Positions 1-64,000 of a stretch of DNA of 64,000 nucleotides are shown here, piece after piece. The stretch comes from Caprimulgus europaeus (lineage: Eukaryota > Chordata > Aves > Caprimulgiformes > Caprimulgidae), in NCBI GenBank assembly GCA_907165065.1, contig OU015524.1, positions 39,251,295-39,315,294 of the forward strand. Direction: 5' to 3'. The translations under genes and the position numbers were made by a program. Below the pieces are notes generated by a model. That model saw nothing but the letters and a program-made list of their open reading frames with translations, was not told the DNA's origin and searched no databases. The stretch's first letter is position 1. Each line of letters starts with the position of its first letter.

Positions 1-3000
1 CCTGCATAGATGCTAACTTACAACCTTCAAATGGAGTGGAGAACGAAAAGGCACGTTGGGAGGCTCGCAAGGGGTCAGGATGTCTTAACCCTCCTCAGCC
101 CTAGCAGCATGTCTGACTGCTGCTTTAAATGCATCTCAGTATTCCCTGGTTAGAGATACATGATAGGTAGAGTGTGCCCTAAGTGAAATCCTGCTTGTCT
201 CACTGAAGTCAGAATCCCATCACTAGGACAAATTTTGTGTGAATCAATAGACTGATAAGGTCTCTTCTCTCTCTTCTCTCTCCTTCCCCACTTCTTTGCT
301 GTTTTTATAAGTAACCAGCAATAGGTCACGTTATATAAGGAAATGAGTTTTCAGTATTTGACATTTCTCACAGGATATTTTGAACAGCCTCCATCCCAAG
401 CTCAGAACGGTCCAGTCAACATTCCCCTGCCCTATTAAGTGTCTTATGTTGGTCTGTGCTTTTACTTGGAGAAACCTCAAAAACACTCTCAACAAAACAG
501 TACTAAGTTATACTGGAATATCATCTAAAGAGGTGAGTGGAGGGACAAGAAGCATAAGCAAATGCCTATTCTGGTTGTAGATGCTACAAGATATTACAAC
601 TGTACCAAGAAGGTGCCTGATTATATATTTCAGGTTTCAGAATCAGAGATCTTAGCAATTCTTAGCAGCTTAACTATGTTCACAGTTGTTGTTTCGTTGG
701 TTTTGCCCCTGAAATCCTGGTTCAATGTAGGAAGGTTGCATAGAGGGCAACTGAAAATAAAGCTGGGCAACATAAGTCACTGGGGATTTGAGTTCCATAA
801 AACTATGAATAAGGATGCAGCCATGGTATGATCATGTATAACAACCTTGCTCCAGTGACCACCTCATGTTAACTGAAGCTGTTTGATGAAACATTGCTAT
901 GGCTTTCAAACGTGCAAGCTGAAGCTTACAAAGCAGCATTTCAGCGTGTGACCACAGCAAACTGCTTGCAGTTATTACTGTAGCACTGCTTTCTAGAAGA
1001 GCAATACCTTAATTGTTGTCACTTCCATTGTGTCACAGTGCGAGCAAAATTTGGTCCAATAATGGGAAAGACTGTGGAAGACACCTCTAGAACTCTCCCC
1101 TCTTGCAATACTACTTTGTTTATTGGGGGTTGTTACACACCACAGCTTATTTAATTCAAAATAAGTGTGCAATCCTTTTCTGCAATCCGGGATAGTTTTG
1201 AATATCAGCTTCAGAAACAAGTAGTGTGGACTAGGAATTATTTATCCAGTTGTGGGAGGAAGCCTACATGCTTATATTCCTCACATTTTATTAACATACA
1301 TGTCTCTCCAGTTACAGCATGACACATTGCTAAGACCTAAGCTAGCAATTTAACTTGGAACATCTCTCACGCTTTTGGCATGCGGACTACATGTCACAAA
1401 ATGCTGCAGTTTCTACTACCTTATTATGTAGAGCATGACAGTCCAGTTTATTGCAGTGGCAGGCTGCAAGTTCAGTGCTTGGAAGCACCCCAATTATATG
1501 ATGTCAAAGGCTATGAGCTGCTGATGTGGCAAAACTGCAAGTGTCTTTCAACCCTACCCACACAGCACCGTAACATTCCAGTAATCTGCAGGTGTGAGTC
1601 CCATTACATCCCGATGGCCCATCCGGGTAATGCGTGACATTTTTTCCTAACACTGTCTGGGGAATTCCGCCCAGATTACCTTTCCTCCTCCTCCACCCCT
1701 TCCAAAATTACAAGTCAAAATCCTACATTTGATATACAAGATTGCTACAGATGTTGCAACATTTGCTTCTAGGACAATAATAGAACTATCTAAAGATACA
1801 GGATGATTGTAGAGATCAGTGCAGCATTCATGGCATGTATAAAGCACCTTGTAGGAACTTTGTCACTTAATAATAGCATGAAGAGGCCAGCTGCAGACTA
1901 AGCATTGACTGTGTGTTTCTGAGCACAATGTTCTCAGATGCACAGCCAAGTCTCTGTAAAAAAAAAAACCAATTTGATCAAAATTTTGCTCCTCCCTAAA
2001 GATTTACTTCAGATAAAATAGCAATACTTTACCTGGCCCCCCACAACCATAGCTCTGTCTATGGTCTCCTGAAAGTGTTTTACTTTCCCATAGGAAAAAC
2101 ACCATAGTCTCAATTCACTAAATATAATCATAGGCCTGTTCCTAATTTCCAGGGCACTCAATAACAGCAAGTCTTTTTGATCTCATGGAGAAAGCTGCAG
2201 AGCTAACAGTTTTGACAGCTTCCCAGAAAGCAGTCTTTAATATACAGTATCTTCACCCTTACCTTGAAGACATTTGCAAGCTTGAAAGAAATATTTATGT
2301 CATTTCACATGTTGACACTGTGGATTGCGGCAGCAAGACTTGCAGCTGCTCCAAGAAAAGGGTTTACATTAATTTGTCAGAGGTGAAAGCATATCCATTT
2401 TGTCTCCTCTGGACCTCTGTAAGCAGCTGTAATTCCAGTGCAAATGAAGTAGCTTGTGGTTTTCCAACTTGCCAGGAAACATACAGTTGTAAGAAGATTC
2501 GCAGATGAGTTATGCTAAATGTTTGGTATTGTGACCTGTGATGCAACACAAAAGAATGGTTGTTGTTGCCTAAACTTTAATGGAGTTAATCCTTCCAAAT
2601 GCTGACAAATTACTGCCTCAGGCCATTTAAAATCACATTTCTAATACAATAATCCTATCTGCATTACAATGAGTTGGGTTGAAATGATTAGGTGCCTGAG
2701 ATTTTTGCACAGTGAATTAAGTCACCATACAGACTGGCTGTGCTTGTTCACAAATTAAAGGTCTGGACGGAAATGAAATTCCGTTACTGTGCCACTTGCT
2801 AAGCTTTGAGGAAGGGTTCATTACTGTCCTGTCTCTACTGGGAATGTTTCTAAAGTAGCTACAAGCTAACAGGAACCTATTTTTCATTAGATCAGCTTCA
2901 GGGCTTTCTTCATTATTAATAATTATTAGTCAAGTCTTTGACTACTGAACACCTCTGAAACAGAAAAGGCTAATCCAAGAATACGCAAGCAAAAAGTGAG

Positions 3001-6000
3001 ACAGAGTGCCAGTAAATCTGTGAAAAAGGAAAACAAAAGTGTACTCTGAATGCAAGTCCTTTCCTTCCCCCTTCACCCTGTGAGAAACCCAAATTTACCC
3101 AATTCTTATACTCAGAACCACAGACTTTTTAGTTAGGGGATAGCCCGGAATATAAACCACCTAACAACATCAGTGCTATCCATCTCTAGCATTTAAATTA
3201 GTATCCTTACTTCCTGATCCAAACACAACGTGCCCGAGCAGACATTCATAGCTACACATTCAAATTACAGCTTGGTTTAAATGCTGTATTCGGGATTTTT
3301 GGAATTCCGTACTAACAAATCTATAATTGCGGTCTTTAGACTATTCTTATTAGCATTCAACTGATTATTCACACACAATATAATTTGGTATGGTGACACA
3401 TAAATATGGCAATTCTTCAATTAAACTTTGTGATCTTCTTTTTTGTTAGATGCCTGCAAGGTCAGTGTTCCATTGAAGCAAGAGGCTATCACAGGTTTGA
3501 ACTCAAGGCAACTAGATTTCACACAAATTCTGATAAATAGGGAGTGTGAAGTCATAAACTTCTATGATCTTCTAGACTAAGAAAAAGCTTTAAATTAAAA
3601 AAAAAATAGTAATAATAATTATCATAATGCAAATGTTTGACACTAACAAAAACCCCACAAACAAGGTCCACCAAACACTCCAAGATCCTTTCAAACTGCC
3701 ATGTGCAACTATAGCCATCACTTAGGCTAGTCATTTCCCACAGGCGTGCTTCACGTGGAGGTTACAATAAGATTTCATTCTCGTAAAACGTAACCCCTTG
3801 TATGAAGATAATTGCTGTACATCATTAAGTCACATCTGTATCACAAGAGGGGAAAAAGAAACAAGCTTCTAGCATTTTTCCTTCTGTAATTGACAGGGAA
3901 CCTGGCATTTTGAACGAGTAAATTAAAGTAGTGCAACTATAATTATATATTGCTCACCTTTGTGCCTCACAAGAAAAAAATCAAAACAAAAAAACCCCAC
4001 ACAAAAAAACCCCACCAAATCCCAAGTTTTCATCCTGTTGACATATTAGGAGAGACTGCTTCTATTTAAAACTGAAAGCTCAACACTAACAATGAGCTAG
4101 TCAGAAGCAGTTTGCTCTAGGTTAAGTGTGGCTTTTTCTGTATCAAATGAAAAGCCTCAGTACATAGCTTAATGCATAAAGCCTCGCCTGTTCACGCAGC
4201 AATGAAGTACACTAATACACTTTGCAGTTATACACAAACCTTTGCATGATTACACATGGTAGAAAACAACAATGTAGGTTCACGTTCAGATAAGTTATTG
4301 CATATTTCAGTATCTGCTACTAGATATGTGTCAAAACACAGATAGCCTAGCAATTCCATTAGTATTATAGTCTGTGGCACCTGTTTCACATTTATACTGT
4401 AATTAGAAATACATATAACCCTGAGTATTGTGTATTACAGAACAAGCAGAATATGAGGCTATCTTGAACATCATCAACAAAAATCATTGTGCTAATCAGC
4501 TGGATCTAGCTGACTAGAAGATGACTGATACATTTTAAATACTCCATTTAATTGTTCTAATAAAGGTCTTTTGCCAGTTAGCTGTGTCATACAGGGCACC
4601 ACAGCCTTGAATTGTAAGATGCTTTGCAAGTTCTGAGGGAATACCCAGAAACAGGAACGTGATCTGCTCTTTCTTCCACTGAACTCAGTGGTGGGATCAA
4701 TTCTAGCACCCCAAAAACCTATTCCCATAGCAGCAATCAAGGGCAGACCTCACAGGACCCTGAAAAACACAAGCTACATTAACACAGCATGGTAGACACC
4801 AGCCTCAATCAAAACTGAAGTTTTCCCCAGATGAATGACAGGTTTCCACATTCTTGCAAGAGACCACGTACTTCTCGCTCTCAGAACACAACCCCAGAGC
4901 ACTACTGTGGCATGCACCCTCCAAAGGCAGCTCACAGGCCCTGGCTAAACTGGCAGAGCCCACGCCAACACCCGGCTTTTGCCTAAGCAGACACTGGTCA
5001 GGCTACCCAGTGGATACCAGCAACAACCAACTTGCACAGCACACCAAATCCAAAGAAGTCAGTGGCACTAGCCATGATATTTGTATCCTGTAACACCTAG
5101 AGCAAAGCTTCACTGTGCTGGGCAGCATCTGCTGACGGCAGAAATCACAAGCCCAGAAAGTTCTTAACAGTTGTAAATAAGACAGAAAGGATGAGAGAAA
5201 GGGATGCTTCTGCAAATAGCCAGGTAGCACGCAGCCACAGAAGGGAACTGTGTGCAAAAGGCTGGGGTACCTCAGCCATATTGAGCCTGCAAGTACTGTT
5301 AAGCACAGCAAATAGGGCAGAGGGTCACCACAGCCCACAAAGCCCACCTCACTCATGCCTCCTTCCTTTCCCCTAAATGCATGCACTGGATAGCCATGGT
5401 TTTGTAGGTAGGATTCCTACAGACCTGGAAGGTTTGGAAAGGATGTGCAAGAAGAAAAGAAAGAACACAGGTAAGAGGTCTAAAAACAGAGAAGTAAAGC
5501 TTAGTACTGACGTGAATGAAGATTGGCCTGTACAACACCATTGGCTAAACTATGTGAACAACAGAACAGACCAAATAACAATAGTAACACAAGGGTAACA
5601 ACTCAAGAAGGCTAGGATAGGCAACAACTACCACTAATACAATAGAGAAGCCTGTACAAACCTTTACATGACCACAAAATCTGTCAATTTCTGTTTAAAC
5701 CCCTGCCAGGCATACAAAGCCTTGGTGCCTATGTTTTATCCTCTCTCCACCCCTGATCTCAGTGATTCTGATGGCTCCCATATCTGTATCAGTAATTTCC
5801 CACCCATACGCACAGCTGGTAATCACTGTCGAATCACACAGCCTAAAATTCATGAAGAATTTGCTACAGGGCCACTTCCCAGGGAACCAGCCATGTATTA
5901 ATATGGTGAAATTGACTATTAATTCTGATGGTTTCACCTTTCCCTTTTCATGAATAATTCAGTCAAGCCAGCTCTTGAGACAAGGTAACAACCAGCCCTT

Positions 6001-6686
6001 GAGTCTTTTGTTCAAGGGAGCACCAGCTCCCTCTCAAACGGCACATTAATAAATAATAGAGAGTACAACACATCAGCAACACCAGGGACCCCTTCTCAGC
6101 AGTCGGCTCTATTCCATGATACCTCTTTATCGTAACCACTAATGAAAACTCTTTGAAGTGGAAGAGTAAATATTATCATTTGATAGTACCTGGACCCAAC
6201 AGGGCAAACAAAATTGCATTGTATTACATTCTGGGAGCTGTAGACTCATTCACAATACAATGCTCACAGGGTTGCTATGGAGGAACCCAGTGCTTACTAT
6301 TTTGGTAGCATGGGGTCAGCCAAGGGCTGCTGGTCACACTTTTAGGGCTGTTAGCCTTAATCTTTATCTGCACAACAAACTGGGAAAACAAAACACAGTG
6401 CCAAACAAAACAAAACCAAGGAATTTTAGAGTATTCCCTTGGAGGCACCAGATTCCCCAAGAGGCAGAAACCTGACTTCCAACTCTATCCATGATCAGAT
6501 GGATAAGCTCTTAAAACCTGAGGCCAGATTTCAGAAATGCTTGCATGCTTTTTAGGCATGGGATTATCCAATCCAATACTGAGGGTCCAGCAGCTTTGAG
6601 CATTTTTAAGTCTTCTTATTAAAAATAAATAAATAGAAAATCTAGCGCTTCTCTGTAAGAGAGAAGCATCACCAAGTTGTTCTCAT
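1..6686 (-). other. KIF26B: KIF26B intron 2, left part (non-coding)
   Basis: This stretch lies 3' of the coding exon 2 donor at 7393 on the minus strand, so it is inferred to be the beginning of the long second intron. No open frame here resembles the next KIF26B exon, and I recognise no RNA gene. The short open frames have no family resemblance and are treated as chance. The sequence is AT-rich and some blocks (for example about 3180-3420) look like the composition of conserved non-coding DNA, but that cannot be judged from one genome. Confidence 0.7.
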
Positions 6687-6689
6687 GTT

Positions 6690-6830
6690 AACGACACTCT
6701 GGAGAGCTGGGTTCAATGCCACAGTCTGCCACAGCCTCCCTGGGTGACCTTTGGGCTCACACAGTGTTTCAATGCCTCATCTGAACATGGGGCTACAGTA
6801 GGGTCTCTGCTGCACCTGGCCCCACAATGG
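6690..6830 (+). mobile_element. MIR-like tRNA-derived SINE relic
   Basis: The stretch reads like the amniote MIR core region in the forward sense. A GGTTCAATGCC box-B-like segment is followed by a CTGCCACAG...TGGGTGACCTTTGGGC stretch and then TGCCTCATCTGAACATGGGGCTA, which parallels the MIR 'cctcatctgtaaaatggggata' segment. Divergence is high, as expected for an ancient SINE. Edges are approximate. It is not a functional tRNA gene because no cloverleaf can be folded around the box-B-like part. Confidence 0.6.
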
Positions 6831-7393
6831 AAGTACAAACCATGTGCATCAGACCGCACACACCTTACTGCTAAGTTGGCTGCCAAGTCTCAGGATATTT
6901 TGTAAATCCATACTGCACAGATCAAAGACAGCAAAAGAGGAAGAGACCAATGACTCCCATGTGGCATTCCCACCCTTGCTTGCCCCTCACCAGGAATCTG
7001 AACAAGTACATGGGAAATAACAACACAAAACCACTGTCAATGCAAAGAAAGAGGGAGGCAGGGCGCAAGCTTGAGTGACTGCCACAGAGTGCCCCGGCAA
7101 ACCTGGCAGCTCCCCGGAGACGGAGGTGCCCTGCTCCACAGAAAGCAAGAGGTGGGAATGGGAAAGGGGAACAAGATCAAGAAGGGTAGAACCCAAATAA
7201 ACTCTAAGCCCTCAGTAGTGACAGCGGCAGAGGGGAGCCCAGGTGGCCGGCAGCCCCAGCGGGGAGCCGGCCCGCAGCCCCACCGGCTGTGGGGTGCCGC
7301 TCCCAGGCGGTAGCGGCCCCGCAACGCGGGCAGCGCCCGCGCCGGGCGGCACACGGATTCCCCCGCCCAGCCTGGCCCCGGCCCCTGGCTCAC
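6831..7393 (-). other. KIF26B: KIF26B intron 2, donor-proximal part
   Basis: This is the beginning of intron 2 on the minus strand. The donor is GTGAGC directly after the exon. The first 200 bases belong to the CpG island and are open in the exon frame, so a naive open frame continues to about 7037. The amino acids encoded there do not resemble KIF26B, whose next exon continues with a different sequence. I see nothing else in it. Confidence 0.7.
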
Positions 7394-7795
7394 CTTGCTG
7401 CTGACAGGCCCGGGGATGAGGAGCTTCAGCGCCTGCCTCTTCAGCTCCGCCAGGCGGGCGTTGCAGTGTTCGCACCAGACGCCGCGGTCGGAGCCCGGCG
7501 AGGAGCCGCCGCCGCTGCCGGAGCCCGGCGAGCCGGTGCCGAAGCCCGGCGAGCCGCCCAGCGAGCCGGGGGAGCTGGTGCCGATGCCCGGCGAGGCCGG
7601 TCCCGGCGAGCCGGTGAAGGAGCCCGGCGAGGAGGTGCCGGAGCCGGGGGACGGGGTGCCGGAGGAGCCCAGGGCAGAGCCGGCTCCCTCGGGGGTCGGG
7701 CGGCTCCCCGCCCGGGACTCCTCGTACGCCTTCCGGTACCAGCTCTCGGGGGAGAAGGGGGCGGCGGGCTTGGTGGGGGAGCAGGGGTCGGTCAC
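7394..7795 (-). CDS. KIF26B: KIF26B coding exon 2 (residues 22-155)
   Basis: This is the second coding exon of KIF26B, an atypical kinesin-11 family protein known for weak or absent motor ATPase activity and for roles in Wnt5a-Ror signalling, cell adhesion and kidney development. The exon is 402 nt (134 codons, phase 0 at both ends). It encodes [20 protein letters not shown], then a Ser/Pro/Gly-rich low-complexity tract (about residues 59-121), then a CEHC motif at residues 129-132 followed by a basic amphipathic segment ([14 protein letters not shown]). I recognise this as close to the mammalian N-terminus. The acceptor is a pyrimidine-rich tract ending CTCCAG and the donor is AAG|GTGAGC. 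The CxxC pair is probably half of a zinc site completed by the next exon, which is outside the window. The kinesin motor domain is also outside the window. Confidence 0.95.
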
Positions 7796-8068
7796 CTGGA
7801 GCAGGAGAAGAAGCAGCGGGTCAGGCAGAGAGCCCCAGCGGCGCCGGCAAGTTTCGCTCGGACGCTCCGCGCCCGCGGCGGCCCCCGTGCCTCGCCCGCC
7901 CCCGCAGGGCGCCCAGCGCCGCCGCTCCGCACCGCACGGCACCGCGGAAGTTGAGCGGGGTTGGGCGGCCGAGAAACCGGCGGCGTCGGTAACCGCCGGG
8001 CGAGGGGCGCGGGAGCCCCGGCACGGCGGCGGGCACCGCTCCGAGCCGCCCCTCCGCCAACAACTTAC
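7796..8068 (-). other. KIF26B: KIF26B intron 1 (273 nt, open in frame)
   Basis: This is a short GC-rich intron with a strong GTAAGT donor and a pyrimidine-tract CTCCAG acceptor. Its length is a multiple of three and it has no stop codon in the exon frame, so an open frame runs straight through it from the start codon. The encoded residues do not resemble known KIF26B, whereas joining exon 1 to exon 2 gives the expected KYG-V...CSPTKP junction. It is therefore called an intron. Confidence 0.85.
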
Positions 8069-8131
8069 CCCGTATTTTCTGCTCCGCGCCGTGACCGTGA
8101 TCCTCTCCTTATTTCCAGCCACGGAATTCAT
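8069..8131 (-). CDS. KIF26B: KIF26B coding exon 1 (residues 1-21)
   Basis: This is the first coding exon, 63 nt. It encodes [20 protein letters not shown] plus a glycine and ends in phase 0 at a GTAAGT donor. The [10 protein letters not shown] start is the recognised beginning of KIF26B in mammals. The start codon sits in a near-perfect Kozak context (GCCACCATGA). It lies inside the CpG island and is transcribed leftward. The gene continues beyond the left edge of the window, so only 155 of roughly 2100 residues are present. Confidence 0.95.
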
Positions 8132-8870
8132 GGTGGCTTCGCAGCGCGGCGGGAGAATTTCCTACAGGTTTCCCAGTCCGCATCCGAAGGGAATAGCCGG
8201 TCCCGGGCAGTGCCCCCGCCGAGCGGGCAGGCTGCTCCCTCCGCCGGGCGCAGCCTCCGCTGGGATCGCTCAGCCCCGCGACACCGTCAGTTCTCGGGAA
8301 AACGCTTGGGGCTGGGGGTTTCTCCCGGTCGGTTTTTCCTCATTGTCTTCCCTCGCATTCCCTTACAACCCTCCTTTTCACAGAAAGAGCCACATCCAGA
8401 GTAGGAGCACTCCCCCCAGCAGGCAGCACAGCTCTCCTCCCCAAGCCAGGCGAAGCATCCGAGGGAGCTTTCGGAAGGTGAAAGAGGGAGCGGGAGCCGC
8501 TCTCGCCCCAGCAGAGGCGCCTCCTGCCTCCGCTACAGCCGCAACTTGTTTCCTTCACCAAGGTTTGTCACTGAGTTAAAAGAAATCCTCCAAAAATATC
8601 GGGATCCAGGCTCTGGGAGGAGCCTCGGCGTCCCTTGCAGCCAATATCCTGACAGTTTTGCAAGGGAAGGGAAGACCCGGGCTCCCTGTGCGCTCCCCGG
8701 TCAGCGGCGGAGCTGCAGGGCCGACGGCTGCGAGCAGGCTGCCAGAGCCCCGCCGCAGGTCTGCGCGATGCCTCGGCTGCCAGGAGGGTCCATTTTATTT
8801 TGCAGTATTTCTTGATTGACATCTGTGATTTCCCCCCTCTTCTTGAAAAGGGCGGGCGGGGGGGAACCTT
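8132..8870 (-). promoter_or_regulatory. KIF26B: KIF26B 5' UTR and CpG-island promoter
   Basis: CpG-dense DNA extends from about 7200 through both coding exons to about 8870, as expected for the promoter of a developmental gene. Upstream of the start codon there are GC boxes and a G-run cluster at 8851-8864 that could form a quadruplex. An AT-rich AAAATAAAATGG stretch on the minus strand at about 8790-8801 could act as a TATA-like element. The transcription start cannot be fixed from sequence. Open frames on both strands here are composition effects. Confidence 0.75.
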
Positions 8871-10179
8871 GTTGCTTCTACCGCAGTTATTGGTTAGTTG
8901 CCTCTATTCAAGGCTTTAATGAACATGAATTCACAAGAGTTCCCAATCCTCCCTAAATAACTAGGAAAGAAAAGCAAGCTGTATTTATGACAGTCATTGG
9001 CATCTCTTTTCCGTGTTGTAATTTTACGTGTATTAATTTAATTTGCAGTCAAGGGCATAATAAATTGATCTCTTTAACAATAAAATTCGACAGACTTGTG
9101 TCCCTATTAATCTTTCCTTTCCAATTACGATTTCTTTTTGCGGGTTATGTGTATGTGGTTACAGATCCTTTTCAGTTCAAATCCAGCAGATAACACAATC
9201 ATCTCTAATAAATCTTTCTCCTCAAAACAAGTTTCTGATTTTCTCAGAAATGGATGCAATAAAAAGCTAAATGCTAGATTCTCCCGATAGGGTCATAACA
9301 CGGATGGCTTGATGCAATTGAGAGGGCAGAACACACAGGGGACTTGCATCCACCTTTCCACCGTCCTATTGTTACTTCCATCTAAAAGCATGCTTCCAGC
9401 ATCCCTAATGTACCTGGGCTGTAACAGCTGTGAGGAAACAAAACCAGCCCACTGTATCACTCAGCAAGGAATCTCCCAGTGTCTTTCTGGTTTCACAGAT
9501 ACTTTGCCAGTAGTAAAGGTGTGTAAGATGCTCTGCTGTGTTTTCTCTTGACTAGCTTATCACCCTTAGAGCAAAGCAGCCATTTCTGATCTGATTCAGA
9601 AAGCCTTAATCTAAAGCTGACACAAGGGATGCCGCCCAAGGTACCAGAGTTTTTTTTACATTTACACTTATGTAAATGACAGAAGTGCCTCCAAAAAGCT
9701 GATCAAACAGGAAAACAAGGGAGGTGTACCCTAGCTTCTACTGCCTGTGAATGGTTTCACATAAATCCGCATGCAGGGATCCCATGGTTTGCTCTGTAGA
9801 CAGACGCGATAGGGATGACAAGGTAAGGCAAGGAGACGCCGCGCAGCAGCGCGGAGCAGGTGTGCTCCATAGGCCCCGAGACACCGCAGGCAGCCACGGC
9901 CCCTTTACATCACAGTGCGTAAATTCTCGTTTTCTGGGCTCAGCGATTCTGGTGACGAACTGGCAAATTTGCTTTGGTTTTCTGCAGATCTTTAATTACC
10001 AAGCTGCTAGCTACGCCTGCCTAACCACATCTGCTCCGTCAGCGATCGTCCTCCTGTGCGCGATGGCATGCCTACCCCAGGAGGCGATGGCTATCCTGTG
10101 GGCAAGGGGCAGCAGCTCCATGAGCGTGATGGCAACTTCCAAACCGCACAGCAGGACACGGTCGGGACAGGGAGGCTGA
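8871..10179. other. AT-rich upstream interval, possible enhancer-like block
   Basis: No gene is seen. The sub-interval 8890-9240 changes sharply from CpG island to AT-rich DNA with repeated homeodomain-type TAAT/ATTA cores (for example around 9030-9080 and 9105-9130) and carries no recognisable repeat. That is the appearance of a promoter-proximal conserved enhancer, but conservation cannot be tested here. From 9750 the CpG content rises again towards the next island. Confidence 0.35.
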
Positions 10180-10900
10180 GCTCTGCCCGCACCTCGGCCA
10201 CTGCCTCCTCCGCGGGCCCGGGGCAGGACGCGGGGCCCCTGACGGCTCAGGCAGGGCCAGCGACGCAGCGCCTGACGGTTCAGGCTGGTGGAGGATGGGG
10301 AACAAACTGGCGTTTAAGGCTGTGTGGCTCCCGCTGTGTGGTTCCCAGTAGCCGGGCAGGGGCAGTGCGGGGGGAAGGCACCGGCCCGCGGTAGGTGAGG
10401 AGAGCTGCGGGTGACTGCGTTCCTCCGCAGCTCCGGCGGCAGGCTCGGGGCGGGTGCCGCCCGCCGAGTCCGCAGAAACAACCCCACCGCAGGGCGAGTA
10501 GCAGGGCTGGCAATCAACCGCCTATGTACCGGGCCACCTGGGCGGGAGGGGGCGAGGCCGCGGCACCCGCGGGCGAGCGGCGCCGCCGGCTCTGAGGGGC
10601 GGTGCTGGGTGCTGGGCGCGGCCGGGCGGGGCGGGGCGCGCGGCCTCGCGGTGTTGGTGGGCGGCGGGTGCCCTCTGCCGGCGGCACGCGGCAGCTGCCG
10701 CTGGGCTGGTTGGGCGGTGGCGGCCGTTGGTGCCCGTCGGCTGGGCGGGGCGGGCCTGCCCGTGCAGTGCGGGGAGGGGCGGGAAGGGGGCGGACACCGA
10801 TCACCTGGCACCGCCCTGGTGCCATCGGGGGAGCGGTCAACTCCACCGGGCACGGGATCCCTAACGGGGTGCCGGTGGCGAGCAGCGCTGTCCCTCCCTC
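10180..10900. promoter_or_regulatory. second CpG island, 2-2.8 kb upstream of KIF26B start
   Basis: This is a very GC- and CpG-rich block with many GGGCGG/CCGCCC GC boxes (for example 10615-10640 and 10741-10756). A G-run cluster at 10771-10790 could form a quadruplex. Long open frames exist on both strands, but they show only Arg/Pro/Ala/Gly-rich composition and no family resemblance, so they are not called genes. It could be an alternative KIF26B promoter, the promoter of a rightward non-coding transcript, or a CpG-island enhancer. It ends abruptly where the CR1 begins at about 10906. Confidence 0.55.
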
Positions 10901-10905
10901 AGAGA

Positions 10906-11610
10906 CATCACAGAATCGTTACGGTTGGAAAAGACCTCTCCGATCATCCAGTCCAACCGTCAACTCATCACCACCCGTGCCCACTAAACCATGTCCTGAG
11001 TGCCACAGCTACGCGTTTATTGAACACCTCCAGGGCTGGTGACTCCACCCTTCCCTGGGCAGCCTGTTCCAATGTCTGACCTCTCTTTCGGAGAATAAAG
11101 AGCCACCAAGATGATTAAGGGAGTGGAGCATCTCCCTTACGAGGAACGGCTGAGGGAGCTGGGCCTCTTTAGCTTGGAGAAGAGGAGACTGAGGGGGGAC
11201 CTTATTAATGTTTATAAATATGTAAAGGGCAAATGTCAGGAGGATGGAGCCAGGCTCTTCTTGGTGATGTCCAATGATAGGACAAGGGGCAATGGGTGTA
11301 AGCTGGAACACAGGAGGTTCCACCTAAACTTGAGAAGAAACTTCTTTACTGTGAGGGCAACAGAGCACTGGAACAGGCTGCCCAGGGAGCTTGTGGAGTC
11401 TCCTTTTCTGCAGACATTCAAGACTCGCCTGGACACCTTCCTGTGTGATCTCATCTAGGTGTTCCTGCTCCGGCAGGGGAGATGGACTAGATGATCTTTC
11501 AAGGTCCCTTCCAATCCCCAGCATTCTGTGATTCTGTGATTCTGTAAATTTTTCCTAATATCCAACCTGAACCTCCCCTGGCACAACTTGTCATTACCTT
11601 CGAGGACTGG
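10906..11610 (-). mobile_element. older CR1 LINE 3' end, split by a second CR1
   Basis: The left part (10906-11097) is the reverse complement of a CR1 tail: ATCACAGAATCGTTACGGTTGG, then the CATCCAGTCCAACC and CTGGGCAGCCTGTTCCA blocks typical of CR1 read backwards. The same element resumes at 11546 with TTTTTCCTAATATCCAACCT and fades by about 11610. The interruption is a younger forward CR1. The copy is 5'-truncated, as CR1 copies usually are. Outer edges are approximate. Confidence 0.88.
11098..11545 (+). mobile_element. younger CR1 LINE 3' fragment nested in older CR1
   Basis: This is a forward, 5'-truncated CR1. The open frame 11111-11458 (115 residues) is the CR1 ORF2 C-terminal region, with the familiar DRTRGNG...KLEHRRF...RNFFTV...[10 protein letters not shown] pattern. 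The 3' end carries GGACTAGATGATCTTTCAAGG and three copies of the ATTCTGTG terminal octamer, the diagnostic CR1 ending. The intact frame and regular octamers suggest it is relatively young. The frame is not a host gene. Confidence 0.93.
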
Positions 11611-14600
11611 GCTTCTCCGGGCATGGCTGCAAAGGGTTGTCAGAGTGTGCCTTTTTCTTCATTTGCACTCCTCCTGGGGTTTTTAGGTCAGGAGGTGTTG
11701 CCTCCCCGGCAGAGGACAGTAACTCCCTTCCTCTGCCCCACTGCTCTTGGGGGGTCAGATCCTGCCACTGTGCTCCCCCAGAGAGCAGGGCCTGTGGTGA
11801 GGTGCCTGTTCTCAGCCAGCTCCTGCCCGCCTGCCCTCACTGCCCTTTGTCCCTGCCTGCTGTCCACCTGGGTCAGGGCTCCCGCAGTAGCCCAAAGGAC
11901 CTGGGTTCATACCCAGGGCTTTGGGAGGCACTGGCAGCCCAGGTGCCTGCCGAGTGGCTGGTCAGGAGGAGACCTCTGGCAAAGGGGCAGTGGAGCAGAT
12001 GGAGTAGCCCAGCCCAGCAGGAAAAAAACAGATCCCATCCACAGGATTTTGAGGAGGATGTCCACAGCTTTCTCAGTCCTTAGCTGATGGCTAAGTTTGG
12101 TTTGATGTGGAGAAGTAGGGTCATGAGTGGTGAGGAGGAAGAACACCTCCAGTCAAGAAATTAGGACTTTAGGACAAGGTGAAATTGTAGTTTGAGCCTG
12201 AAGAGTCTCAGTAGCAAATTCAATTTTCTCACCTCTCAGATTTGGGGGACCCGATGAGAAATAGGCATTGAGAGAGCTCCTCTTGCAACATACAGTCTTG
12301 CATGACTTGATTGGCCAAGCCTGGGCAATGGCTCTGTTGCTGTTGGATCAGCTCTCCCTTCTGACAGGTGTCAATATTTGCTGACATTTTAGGTCATTCA
12401 AGAAAGGCTTTACTGAATTGTGAGAATTTTTGGAAGCAGAAATATTCAAAATTCTCCAGTTGGAGGTATTTGCTGCTAAAATCTTTCCAGCTCTTGTTAC
12501 TCTTTGCTGGCCAAAGTATAGGACACTATGGTATCACTCCAGCAAGAAGCTCTGCTAGGAACCCTGTCTCTGGGTTAACACCTTCCTCTCTGAGAAGCAC
12601 TGAGGTATAGCTCTCTCCATCTTTAGGCTCCCCTGTGTGGAAAGTGTCAAGGTTTCCTCTAATAACCCCTCCTGCTGTGAGTATCCCTAAGGAAAGCCAA
12701 TGACAAGGAGCTCCACAGCTACCTCTTGATTTGAGTTTTACACATTACTTCTGTTATCGTAACTGGTAGTCATGGGAATCTGCCTTAACCTTAGTCCTGG
12801 CAAATCATTTATGCTAGCAGTTCAGAAGTTAGACTCAGTGCTGTTCTTAATTCCAGACAGAGCTGAAAAAATTAGGTTGTTCAGACATTTATAAGTAAGT
12901 GGTCAGGAGCCAAAGCCTTGGATGCAGGGATAAGTATCAGAGGTTCAAGCAAAAGCTGTTCTCAAAGCATTGAGGGTGGACTTTGATCTTGATCTACATA
13001 TTGCACCTCTATGGACTGTTGTGACCTCTCTTTTAGCTAGTATACAAACTTCCAGTTTCTCCATCACACTGCAGTGCATTTGCAGTGGTCTGCTATCACT
13101 CTGCTTTCAGTGGATATCTCAGTGTGGGTGCAATTAAATCTGACCTAGAAGTTCAGCTTCATCACTAAAACCTCAGATGCTGGCGCAAGCCCAGTTCTAT
13201 CAATAAACAGCAGTTTATGAGAGCCGGAAATGTTGGTTGCATCAAATAAATCCTTTGAGGTACTCACATTTATAATAAATCTCGGGATAAAAAAGGTGAC
13301 AGCAACTGTAACTTGAAGAGTCATCACTGCCTGCACAGAAGCTTTGTTACCCAAGTTTGGTGCTAATAAGTCTCAATATCGGGTCTTACTTACAATTTTA
13401 AAAGGCTTCCTGGGGGAGATTTGAAATGCATGACAGCTCCGATACTTGCTTAAAGCTGCATATTAATGAGCTGGAGTCCGTTGGGGGACAGGGAGGAAAT
13501 TGAAGGCATTTGTAGTAATAGTGACACAAGGAATTAATTGTACAGATAGAAACAGCTAATTATTAAGAGCCACAAGTAAAATCACCAGAACTTTTCCAGG
13601 TTGATGTATTTCTTCTCTAAAACCTTTCCAGTTCTTGTTCTTATCCCCTTGCCAAAGGATTGTTTCAGCAAAAAGCTCTGGTAAGAGCACATTTAATCCC
13701 TTATTCTTTTGTATAGCACACACATCAGCAGACACATGCACATCCGCTGCCTGAGAATTCTGCAGGATCCAAGAGTTCATGCAGTACAGGAGGAAATCAG
13801 CTGTATAAACCACATTTGTACTTGTGATGTTGTAGGTAATGCTCTTTCTACAGTATCTGGGATATACTATGCTTCTGGAGTGTGTTTTTGTTCTTGCTCT
13901 TGACAATTGTTGAGTATGGTATCATGGATAACTGAGACCGGGCATTTCCTCTGTATGAGAGGGCTTCTGAGGTATTTCCGGTAGCATGATTTCTAAATCA
14001 GTCTCAAGATTTACCTTGTGTGTCAGCATGAAAAAAGACTGACACTGGAAAATGTGTGCTTCTCGTGCACTGCTACAGTCCCTAGTTCTGGGTGGTGTGA
14101 CATGGACAGGGAACTGTCTAAGTGGTCTTTGTTACAGCTTCTACTCCTTGCTGTTACCAGTAGGTCTGCATCAGCACACTTTTTCCTACTCCAAGCAACA
14201 GCAGAGTTTTACTGTCAGCCTGACAGGGGTACGTCTCCCTGTTTGCTTAGCTTGGCCCTTTTGCCCCAGGGCCATTGCACAGGTGTTTAGCCTGTGCTTT
14301 CCTCGCTTCACCGAGAGCCTCCTTGAATCTCCTCATAATATAAAAGGAAGCCAATTGTGTTCAAATTTGGACAGAGTCTCATTCTGTCGCAAAGCAGTTG
14401 CCTTTAAATCGTGCCCTTGCTCAATACAAAAGGTGATCTGTTTTTCATGAAGGGCTGTCTATTTGGATTTCTTTTGAACGGAAAATTTTTCTATGTCTCA
14501 AATGTAAAATATTTCATAGGTTTTCTAGAAACTGCTTTCATAGTTCTGCCACACAACACTACCTACTTTCATAAATCTTTATGTACTCGGTAAAAATCAA

Positions 14601-17336
14601 TGCCTACTTATTAATACAATATTGATATGTGCTTCCTAAGTAATAAAGGATGCGGTGTCATGCACATACATATACTCAAAGAGCAGGGTTGCATGGAGAA
14701 GTTTACAGTCATTTTATGCAATGGGATGCACTGCAATGACAAGTCTGCAGCCAATTTTGGTTAAGTTCATAAATTCAAATACTGAATTTTGACAGAATCC
14801 CATTTTCTGTTACTCAGGCACAATAAGCATTCATTTTCGCTCCAGACCTAAATACAAGCCTGAAAAATGGAACAAAGTTGGCGTACCTGTGAATCCCAAA
14901 GCGCCAAGCCTGAGCAATGCAGATTCTACACAGAACAGCAACAGAGCAAGAAAATACTGGAGTAACAACAGCCAGAGCCACTGGCTCTGAAAGAGAATGA
15001 TGGGAGCTGCTTCTTATTTAGAAACCCTGGTTGCCTGTGTGGGCACGTGGAAAAGCCATCGACTGCTGTGCTGGGCTTGGTGGAACCACATCCAGGGTAA
15101 TGCTACAGCAGCACCCCAGCATCTGTGGGGTTGTGTGCTCTGGCACGATGCTAGCAATTCTCCACGAGCACAGGGACATCAACTGGAGATATTGGAGGGC
15201 AAAGGATTTAAACATTCTTCAAGGAGTCTTCTACCTAGTCCAGGGGCCGAGGAAAAAACATGTCTTCCAAAATAATTATTCTCAATAATCTTCTTTGGAT
15301 AGAAGAGAGGAGAAGATGGTATTATTGGTATTAATAACAGCATTAACAGGAGGAATATAGGCCAGCATGTGCCAAAGTTAGAAAACAGGCAAAGCAGCTG
15401 CTGGAGGGTAGGAAGCACAAAGCCAGCGTGCGTGCCTGCTGCACCACTGGGAGCCGGGGACACAGGCAAAAAGTGCAGGTGGCGTGGAAGGGGGTAAACA
15501 GAGATAACATAGCAAAGTGCAGCAGGGAAGAAACAAACAGGGAGCCCAGAGAAACAAACAATGAAGTATTTACATGATCACATTTTTGTGCTGAATCCTA
15601 TCTTGTTGGAGGAGTAATTTATAGCAGTGCAGATGAACAACAGAGCTGGCATGACAGGCACTAGTCTATCATAGCCTTAAATGTGTAAATGCCTTAAATG
15701 AAATGCTATATGAAAGGCAGCAGGCATTTCTTTTCTGCCCCTCAGCTCACCTGAGGTGAACTAATTCAACTTAGTGCTCAAACAACAGAGAATTACATTC
15801 ATGTCAGAGGTCTCACCCCAGTATATTCCTGAGGTTTTTGTAACAGTGGGCACTCCAGCTCTGTGAGCATCTGTTTAATCTCTTTTTTTCAACTCCCTTT
15901 CAAACATTTATTTTATCACGAAGTTTAGGATTAAAAGTGAATCTTACAGCATGCAGATTTCAAAAAATTGTAGTGCTCCCTTTTTCTCTTTGCTATATGT
16001 CATACCATGCAGATTGTATTCTTTATAAAGCGACTGCAGAGGGCTGGTGACTGGCTTATCTGCCTGCCATTTCCCTCATACGTCTTTTTTACCTGCCTCT
16101 AGTTTGTCATTGACTTGAAAGTCACAGTTTGGTGCCTGTATCCCTCTCTTCATCAGCTCGCTGGCAGCTGGGGAGGCAGAGCCATGACTAGACCTGGCAC
16201 CTCCCATGGACGCAGGTCAGTGGCCAGGAAAGGACAGAGACTCTCCTACAGCTGTGAGTATGCCTGCCCTGAAACTGTGCAGCAGCACCTTATCCAAGCC
16301 TGCCTGGGCACACAGACAGGCTGTTGGAGTCATCTCCCCCATGCTGACTTCTGTGCTCACTGACAAGGCTGCTCATTCTCTGCCCTTCCCTGTCTACCAC
16401 AATGAGTTTTCCTGCAGCTTATTAGTGCTCTCCTGCTCTGACTATGTGAATAACACACTGGGGGCGTCAGGGAGGATTCATGACTCGACCCAGATGACTT
16501 CAGTGTTTGTGTCTGTCCATCAAGGGAGGGTCAGACTTGGTAGCACAGCTCTGGAGTGCTCAGAGCAGGGGGCAATAAGGCATACCTGTTCCTCAGAGGG
16601 ATACTGTGAGGCCAGTGCTCCAAACGAGCATGGTTTACAGGAACTTCTTTCAGGTTTAAACAACTGAGCAGTCTTGTCAGTGAGCAAAGAAGTCAGCGTG
16701 GAGGAGATGACTCCAACAGCCTATCTGGGTGCCCAGGCAGGCTTGGGTAAAGCATTGCTGCACAGTGTCAGGACAGGCGTGCTCACAGGTGTAGGAGAGT
16801 CTCCGCCTGTCCCCTCAAGCTGTGCTCTGTCCCTGGAAACAACACAAGCAAGGGGAAGCTGTGCTCAGCAGCATGTTCCCACCCACTGCCTTACTGATGT
16901 GGCTCTTTTCTGAACCATAACTATTCTGTCAAATGCCATGACAGAGGGAAAACAATCCCATACCTTGGCAGCTAGAACACAAACACAGTTTCAGAGGTGG
17001 GCTGGCAGCAATTGATGGGCATTTCTTCCTACTCCTGGAAAGCTTTGGCAGAAAGGAGTGCATTACTCTGTGTTACCAAGTTCAGCAGAGCTGGATTCTT
17101 CTATTCTTTAGAGAGATCTTGTCTGCTTGTGAAAGATTTATAAATAAGATATTCCATGTCATATTACATCATGTTTAGTATATTAACCGGGGCTGACCGG
17201 AAATGGGGAGATTCTCTTGGGAATTGCTCAGGCTCGCTTTCCTGGGATTGTGATTTTGGTTCAGGGTTCCTTTTCGCTCCTCTGGGATCATTATCAGTGA
17301 GTGGTGAGCAATTGTACTCTGTATCACTCGTGTGTA
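11611..17336. other. intergenic, no gene recognised
   Basis: This is single-copy-looking DNA between KIF26B and EFCAB2. No open frame here has a recognisable family or exon-like splice structure. The stretch 13140-13530 has low divergence-style complexity and a GCATATTAATGAG motif of the POU/homeodomain type, so it could be a conserved regulatory element, but this is a guess. Confidence 0.5.
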
Positions 17337-17371
17337 TTTATATATATATATATTTATATATATATATATAT
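17337..17371. repeat. (TA)n microsatellite
   Basis: Alternating TA dinucleotides with a single interruption (TTTA). It is followed by AT-rich low-complexity DNA to about 17430. Confidence 0.95.
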
Positions 17372-17430
17372 TTGTTATCATTATTACTCTTATTATTTTA
17401 ATTTTATTATTAGTTTTTAATAATTTTAAT

Positions 17431-19146
17431 GTGTACTGGGAAACCTTGAGTACCAATATGTTTGCACTGGTCCTTCTCTAATGAGACTGCCAACTTTGCA
17501 GGCCTTGGTCCAAAAGCACTGGAATCTGTGCCCTGGAGCTGGCAAATCTCTGTGTTTGTGAACGTGTGTGGGATGCCATCCCGCACTGCCGGGAGCAGCT
17601 GGGGCTTCATTATTCGCTAACAGGCACAAAGCGGGGCTGAGGAGCAGATGCCTTTTGGATCCCAAACGCTCGTGATATGGTACTGATCTGTGTTTCTGCT
17701 GGCAGTGGGAGTCTGGTGTTTGCTCCAATGTTATTTACATTTCAGTCTGTATGAGGATGGTGTCTTTGCTAGGTGGAGGAGATACTGCAAGCCTGGCAGG
17801 TGTGTTCTTTTATGGTTGTTTACATACAAACAAACCAACCAGTACCAGTGAGTGGAAGATCTCAAGAGAAATAGAGTGTTTCTGTAGCATATGAGGCCTG
17901 ATTAAAACAGAAGAGTGTAGTGACTCTGACTTTTTTTTTTTCTAGAAAAAGCTGCATTCTGCTGCAGAGTGGTGACAAGAGTTGATGTAAGGATCACTCT
18001 GGAGAGGAATGTATGTAAGGTTGTATCATTCAGAGAATCTTCATCTTATTTGGGCTTCAAGCTGATGTATTTATCACAGACAATTCATTTTAATTGCTAA
18101 AAAGTATGGAGAAAGCTCCAGAGGGACCGGAAAGAGTATTGCCACAATTCCTAAAGTTGAAACTGTCCTATTACATGCCACACATCTGTGAAGTCACATT
18201 CAGAAAACCTGTATGTAGACACAGCCTACCCTGCCAGACAGCCACCCCAGTCCCACTTGCAAGGGTTGATGTCTCGGGAAGGTGGTTCTCAGAATTACCT
18301 GGAAAGCAAACATCTTTGGCTGACAAATATAGATGACTGAGTGACCTTTTTTTCTGTGTATGTCAGTTATGTCCAATTGGTCACATTCTTTCACATGCTT
18401 GACTGGAACAAATTTTCTTAGACTTCAAAAGGAAGGTTGTAACATTTTAAGGAAGTGTTTTAGGAAGCTTCTCAGATGCTAACTAATCAGTGGAGGGTCC
18501 ATGTGGGTTGAATAGGCTTTGTTGAATGAGTTTCCAACAAACCAGGAAGGAAAAATTGATACATATAATTCAAGTCAGTCTGGAAAAGAATGGGCAGCTA
18601 GGGCCATATGGCAACTTCAGGATTAATAAGTGCCATGCAAATAACAATAATACGAAAGCTGCAAGCTTATAGGTTTCTTCAGGGGAGGGTCCTGATGACA
18701 TTCAGGAATCTGGCAAAGGATGAGTGTGCGTTTTTTTTGTGTGACTCTGTGTTCACCATTTTTCCTGTGTTGAAAAAAAAACCATGTATGTTTCCTCCTA
18801 AGATGAACTGTTTACTATAAAGGCTACCTACCTGCCTAGATACCTGTTGCTCTTTTTGTTTATAGCATACTAATTAAACTAAACCAGGGTTAATTAGGCA
18901 TTAAAGTTTTACTCTGACTTACTAAGGAGATATTAAAACATTAAGAAGTGAAAGAAGAAATCATTATAGATACTTAGAGTACTTAATTTACACGTGTCTT
19001 AATTATAAGCATTACCAGTAATAGTTCTGCAAACCAGTCTTGAATAATGGCCAATTTACATTCCTTTGAGCAAACAGGCCAAGGAGGTGTTTTATAATGG
19101 TTTACATAAATGAAGTTAGTTTGCTAACTAAACCAAACATACTGAA
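17431..19146. other. intergenic, no gene recognised
   Basis: Nothing recognisable as a gene, RNA or mobile element was found. Open frames are short and lack family features. Confidence 0.5.

Positions 19147-19190
<44 letters not shown>
19147..19190. repeat. compound (TG)n(TA)n microsatellite
   Basis: About seven TG units followed by about thirteen TA units and a short CACA. This is a likely length-polymorphic locus. Confidence 0.95.
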
Positions 19191-19191
<1 letters not shown>

Positions 19192-22100
19192 CTTGAATGT
19201 ATATTCAAGATTGCCCTCCAAGCTTTAGCCACATGAAATACTGATAAGAACCCTTAAAACTCAAGAACCTTACAGCTCTAGTCTTCACAAATGAGGATAA
19301 CTTGCATACATCGCATCCACAGACTGTTTATTTCATGGAGCACAAGACTAATCCTGAAATTCTTCTGCATGCCTTCTTCAAGCAAGGTAAGAAGTTCCTT
19401 ACTTTAAAACAGGATCTGCATTTTCTTACTCATTATACCTGCCAAGTGGTTGGCACCGGATGTGGTATCTTAATGAGACTTGTTTGCTGGAGCACTTTGA
19501 AATCACGTCTGTTGCAAGAAAAGGCCCAGGCTACCTCTCTTCCTTCTCAGGCCCAACTTCTTTTTAGGGCCTTGAAGATGTTAGAAAGGGGAATAAATAT
19601 GAAGAATCTGTCTTAACAGACTCTGCTTATAAGAAAATAACTTCCTTTGTCCCATGGACTGATTGGCAAGCACAGACCATGCAGGCAAGTGGAACATGAA
19701 GCCCAAATTAATGAGTAATCAAAGGACTGTTCTGCAAAAATGGAAATAATTTCTAATCGGTGAATGTAGTGGTGCGTGGCGGATCTACAGATTTCTGTAA
19801 TTATCAGGCATCCAAAATATGCTGTTGCTGCCTGCAGAACGAGGCATTCTCTCCAGGAGGAGGAAGATGGCAGCCAAAGTATGCTCTTGTGTATGAACTT
19901 TTGACCCACCCAAGTGCCACGGAAGAGGCACAGCTTGCACCCTGAACTTTCAGTGTAGGAAATAATGATGTCCTTTGGGTGCACTGGTGTGCGGACAGGT
20001 GGGAGAAGATCAGAGCAGTTTGGCACTGTTGGTTCTGTGACAGCATGCGTCTGGCATATTGCAGGAATCAAGATAGGCAAAGACAAAGGAGGTACCAAGG
20101 GGTGCAGTTTTCAGAAATGTGAGAGAGAATGAGAGATACCTACATAATACCATGAAACTGGGTAGGTTAAACATATTCCCCTAGTTTGCCTCTGGTACAG
20201 CTTTTGTCTTCTGTAAACTCCTCTAGCAAAGCACAGACCTTACAACAACCCATTAGATTAGACTCCAAGCTGAGCACCTTGTGGTTCCCTTAATTTGCAC
20301 TTGTGCCCATAGACATTTGTTGGATACAACAATCAAAATGGTGTAGGTACCGTAATATACAGGTCCCTTCAGCAACAGACCACTTTGCATTCAACAATGC
20401 AGGTATTAATGGGCCAGGAAGTACTACTTGTACAAACTGTACCCTGTACATGTAGCTCACTTATTAATAGTTTCAAAGAGACCAATTTCCTATCAACATG
20501 ACTGCTGAGGAGGCCACTATATGGGGACATAACCAGCTGATTTCATATTTATATGAAAATGGAGTCTGTGATGAGAACACAGCTTGCTGAATATGATCAT
20601 GTTAATCGTGAGCCCCTCTGACAAAGACCTGGGAGATGGGAACTTTGCGACCCCTTCCTGGCAACTCCAGAGGTACCTGTGTACATCTGTTTGAATCTTG
20701 GTATGAGGGTCAAGGGTGACAAAAAACACAGTACCGTCTCTATGAGATGGACACTTAATGAACAGTAAAGCTGGTCCCTTATGGAGTGTTGCAGTAGATT
20801 AATTACGTTATTGGTAACACGAAGGTAGTAATGAATGTGGAGAGTTTATCTTGTTTTTACAATCCTGAGTGAGAGGAGTGTGACTTTCTGCAACCTGGCC
20901 TGTCATTAACGTCATTACTTTGACATAGTTCACGTTTCTACTGGCAGTGAAGCAGCAGTGGCAGTGTGAAAGCTGGGGACTGCTTTCACCAGCGGGTGTC
21001 TGCTGGGGCAGCTGTAGTGGGGCTGCAAGGGGGACAGGACATGGCTTTCGCCCCAGGTGAGGAACAGTGATGATCTGTAAACTCTGCTGTTCAGATGAAC
21101 TCTCATTGATCAGCAGAGACTGAGGATGGCCGCTTCTGAACAGGTTTATTTCATCCACTTACTATCTAAAAAATGCCCTGCAAACAGAATCTTATCTGTA
21201 GTTCTTAAACAAATATTGTAAGGCTTAAAGATTTCACTGGCAGAGCAGAAGTTTAGTGCAAGAGTTTCACCCTACATTTTATATCTGGTTCAGAGCATAA
21301 CAAAAGGAAAGTGAACTTGCTGGTCTCGGCTGGGTGCGCATAAGTGCTGGACAAACAGCAGGTAATTCCAGTACAGAAACGGGAAGAATGTTCCTCTGTT
21401 GCCCTTTTTATTATCTTTGTTATGAATTTTCATTGCCGAAAGCTAAGTTACAAAGTTAAATTTTAGCAGTGATGAATGCATTGTTTCTTCTCTTGCTTCT
21501 TGAGATACATTCATTAGCTGATGCATAGATCTGGTTCTCAGCCAGCTGTTTGAAAGGCCAGGCAAGCTTTCTCTGTGTGTGTGAGAACACTCTTGTCTTT
21601 TCCCCACCACTCTTTACCTCTAGTTTCTGACGGTGTACCTCATAGACCACATTGATCACGGAAATTAGAATCATATTTGAACAGCACTAATCAAAATCTG
21701 ACTTCCAACAAAGGATAGTACAACACACATTAAATACAAGTTAGAAAGGCATGTTGTAGTCTTCCAGAGCTACTTACTTTCTGATTATTTTTATTATTTT
21801 TTAAGCTATTGCCAGAAGTGGGGAAGGCAGATTATTTCCTATTTCTTGTTTAAATGAAAACTGAGAGTGAGTTTGACCATAAGCTTCTAAAACCACATTT
21901 CTACAAATGCAGATATGTGACAACTCTATAAAAGAGATAGTACAAAACCTTTGTGCCAAATAGATGTTGGTGAGAACATATTTTGTTTAAAAATAAAAAC
22001 TGTACTACAAGCAACTCCGAAGAGGGGAATATGTGTATTTTTGCCTTTGAAGGGGTCCCCAGTTATGATTTCTTCTTTTCTTCTGAAATTCCTTGAAGAT

Positions 22101-24318
22101 GTTTTCCTTTTACTGAGGTTTCCATGGTTATTGATCTCTTGAAGTTGTCATATTAACCTAGGCAGCCACAGTTTCTCTGTATATTTCAGTCTTTGAATAC
22201 AGGTGTCGGTTCTTCCCATTTTGTAGGGACCCTATTTGGCAAGTCAACATCACTGAATTGGACTTTACTTGCCATCTTGATTTGTGCAAGAAGAATTTGT
22301 TCTCTGAATTCAAATGGCTTTTTCTGAGCTCACCTTTTTGTAAGCATGACTGACATTAGCTACTTGGGTGTGAACAATTCAACACATCTACTTGCAGATC
22401 ATTTTTTCTAATTTCTATGTTGTCCCAAATGTCTGCAGTTTATCATTCGTCATTTCTCCTTGTGACTGTATGACTGTAAAGCCTTTGCTTCCCCAGTGAG
22501 AATGGGCAGGGAGTGAGCAATTTTGTCCAACTTCTGTGTTCTCCTAAGAAAACAGAAGAGTCTTTCTCTTCATTTTTTAGTTGTTCACTTCCAGCTGACG
22601 TTGCCTCCTATGGGAGCAATGGTTTCTGGCTATCAAAGGCTAGCTGGCATGGCTTCCACAGTGGCTATGTTCTTCCACAACCAGGGACTAATGTCTGTGG
22701 GTATAGACCATTCTCCAAACATTTCATTGGTCCTCCTCTCCCAACACCAATTGGCCAGGTTCTGAAATAAACATGCTACAGAGAGAGCTTATGGGGCTTG
22801 TTACAATTCTGCCACCCCATCCAAAAGAAGAGTTAACATTATTCCCCTTTGCTGCTGGAGCTCATCCTCTCAGTGGGTATTGCTAAATCATCTCTGCCAG
22901 ACAGGATGTGCCCTTGGCAATTAGAAGTCCATATGACTTTTTTTTCCAGCTACTGTCCCTGGTCTTCATTTGCCTGTTATAAAGAGTAAGTTCCTGGGAA
23001 AGGCCCCCTACCCCAACTAATCCACAGTGCTATGCTGGAGAGGTGGCACATTTTCAAAGAGAAAAGCAGAAATCTCACTAACAAGCACATCCTGTATTAT
23101 ACTATTTTGCCAAAAGACATTGCATCCCTTTGTGGTTTGGAAGATGAAAAAAAAAAAGTTTTAGTTGTTTATATGTTTATATGAGAAAATCCAAAGGACA
23201 CATTTCGACATGCCCCCTTTCTTCAAGGCTGCTCAGTTCTACCTCATGGAGCCACAAGAATTCTGTAAGAACATCTTGAAAGCCCAACAGCATATTGCCA
23301 ACAGGAAATGAAGAGGAAGAACCTCCTTCTTCACATCAGTGTAAAACCAATGGTTACACGCTTTCAACAGTTCCTTTTACCTCTGTTTCCAGTGCATTTT
23401 TACAGATCCTTTCAGGATATGTACTTTGGTGTGACATCAAAAAGAAACCTGTCTTGGCAAAGCAGCAACAGCAGCAACTCATGGCAAAGCAGCAACTCAT
23501 GGCTTATTTATATAAATTGGAAAACATTGTAATTAAAAAAAATATATAAATAGTATGTAACTGGTTTTAGTGTGTGTGTCCCCTGCTTTTCATCATAGCT
23601 GTTCTTAGATTAGATAGCTGGGTATTTTTAGAGCACACGCTATTCACCATTTGAGCTTCGTAAGGCTACTGCAATAAAAAGGTGAGTGACAGCAGCTCCG
23701 CATTGCGCCTCCAGAGGAGGAGGTGCCAGAGGAAACTGGCACAAACAAACTACATTCAAAGAGCTACACTTCAGAGAGAAGCCAGCCTCTGTAAGCTGAA
23801 TAATAGCTACCTTGAGCAAATAGGCATGTCCTATATTCTGAAGGCCAACAAACTCTGGCCCTAGTGGCACAATGGAGCTTTCTTTTCCTCTTTCTTTCTT
23901 TCTAGGAATGGGTTGAGCCAAGGGCTCTGTATTTAGAGTGGTCTTCTTCCCATTCCTTGTCATACAACTTCTTCAGAAAGTTCTCCCCCACTGATTTCAA
24001 CAGCTGATGGTGAAGCATCATATTTAGCTTAACAAACTATCTCTGCAACTTGGATGAAGCCCAAAGAACTAGAGACAGGTTCTCAGTTTTCAATCAAAGT
24101 TAAGTATAACTCAAAAGCACCGCTGTGATTGGGGGAGCTCTGAAGAATGGCATTACTTCTCAAGGCTACAACACCATATGAAAAGTGGCTAGTGCTGGCT
24201 TTTTTAGTTTTATCTCTGCAATATTGAGTGAAACTTCACTATATAAACAGGTATTTAAACAAAGATGTCCTTAAAGTTGAACTATTGAGTTTTTCCTGGC
24301 TGTGTTACTATAAGCTAT
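19191..24318. other. intergenic, no gene recognised
   Basis: No gene or confidently identified repeat. A short direct duplication containing AAAGCAGCAACTCATGGC occurs at about 23458-23502. The open frames overlapping it are composition artefacts. Confidence 0.5.
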
Positions 24319-24645
24319 TGCTCTCTACAACTACCTGAAAGGAGGGTGTAGAGAGGTGGGTGTCAGTCTCTTCTGCCAAGTAACAGGACAAGAGGAAATG
24401 GCCTCAAGTTGTACCAAGGGAAGTTTAGACTAGATATTAGGAAGAATTTCTTTACTGAAAGGGTTATCAGGCATTGGAATGGGTTACCCAGGGCAGTGGT
24501 GGAGTCCCTATCCCTGGAGGTATTTAAAAGTCATCTAGACATAGGGCTTAGGGACATGGTTTAGTCGGGAACTTGTCAGTGTTAGGTTAACAATTGAACT
24601 TGTTGATCCTGAAGGTCTCTTCCAATCGAGCCAATTCTGTGAAAC
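24319..24645 (+). mobile_element. CR1 LINE 3' fragment, diverged
   Basis: A forward CR1 tail. It begins near CTACAACTACCTGAAAGGAGG, contains AAGTTTAGACTAGATATTAGGAAGAA and GGGTTACCCAGGGCAGTGGTGGAGTC, and ends in GAAGGTCTCTTCCAA...ATTCTGTGAAA. The reading frame is broken. It belongs to a different CR1 subfamily from the copy at 11098: the segment before the tail has a 'gacatggtttagtcggg' type sequence rather than the 'catctaggtgttcctgct' type. Confidence 0.92.
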
Positions 24646-26087
24646 TAAAATTAAGAATTTCAGCCTTTGCAACTAGTTTCCATGAAGACTGTACCACATC
24701 TTTAGTATTCCACCATTGTAAAAGCTAAACTATTGTAAAGCATAAAACTTGGACTACTTGCACATGTGGAAGACCTCAGCCTGAAATTCTTGCATTATCA
24801 GCTCAAAAATCACACCTCTAGAAAACCTGAGAACTCCGCTCTGGTTATTTTAATGACTAGGCTGGTGTCTAGGGGAAGACATGGCGGTGTACCACAACAC
24901 AAAGCCTAGGACTCATTCTGCATTGAAAGATGCTGTCATCTTGGCAGGAAAGACACTACTTTTGGCAGGAAATATTCAAAGGCTTTCTTCTGCATGAAAC
25001 ATTTTATTGTTTCCTTTTACGCTATCATTAAGGCAGGTATTTGGAACAGGGAAGTCTGTTCTAAAAGGGCTTCTAAAAGGAATAGTTAGAGTTCAGGATA
25101 AAAGCAATTGTTCTCGTATAGGAAATCACAGAAGCAACACGTGTGTTTTTAAGGCTGAGGTGATTCCAGACTAATGGCAGGAAGAGGTAATTTTAAGCCT
25201 CCACGCAGTAGCATCCCTAGATTTTACTTTTTGTACTCTGAACAATATGGAAAAGTTCTGTCTGCTGCCTCTTGTTGAATCTTGCTTGCTTGCATTACTG
25301 CAGACAAGAATTAACTACCTACTCCCCTGGTTTTATGGTTTTGGTCATTTCAATGACACAACTTGCATGCTGGTTGTACATCTCCATTAGATCTTCCACA
25401 GATAAGGCTTCAGTTAAAGAGACTAAAAGGTTTTTACAATGCCTTGTGAGCCAGTACATCACTATTTCTGAAGCTCTTCTGCAGACAGAACTGTTTTTGA
25501 AGTCGATGGGAGTTCTGTCTGAATAAGGACTTCAGGATTTGGGCCTCAGGGTATAAATGCAGCAATCAATCTTTTGAGCATAATGAATAACATTTTCTTG
25601 GCTTTCAGAACTATACTAAGCCAAATAATAGCCCTAGGGATTCAAAATGGGTTAAACAGGAGAATCTGCTTTGTTTCAAGCCACATCTTTATTTAGCTTT
25701 TAAACCAGCATAGTCACCATGCCCAGTACTGACGTACTTGAAAAACCCCTCCAATAATAAGACCAGATGTTTCAATAGTTAGTTTTACAATCAAAACTAC
25801 CATGGCATGAGAACACTACGAAACAGAGTTGTGTTCAATGAAAAACAAACATACTTGCTATAGACTGACCTGTTTAGAAGTTGCAACCTGAACATACAGT
25901 CTGAAACAAAAGACTTAAAGGCTGAGAACTTTACTAATTATGTGACAGGGAGGTCTGCAGGCACTGATTTTGATCAGAACATCTTAGTACCAGACACTGT
26001 GCAAACATCAGAGTTAGTGATACAAAAAGTCACTAGTCTGGGTAGGCAAGACACATACTCCCTTGCCTCCTGTTCCTTATAATTTCT
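24646..26087. other. intergenic, no gene recognised
   Basis: Nothing recognisable was found in this stretch. Confidence 0.5.
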
Positions 26088-26195
26088 CTGACTTTATAGA
26101 CGGAAAGTTCAGCTAGGGAGAGGTTATATAACTTACCCAAAACCTCTCACAAAGTCTAGAATGAAGCCTGACTGCCTAGCTGGTGCCTTACTGTC
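26088..26195 (-). mobile_element. possible MIR-like SINE relic
   Basis: The stretch resembles the reverse complement of a MIR core: TTATAGACGGAAAGTTCAG, then GAGAGGTTATATAACTTACCCAAAA, then a decayed box region. The order of the 'gaggttaagtaacttgccca' block matches MIR read backwards. It is strongly diverged, so the call is tentative. Confidence 0.4.
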
Positions 26196-27069
26196 GAGAC
26201 TACACTCCCCCTTTTACATAAAGATAGGAGTATATTACAGGACTTAAAAAAATATCATAGCTTCCCATTCCAGACCAAGCCTCGTCTGGACTCCAGCATC
26301 CCCCATCACCTCTCCCAACAAAAGCAAAGGCCTAGGTCCTTCCTGTCACCTGTGAGGAGAGTTTTGCCAGTGCTGATTTCAGTGGCAGCAAGTCTAGATC
26401 TGGTGATAAATGACACCCTGATACAACCAGCTGATACTGCCTTAGTAATTGTTATCAGAGCAAGCAGCAGGGCATCAGCAGTATGGGGCAGAGCAAAACT
26501 GTCTGGTGTTTTCAACCCTCACAGGTTACCATGCAGCTGGATTAATGAAACAAGGTATAAGAGAACCAAGAGAAAAAATAGACTGCAACAAGAGAAAGAA
26601 GGAAAAATAATGCAATTTCTTGTTGCTTGAGAAAGGCCCTGAAGAGTGTTAGGCTCCTTTGCTCTCCTGTGTGACACAGGTAGGTTGAATGAGCCAACAG
26701 TGGGGTTTCCACCCAGCCATGCAGGCAGAATGCCCCATTCATAGGATGGTGAAATGTGCAACAGGTGGGGAGGATCTCTGGTCCTGGAATGCTGTGATTA
26801 ATGGAAACTGTCCTGGTGGTGGCCTCAGTATTTTGTGGTGTAGAAACAGAAATTATAGGAGGTGCTAGTTAGGCATTTTTGTGAGGGAAACATTACAGGA
26901 ATCATTCCATCAGGGAAAAGTCATGATTTTTTCTTAGCAGTGGACTGGAAAAGAGAAATAAAACCAGAATAAACTGAGTTCTTAAAAATGTCTATTTACT
27001 CAACTGTATTGACTATACCCTCCACATAGTAACTAGGGGGCTGCTGTTAGGCAGCCTGCTGACTGAGCC

Positions 27070-27510
27070 CAGCTCCTCCAGCTTTTCCTTGCAGGGTGAG
27101 TGCTTTGGCCCTGACCACCTTGGTGGTCCCTGCTGAGCTCCATCCATCTTGTCCAGGTCTCTTGCACTGGGAGGCCCCAAGCTGGACACGGTGTCTAGAC
27201 AAGCAGTCTAACAAGTGCTGATCCAAGGGGGATAATCACTTCCCTTGACCTGCAGCTCTGCTCCTGTCAGTAGAGCCCGGGATGCTGGTGCGGGACATGC
27301 CCGCTCGCTGCCCAGCAGGACCCCAAGTCCTCCTCTGCAGAGCTGCTCCCCAGGCGGCCAGGGCCTGGCCTGCTGTCACACAAGGGCTTCACCCTGCCCA
27401 GGGGCAGGGCTCTGCATCTGCCCTTTCTGAATTTTCTAAGGTTCCCATTGGGCCATTCCTCCAGCCTGTGTAGGTCTCTCCAGATGGCAGCGCTGCTCTT
27501 GAATCAAGCA
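27070..27510 (-). mobile_element. CR1 LINE internal fragment
   Basis: Reverse-strand CR1 from a region upstream of the usual 3' tail. Recognisable blocks are GGCCCTGACCACCTTGGTGG, CACTGGGAGGCCCCAAGCTGG, GTGCTGATCCAAGGGGGATA, CAGGACCCCAAGTCCTCCTC followed by TGCAGAGCTGCTCCCCAGGC, and AGGTCTCTCCAGATGGCAGC. The open frames overlapping this piece are antisense to the element and meaningless. The element has lost its own frame. Confidence 0.88.
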
Positions 27511-30500
27511 CTGAAACTGCTGGGGAACAGGACTTCTCCCCAAATTGTCCATATTTATAATACCAAAGGCAGAAAGCTTTCTGCCTTTCAGAGGCAGCTG
27601 CCACAAGGAGCAGGCAGAGGGAGGAAGCAGGAGCACAGTGCTCTCCACTGGGATGATAAGCAATGTCAGCCTCTCTCCAGCAGTGGGGAGAAAAGAGGTG
27701 ATGAGTTTCAGACAAGAGGCAGGACCACAGGAGCTGGGAGCTGACTGTGCAGGCTAGCAGAGCTTTACACCCAAGAGTCAGTGGAGGTCTCCAAAATAAC
27801 CATCGCTATACATTGCCTTTTCTACAGTCTCTTCTAATTTAACAGCATATATTATCATCTTTATCTTCTGAGACCGTTGTCTCCTGCTGTTCTTCTCCAG
27901 AAACACCCTTAATCTCATTTCCTCTCCCCTATGGATGTCCAGAGACAAGCATACCCTTCACAAAAGCTACTTGCTGTGCCTCCCAGCCCCTAAATGGTCC
28001 TATCCAGACCCTATAGTACAGGGACCTTCAGCCTTTATTTAATGTGTTACCTGCAGACATGGCTGCCACCGACAATCCTTGCCCTACTGCTGCAGCACCA
28101 AAGGCACCTGGGAAGGGCACAGGTATACTGAGCACACCTACCTTGAGCTAAAATTTGCAAGGAACTGCAAGGCCACAAGAAGACCTGGGCTAGTTAAGTT
28201 CAAGCTTCTTAACACAGCAGTAACTTGGGGAACATTTTGCAAGCTCTTACCCCTGTGAAAACGTGGGTGGACATGCATAGGTGAACAGCCCAGTTCCTTT
28301 CCTGAAATCCCAGGTCTGATGCTAGCCCTTTAGTGTCTTGATGCACCTTCTGCTTCTGTCCAAAGTCAGTGGAGAGTCTAAAAGAACTGTAAATACCAAG
28401 TTGGTACGCACTGCAATGGGAAAATGTTGAAGCCTTCAGGTGTGAACATATATGGGACTATCACTAGCAGACAGAAAAATGTTTTCAAGAAGCAGCTCCA
28501 AAGGTGATGAGGGAAACATAAAAAGCAATGTATTACCTGGAACACGAGCAACAGAACTCCCAAGTTCAGCAGCTAGAATTTCTCCACAGTCTCAATAAGA
28601 CTGAGGAGAAGGTCTCCCCCATATACTAGATATGCCCTGACACGGCTGAACCTACTTAAAGTTTTAAACAAGTAAAGTCTTGCCCAGCCTACACCTTGCA
28701 GCAGTGATGTAAACAGCCTGCTGATTCAGTTGTATTTGTAGATGGCTTCCAGGGTTTGCTTCTTTGATTTCTTCTTTTCTGTTTTCTTTTTTATGCCTGG
28801 GTAATGAGTTCCCTTCCCTTCCTTCAACTAGGTCAAAAACCCTCTGACTTCTTCAAAGCTTTGGCTCTGCTTCCCTGTGTGGATTTAGTCCAGGTGCTAG
28901 GCTGGTTCCTCCCTAGAGGCTTCCCAATGCAATCAGCTCCCTTATCTTGGTTCCTGATCTTGAGGGAAGAGGCAAAACAGCCAGCAAGGAGAGGCATGTA
29001 GCAAGAGACAGCTCAAGACCACTCAGCAGCATAGACAAAGTTCAATTTGTCCACCTCAAGGATAAGGACAAAGTAATGTATTTTTCCTTTCAAATTTAGA
29101 AACAAAGAGGGGTTTTAAGTTATAGTAAAACAGTTCCCTGAATCTCCTCTCCTCCTCCTAAGGGTATAGGACCACGCTCTCCAGGCAGCACAGAGATGCA
29201 GGTTGCTCAGAGAGTCCATCCTGGGGAGCTTTGAAGAGTCCCCTTATGCAGCCCACCAGCACAGGGAACTGGGTGGGCACCACATGGGCTGGCAAGTCAT
29301 GAAAGACAAGGGCAATGGAACAGTTGTGTGCAGCACTTCTTGGCTGCTTCCTGAAGGACCTGCTCCTTCACAAGCCGGTCAGATCACTGCTATGTGATCC
29401 TAGCTGGCCGGGAGCACTCATCTTTTAGGATCCTACAGAATCTGAGATCAGTTCATCATACTTCCTTCACCCCCAATTTGGAAACTCTCTAGAAAGTGGA
29501 ATTTGGTTGCTTATGTCCCAAGTGAAGACTGCAACTTGCTTTTATCTGTCCCCACGTATCTTTATTGGGAACGGGTACAAGAAGATGGGTCTGGAGGAGT
29601 TACTGTCTGATAAATTCAGACAAAATCTCATTTTCTACTTGCCAGAATACCCTCTTGCCTTGCATTTGAGGACTGTAGGATAAAAAATTATGCATATCAT
29701 CAAAGGATATGTATTAAGATCCTATCTGCACTATGAATTGTAACTGTGTTGTGCATCAGTGTCCTGATTTGATACAGCAGCAGCTGAGGCGGCCTCCAGG
29801 GTAGCACCACTAGAAACAAATTGTGGTCTCTCTGGAGCACTGTGAGCTATGAAATGATTTCCTGAAATAAGCATCTTCCTGCTGACATCCAAGATGAGGC
29901 TGACAGTGGCTCCCAGACTGCACAGTATGAATGAAACTTGTATTCGTGCCAGCTGTGTTAGAGATCCAGTACAACACACTATATCAAACAAAAGAAGGAT
30001 TCACCTAGGGAAAATAATTTCAGCTTCCAAAGAGAGACTAAAGAAAACTAATAAAAAATTTATTTTCTTAATGGGCCTTTGTTGCTCTTGCTTTAATTTT
30101 CAAAAACCTGTATCTTCACACATTATAATACTAATGATTACCTTTGTTTTTCATTCTTACTGACAAAGAAATGAAATACACAGTAAATGTGTTAACAAGA
30201 GCACATTGCAGTCTTAGGACCAGTGCAACAGTGGTTTCGAGACAGAAACACAGCTTAGAACTAGGCAAATTATGTTTACCTGTGTTAAGTCTTTATTGCC
30301 TGACTATTTAAGAAAATATCAGTGAAAGAAAACTTGGGTTAGAGAAGTAAAAGGAGAATTAAAAAATAGTCTCTTTCAGATTGCTTCCATCACCACATTT
30401 AGATCTTGGTAATCTCTTCTTTGTGCAGCATAGCAGCTCTGTTGCAGCTGCATATGAAAGCAGCTCCTATGAGCTTCCAGCTGAAGTGACAGAAATGGGT

Positions 30501-31693
30501 AGAGCAAAAGGATCAACATGAGGAGCCCTGTGCCCTGTTTTCAGCTCTGCCTAGAAGGGCGTGACAGGGGGCAAGGCATTCAATGCCTCTGTGTGTCAGT
30601 CTTCCCCAGATGTCATCAGCTGATGGAGTTTGCTGATGACAGAGAGCTGGGATATGCAATTAAGACAGGGGAGTGGTAGGACCCCAAGCTTGACAGAGAG
30701 CAGAAAAACAGAAATGGGGTCAAAGGTGTGGAGCAAGATGGTGCCCTTGGGGACCAGACCACAGAATCTTCTCCTACAAGCTGAGACCTCCTCAGTTGAG
30801 GGCAACAGCTGATCACTTGTTAGAAGATGATGTACAAGGCAAGAACTTGAGGGCAAAGAGCTCGAACTCAAGTTAAAGGTCAACAGTACAGTAATAGTCA
30901 AGAAAATGATTAAGCTAGAAATGAGAAGGGCAGTGAGGTCTGTGCACTGGTCTTCTAGCAAGGGTAGCTGAGACACATATTCTATACTAATATCTTTCAA
31001 AAAGTGATGCTTCATCTGTTTATGAAAATCAAATTCCAATCCTACGATCCTAAGTTTTGAACAGTTTTAGCTCCTGACTTTCAAACTGGTTGTGAAAGAG
31101 AAACTATTCATTGCCTTTAGTAACAGAAATTTTCTCAAGGACTACTTTCTTTGTAAATTTGACTGTGGCAATGGTTTTAGTGTTACCTGTGTGTTTAAAA
31201 TGGAAGCAAAATACCACGTGCTAATGGATAAGCAACATAAAATGGAACTAACTGATCCAATTCAATTGCCTACAGTAAACAAAGCACAAATATCTGATAA
31301 AAACTAGAAATCATAGAAAGTTTATTTGAACTATTATATTATTTCAAAAGTAGTTACCTACCTGGTGCCTTATTAGTTAAACACAAACAGGGATTACATT
31401 TAAATATAAAAGGTTTATCTCAGTAGCATGCCTTCAGAACTTTAGTCATCTTAAGGTACTCACTGACCTACTTACTGCCCACTTTCACAGGTCTCATTTT
31501 CCATTAGTTTTTTAGAAGCAATTGTAAAGTCATTTCTTGACTCCATTAACATTATTTTTCCTGTTATTTTTCAAACCAAATTCCATGATTTCTTTTCCAG
31601 ACCTTACACAGTATTTCTGTCAAGAGCTCTTTTTCCAGGTGTGAATATATTTCAGTACATACACAGACCTCAAGGAAATATAGCTACATAGAT
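27511..31693. other. intergenic, downstream of EFCAB2
   Basis: No gene recognised. It lies 3' of EFCAB2 and 5' of KIF26B. An alternative EFCAB2 polyadenylation signal (AATAAA on the minus strand) is present at 31321-31326. Confidence 0.5.
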
Positions 31694-31699
31694 TTTATT
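31694..31699 (-). terminator. EFCAB2: EFCAB2 polyadenylation signal candidate
   Basis: AATAAA on the minus strand, about 107 nt downstream of the EFCAB2 stop codon. It is the first canonical hexamer after the stop, implying a short 3' UTR. The cleavage site cannot be confirmed from sequence alone. The next hexamer downstream is at 31321-31326. Confidence 0.55.
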
Positions 31700-31805
31700 T
31701 TAATTATAAGCACAAGGTCACAAGCTGAGCTTTGTTATACTTTAAAAATACATATTTCAACTAGCTGCGAAGCTACACTGCTGGTACTAAACAGCATTCT
31801 AAACA

Positions 31806-31936
31806 CTAAAGGGGAAGATCTTCACTTTCATCTACTACCATCTTTGAAATGTGGTCTCTGTAGCGAACAGTGTTTGTTTTTGGATCTAGAGCAGTGGAGA
31901 GCATGTCCTCCATTTCTTCTTGAGTAAAGGGCTCAC
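31806..31936 (-). CDS. EFCAB2: EFCAB2 (DRC8) last coding exon
   Basis: This exon completes EFCAB2, an EF-hand protein of the calmodulin/centrin type, known as DRC8 of the nexin-dynein regulatory complex that links outer doublets in motile cilia. It is 131 nt: two bases finish a split Gly codon, then 42 codons and TAG. It encodes EPFTQEEMEDML...DPKTNTVRYRDH and ends in DLPL. This matches the mammalian EPFSQEEMEEML...Y.D....MV pattern. The acceptor is CTGAAAAACAG-type on the complementary strand, ending in CAG. The last EF-hand loop (DPKTNTVRYRDH) lacks the acidic residue at position 12 and is probably not calcium-binding. Confidence 0.93.
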
Positions 31937-32955
31937 CTGAAAAACAGCAGAGAATAACATTTTATCTTGATAAGAATTCTTTTCAGGGCTGGCAAATTAC
32001 ATTACTTTTCCCTTGCAAGTATCTCCTTTTGTTCCTCGTGCAGAGGAGAAATGGAGCAATACTAAGGATCCAATTCCTTCACTTTTGCAATGTAAGTTCT
32101 GCACACCAAGCCAGGTGGTCTAAAAGAAAGAAGACAGGGCCTGGATCTTCTGGTCTCCTTCTGCTTCACAGACGTCAAAACAGCTTTTTCCTCTCTGTCA
32201 CAGAGATTTCAAAACAACTATTTTTGTCAGAATTAATTCTTCTAATGTGTACATTAAAATTATTATCTGTCATTTGGCTATCTTTTCACTTGTATTTACA
32301 TCATGACAGGCTTCTGGTTTTTCTCTTTTAGGAACTTCAAAGCTGCTGATGGCCTACTGCATCCCTCTTTGAGAACAAGGTCTCCAGTTGAGGATAGCTC
32401 TTGCACAAAGCCTGCACATCGTTTTGCACTTGAGGCAGGCAGGCATGAGTCAGCCATGCAAGAAAAGCAGGCTCTTCAAGGGATACTGAGGATTAGGTGA
32501 TATACAGCTTAAATCTGGTCTTTGAATCTCTTTGTTTGCATACAGCACTAGAATTAAGATCAAGATAATGCAGGAATGAATAAGCACTGAAACTACCTGA
32601 AACATCTGGAAATCTAAACTACAATTCTCCAGCAGGACAGAAAAAGAGTCACATCCTTAGGAAGCACAGAGATGTACATAGAACCATGAAATATCCACAT
32701 AAGATTGCATTATGACTCTTAATAATAATAATCTCCATCTTATAATGTCTGAAAGTAGGCAGATAAACATTCTTTCCCTGCATTATTCACCAGTGAAACG
32801 TTCTAGTCTGCAGCCACTCATCATGGCAACAGCATTGTTTGAAGACAATGTATCTACAGCAAGTTTTGACATGTAGAATGAGGACATCAAGGTGCCATAT
32901 ACACATGTAATGTTGTTTATTTACTTAAATACTGATATCACAAAAGTCATGTTAC
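31937..32955 (-). other. EFCAB2: EFCAB2 intron
   Basis: An intron with a GTAACA donor at its right end and a CAG acceptor at its left end. Nothing else is recognised in it. Confidence 0.85.
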
Positions 32956-33022
32956 CTTCTTCAGTCAAGTATTTGACCAGTTCCTCTTTAGTAATATATC
33001 CACATTTATTCTCATCCAAAGC
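32956..33022 (-). CDS. EFCAB2: EFCAB2 (DRC8) exon with EF-hand loop DENKCGYITKEE
   Basis: A 67-nt exon (22 codons plus one base). It encodes ALDENKCGYITKEELVKYLT and then EE, matching the mammalian VLDSAKRGFLTKDELIKYMTEE segment. The twelve-residue loop DENKCGYITKEE keeps Asp1, Gly6, Ile8 and Glu12 but has Cys at position 5, so calcium affinity may be low. The acceptor is TTTAAAG|G and the donor GAAG|GTAACA. The phase agrees with both neighbouring exons. Confidence 0.93.
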
Positions 33023-33123
33023 CTTTAAAGAAAAAAGAATAAAACTTGTGGTTTTAAGCATATTAAATCAAGAATCAGCAACTTCTTTCCAGCAATTAAG
33101 TACTTGAATATTTAGTTACAGAC
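33023..33123 (-). other. EFCAB2: EFCAB2 intron (101 nt)
   Basis: A very short intron with a GTCTGT donor and TTTAAAG acceptor. Its size is close to the minimum for vertebrate introns. Confidence 0.85.
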
Positions 33124-33166
33124 CTCAAATGCATGTAGAAGAACATCTTCTGGAATAGGCCGGTAG
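33124..33166 (-). CDS. EFCAB2: EFCAB2 (DRC8) micro-exon-like 43-nt exon
   Basis: A 43-nt exon: one base completes a split codon, then 14 codons encode YRPIPEDVLLHAFE, almost identical to the mammalian YRPIPEDILLRAFE. The acceptor is GGTTTCAG|C and the donor GAG|GTCTGT. The encoded segment is the entering helix of the second functional EF-hand. It is too short to be found by open-frame scanning and was recognised by sequence. Confidence 0.92.
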
Positions 33167-34970
33167 CTGAAACCATTGAATAAGAAAAGTTAAGTTACTG
33201 TTTGCCAGGCTGCTGTACTATTCTGAAAGAAGAAAATATGAGTACTAAAGGAAAGGGAAAACTTATTTTCTAAGAGAATTTAGAAAGTTTGTCTAGCAAA
33301 CATTTAATTCCAGCTTGCCTTTTTGGAACTGTCCATATCATTACTTTTTATGTCTTTTATTGTACTCCTTTTTAATTTTCCTTGTGTAAGGAGCCAGATT
33401 AATGGTTTCTGCTTGTCTGGGCTGGCTGAGTAGGAATCAATAATAGCTGAATCATTCCACACAGCCAATGCACTGAACAGAAGATAGCCAAACCAAGAAA
33501 GGAAAGTTTTGTCCAGGTACACTGGTAGCTAGACAACAGATCACCTAGTGCGACTCTAATAGTCTAGTGAGCTGATGATGCACAAAGGAGACTGGTAGAT
33601 ATAAAAGGTCTGTCACTAACAATTTCAAAGAGACAGAGGAACTGGGCACGTGTGAATGTCCATATATGTGCCTGATTTCAGAGCTGGAAAGGAAACCCTG
33701 TGCAGCAATGGAGACCTTCTATATCCCAGCAGACTCCCACCAACCCCCAAGAATACTTAAGAGAAGACACTGAAGCCCAGGAGGTTCTAACTGCTTGGTT
33801 GTTTCGTCCAGACCCGCCTCACTCCTCCACTATCTAAAAATCAGCCGTGCTAAGAAGCAGCCTTGTTTTTTGTGATCCAAATCTCATGTGCCCTCGGATA
33901 AGTGAACTATGGACATAGTGCCCCGAAAGATAAAGTGGGCCTTGACAAGCCTGCACTAGCCTGGGGAAAGTGCGTGGGTTTGGTTTTTTTTGTGTGTGTA
34001 TGTTTGTGTGGAGGGGGTGTGGAAGAGGAGGAGCGAGCCCAGAGCAGCAAGGTATCATTTTGTGAAAAGGTGAACATCAGTGTGGAGCCAGGAACGTGCC
34101 ATGAAGGCCAGAGAAGGCAAAGGTGCAGAAACCTGGGAAGTCAATACACCGGTGACACCGGGACCCAAACACTGTTGGCTGGTCCGTGTCCAGGCACAGG
34201 CACGAAGAGTGTCAAACACAGCCCCAGGGTGCAGCCTGATGCCTCTGGATGCTGTAAGATAGTTTTGGGAAATCCTATGGCTATTCCATGTGTAGAACAC
34301 CCTCTGTGTGCAAAGTAGCTTCCCAGTATTGGGCGAGACTGAGTCTCCCAAAACCCTTGGCTGCTATCTTTAAAAAGAAAGATAAATTCCCTATAAATAA
34401 TCTTGCTTTGAGTGCACAATATCAAAATAGCACAAGTTCCTGTGTACATGCAAAGATTTCAATGTACCTTTGAATAATGAGCAGTGTTATTGTTCTAGAC
34501 TTTTAGATCAGTCATCTTTTAAGAGTGCTAGTTGTGTACATTCAACTGTACCTGGCAGTCATTTTGAGAAATTAAGTTGATTTATACAACTTATTAAAAA
34601 TACACTGTAACACACTGCTTCTCAGTAACTGTAACTCATATGTTCAGAGAAAGTAATGGTTATGACCTTAAATTGCATACAAAATATTTCACAGATGCAC
34701 AAAACATGTTGAATAGCAAGTTAATTCTGATTCACACTAAAAATAAAAAAGCTACATATTATCACAATTCATTATTATAAGCTGTTATTATTTATATTAT
34801 CTGTACAACAACATTTTATGTGGACAAAGTAACTTTGAAACAAAATCTATCAAGCAAATCTAAACTGAGTTTAAATAACAAAAAAATCTGTACTCCTTCC
34901 AGTCACATAAAATTACTGTAGATATATTTAATCAGAGTCAACCCTACCAGTCTGGAACAAACTACTGTGG
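33167..34970 (-). other. EFCAB2: EFCAB2 intron, left part
   Basis: No gene recognised. A G/T-rich stretch lies at about 33977-34020. The open frames at about 33900-34450 on both strands have no recognisable family. Confidence 0.7.
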
Positions 34971-35034
34971 TAGTTCACAGAAGCCACCCCTATGCACGCC
35001 CCACTACCAAACCTGGCTGTGCAAACCCAATACA
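34971..35034 (-). mobile_element. ERVK-type LTR 5' end fragment next to splice donor
   Basis: On the minus strand it begins TGTATTGGGTTTGCACAGCC, then a GGTTTGGTAGTGGGG block, then GGGGTGGCTTCTGTGA. This is the same beginning as the LTRs of the array at 43208-48821 (shared TGTATTGGGTTTGC, GGTAGCAGTGGGG and GGGTGGCTTCTGTGA blocks). Only about the first 64 bases are recognisable; the rest is deleted or decayed. It ends 32 bases from the donor of the EFCAB2 exon at 35067-35146. Confidence 0.75.
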
Positions 35035-35066
35035 ACTGCAGCCACAGAAAAGCCACTTTCCATTAC

Positions 35067-35146
35067 CTTCTGTCGAGTAGTACTTTTGTCATCACTGGGA
35101 GAAATTTTTCCAGATGAACGTGTCCGGTTGGTTCTTCTTCTTCTAC
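35067..35146 (-). CDS. EFCAB2: EFCAB2 (DRC8) exon, central linker region
   Basis: An 80-nt exon (26 codons plus two bases). It encodes VEEEEPTGHVHLEKFLPVMT, then KVLLDR, matching mammalian EVEEEEPTGYIRFEKFLPVM. The acceptor is ATTTTTAG|G and the donor AGAAG|GTAATG. It starts in phase 0 and leaves AG to join C from the next exon, giving Ser before YRPIPED where mammals have Lys. The segment bridges the N-terminal and C-terminal EF-hand pairs. Confidence 0.93.
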
Positions 35147-38100
35147 CTAAAAATAAAACTTAAGTATGGCAGGTTATATGACTCATTAGCAAACTAATAT
35201 GAAAACCAGAAAATTAGGGTGTTTCCTGCATTAAAACTACAGAGTTAGACTATGAATATTTATATCAGGGTTTTAATATCACATGGCACCATAGCATCTG
35301 AGTGAAATACCTGTGATCAAATAGAAAGAAACTTGAGGAAGGAATAATATCCCAGTCAAAATACAGACTTGGTAGTATGGATGCTTTCAACAACTCAATA
35401 TTGCCCTCTTGTGCTTAGAAACCCTTCATGCAAAGGAACTGGGCGCCTAGTTACTGATCTTATCTTCCACAATAACTCAGCAGATGTTTAAACATTCAGA
35501 CTAATGAAGTAGTAAAGTCTAGCAGGACCTGGAATATCCCCAAGCAGTGCAGCATGACCATCCATAAAAGCAAACCACGGCCCCTGGCATGATTTTGGCC
35601 TGTGCCACCTAACGCTCCCCCAGCAGTCAGGCCTGGCTGGGACCTGAGGGACTGCTCTCCAGCGGGCTGTTTTGTGCAGCCACTCCGCATAAAACATTCA
35701 CCAGGGTAGACATGAGCTGCTCAGTGCCAGCTGGCTTCAACACCCAAGGATGCTTCTGGGCACATTTAATGTGCTAGTCTGGACATCGCCCCAGTCTACT
35801 ACACCTCAAGGATTGAATTTGTTGCCTCCACATGTTTCAAAGCCAGGGAGAGTTGTCAGGGGAAGGACCAGAGAGGCAGGCAGACTGAGTCAGGGCAGTC
35901 TGAAACAGTCATAAGGCACCCCATAAAATGCTACACAAAGAAAAGCTTCCCTTTCCCTCCCCCAAAAATTAACAGATTAGTCCCAAAACACCAGGGACTT
36001 CTAGCAGCATTCTCACTGCATTCCTATACTTTCACAGGAGATGAGCAATGTGGTAAAAACTGCTCCCCACCATTGGGGTGCATTCCTTCCCTGAAAATTT
36101 CAAGTTTTACTCCCAAAGGAACATTCTTAATGGAGCTAGCCTGCTCCTGTCTTTGTTGAAACTGGATGCATGCCTTGTGGTCTCACATGGCAGCAGCAAC
36201 ACCTTGTTAGGCTCTCCCAAGACACAGCTCTGATTGAAAGAAGACTCAAATAGGCACTGATTTGAAATCTCCTAACTGAGACAGGAAAAGACAAAGTAAG
36301 AAATCTTCCCCCTGGGAGCTGGGTCAGAGTTGGGGTGATGCCCGACACATCCAATTGCTTAAGTGGAGAGCTGCAACTGCTGCTGCATCCTCTTTTCCAG
36401 TGCTCCTGAAGGGTTTTGGTTGCTAAAAGCAGACAGCCATCACTTCTTGCTGCTTCAGAGTGGAAATTGGCTTGAAAAAGCACTTTTTCCTTTCTGTTTG
36501 GTGAGCCTAGCGGAAAGGATCTTTAGCAAGGAAATGAAGCTGTTGCATGCTTCATGCTAAAGCAAATGGTACCTTTTACCATTAGAGAATCATCTGTTTT
36601 ACTCCTTGCTTGATTGAGAAGATGTAACAAAATACCTGGCAAAACTTAACTTCTTTCCAGTGACACAACAGTTAGCAAATACACTGAACTATTCCATGTG
36701 TCACAAATACTGAGGTGCGTAAGTACACAGGATGTTTCAGGGAATATCTGTGCTTCAACTAGTATTAGATCAGAAGTCCACAGAGGCAGAAAAAGAAATA
36801 TGGTAGCTATTCATCAGAAATAGATAGATGTGTCATATATTAAGCAGAACAACCAAAAGCAAGGACTCAAAGCATCCATGAAGATGGTAAATTGAATAAA
36901 CCACATTTGAGAGCCAAAAAACATTGGATCTGCTCATCCAAACAGTTGAAGGTCACCCTAATTTTCACACCAGAAGAACTCGCCAGCAATAACAACTTCA
37001 GAGCTCAATGTAACAAATACCTGTGAAAATGTCAGTCCTCACTGACAAATATCACCTGGATTTGCCCCTTTTTTTGTTGGTGTGCTATTTGTATTTTGCC
37101 TTCAGAAAGCATTCTGTAGAAGAACTATGTCCTGCCTGACAATGGACCTAGTCCTGGAAGGTGATAAGCAAACTCAGCTTCTTCTGACCTGGAAAGAACA
37201 GCTTCCATCTCAGTGGCTCTACAGGCCTAGCAATATCTTGAACTGCTAAAATTAATCCTATTTCTAACACTGGGTAGATATGTGAGTTAATCAAATATAT
37301 TAACCTAGCCTAAGTCAGTTAAGTATTCATATTTACAGATATATCTATCCTCCTACTCTTCCTCATGCTCAATTCTATTCTATATCTTATTTCCTATTGA
37401 TGTTTTCCTTTTTCTCCCCTTTTCACAGTGGCTGTGACAATACCAGTATTTCCTTGTTCAAATGAGTTTTGCTCTCTCTCTTTCCTTTGGGTACAGCCAC
37501 AGCTCCCATAACAACTGTACTGTAGCACTCATTATGTTTCGTACTTCCTCTCTTACAGCCATACTATTATTGTCCACATAACATTTGGGGACTTGACTCA
37601 CAAAGAAACAAAACAATCTTCCAGAGTTGTCTGGGTGATATGTAGCAGAGCAGTGCGCTGAACCTGGGATTTCAAACTCCAGGCATTGTAGTAAACCTCA
37701 GACTAGCTTTCACCATCTCTAGGCTCACCATTTCATCTTAACTTTGTAAGTAGGCCTAAAGATATGATATTAAATACAGCATTTAGCTTAAGGTAATATT
37801 GGAAAAAGTGCATTATAATTTTTAGAGATAAAATAATTATATGAATGATGATTTGGCAGATAGGAATAATTTGAAGGCAACATATGCTAGTTGAGCTACA
37901 ATAAGGCTAATAGGAACAGAGATGACTGAGAGACACAAGGAGTGAGAAACAGAAATGAATCACAGCTTACAATGGGCAAAAATACTAGGGAAATAGCTTG
38001 GTTACAAATGAGCCAACAGAGACAATTTTTACTTTATCTAGATTAAGATAAAATGGCATTAACACAGTCAACAGTAATGGTATCTTATACAAATTAGGAT

Positions 38101-39839
38101 ATATTCCTGATTAACATAATACATTAAGGGTTCTGCAAGGAGATGATGTTCTTCTGGTACTAACTCTATGCCAAGGTTTCATTTACAGACATCATGAAAC
38201 CTTCTTTGAGATTTAACTTCCAGTTAAGGTTAACTATTACTCTTGAATGAATTCTTTCTTCTTGTAGTATTTGTACTTTAATTTAATATTCTTACAATCA
38301 ACAATTGCATAAATGTTATACTATTGTATCTCAAGAATCTTCTGCCTTGTAGCTGCATTGCATTGTACTTTGTTATGTATGACATGTCAAATTTACAATA
38401 ATGCTGAAAATTGAAGAAAAAAAAAAAAAAGAAAGAAAAACCATCTCTTTGGGAGGCAGAGGCAGGCTTTAAACTCTCCTGGTGCCCCTGGACTCAGGGC
38501 AGATGTCAAAGCATCCCCTTCCTTTTCTCAATTCTGTATCTTGAGTCAGTTGCACTGATCATTTGCTGCAATCAAAAATCTCCATGGGCCGCTAAAAATA
38601 TAATCTATATTAAGCACCATAATTTCTCTTTCAATTTTTTCTTGTTTGTCAGTGGGAGCTGGGACAATCTGGTACTGAGAGTACAGAACCAGTGCAGACA
38701 GATTGCAGTATTATGTTAAAAGATCCTTCTCCTCTGGTGGTTCTTTGCACTTCCTCATCTGAAGCAGCTGCATCATTTTCACAAGGCTTAGCACAAGATT
38801 TCTCACACCAAATTCTGATCTACAGGAGACCAAACAAAGCTCCTGAGGAGAGACTACTACTGCAACCATGCAAATTTTTTGGGGGGGACAGGAAGAAATG
38901 AGAGATCAATACTCAGTATCATGACCTATACACGAAAAAGAGAAAAATCTTTCCCCCACTTTGCAACCCCAGCATCTTCCATTCCTTAAGGCAGCATATC
39001 CATTTGCAGAAAGAATGTAAAGTCTTTTTCCCACTTCTTTGTCCCATATATTAATCCTACCCTGCCAAGGCACCAGCACATCATCCTTTCTATTACATGC
39101 ATCAGGTAAGGAGACAAAAATTAATGAGGGAAGAAACTGTGGAAAAACGTGATTGAAGCTCCTTATCTCTGAATATCACTGGGAAAAACAGAGGACTGCT
39201 AGGTCTTGCAAGGTTTTTTCTCTGAATTCTGACTTACAAACTTAAGTAATCAAGTAAGAAAGATTACTTATCCATAACTAAGAAATCTCAAGACCAGAAG
39301 AGACCTCAGGAAGGACAGAAAGTTGAGAGGTATAAGATAGCAATAACAGGACGCAGTGCAAACACATAGCAGGTCTTCCCTCTCTGTATTTTTGGAATTT
39401 GATGTATAATTTTAACACCTGCTCAAGAACTAATTTTTATTACTTAATCATCAGTGTGTGCCCATGACATGTCAGAAAAGTGAAAGGGTTAGGGTTTGGA
39501 TACCCTAATTCGACTGAGGTTTAGGACATTCTTTTTCATCAGCCAAAACCAATTTTTCCTCCTTTTTCTATAACCACCCCTCCACCTTGGCACAGTGTCA
39601 CAGTGACCTTCTGGGGTAAAAGAGAGCCAAAACCTCCTCAGTTTAACCCATCAGCTATTGTTATCTCATCAGCCTAAAGGCTTGCTTCAGGTCAACCTGC
39701 GAGACTGCGGGTCTGAATCACTACCATGACACTTCCAACGCCTGGGAAAAGAGCTTAGGTTTCCCACCCAGCAAGGCAGAAGGGCCAAACTTGGACAAGT
39801 TAAAGATTGAAAAAAAATACAAAAGATCTAAACAGTTAC
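35147..39839 (-). other. EFCAB2: EFCAB2 intron
   Basis: No gene recognised. It contains a possible MIR-like relic (37575-37710) and an A-rich run at about 38415-38440. A GC-richer patch at about 35500-35720 has no family I can name. Confidence 0.75.
37575..37710 (-). mobile_element. possible MIR-like SINE relic
   Basis: The reverse complement resembles a MIR core. On the plus strand, GACTTGACTCACAAAG, then GGTGATATGTAGCAGAGCAG, then CTGAACCTGGGATTTCAAAC follow the MIR order read backwards (protein-free tRNA-related block last). It is highly diverged and the call is tentative. Confidence 0.4.
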
Positions 39840-39912
39840 CTTTGAGAGCAGTTCCTGTACTTCTGCCTCAGTTGGGAAGCAACCCAGTGACCTGACAATT
39901 GAACCAATCTCT
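39840..39912 (-). CDS. EFCAB2: EFCAB2 (DRC8) exon following first EF-hand loop
   Basis: A 73-nt exon: one base plus 24 codons. It encodes EIGSIVRSLGCFPTEAEVQE and then LLSK, matching mammalian EVGTIIRSLGCCPTEGELHD. The first codon completed is Arg, so the EF-hand loop of the previous exon ends with Arg-Glu across the splice. The acceptor is CTTTTAG|A (a second AG directly follows, but only this one keeps the phase) and the donor is AAAG|GTAACT. Confidence 0.93.
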
Positions 39913-42900
39913 CTAAAAGAAAAAAAGAACATCTTTGTCAGTAAATCTGCAATATAAGACTGTCTGTGGAGAATCCAGATACCAATTCAGAGCTTGCATA
40001 CAGCTGTGTGCACGTACATACACATCAAGCACATGTGTGTGGATTTTTAAGATGATATCTTAGTAAACAATGCCTATTTTTTACAGACATTAAATATTCT
40101 GGAGCCTTTTGCAAGAGTATAATTGTTCTTGTGACTTTCCCCAAAAATTCTTAACTATTGTGTTGTAGTGTACTGAGTGCAGGTCACTTTTCAGCTGCTG
40201 TCCTCTAATTGTTAAGCTTAATTTCAGCAAAGTCTACATTTATATAGTTAATAAAACACTTTGAAACCTATATGTTTACATTAAATGCTACTAAGAAACA
40301 AATTCTAACTACCTGCAGTAAAGAACAATTACAAAAGGTCAGGAAGGAGGCAACCCTGCTGTGCTCTGAGAGAGTCGAACAGACCAACACGCCAGCTTAT
40401 CACCACCCTGTTTACACTGCAAAATATATTCATAGCTTGCACTTACTGCTGAACCTGGTGCAGTTGTTCTGAGGCTATAAATAAAATTCTGACCAAAGTG
40501 GTAACACCTCAAAAAAGTTAAAGATGAGCAAGATCACAGACGAGATGCTAAAGTGGAGTCTCCTTCTCTGGAGACATTCAAGACCCGCCTGGACGCCTTC
40601 CTGTGTGAACTCATCTAGGTGTTCCTGCTCTGGCAGGGGGATTGGACTAGATGATCTTTCGAGGTCCCTCCCAATCCCTAATATTCTGTGATTCTGTGAA
40701 AAGCTGCAAAAAAGAGTACTAATGAGATTTATGGTATGATTGAAAACAAAATAACAGAAGCATCAACATCGCTTGTGATTTTTAGTCAAATTCTACAACA
40801 CAGAAATTCAAGCACATTTGAATAAGCATCCACGGTGCTGTTGGTTCCCATGATTCAGACCTCTGTGGTTTCCTTACCTTCACTAGTACATTTGGTGGAA
40901 AAAATAGATCACCTAACACAAATGGTAGATACAAGAAGCAATGACCTTTGTAAAATCATCTCACAACAGTAAGGCCTCAAATGTGGCACACAAAGTATGC
41001 CACAAAATTATATGGGTCAGTCTTCGGCCCCCTCAAACAGATCCCAAGGAGCTCCCATTCTGTTTGAAAACATGTGAGAAGCACTACAACAGACAAAAGA
41101 TAGGAAAAGGCTGGCTGCACAAAAATAGTTACAAAACAAAACCCAGTCCTGCACAGAGCTGTTATGAAATGAAGCCACCGGCTCAAATGCCTCAGTGAAA
41201 CCTCGCCCCTTGTGGATGTGAATGGAAGTCTGGCCATTTGCCTCAATGAGGTCAAACTTAGTCCTAGTTTTATAATCTTTGTCCATACATCCTATTTCTA
41301 GTATGGATAGACTGTGTTTGATGTTCTTATTCCTGCACTCCCTCATCTTATCCAGCTAAAAGACACTTGTAAATATTTTCTGCCTCCCCCAGTAACATAC
41401 TCAACCCAAATCGTGCCTCCGTGCTGTCCCACACTATTCCTACTCTCACAGACTGACAGAGATGGGAAGGCTGCCATCAACCTCCTGCTTCACCTCCCAC
41501 ATCAGCAAAACTGTGATGTGGCTAAGGTAAGGCAGGGTCTGAAAGAATTTGCAAAACCTGGCATTGCTGGCTGCTGTTTCTGGCAGTCTGTGTGTGTGCC
41601 AGGGATATTGTCTGAAGTGTCTGTGGTCAAAAAATCCATGTCACATTTGGTAGTAACATAGAGTTTAAAGGGCCAAGACAGGAAATTGTATTTTCCTCCC
41701 AGTCACTTCCTCTCACTTAGTTCAGCAGCTGCAGCTTCTGCTGTTAAGTTTCTAGCAGACAAAAATGATGGTTAAAATGAATTTACGTCCATACAGGTTT
41801 TCTAACACAGACACAATAAGATTTTGGGTCATGGTTTTCACCCTAGATATAACACTTTAAAGGACAAGATTTGCAAAATCCTAAAAGCCCTCGACTCGGA
41901 GTGTGTTGTAAGCAGCATGAAACAATACTCTCTCCACGCTTAGTTTCTGAGTAACTTGCGTTTGCATTAGGAGTCATACAATACTGGTGTTGGCCTGTCA
42001 GGCCAGGGTAATTTTCCATGTTCTCCACAGATATTCAGTATTTCAGGCAATAATATTCGTATGTCTACAATTGTGGTCAAGAATAGTGCTGTACTGCCAC
42101 CTTCTGATACAAGATAATCAGCCATTAATAACCCCATTATTGTGAAACAGCCCTGCAACATGAACCTAGGAATAATTAGACAATAAATTATTGCTCATTG
42201 TCCGTAACTGTACTATGATAAAAAAATAATGTGAAATTGTGCATATACTATGTTAAATAGTCTTTTAAATGCCCCCTCTCACATGTTATGACTTACTGTC
42301 TAAATTAACAAATTTTTAAACAAGTCTATCTGTATCATTTCATTGTTGTAACATTTTATCAAGCTCTATATCCATTATACAGTAGAGCGAGGAGCATAGC
42401 AACTTCTATAGCTATTTACCCAGGACTGCAGATGTAAATGACAAATAAACAACCCACATGCCATGGTGCAGTGAGGGCTAGGGGCTCCCCTGTCCTGGGG
42501 TGGTGGCAGTAGAAGGGGCTCCCCATGGAGTGTGGCAGGTCAGAACCCCACAGCCAGGGCGCATCCCACTGCCCAGCCAGGAGCAGAGCAGCCAGGGGCA
42601 CTGGGCAGCCCCAGCCATTCGGCACCTCCTTGGAGATGGGCTGAGAGATTTAGGGGAGCACCCTTCCCAAAGAGCCCTGTCAGTGAGGGAACAGCAATAG
42701 TGCTGAGTGTGGAGACATACCCTGAAATTCTCCCTGTCTAGTATCACTGAAAAATTATTTCACTTCTATGAAGTACCCATAATTACTTAAATTTAGAGGC
42801 ACTAGTAAGCATGCATTGCTAAAACCACCACATAAATATTTTGTACCTCTCTAGCCTCTGTTTTTTAATGCAGAAAAGATGTTTGGAATATTTACAGATG

Positions 42901-43202
42901 TTTTCCAATTTGTCTATGTGAGGAATGTCCAATGACAACAATTTCGGCAGTTCTCACACTCCTTTGTAGTGTTTATACTCAGTAATTGATTTATTATTAA
43001 AAGCTCTGGTGATATACCTGTGAAAATCGTAACTAGAAATATGAAAAATTACTTCAGTAAACCTTAATGATAACAGCTTGTAACAAAATCAGAAGCTGTT
43101 CAGTGAGACATAAGCATGTGCTTTCTGTATATTATAACAAAAGCCATATTGCTAAATGTATGGATGTTTATGTTAAAATTAAGTTAAAATAACACTGTCA
43201 AA
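39913..43202 (-). other. EFCAB2: EFCAB2 intron left of the LTR array
   Basis: Contains one CR1 fragment (40553-40698). The GC-rich patch 42440-42720 has open frames on both strands, but none resembles a known family. Otherwise it is AT-rich single-copy-looking sequence. Confidence 0.75.
40553..40698 (+). mobile_element. CR1 LINE 3' tail
   Basis: A forward, severely 5'-truncated CR1 of the same subfamily as the copy at 11098: shared GTGGAGTCTCC, GACATTCAAGACCCGCCTGG, CTCATCTAGGTGTTCCTGCT and GGACTAGATGATCTTTCGAG blocks, ending with two ATTCTGTG octamers. It is low in divergence and probably young. Antisense to EFCAB2. Confidence 0.93.
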
Positions 43203-43207
43203 GAGCT
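43203..43207. repeat. target site duplication GAGCT, left copy
   Basis: GAGCT directly precedes the first LTR and recurs directly after the last LTR at 48822-48826. If the LTR is taken to end in canonical TG...CA, the duplication is 5 bp. If one A is assigned to the flank, it reads as AGAGCT (6 bp), the length usual for class II ERVs. Confidence 0.85.
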
Positions 43208-43398
43208 TGTGGTGGGTTGACCCTGGCTAGAGACCGGATGCCCACCAAAGCCCACTCTATCACTCCCCCTCCTCAAATGGGCAGGGGGAGAAAATTATAA
43301 CGAAAAGCTCGTGGGTGGAGATAAGGACAGAGAGAGATCACTCACCAGTTACTGGCACGGGCAAAACAGACTCGACTTGGGGGAAAAAACAAATTTAC

Positions 43399-43404
43399 TT
43401 TATT
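43399..43404 (-). terminator. LTR polyadenylation signal AATAAA (also +1488, +2976, +4464)
   Basis: AATAAA on the minus strand in the R/U5 part of each LTR: 43399-43404, 44887-44892, 46375-46380 and 47863-47868. It is followed downstream on the element strand by a GT-rich stretch (GTTTGTTTTTT-like and GTCTGTTTT). All four are in the sense of EFCAB2 transcription. Confidence 0.8.
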
Positions 43405-43589
43405 ACAAATCAAAATTAGAGGAGAATGAGAAGTAAAACCAAATCTTAAAACACCTCCCCCATCCCTCCCTTCTTCCCGGGCTTAATCTCTTTCCCGATT
43501 TTCCACCTCCTCCCCCCAGCAGCACAGGGGAACAGGGAATGGGGTTAGGGTCAGTTCATCACACGGTGTTTCTGCCGCTGCTTCCTCCT

Positions 43590-43925
43590 CAGGGGGAGGT
43601 CTCCTTCCCCCGCACCAGCGTGGGGTCCCTCTCACGGGAGACAGTCCTCCACCAACTGCTCCAACGTGAGTCCTTCCCATGACCAACAGTTCCTCACGAA
43701 CTGCTTTGGCATGGGTCCATTCCATGGGGTGCAGTCCTTCAGGAAGGGACTGCTCCAGCGCGGGTCCCCCACGGGGTCACAAGTCCTGCCAGCAAACCTG
43801 CTCCGGCGTGGGCTCCTCTCTCCACGGGCTACAGGTCCTGACAGGAACCTGCTCCAGCGCGGGCTTCCTGCGGGGTCACAGCCTCCTTCGGCATCCACCT
43901 GCTCCGGCGTGGGGTCCTCCACGGG
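43590..43925 (-). repeat. minisatellite inside the LTR (45-51 bp units)
   Basis: On the element strand about six to seven degenerate units follow the pattern CCC-A/G-CGC-C/T-GGAGCAG, then a variable part, then GGACTG/CTGT...CCCGTGGA. The unit length is a multiple of three in most cases, so the frame 43632-43922 shows a repeated Pro-Arg-Trp-Ser type protein motif. The same block is present in all four LTRs, shifted by 1488. Unit number is likely to vary between copies elsewhere in the genome. Confidence 0.8.
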
Positions 43926-44356
43926 CTACAGGTGGTCATCTGCACCACCATGGACCTCCAGGGGCTGCAGGGGGACAGCCCGCTTCACCCTGGTCTTTCA
44001 CCAACAGGCTGCAGGGGAATCGCTGCTCCGGCGCCTGGAGCCCATCCTCCCCCCTCCTTCTTCACTGACCTTGGTGTCTGCGGAGTTGTTTCTCTTACAT
44101 CTTCTCACTCCTCTCTCCAGCTGCAAAGTGTGCAGCTTTTTTTTTCTCCCTTCCTTTTTTTTTCTTAATTATGTTATCACAGAGGCGTTACTGATTGGCT
44201 CGGCCTTGGCCAGCGGCGGGTCCCTTCTTGTAGCCGGCTGGCATTGGCTGTGTCGGGTCGGACATGGGGGAAGCTTCTGGCAGCTTCTCTCACAGAAGCC
44301 ACCCCATGTCCCCTCCCCCACTGCTACCAAAAACCTTGCCATGCAAACCCAATACA

Positions 44357-44695
44357 TTCCACCCCTCGCCTCTGTGAATCACATATTTAAGAATCATCAC
44401 TAAAATCCACATTCATCACACAATCTTCACAAACTTCTACTCACATCAACAAAAAAAAGAATTCCCCACACCAAAATCAAAATAACTTCATCACAACACC
44501 AGACAAAGTGGACAATTTACACACATAATCCACCCCTTGTCTCTTCACCACAATTAAATCGATAAAATCCCCCATAATTGTCCTACTCATCACTCTTTAG
44601 CCATGTTCGGTCTGTTTTGCCCGTTAGCTCTCCTCTCTCCGTTAATAACCTTATCTCCAATCTCTCATGCCCCACGTTGGGCGCCAAAAAAAGAC
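44357..44695 (-). mobile_element. internal segment 1: PBS, leader, polypurine tract, no genes
   Basis: This is the whole interior of the element, 339 bp. On the element strand it opens with GTCTTTTT, then the primer binding site TGGCGCCCAACGTGGGGC (44669-44686), the tRNA-Lys class. It closes with the purine tract GAGGCGAGGGGTGGAA (44357-44372) directly before the next LTR. Between them is AT-rich leader-like sequence. A 32-codon open frame beginning Met-Gly (44477-44575) could be the remnant of a gag start; no other coding trace is visible. The segment has what reverse transcription needs in cis and nothing in trans. Confidence 0.88.
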
Positions 44696-45844
44696 TGTGG
44701 TGGGTTGACCCTGGCTAGAGACCGGATGCCCACCAAAGCCCACTCTATCACTCCCCCTCCTCAAATGGGCAGGGGGAGAAAATTATAACGAAAAGCTCGT
44801 GGGTGGAGATAAGGACAGAGAGAGATCACTCACCAGTTACTGGCACGGGCAAAACAGACTCGACTTGGGGGAAAAAACAAATTTACTTTATTACAAATCA
44901 AAATTAGAGGAGAATGAGAAGTAAAACCAAATCTTAAAACACCTCCCCCATCCCTCCCTTCTTCCCGGGCTTAATCTCTTTCCCGATTTTCCACCTCCTC
45001 CCCCCAGCAGCACAGGGGAACAGGGAATGGGGTTAGGGTCAGTTCATCACACGGTGTTTCTGCCGCTGCTTCCTCCTCAGGGGGAGGTCTCCTTCCCCCG
45101 CACCAGCGTGGGGTCCCTCTCACGGGAGACAGTCCTCCACCAACTGCTCCAACGTGAGTCCTTCCCATGACCAACAGTTCCTCACGAACTGCTTTGGCAT
45201 GGGTCCATTCCATGGGGTGCAGTCCTTCAGGAAGGGACTGCTCCAGCGCGGGTCCCCCACGGGGTCACAGGTCCTGCCAGCAAACCTGCTCCGGCGTGGG
45301 CTCCTCTCTCCACGGGCTACAGGTCCTGACAGGAACCTGCTCCAGCGCGGGCTTCCTGCGGGGTCACAGCCTCCTTCGGCATCCACCTGCTCCGGCGTGG
45401 GGTCCTCCACGGGCTACAGGTGGTCATCTGCACCACCATGGACCTCCAGGGGCTGCAGGGGGACAGCCCGCTTCACCCTGGTCTTTCACCAACAGGCTGC
45501 AGGGGAATCGCTGCTCCGGCGCCTGGAGCCCATCCTCCCCCCTCCTTCTTCACTGACCTTGGTGTCTGCGGAGTTGTTTCTCTTACATCTTCTCACTCCT
45601 CTCTCCAGCTGCAAAGTGTGCAGCTTTTTTTTTCTCCCTTCCTTTTTTTTTCTTAATTATGTTATCACAGAGGCGTTACTGATTGGCTCGGCCTTGGCCA
45701 GCGGCGGGTCCCTTCTTGTAGCCGGCTGGCATTGGCTGTGTCGGGTCGGACATGGGGGAAGCTTCTGGCAGCTTCTCTCACAGAAGCCACCCCATGTCCC
45801 CTCCCCCACTGCTACCAAAAACCTTGCCATGCAAACCCAATACA
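44696..45844 (-). mobile_element. LTR copy 2
   Basis: 1149 bp, identical to copy 1 as far as I compared, except G instead of A at 45270. It is bounded by internal segments on both sides, so it serves as the 3' LTR of one unit and the 5' LTR of the next. Confidence 0.93.
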
Positions 45845-46183
45845 TTCCACCCCTCGCCTCTGTGAATCACATATTTAAGAATCATCACTAAAATCCACAT
45901 TCATCACACAATCTTCACAAACTTCTACTCACATCAACAAAAAAAAGAATTCCCCACACCAAAATCAAAATAACTTCATCACAACACCAGACAAAGTGGA
46001 CAATTTACACACATAATCCACCCCTTGTCTCTTCACCACAATTAAATCGATAAAATCCCCCATAATTGTCCTACTCATCACTCTTTAGCCATGTTCGGTC
46101 TGTTTTGCCCGTTAGCTCTCCTCTCTCCGTTAATAACCTTATCTCCAATCTCTCATGCCCCACGTTGGGCGCCAAAAAAAGAC
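45845..46183 (-). mobile_element. internal segment 2
   Basis: 339 bp, same sequence as segment 1. Primer binding site at 46157-46174 and polypurine tract at 45845-45860. The 32-codon open frame is repeated at 45965-46063. Confidence 0.88.
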
Positions 46184-47332
46184 TGTGGTGGGTTGACCCT
46201 GGCTAGAGACCGGATGCCCACCAAAGCCCACTCTATCACTCCCCCTCCTCAAATGGGCAGGGGGAGAAAATTATAACGAAAAGCTCGTGGGTGGAGATAA
46301 GGACAGAGAGAGATCACTCACCAGTTACTGGCACGGGCAAAACAGACTCGACTTGGGGGAAAAAACAAATTTACTTTATTACAAATCAAAATTAGAGGAG
46401 AATGAGAAGTAAAACCAAATCTTAAAACACCTCCCCCATCCCTCCCTTCTTCCCGGGCTTAATCTCTTTCCCGATTTTCCACCTCCTCCCCCCAGCAGCA
46501 CAGGGGAACAGGGAATGGGGTTAGGGTCAGTTCATCACACGGTGTTTCTGCCGCTGCTTCCTCCTCAGGGGGAGGTCTCCTTCCCCCGCACCAGCGTGGG
46601 GTCCCTCTCACGGGAGACAGTCCTCCACCAACTGCTCCAACGTGAGTCCTTCCCATGACCAACAGTTCCTCACGAACTGCTTTGGCATGGGTCCATTCCA
46701 TGGGGTGCAGTCCTTCAGGAAGGGACTGCTCCAGCGCGGGTCCCCCACGGGGTCACAAGTCCTGCCAGCAAACCTGCTCCGGCGTGGGCTCCTCTCTCCA
46801 CGGGCTACAGGTCCTGACAGGAACCTGCTCCAGCGCGGGCTTCCTGCGGGGTCACAGCCTCCTTCGGCATCCACCTGCTCCGGCGTGGGGTCCTCCACGG
46901 GCTACAGGTGGTCATCTGCACCACCATGGACCTCCAGGGGCTGCAGGGGGACAGCCCGCTTCACCCTGGTCTTTCACCAACAGGCTGCAGGGGAATCGCT
47001 GCTCCGGCGCCTGGAGCCCATCCTCCCCCCTCCTTCTTCACTGACCTTGGTGTCTGCGGAGTTGTTTCTCTTACATCTTCTCACTCCTCTCTCCAGCTGC
47101 AAAGTGTGCAGCTTTTTTTTTCTCCCTTCCTTTTTTTTTCTTAATTATGTTATCACAGAGGCGTTACTGATTGGCTCGGCCTTGGCCAGCGGCGGGTCCC
47201 TTCTTGTAGCCGGCTGGCATTGGCTGTGTCGGGTCGGACATGGGGGAAGCTTCTGGCAGCTTCTCTCACAGAAGCCACCCCATGTCCCCTCCCCCACTGC
47301 TACCAAAAACCTTGCCATGCAAACCCAATACA
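46184..47332 (-). mobile_element. LTR copy 3
   Basis: 1149 bp, indistinguishable from copy 1 in what I compared. It has A at the site where copy 2 has G. Confidence 0.93.
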
Positions 47333-47671
47333 TTCCACCCCTCGCCTCTGTGAATCACATATTTAAGAATCATCACTAAAATCCACATTCATCACACAAT
47401 CTTCACAAACTTCTACTCACATCAACAAAAAAAAGAATTCCCCACACCAAAATCAAAATAACTTCATCACAACACCAGACAAAGTGGACAATTTACACAC
47501 ATAATCCACCCCTTGTCTCTTCACCACAATTAAATCGATAAAATCCCCCATAATTGTCCTACTCATCACTCTTTAGCCATGTTCGGTCTGTTTTGCCCGT
47601 TAGCTCTCCTCTCTCCGTTAATAACCTTATCTCCAATCTCTCATGCCCCACGTTGGGCGCCAAAAAAAGAC
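47333..47671 (-). mobile_element. internal segment 3
   Basis: 339 bp, same sequence as the other two. Primer binding site at 47645-47662 and polypurine tract at 47333-47348. The 32-codon open frame is repeated at 47453-47551. Confidence 0.88.
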
Positions 47672-48821
47672 TGTGGTGGGTTGACCCTGGCTAGAGACCG
47701 GATGCCCACCAAAGCCCACTCTATCACTCCCCCTCCTCAAATGGGCAGGGGGAGAAAATTATAACGAAAAGCTCGTGGGTGGAGATAAGGACAGAGAGAG
47801 ATCACTCACCAGTTACTGGCACGGGCAAAACAGACTCGACTTGGGGGAAAAAACAAATTTACTTTATTACAAATCAAAATTAGAGGAGAATGAGAAGTAA
47901 AACCAAATCTTAAAACACCTCCCCCATCCCTCCCTTCTTCCCGGGCTTAATCTCTTTCCCGATTTTCCACCTCCTCCCCCCAGCAGCACAGGGGAACAGG
48001 GAATGGGGTTAGGGTCAGTTCATCACACGGTGTTTCTGCCGCTGCTTCCTCCTCAGGGGGAGGTCTCCTTCCCCCGCACCAGCGTGGGGTCCCTCTCACG
48101 GGAGACAGTCCTCCACCAACTGCTCCAACGTGAGTCCTTCCCATGACCAACAGTTCCTCACGAACTGCTTTGGCATGGGTCCATTCCATGGGGTGCAGTC
48201 CTTCAGGAAGGGACTGCTCCAGCGCGGGTCCCCCACGGGGTCACAAGTCCTGCCAGCAAACCTGCTCCGGCGTGGGCTCCTCTCTCCACGGGCTACAGGT
48301 CCTGACAGGAACCTGCTCCAGCGCGGGCTTCCTGCGGGGTCACAGCCTCCTTCGGCATCCACCTGCTCCGGCGTGGGGTCCTCCACGGGCTACAGGTGGT
48401 CATCTGCACCACCATGGACCTCCAGGGGCTGCAGGGGGACAGCCCGCTTCACCCTGGTCTTTCACCAACAGGCTGCAGGGGAATCGCTGCTCCGGCGCCT
48501 GGAGCCCATCCTCCCCCCTCCTTCTTCACTGACCTTGGTGTCTGCGGAGTTGTTTCTCTTACATCTTCTCACTCCTCTCTCCAGCTGCAAAGTGTGCAGC
48601 TTTTTTTTTCTCCCTTCCTTTTTTTTTTCTTAATTATGTTATCACAGAGGCGTTACTGATTGGCTCGGCCTTGGCCAGCGGCGGGTCCCTTCTTGTAGCC
48701 GGCTGGCATTGGCTGTGTCGGGTCGGACATGGGGGAAGCTTCTGGCAGCTTCTCTCACAGAAGCCACCCCATGTCCCCTCCCCCACTGCTACCAAAAACC
48801 TTGCCATGCAAACCCAATACA
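47672..48821 (-). mobile_element. LTR copy 4 (5'-most on element strand)
   Basis: 1150 bp. It has one extra T in the T-run near 48620 (an A-run on the element strand), which shortens the antisense open frame compared with the other copies. Its outer end (TGTATTGGG on the element strand) meets unique DNA beginning GAGCT, which defines the true LTR start. This is the copy expected to drive element transcription, leftward. Confidence 0.93.
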
Positions 48822-48826
48822 GAGCT
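48822..48826. repeat. target site duplication GAGCT, right copy
   Basis: Matches 43203-43207 exactly. The presence of one matching pair only at the outer borders shows that the array occupies one insertion site. Confidence 0.85.
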
Positions 48827-49104
48827 GAACTTAAAAAATACCAGAATTAAAAAACCACCAGAACTAAGATTATTTGGGGAATTTTAAAATTTTACTTCCT
48901 TTAGCTCTGTATCCTGTAGCCAGTTATGCCCTGATCAGTCTATCAGTCCATGTTTTTTCCTTCCACTGAACTTTTTCTTACTCCTTCAGACATATATGTT
49001 GTTTGTATTTCCACAACATTGCATGCTATTGGTATAGAACATGCAGCTCTCCCTCCTGACTCCCATCTGTGCATCCCTTTCACCCAGTTCTGATCATCTT
49101 ATTT

Positions 49105-49375
49105 CAAAAAGGAGACAGCTGAACAAGAACAAGCACAATAAAAGAATGACCAGCACTACGGAATGGCACCTCCGAAGAGATTAAACACACCCAGACTCTT
49201 CAGCCTTAAACTCCTGTGATGGAGGAGGGATGTGACAGGCAGCTATGAGATCATTAATGGTGTCGAGAACATTAATAGAGAACAATTGTTCACTGTTTAT
49301 CATAAGCCAAAAAAACACAGGCGTCACTCAAATCATAATGTGGCAGATGTACAAAAACCAACAAGAAATACTGAG
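49105..49375 (+). mobile_element. old CR1-type LINE fragment
   Basis: A diverged forward fragment. It has the AAGAGATTAAACACACCCAGACTCTTCAGCC block, then GGAGGGATGTGACAGGCAGCTATGAGATCATTAATGG, then an AATAGAGAACAATTGTTCACTG stretch. These follow the order seen in ancient CR1 subfamilies ('agactgggactcttcagcttgg ... gatatgatagaggtctataaaatcatgaatgg ... tgttattta'). The frame is destroyed and there is no terminal octamer. Edges are approximate. Confidence 0.65.
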
Positions 49376-50025
49376 CATTTGCTCAATTCCTTATATTCCT
49401 CCCCCAAGTAGCTACTAGTAGCTCAGATGAGGGTACTGGGATAAATGGACTTTCAGTGCAATCAAGTATGATCATCTTTATGTTTGGTTTATTTTTATTA
49501 TTATTATGCTATATAATCAAATTATACACAGTTTTCTTCCAAGTCTCCTAAAAACAATCTCCACCTCCCACATTACCCCAGAGGAATAGAGATGTGCAGG
49601 ATGCACTGTGGCTGGGGACACCTACTGAGAGCAGGTAACTGTAACACACACTGTCAGGGACACTCCTTGATGTGCTGGGACTAATATGAAAGCAAGGGGA
49701 AACATATGGGATCCAGGACCTATAGCACCAAATGAGCTAGCAGAGCAGAGATCTGCTAGTAAGAACTGTAGCCTTAGACTTCTTGTCTAGCTGCAGTTTC
49801 CTCTTTCCTCTTGACTCCACCAGTCCCAGCATCCCTCTCTCAATCCAGTCTCAGTCTTCAACCATGGAACAATACAAAATGTCTAATAGGCAAAGACATA
49901 CTTGTCCAATCAGGGCCAAAAGGACTGTTTCAGTTACATTTTCTGACAAAGCAGATGAAGGCTTAGAGAGTTATTTCTCTCTATATTAGACCCTGTAATA
50001 TTTCTGTGTAAAGATATTTACAAAC

Positions 50026-50110
50026 CTGATGTCCACAGTGTTATTGCATTCATGGTCAAACACCTCAAAGGCCTCTGTAATCTTTTTCTCAACCTCAGCG
50101 AGTGTGCAAT
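50026..50110 (-). CDS. EFCAB2: EFCAB2 (DRC8) exon 2 with first EF-hand loop
   Basis: An 85-nt exon: two bases of a split codon, 27 codons and two trailing bases. It encodes CTLAEVEKKITEAFEVFDHE and then CNNTVDI, closely matching mammalian AEFHKKIKEAFEVFDHESNN. The EF-hand loop DHECNNTVDIRE crosses into the next exon and keeps Asp1, Glu3, Asn5, Asp9 and Glu12, so it may bind calcium. The acceptor is TTTCTGCAG|A and the donor CATCAG|GTTTGT. The upstream exon must end one base into a codon and supply the start; I could not find it. Summed over the six exons found there are 158 sense codons, close to the 162-residue human protein. Confidence 0.93.
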
Positions 50111-51499
50111 CTGCAGAAAGAAACATAAAAAAAAAAATTAAAAGGTTTATTGAGCTGTTGCAATTGATTTATTTCCAATTTGAGAATTGCGACCACAGAA
50201 GCACCAAAAACAGATAGACTGGCAGACAGGAAAGGTACTTCAAAAAAGCAGAAGTTACTCTGTAAAAAGAAAAAAAAACAAAACAAACCAAACACAAAAA
50301 TCAAAACCACTCTCAATACAGAATCTGTAATTTCTATTAGTAATATGGACTTGCTATGGCTCTGAACCTCCAACAAGTCTGGTGGTAATGGTGTGTCACA
50401 GCTGCATGATCACCTAAGTGTCCAAGTGTGGACTCTGTCCAGAGTGTGCCACAGCTCCTTCTGGACCACGAGCCTGAGCCACTCCTGGACACCGTGGTGC
50501 CAGTGGTATGAGCAAGGTCAACGTGGGCCCAGATGTGCCCTGAGGTAGGGCTGAGTCTCTTCACCCTGCATCCAAAGAAACCTAAGTGCTCTCATGTCCA
50601 CTAAGTTAGTCATAATGACTAAAAAGCTGACAACCAGCAATAAAGAAGTGGCTAAGATATGTGCACAGTGAATATATCTCATGGTAAATAATTTATTTTA
50701 ACAGTTTGGAAAGGAAGACGATCTCAGTGAAGGGGAAGGAGTAATTTGCTTCATTTCCTTTTTATATCTCCATCTCAAAGAATGGGGAAAGAAGAACCAC
50801 AAGTTACCACAGTTATATCTCACCTAAAGCCAGAAATTGCATTCTGGGGGTAAGGGAAGTACCAGGAAATAAATTCCAAAAAGAAAAATGTAAAGAGAGG
50901 AAAGGGTCTTTCTCAAAAAAAAGCTTCCTGGCAAGGAAGCCAAGGTAAATAAGAGTGAACTAGTTAGCCCATTTATTCACGTCGTAGTTTGACTCCAGAA
51001 GACCGAATATAGGAAGCAAAGTGATATGATCTTGACCTTTTGGTTCCTGTGGCTATACACTGCCCCAGCTGGCAAACCACTTTCGGGAGGCAGCATTTTG
51101 TGAGCTAGCCCCATGGCCTCCACAGAGACACCACAGGGAAAAACTGAATGACAGACAGAACATGAGATTGGTATCAAGCATATTTACTTTCTCATTTGCA
51201 CACTTCTCTGCTGTATTTTCAACATAATAATTACAATGTACCCCTCCTCTATTAGAACTGATTTATTTTCTTCTTTAGGCTCATCTGGTGTTAAGTGTTG
51301 TTGAGCAGCTCTGACCAGCACTAAGCCACTGGACCTTGTTTCCACAGGTATAACAATTTCATATGTAGTTTTCCACAATCCCAATAGTGTGGGAATCTCT
51401 GGGGCTGCAGTCTACAGCCATTTTTTTTTTCATTTGCTCTCTTACCCTCATGACAGAAATGTCTGTTTTCTGGCAAAAGATATCCAAACTAAACATAGC
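50111..51499 (-). other. EFCAB2: EFCAB2 intron 1 or upstream sequence
   Basis: No first coding exon is recognisable: none of the minus-strand ATG-initiated short frames with a GT donor in the required phase lies in CpG-rich DNA. A GC-richer patch at about 50370-50570 has a 75-codon frame with no family resemblance. The sequence CGTCGTAGTTTGACTCCAG at about 50980 resembles an LTR start, but I cannot connect it to anything. Confidence 0.55.
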
Positions 51500-51643
51500 T
51501 AAATGGTACACTGGCTTTGTAATCTCCCTGTCTGTATCTCAACCCATGAGCTTTTTCATTGTATTTTCTCTGCCAGTACTGTGGAGGAGGGCAGAGTGCA
51601 GCTGGCTGGGTGCCTGACAGAGGGCCAAGGTCAACCCACCACA
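51500..51643 (+). mobile_element. decayed ERVK-type LTR, 3' end
   Basis: The segment ends CCAAGGTCAACCCACCACA, which is one mismatch from the terminus of the array LTRs (CCAGGGTCAACCCACCACA). Upstream blocks also match in order: CTCCCTGTCTGTATCTCAACCCATGAGCTTTTTCATTGTA against the array's CTCTCTGTCCTTATCTCCACCCACGAGCTTTTCGTTATA, and GGAGGAGGGCAGAG near the end. It is a much older relative on the opposite strand. The 5' part is not recognised; it may start near 50980. Confidence 0.65.
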
Positions 51644-54600
51644 GGCTGCCAGCACTTCAATATAGGAGTGGATTGGCCCAGATATAAAGAAGCTCTTTTT
51701 CATATAGAAGAGAGGCACATCCCCTTATAAAGGTACAAGTGCCTGCTGCTTCCCATCTGTGTTTGGTACTGAACTCCCCCAGAGGATATGTGAAGAGAGA
51801 TAGGAATATATCTTATATTCCTCTCTCTGACTTTATTCCCTTGATGGAAGCAAGGGCAGGTACATGTACGATGGATTGGAGACTGGAGCTCACTGAGGAA
51901 GAGCCCTGTCAGTCCCCAGATAGAGGACAAGCTGTATTTTTTTCATAGCTTGACAATAATGCCCACCTTTTATGTGCCTAAGCAGTAAAATCCACATTTA
52001 ATTCCTTTCCAAACAACTCAGTTAAATGTAAGTGGACCTGATTCCTTGTAGAAGAGGCCTTAAAGACTCTCTAATTACTAAATTTGATGGGAGTTTTTTC
52101 AGGACTTCAGAGAGTCCTGGATCTATTCTCCAATGTAGACTGCTAGGGTTTAGCTCCTGAGATCAGACACTTCAATTGTACACCGTGTCTTGCAGTAGAG
52201 AAATGCTGAAGGGATATTTATAGCTGTATATTCTTGGCTTGATGAGTGAGCCTTCTATAGAAATAAAAATTAACCAGGAGGAGTCAGGGAGAGATTTCCA
52301 CTACGGGAACTATGTAGCCATCCAGCCTTTTCAAGCTTTGCCTTCCGTGAAAACAGTATACATTCATCTTACCTGTTTCAAGAGGCCTGACAAAGGTTCT
52401 GAAATGAAATGAAGTTGATGATTTAATCTAGGTACCAGATAATCTATATTACTTCCAAGAACTGAGAGGAAGTTGTGATGAAGAGCCATATCCACAGAAG
52501 AAAACCTAATATACTGTAGTCCTCTCAAAGACTCTCTGTGAGATGAATGAACACCTAATAAGCTATTGCCTAAATCTCTTGTCATCTCTTTAGGAATGAA
52601 AGCCAAAGATGTTCAACACAGTTCAGGATGGCAAAGCTAGTTATATGAAGACTTTTATGACTCACTCTAAATCTCTCTTTGGGAGGGAGAAAAAGCTGGA
52701 TTCTAGCTCTAGGATAAGTAATGGACAAAGGTTTAAAATTATACCTTCAAGAAGGGCAACAAGAGATCAGACATGCAGTTAACTCAGCAGATGGGATGCT
52801 CTAATGTACTGAAATCTTTCTGTACAAGGAGACTCTGCTCCATGGGTAGATCAATTAAAGTTTCATGTTGCCTTGTGGAGCAATTTTTTACCAGTTTTCA
52901 AGACAGAAATGCCTACACTCTGATTGAATAAAACATTTCACTCACTTATTCTACTAACTAGAAAAACAATACATAATAACAAAGATAAAATTATCTGATT
53001 ACTTCTAATGGCTTAACTAAATAAATATTTAAACATACCATGTCAAAAAAAAAAGATTCCAACACCTGCAACTACTTATTCCCTCAAACATGTCCTGTAG
53101 GGATGATATACTATTTCCTTTTACATGCTGCTAAAATGCTTCAGATACTTGCCATTTTTTCTCATTTTCTCATTTATTTTCCTACCACATATGCAATAAG
53201 AAGACAAAATTTCTTAAAATCCACTATCCAGGTGCATTAACTGAAAAGTGCATTCACTATCAGTTTGCTTTCCTGTACTATCCTTTGCCATTTTCCCAGT
53301 TTGTTTAGCATGAACTAGATAAAGCTCTAGGCACTGCCAGCTAAGTAAGACTGGCAGGGAGCTGGGACTCCTGAGTTAATTCTGCTGGTTCTTTCAGACT
53401 GAGTTCTTCCTCTTCAGCTTGTCTAGACTGTTCCCCAGCACTCCAAAGCCCATTTGAAGTCAGCTCTTAAGCAGCACACCTGCCTCAGTTGTGACACTTC
53501 CTCTTCAAAGACCACAGCTTCAGTTTTTGTAGGGATCAGAAGCAATTAAAGAAAAAGATGTGGCTCTGCCAGACTCTTGAGTAATGGACATTTTTAAAAG
53601 TGATTTCTAGTTGATACAATTTGATAGATTCTACCATTCATTTAACTGTATGAGCTTGCTTTCTTTTCTTCCTCAGGGCTAGTTCCTCTGATGGTTCAAA
53701 AAGCCAACCCTTCCTTTCACCAAAGAGAAACTATGTGCAGAAAAAAGCAGTATCAAAGGAATAGGTAGGCCAACATTAAACAATCACCTCAAATGCTGGG
53801 CAGCAGCATCTGTCGGCTGCTCACAGGAAAAGCTTTAGTCCCAATACAGCCCGATGAACCTTCTTACACAATGTGATACTCTGAAACTCTTTTCATGCTA
53901 TGTAAAGAGTAAAATTAAGGGCTGATTTGTAGAAGCACCAGTGGACTTCAATTTATTACTTAGTGTTACTACTTAACACACCTGAAACATTAATCTTTAT
54001 AAATATTAATCTAGGTATATTTTAATAAATACAGTCAACTTTACATTTAAACTCCTATATGTAGGTGGACACCTCAGTAGTTACTCCATCCTGTCTTCAT
54101 GGTACTATGTTATGGTTACAAGTAGGTGTGAAGAAACTCCTGAGGTCTCTGGTGACAGGACCACGTTCTCATACAGGGCTGCCTTGCTGAGCTAGTCACT
54201 CTGAAATGACAAAGGACACAACTGGGTAACCCCAACTCAGTGACAGACAGTTTTAGAGTCATGTACATGTTGTTGTTCTGATTTTATTTAAAAGTGGGGT
54301 TCCCAACAGCTCTTTTGTAGTTTTCCCCATCCACTAATCAGGGCTTATCAATACAAAGAACAGAACTGTAGCAGTGGCTACATACTCCAGGACCATTTCT
54401 TCTCTTTCTCACTAGTCATTATTTCAACCAAAAAAGTAGGCAGCAACCTTGGTCCTGTCAGCTGAAAAACTGGGAAGGGGATGCAAAGACTGTCATGAAG
54501 AAAACTGAACATTTTTAAGAAGGCAATGGACACAAGAGAGGACATGATTGTGCAGGCAGCCAAATAAGAAAATGTGAATCTTAAAGCCTCCTGCAATCCC

Positions 54601-54744
54601 CACTCAGCTTCAGTGAGCCTTCTCTTCCTGCTCACAGATCCAAGCTACAGTATTCAACTAACCTCCTCACACTGCTCCAACACTGCAACACTCCAACGCT
54701 CCTTATGCTGCCTCCATAAAGCCCTGCTGGCCATCATCCTTTGC
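51644..54744. other. EFCAB2 intron 1 or upstream sequence
   Basis: AT-rich DNA with no gene, RNA or repeat that I can name with confidence. Confidence 0.5.
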
Positions 54745-56536
54745 AAATCCTAGCTCTTCCTATCACAGGCTTTAAACTGAAGGACTTGAGAGGTGGGGCC
54801 CAAAATGGCAATGCTCATGCCACTGTATCCAGCTGGGGAATAAGCCAGGCCAACCAGAGCAGCGACAAATGTTCCTTAGCTGCCTTTCACTATGAGAACC
54901 AGAAGGCAAATCATCTCAAGGGTGTGTACAGATGCGGTGAATCTTCCTGCACCCCTCCAAGGAAACCTACATGCCTGAATACCTCTCTGAAATGCCCATA
55001 CAGCAATGCACTCAGCATGGGGAATAAACAGGAAGAGCTAGAGATCAGTGTGTGGTCACAAGGCTATGACCTCACTGCAATTCCAGAGACATGGTGGGAT
55101 GGCTCACAGGACTGGAATGCTGTCATGGATGGCTGTGTACGTTTTAGAAAAGCCAGGTGAGCAAGTCAAGGTGGTGGAGTTGCTCTTTATGTGAAAGAGA
55201 AACTGGATTCTACTGAGCTATGCCTTGGGGTAGATAAAGAACAAGTCAAGAGCTTAAGGGTGAGAATCAAGGGGCAGGCTAATATAAAACACCTCCACTG
55301 TTGTAGGTGTTTGCTATCTGATCAGGCAGAGGAAGTTGATGAGGCCTTCTACAGACCCAGCTGGAAATACCCTCACAGGCACTGGTTCTCCTGGGGGACT
55401 TCAACCACCCTGATATTTGCTGGAAAGACAACACAGCTAGGCACACACGGTCCAGGAGATTCCTGCAGAGCATTGATAATAACTTTTTGACACAGGTGGT
55501 GGAGGAGCCAACAAGGAGTGCTGCTGGACCTTGTACTAACAAATAAAGAAGGACTGGTTGGGAATGTGAAAGTCAGGGGCAGCCTTGGCTGCAGTGACCA
55601 CGAGATGGTGGAGTTCAGGGTCCTGCATAGAAGAAGCAGGGCAATAAGTAGGATTGCAACCCTGGACTTCAGGAGAGCTAACTTTAGCGTCTTCAAAGAC
55701 CCACTTGGAGGAATCCCATGGGTTAGGGCTCTAGAAGGTAGGGGGACCCAAGAGAACTGGTTAATATTAAGGACCACTTCTTCCAAGCTCAAGATTGGTG
55801 CATTTAATGAGTAAAAAATTGAGCAAAGGAATCAGGACACCTGCACAGATGAGCAGGGAGCTTCTGGAAAAACTCCAATGGAAGAAGGAAGTTTACACAA
55901 TGTGGAAGAAGGGACTGGCCACTTGGGAGGAATACAGGAACGCTGTCAGAGTACGCAGGGGTGCAGCGAGGGAGGCTAACGCCCACTTAGAATTCAATCT
56001 GGTGAGGAATGTCAAGAACAGGAAAGGCTTCTTCAACATTAGCAAAAGGAAGACTAGGGAAAATGTGGGCCTGCTTCTGAATGAGGTGGGTGCCCTGGTG
56101 ACAGAGGATAGAGAAGGGGGAGCTACTGAACATCTTCTTTGCTTCAGTCTCTACTGCCAGGGCCGGCCCTCAGGAATCCCAGGCCTGGAGGTAGGAGAGA
56201 AAGTCTGGAGAAAGGAAGACTTTCCCTTGGTTGACGAGGACTGGGTTAGAGATCATTTAGGCAAACCTGACACCCACAAATCCATGGGCTGCAATGGGAG
56301 GCATCCACAAGTGCTGAGAGAGCTGGCAAATGTTATTGCTAAACCACTCTCCATTATCTTTGATCCTGGAGAACAGTAGAGGTGCCCGACGACTGGAGAA
56401 AAGCCAGTGTCACTCCAGTCTTCAAAAAGGGAAAGAAGGACAACCCAGGAAACCTGCTCTAGACGTACCTGCTTTGGCAGGGGGGTTGGACTAGATGATC
56501 TCCGGAGGTCTCTTTCAACCCCTACCATTCTGTGAT
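54745..56536 (+). mobile_element. CR1 LINE with endonuclease region, most of RT deleted
   Basis: This is a long forward CR1 relic. About 55010-55140 encodes the N-terminal endonuclease block (SMGNKQEELE and ETWWDGSQDWNAVMDG, typical of CR1 ORF2). The catalytic SDHE motif is at 55593-55604. The linker to the reverse transcriptase follows at 55820-56440, ending with the DDWRKASVTPVFKKGKKDN start of the RT domain. At about 56448 the sequence jumps directly to the last 90 bp of a CR1 tail (CCTGCTTTGGCAGGGGGGTTGG, GGACTAGATGATCT, ATTCTGTGATC). So the catalytic RT core is missing. Several frameshifts and stops split the frame (open pieces end at 55160, 55490, 55814 and 56379). It is a dead copy and not a host gene. 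Confidence 0.9.
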
Positions 56537-59500
56537 CCCCAAAATCATAAGTTACACTCTCTGTCTTGCCACACAATGCCAAGCAAAAAGGAGAGGTGAG
56601 AAGGTGGTTGAGCTACGGGGAGTATCTGAGACAGCTGGAGGTGGAAAAGGTACAAAAAAGTAAGTTTGAAGTCCCTGCTTGAAAACTGAGCCTACTGTAT
56701 GGTCAAAAAAAGGTTTGCCAACAAGCAGAAATAGCTAAACAGATCTTACTTCTTACAGCTTTAATATGGAGTTAAAATCTTCGAAATGCGTCAAGATGCA
56801 GGAACAGTTCCCCAGTACGAAAGGAGACTGGTGCTGTTCCTGAAGATGTGAAACCAGTACTATGTGCCCTTTAAGGGCAATTCTCAATTTATTATCTAGG
56901 TGTACACAGCAAAAGGATGAAAGAGATGAACTAAACAGTAAAAGAAATTTGTCTTTGATCTTTGCAGTCACTGTTTCATCTTACCTATTCCAAAATCCTT
57001 CACAAAACCACTAATGGAAATAAGGGCATAAGAATTGAGAAAAAAACAAACAAACAAACAAAAAAAACCACCCACCACACCAAATCTGACTCAAGATCTA
57101 ATGAGAAGAAATGTACAATATGTATTTGTTTAAATATGAAGGAAAAAAACAAACAAGACTTCAAAATCTTGCTCTGAGGAGGTTATCAATTAGCTCTTAT
57201 GAGATCTAACCAAGCTTTTAAGCAGATGTTAACTGGACCATCACCTAGGTCAAGATATTAAAAAGCAATCACAACACTCAGCATCACCACCACAGATGAA
57301 ATCTCAAACACTCTCAAATAAGCTCATCAGTTTTATCAAGACATTGTGTTTCCAGAACAAAACAGGAAAGGCAGTCTGGTGTCATAAGATGAATTCTTGG
57401 TGATGATATCAGCATAAGGTGTTCCCATGCTGCTGCTTCTCTTTCCTAACTCCAAAGCAAAGTATACAGCCCCCTCAATTATTCTGCCAAAAATGTTTGT
57501 GTTGCCTTCATGTTAAGTGTGGGGAGCTTGACTGATTTAGAAATAATTCAGAAACCTTGCCCCACCCTAAGGAAGAAAACTTTACAGCATTTAACTAATT
57601 CTGTTTTAAGGAAATCACTGAGGAAAAGGAACACAGAGAGAAAACAATCTTGAGGCCATTTGAATCTGACTTATTGGCAAGACTTTATGCTCTGTAGAAG
57701 AAAAGGCATGCATTAGATTTCTCCTGAAGACCCTCTTAATTCCAGAGGAAGCTTCATGTACAGTCAGTCTAATATGCTGAAACAGTAACTGTATGCCGTG
57801 CTCTAAAAATACTGAGGCAAGAGAAATATTTTCTTCTCTACTTGGTGCCTCCTATAGCATGCATGATATTAATATATTAGATACCAGGAAAGAAAGGAAC
57901 AATAATTAAGCTGTAAGCTTGTGAAATATGCAATGTTATTTGTGTCTTGTGATGCAAAATGAAATAATTTAAGATACATGCTTACTGAAGAGTTTTCATT
58001 CTGGAAAGACAAATCAAACAGATTTTGAAGAAAAATAAAAGGCTTATAAAGCAGTTTGATTCCTCCAAAGGTGGGATAAACCCACCCCTGAACTGCAATC
58101 TGAAGAAAACAGATTGACACAAACTACTGATGGCAACAATGGAAAATGTGACACCTGAGTTTAGCCATTCAGACTGAATGAAGAGATAAAAGATTAATGA
58201 AATTGGGTACATGCCAGTTCCCAAGAAATGACCAGGCCGAGTTCTTCACTTACTGTGGTAGGGACTCCAATTTGGGGATCCAAGCTATGGCCTGCAGACT
58301 CAGGAAAGGGATAATGCTTCCTCTCCTGGATGAAAAGCATCCTATGTTATCACAGATGATACTTAGGCAATCTGAACTTTAGTCTGTTTCCTGCAGAAGA
58401 ATAAAAAAGTTTAACTTGTTTCTGCAGAGGTCACTTTCAAGCTTTCTCAAAGAAGCAAAAATGAAGTCTCAAGAACAGCAAAAGCTTTTTCTTTCATGTT
58501 TTTCAGAACTGTTGAGAACTAGCCATATCATTGCTCCTTATTGTTTATGTTTGTCACAGCATGCACCATGCGTTATCTAGACAAACGAGCAAACTCCAGG
58601 GACAGTGTCAATCAACAAAACCAAAACCCTACACTCATCATCATGTGTACAATTAACCTTGGCTAAGAGCACGAGCTCACCCTATTGTCACACCTCTTTT
58701 CCTAATGGTAGTACATGTGAGAGCTGAAAAATTACCTGGTTGTTTCCATCACTGTAACTGCGTTATGGAAAACTAATAGAGAATAAAGGGACTGTATTTA
58801 AAAACAGATACACAGAATGGAGCTCTCAGAGTGGAGCAATCAGAACAATTTTTGCGCAGCCCCATGGCACGTGTTGCGAATAACCACGAGAACAAAATCA
58901 CCAGCAGCAAATAGGGTCTCAGAAAAATCAGGTAATTAATTTGATGTCTGATAGTAAAATACAGGCTGTCAGTTTGATGAAGGCTGTGGCAAAGTTAACT
59001 GCAAAAGCTACTTCAAATTCTGACATAAAAATATTAAACACAAATTTTCCTTTTTGTCTTCTTTACATAAGACAATTGTAACATGGGAAAAATTAATAAT
59101 AAAATTATATAAAAAATTAAGCACTAACTTGACTCCAGCTTTGGCTATGGAAATGAGATTATTTTATAGAATGATGCTAGTAATAAAAAAAAATAAATAA
59201 AAGAGTTCAGATCAACCACAATGGAAATATTTTAGTTATTGCAGTTAGAAGTGGACAAATCCATGGAAGACTTTTAAAAACCTATGTAACAACTGCACAT
59301 TTCAACCTCAAAGTTGAAAAATGCAAGAATATATCAATATGCAAAATATAACCAGTTTGTGATAGTGAGCTGGCACCAACTAATGGAGCTACAAGTTGGC
59401 AGTGACTTTATCTGATGAAACAAGATATCCTGAATATTACCCTAGGTTCTGATTGTTCAGCAGATAGTATTTTAAATGCCATGGCATTCTAAGCTACCAT

Positions 59501-62500
59501 AGATTCAGATGTTTTAATACAAGTGGGAACCAAACGTAACAAAACTAATTAACAAACTAATTCAACTGCTGAGAAACAAAGTAAGTACAGAAACTATTGC
59601 TGCCTTGATAAGCAGTCAAGCTTTTAGCTGCTCATAAAATTCTTAGAGGAACTGACACTACAACACAGAACAAAACAGGCCATGGAGGATGCCATGTCAA
59701 GCTGGAAAAGAAGCCATGAACAGTCAATGCCTTTCATCACCTAGTATATCCAAAGGTATTTAAATCCATAGTTCACACTCCCTACAAAACACAGTTGGTA
59801 TTAAAGTGATGATTTGAAAGGGAATGTCCACCATTTCCAAAGTTCTCGTTCCAGTTAACTCTCCCCAGAGGTGGTGGAGTCATGGTCAGCCTTGTCTACT
59901 GCCCTCCCTTCTGGATCAAATATGGTTCTCCATCAATGGAAAAAATATTTCTTCCCCTCATTACACATTCTTGTAAGTCATCAAACCTATTTTAATGCTG
60001 TTGCTTCTGGCTGCTCTTGCAAGCTGCCATTATTTTGCCTGGGCTGGGCTGGGCAAAGAGCTCCCACAACAGTCCACAGAAATCAGTCTGTATCCTCAGT
60101 ACTTGGTAACTCAGACCTATCTGCCCTGATTCATAGTAACAGCCTGAACAGCTGCTGCATAAACCCGACTCCCACATCCTTACCAGGATCCTGTTTGCTT
60201 GCCCTGGTCAGGGCTTGCACTGTATTTCTTAAAGCCAGAGGATGCAGATGGCAAAGTGTGTCAGCATGAAGCCCCAGTGGAACTACAACCACTGCCTGGG
60301 CTTGCTGCAGATAATGCATTTGCCTATGGGAACAGAGAAGGGCAAATTATGAGATACTCTTGCTACCTCTGCTAAATCCTTGACAGATGCTTGCTGTAAC
60401 ACAAAATTGTCCATATGTCCAATAAAACACTATTTTCTGCATCACTTCCTAGACTACAGAGCTGACAGCCTCCCTGTGCCCAGGCTTCCAGAACAGAGAC
60501 ATTAATTTCCCTGTTTCCATCCTATTGTTTCTGGGGATCCCCTGAAAGGCGGGTTGCAATTGTTTCTCAAAGAAATAAAAGGCATAAGGACTTCCTACAC
60601 ATAAAATGCAAAGCAAACTTACTCTAAACTTACTGAAACTACTTATAACCAAGCAGAAAATGCAAGGGAAGGAAAGAGAGGCAGGGAATGTTGAATGTTA
60701 TGAGGGACTGAGTGGGACTGGGTCCCAGCAGGAATCCTGCTAATGTTGTACAGTGCTTCTTAGAGTCTGTAAAACTCCACTAAGTGCTCCTGAGGGCTGG
60801 ACATGTGGCAGGTTTGCTGGTGGGGAAGGCAGACAGAAGTTTGGTGCCATTGAAAAAAAAGCAGCACATGCTGAGGGTGTACTAAGAGACATGACTCTGC
60901 CTTCCTTATTACTTGGCTGAGCTCCTATGTACAAAAAAGCACACAGGCAGAGGTGGCTGACACGCTTTGCCCTGGAGCACTGTTCCCCCCAGGAGAGCAC
61001 CCCTTTGCTCTGCAGAACCTCCTTTCCCAGCTTTGCGCCTTTGTCATCATAATCTTTGCATCTCTTCGGGTGCCGTGTGTGCCCGTGTCCTTGGCAGTCT
61101 AGATCCAGCTCCAGGTGATGAGACTTATTTTTCATTAAAAGGAAGGGGGTAATTAGTCTCTCCCCTGCCCTACAGGCAAGAAAATCCTTCCTCCTTGCTG
61201 TTCAAAATGTTTCTGAGCAGTTTGTTGGTGAGACCAAGCTAAGTATACTCAGTCCTGGGATATACAGGGGAAGGATGCTACAATCATATAGTTTGCTAGG
61301 GAAAACTCCATTCCCTGTGGGCAGTTAGTCTGAGTGATGCAACACAGGTATGTATCAATCCATGTCAGTGACAGTACTTCATGCACCTCAGGAAAGGCTC
61401 AACAAAATATGCCCTGATGTTTTTACTGTACACAACCCGTGCTATATCTCCATATATATCTATATACATATACTGAAGCACCAGTCTTCATAAGCATCAG
61501 GAGAGAAGCCTACAATCCTGGGAGATGATGAAGGAATACTACCTAGCTATACTCAGCTAGACTTCAATTTTCTCAAACCTCTGCACTACTGAGTCTTGAT
61601 GAGTGATCAATTTTTTAATTATTTTTTTTTGTGGGATACTGTGGAAGGAGTCCTTCCTATTTTCACTGCACAAAACACATTTGTGATTTACTCTGCATTT
61701 GCCAAAGAGGAGAAATGGAGGTGCAGTGGCTGGCTGGGTGGTATGACCATGCATCTGGGATGTAGCATGCATCGTATTCCAGGTCAAAGCAATTAAGAGG
61801 AGATAGATTCTGGTAGGGATTCCTGAGCCCTAGCCCTCCTGTCACAAGCCCAGGCAGTGGCCCATAGCAGCACCTAGCCAAGACAGGCTAGGCCAGGCCT
61901 TGGAAATGGAAGCGTGCAGGCTGGGGCCAGGGCTTGGCTACAGCATTAGATTCTCCTGCTGATGAAGCATTCTGGCCCTAGCAGCATGCCCAGAAAAGAA
62001 AACCAGCAGAAAAGAAAACCACAAGTTGGCCTAATTTAGATTAAAACTGCAAGACACTCTTGACACATTTTCTAGAGAGTAATTTGTAAGCTATGCTACA
62101 GCATTCCTTTTACATCTTCAAAGAAAATGGTCCAGTGGAGGCCGTCATCTACTGTCCTGCTGGTGGTAGTAGGCAGAAGCTCTTCCATCAGGAAAAGGCA
62201 ATGTAAGTTTGATTCCCACATACAGAGAAGCACAGGCAGGTTTTCCACTCTGTTTTGACCAGCCAGGATGATACTGTGCAGGAGGATTACTACCTGTAAG
62301 TAGCAGAGAAGAGCACAGGCAAATACTTGGCACCCAGCCCTCCTCCAGCTCCAACTCACTGTTCTGCCGCTGGTGCTCTAAGGGCGGCGTGCAGCTCCAT
62401 CCAGCCACAGCCCTGAGCTCCTCCTGCCACGTCCCACTGCCCCCCTGGCTGTTGGGGGCACTGCAGTCAGCGCCCAGTGACAGGCACCTTGCTGTGCGAG

Positions 62501-63771
62501 GGCATAGCTCTGTCTTGCACCTTTCCCTATGGCTACAGCTTACAGATTTTTATCACCCTGAGTACAAAGTCTCCCTGAGCTCTGAAACAATCAATAGTGA
62601 GAGCTAATGCCCTGACCTGACCTTGTTAAGCACCTTACTCCTTGTATCCTAACCCACTGCCACCTCGTATTAAATAGTGCTGGGTCATGCTGTGAACAGT
62701 AACACACAGCTTATTGCCTCTATCCTCTGAAGAGTACACAGCACTGGGAAATAGAAGGAATACGTACAGGGTATGGTCTGTATATGCCCAGAGCTCAGTA
62801 AAAAGTAGGGATAATCTCTTAGAGCTTGAAAGAATCTGGAGACATCGTTACTTACAGCAGAAACGCTTGGCAGTCCCCCTGAGCATCTTTCAAAGTACAA
62901 CAGCACCGACCCTGGCCATAGTGGTCTCCCTCTCCCCAGCTTTCATACAGCTCCATTTGCCCACACTTTGTGCATTTGTTGTTGCAGAGTCCTTCCAGAA
63001 AAGCCAGGTGTTTTTCCCTAATATTTGGTCACGTGTTGAAACATGGTATTTTCCTCAAGCCCGTTTTGCCTTTGTGCACTTCTTGGAGGAAAGGGTTGCA
63101 TGAGATGGGCCTCAGCACTCTAGGATGGGACAGTTACGGTGGCCTTACAGGACAGAAAAGCTATTGAGTCCTGGATCATAACAACATGCCTTTTCATTTG
63201 ATAAGATGTCAAACATTTTATGCTAGGAATAGCTGTAACACTTTTAGAGCAACCATCAGGACATAGCATGAAACATTCAACTACGGCTCTCAGGATTTGG
63301 CTCTGCCTGTCTTCCCAAGCAGTTGGCCACAGCCCTGCTGCTTTAGTTCCACAGGCCTCTCAACTGTGGCAGAAAAAACATGTATCCAAATTGGACCTAA
63401 TAGGTCTCAATTATGACCTACATTTCAGCCAGCCAAGCACATCATGATTTTGCAGCTACTCAAATGGTGGCTGAGTATGACTTCAGGAAGCCTGTAGCTT
63501 CATGAGCCAAAGCAGCAAGCTCTGAGCAATATCACTCACCCTAATCAAATGCACAGGTCCACCTCTGACAGCAAAGCTCTCCTTCTACTAGCTGGCATCT
63601 ACAGACAAGCTGCCAAATACTTGCCACTGTGTGGAACTGACACTGAGGGCAGTGAAACAACATGCTTTGTCATACCAACTTGAAGAATCATGGGGCAAAA
63701 TCCTTTTCTTTTGAGATAAAGAACTTCTCTTCTGAACAGAGGATGTGGAGATATGACTCCAGTCATCCAAG
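56537..63771. other. EFCAB2 intron 1 or upstream sequence
   Basis: No exon of EFCAB2 or of another gene is recognised. It includes a CAAA/A-rich low-complexity patch at 57040-57075. The moderately GC-rich patch at 62340-62520 is not CpG-dense enough to look like a promoter. Open frames are short and featureless. Confidence 0.5.
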
Positions 63772-64000
63772 TGTCCTGGTTTCACTGGGGTAGAATCATA
63801 GGATCAATTCTCTGTCAGAAAAGCTGCATTTTTAAGAAGACTGCAACACCCGATTTGGTGAGAACAAAGTTGATAAGACACTTTTAGTTTGTGGCCAGCC
63901 ATGGTATACAGGTTTCTCTACTGATCAACATCTTTAGCAGTTTAGAGTTACCCTGGCTAGGAGAAGTGAAAGCCAGGGCAACTGGCCCAAGCTGTACAAC
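63772..64000 (+). mobile_element. ERVL-type LTR, 5' part, cut by window edge
   Basis: It begins TGTCCTGGTTTCACTGGGGTAGAAT, the recognised start of an avian ERVL-family LTR ('tgtcctggtttcagctgggatagagtta'). A later segment, GATTTGGTGAGAACAAAGTTGATAAGACACTTTTAGTTTGTGGC, parallels the family's 'tgagaataatgttgataacacactgatgttttagtt' block, and GGCAACTGGCCCAAGCTG parallels its 'gacagctggcccaaactg'. It is diverged and truncated by the end of the window. Confidence 0.75.

Follow-up and report, generated by a model that had tools for sequence, protein, structure and literature searches.

Structure of the array and its surroundings

The window analysed in this study is a stretch of 64,000 nt from Caprimulgus europaeus (GCA_907165065.1, contig OU015524.1, positions 39,251,295-39,315,294 of the forward strand) that contains no N bases. 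Positions 43208-48821 of the window are occupied by one unbroken tandem array on the minus strand, in which LTRs of 1149 bp alternate with interiors of 339 bp in the order LTR-int-LTR-int-LTR-int-LTR at a period of 1488 bp. When the window was compared with itself, one continuous match was found at each of the offsets 1488, 2976 and 4464, and a repeat search returned four copies at a spacing of 1488, both in agreement with the four-LTR array of exact 1488-bp period described in the initial annotation of this DNA. The longest self-matches in the window outside the array were 147-176 bp at 71-90% identity (E up to 1e-10), and because these are far shorter and more diverged, the array cannot be considered a chance similarity.

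In the orientation of the element, the array begins with LTR4 (47672-48821), its 5' LTR, which is 1150 bp long and has an extra T in a T-run at 48619. This is followed by interior 3 (47333-47671), LTR3 (46184-47332), interior 2 (45845-46183), LTR2 (44696-45844), interior 1 (44357-44695) and finally LTR1 (43208-44356), the 3' LTR. All four LTRs start with TGT and end with ACA, and so have the TG...CA form of terminal direct repeats. The three 339-bp interiors are mutually identical, LTR1 is identical to LTR3 by sequence comparison, LTR1 and LTR4 are separated by one indel, and identity among the array LTRs is 99.9-100% overall. Two differences between units had been noticed earlier, and exactly two variable sites are present, a G for A at 45270 in LTR2 that is absent from the other three LTRs, and the T-run at 48619 in LTR4 (10 T vs 9).

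The array is flanked by a direct 5-bp repeat, GAGCT, at 43203-43207 and 48822-48826, which does not extend to a 6-bp match. GAGCT is absent from the inner LTR/interior junctions, so the earlier observation that the duplication is confined to the outer borders is correct. Alternating LTRs and interiors, an LTR at both ends and one outer duplication together make this a tandem LTR array. Each LTR also contains an internal diverged repeat of about 115 bp, the copies of which are 76-77% identical (43721-43933 and the same place in each of the other LTRs). Elsewhere in the window, positions 34975-35034 are 78% identical to one end of the array LTR and are perhaps an old relative.

Rfam (gathering threshold) and tRNA scans of the window were empty, and a Pfam search with 10 translated stretches found one family above cut-off, KIF26A/B (E 7.1e-12). 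The match is to the beginning of its tri-helical domain and is contained in a minus-strand ORF at 7040-8161, which lies in a GC-rich stretch. The array lies about 35 kb from this ORF. Fragments elsewhere in the window were read as probable CR1 from translations and repeats; those included in the Pfam search did not match any family above its cut-off.

Signals and coding capacity of the element

Each LTR has an AATAAA signal in the minus-strand direction (43399-43404 in LTR1), so that the array carries four polyadenylation signals and would hold four copies of any promoter present in the LTR. All three interiors contain an 18-nt primer-binding site (44669-44686, 46157-46174 and 47645-47662) that is set nine bases inward from the preceding LTR, and this 18-base site is the same as the tRNA-Lys1,2 site string printed in PMC8775094. 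The opposite end of the interior, which adjoins the following LTR (LTR1 in the case of interior 1), is an interrupted purine-rich stretch, a candidate polypurine tract, whose last 25 bases are identical in all seven two-LTR relatives described below. No gene-sized ORF lies wholly within the 339-bp interior, the longest being 38 aa. This suggests that the interior carries the cis needs of reverse transcription and little else.

A 245-aa ORF that spans LTR and interior was considered as coding sequence of the element and rejected, as it runs antisense to the element. A protein search with this ORF gave 367 matches, and among the best 120 of these 367 the nine named rows came from three birds, Morphnus guianensis, Accipiter gentilis and Mycteria americana, while the remaining 111 had no name. 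These matches, for which the query was aligned with 17 of them, were used only to place the family in birds. Among the same best 120 of 367 there were 11 clusters with at least two members on a single contig (two clusters with three), for example P0012, P0097, P0021 and P0089, and two of the 11 were found on short contigs, 2.8 and 3.8 kb in length. Such clusters could represent additional mini elements or arrays in the genomes of other birds, or merely variant gene calls, as one is a named isoform.

The leader (44601-44665), near the primer site, is complementary to part of the LTR (43308-43377) in two blocks of 11 and 15 nt that occur in matching order. Among 1000 shuffled interiors, a 15-base complementarity arose once and the observed number of 11-base matches never, and the LTR-leader RNA is predicted to fold more favourably than shuffled sequence (100 shuffles, z = -4.32). 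The exact 15-nt complementarity is kept in one of the seven relatives, and in the other six the leader retains the first 12 of these 15 bases. Judged from sequence and predicted folding, the complementarity could possibly represent a retroviral leader fold.

A dispersed family of mini-ERVs

In the assembly used for the family search, the window lies at G000:C2:39251295-39315294. A search of this same genome scored 40 of 4269 candidates; the 54 matches listed were sorted into 40 loci, and the 39 loci other than the window array were all retrieved. Within this scored set the loci consist of the window array, seven two-LTR elements, one truncated element (C2:66881907), one cluster on C36 and 30 single LTRs. 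The seven two-LTR elements have interiors of 339-350 bp that are 92-99.7% identical to the window interior, and all seven have the Lys1,2-type primer site. Six of the seven have an exact 5-bp duplication. Their 1-kb flanks show no similarity at E 1e-5 to each other or to the window locus. Because the same short interior recurs in seven dispersed two-LTR elements, it is not the result of a local deletion. The identical mini-interiors pointed out in the initial annotation are indeed three identical copies, but they are better described as the interior that members of a dispersed mini-ERV family normally have. The LTR pairs within the seven elements differ by substitutions numbering 2, 0, 0, 3, 0, 0 and 0, and two of the elements additionally have a single indel each. 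The array element is therefore a member of a young, dispersed mini-ERV family, which is presumably helper-dependent.

Exact duplications of at least 5 bp directly at both ends were found for 28 of the 30 single LTRs (19/20 and 9/10 in the two batches), although one of these 28 duplications is ambiguous because it lies in an A run. As these 28 keep an exact duplication, the single LTRs are taken to be solo LTRs. In chicken, solo LTRs of ERVs are described as arising when the two LTRs of a single element recombine with each other (PMC2329609). The abundance of solo LTRs thus indicates that LTR-LTR recombination is common in this mini-ERV family.

Two loci in the scored set have unusual structures. 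The element L021 (G000:C12:5147386-5152041) is a two-LTR mini element with identical LTRs and no target-site duplication, and it may be a recombinant between two elements. The C36 cluster, L024 (G000:C36:21197000-21206000), has three family LTRs and part of a fourth within 4.4 kb. It was considered as a second array and rejected, since other DNA, read as CR1-like, lies between its first three LTRs, and these are 86, 94 and 98% identical to the window LTR. The middle LTR of this cluster has its own duplication, TGTTT, and the third belongs to a copy that also has an interior and a second LTR; this second LTR is truncated, and a possible 5-bp duplication is found close to its end. No other clean multi-LTR array, including a three-LTR intermediate, was present among the 40 of 4269 candidates scored. 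In the viral contigs, one exact pattern had no match, and an 18-nt LTR end was found at eight loci, none of which matches the LTR or interior over more than 19 nt. Scans guided by protein sequence, in both viral and genome contigs, did not reveal a relative either.

Age of the array

The array looks recently formed, since its 5.6 kb contain a single substitution and a single change in the T-run. The one substitution in 5613 bp of units corresponds to about 36-119 thousand years, with upper 95% limits of 198-662 thousand years, at assumed rates of 1.5-5 x 10^-9 substitutions per site per year. Gene conversion would make the array look younger than it really is. The LTR has a CpG observed/expected ratio of 0.43 and the interior one of 0.78, compared with 0.17 and 0.10 in the 5-kb flanks, and because CpG content is above that of the flanks, the youth of the array is supported. 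The near-zero divergence of the units had been interpreted as either very recent formation or ongoing homogenisation. Recent formation fits these data, whereas homogenisation need not be invoked because low LTR divergence is normal in this family, as the 0-3 substitutions within its seven two-LTR members demonstrate.

Origin of the array

The data presented here suggest that the array probably began as a single mini-ERV insertion that later went through at least two rounds of unequal LTR-LTR crossover. One gene-less mini-ERV (LTR-339 bp-LTR), with its DNA made by reverse transcriptase and integrase that helper elements would have supplied in trans, would have integrated a single time, with duplication of 5 bp of the host sequence. 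A single insertion is indicated because the duplication is found at the outside only. Recombination would have followed between LTRs that were misaligned on sister or homologous chromosomes, and such an event would have two reciprocal products, one chromosome left with a solo LTR and the other lengthened by one 1488-bp unit. From a single initial unit, the first round of crossover gives a maximum of two units and the second gives three or four, so at least two rounds are needed because the three units and four LTRs seen here exceed the one-round maximum. The exact 1488-bp period, the alternating order and the one outer duplication are the traces that unequal LTR-LTR crossover is expected to leave. 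This proposal also fits the rest of the family, with the array representing gain, and the frequent solo LTRs loss, in one and the same process. The initial annotation had named unequal LTR-LTR recombination after insertion as one of two possible mechanisms, and the outer-only duplication and the abundant solo LTRs are in its favour.

The main competitor, which is considered unlikely, is that the units arrived together: multi-unit DNA, from read-through or circle-derived transcripts or from template switching, would have integrated once, or a one-LTR circle would have lengthened a copy already in place by recombining with it. Template switching has been proposed for Cassandra (PMC7215508), and tandem transcripts derived from circles have been considered in the case of plant LTR elements (PMC11899658). 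The outer-only duplication and the near-identical units fit such an arrival equally well, the short unit would keep a concatemer packageable, and a single integration event would suffice, whereas crossover requires at least two rounds. On the other hand, insertion of a ready-made concatemer has to treat the LTR2 G as a later mutation or a reverse-transcription error, and among the 40 of 4269 candidates scored, the other 39 loci include seven two-LTR elements and no clean multi-LTR array while solo LTRs are common. The variable sites themselves do not discriminate between the two, since both are single-unit changes without any mark of a crossover. Of 34 other LTRs compared, one also has the LTR2 G, and the array shows no base that is absent from all of them. 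The T-run ranges from 8 to 17 across the family once 20 single LTRs are added, and the closest LTR (L026) has 9; the idea that the LTR4 run is the ancestral state (T in 14/14 LTRs aligned) was dropped because the run is so variable in the family. The earlier note had left recombination and concatemer insertion side by side; recombination now leads, but the choice is not settled by these two sites. A bolder version, in which this bird mini-ERV has a unit short enough to be copied and integrated as concatemers, such that new insertions arrive as tandem arrays and seed satellite DNA, is regarded as improbable.

It is also conceivable, though quite improbable, that the assembler expanded a two- or three-LTR element to four LTRs. 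Near-identical tandem repeats are a classic site of assembly errors and the T-run difference affects a homopolymer, but the G at 45270 sets one unit apart, the window has no N, and the contiguity of the assembly, with 1.18 Gb in only 121 sequences (longest seen 126 Mb), suggests long reads able to span 5.6 kb. Several independent or nested insertions side by side are scarcely credible. The C36 cluster, with its LTRs crowded into 4.4 kb, indicates that family members can come to lie close together; however, the inner junctions of the window array have neither host DNA nor a duplication, which already contradicts this reading. Additionally, the window LTRs are 99.9-100% identical to each other compared with the 86-98% identity of the C36 LTRs to them, and the first two C36 spacers are other DNA, read as CR1-like.

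If the array did form by one insertion and subsequent crossover, it would be a by-product without a function of its own, and its copy number is likely to be unstable. Individual birds may differ in length at this locus. The array does not change the known mechanism. What it offers is a clean and roughly dated vertebrate tandem LTR array in a genome where solo LTRs of the same family are numerous and intact two-LTR copies occur as well, which means that the gain and loss sides of LTR-LTR recombination could be measured within one family.

Comparison with known systems

The tRNA-Lys1,2 primer type is more usual in ERVK/betaretrovirus-like elements. By the convention used for avian ERVs, a 5-bp duplication denotes ERVL/ERV3 and a 6-bp duplication ERVK/ERV2 (PMC6523648). 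The window element resembles ERVL/ERV3 in its TG...CA LTRs and 5-bp duplication, but differs in its primer site, which is of the tRNA-Lys1,2 type (PMC6523648; PMC8775094). A 5-bp duplication is seen at the window array and in six of seven two-LTR relatives, and 28 of 30 single LTRs have one of at least 5 bp. The class is left undecided between ERVL and ERVK, as the duplication points to ERVL/ERV3, the primer site recalls ERVK-like elements and the element has no pol.

TRIM elements have LTRs of roughly 100-250 bp. Tandemly arrayed TRIMs in plants include forms with three LTRs and two interiors and forms with five LTRs and four interiors, for which a target-site duplication is listed (PMC4717578). 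The likeness to the window array is in the short interiors alternating with LTRs; however, the plant arrays shown in that source measure less than 1 kb in total, whereas the LTRs of this retrovirus-like element in a bird host are 1149 bp on their own (PMC4717578). The interior is non-coding as in TRIMs (longest ORF 38 aa), but the very small size is lacking, as the LTR is 1149 bp and the two-LTR form about 2.6 kb. The array therefore behaves like a tandemly arrayed TRIM, yet is too large for the TRIM class.

HERV-K108 is a coding ERV. In humans it is described with two interiors, three LTRs and the original duplication kept, and this is explained by recombination between its two LTRs (PMC3625200). 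It shares with the window array its status as a vertebrate ERV, the shared inner LTR and the retained duplication, but it has two intact interiors and three LTRs where the window array has 339-bp non-coding interiors and four LTRs (PMC3625200). Tandem LTR-retrotransposons reported from rice and other plants have alternating LTRs and interiors with an LTR at both ends, and perfect 5-nt outer duplications are given for 10 of 28 curated examples in rice (PMC11899658). They are like the window array in this alternation, in being bounded by LTRs and, in some cases, in the 5-nt outer duplication, but the plant elements described there are mostly Gypsy with coding domains, unlike the window element (PMC11899658). 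The kangaroo arrays cited in the same source are centromeric (PMC11899658). No description of a tandem LTR array in a bird was found in the open-access literature searched (titles and abstract openings). Tandem LTR arrays are already known in plants, kangaroos and human HERV-K108, and the window array adds the case of a bird mini-ERV.
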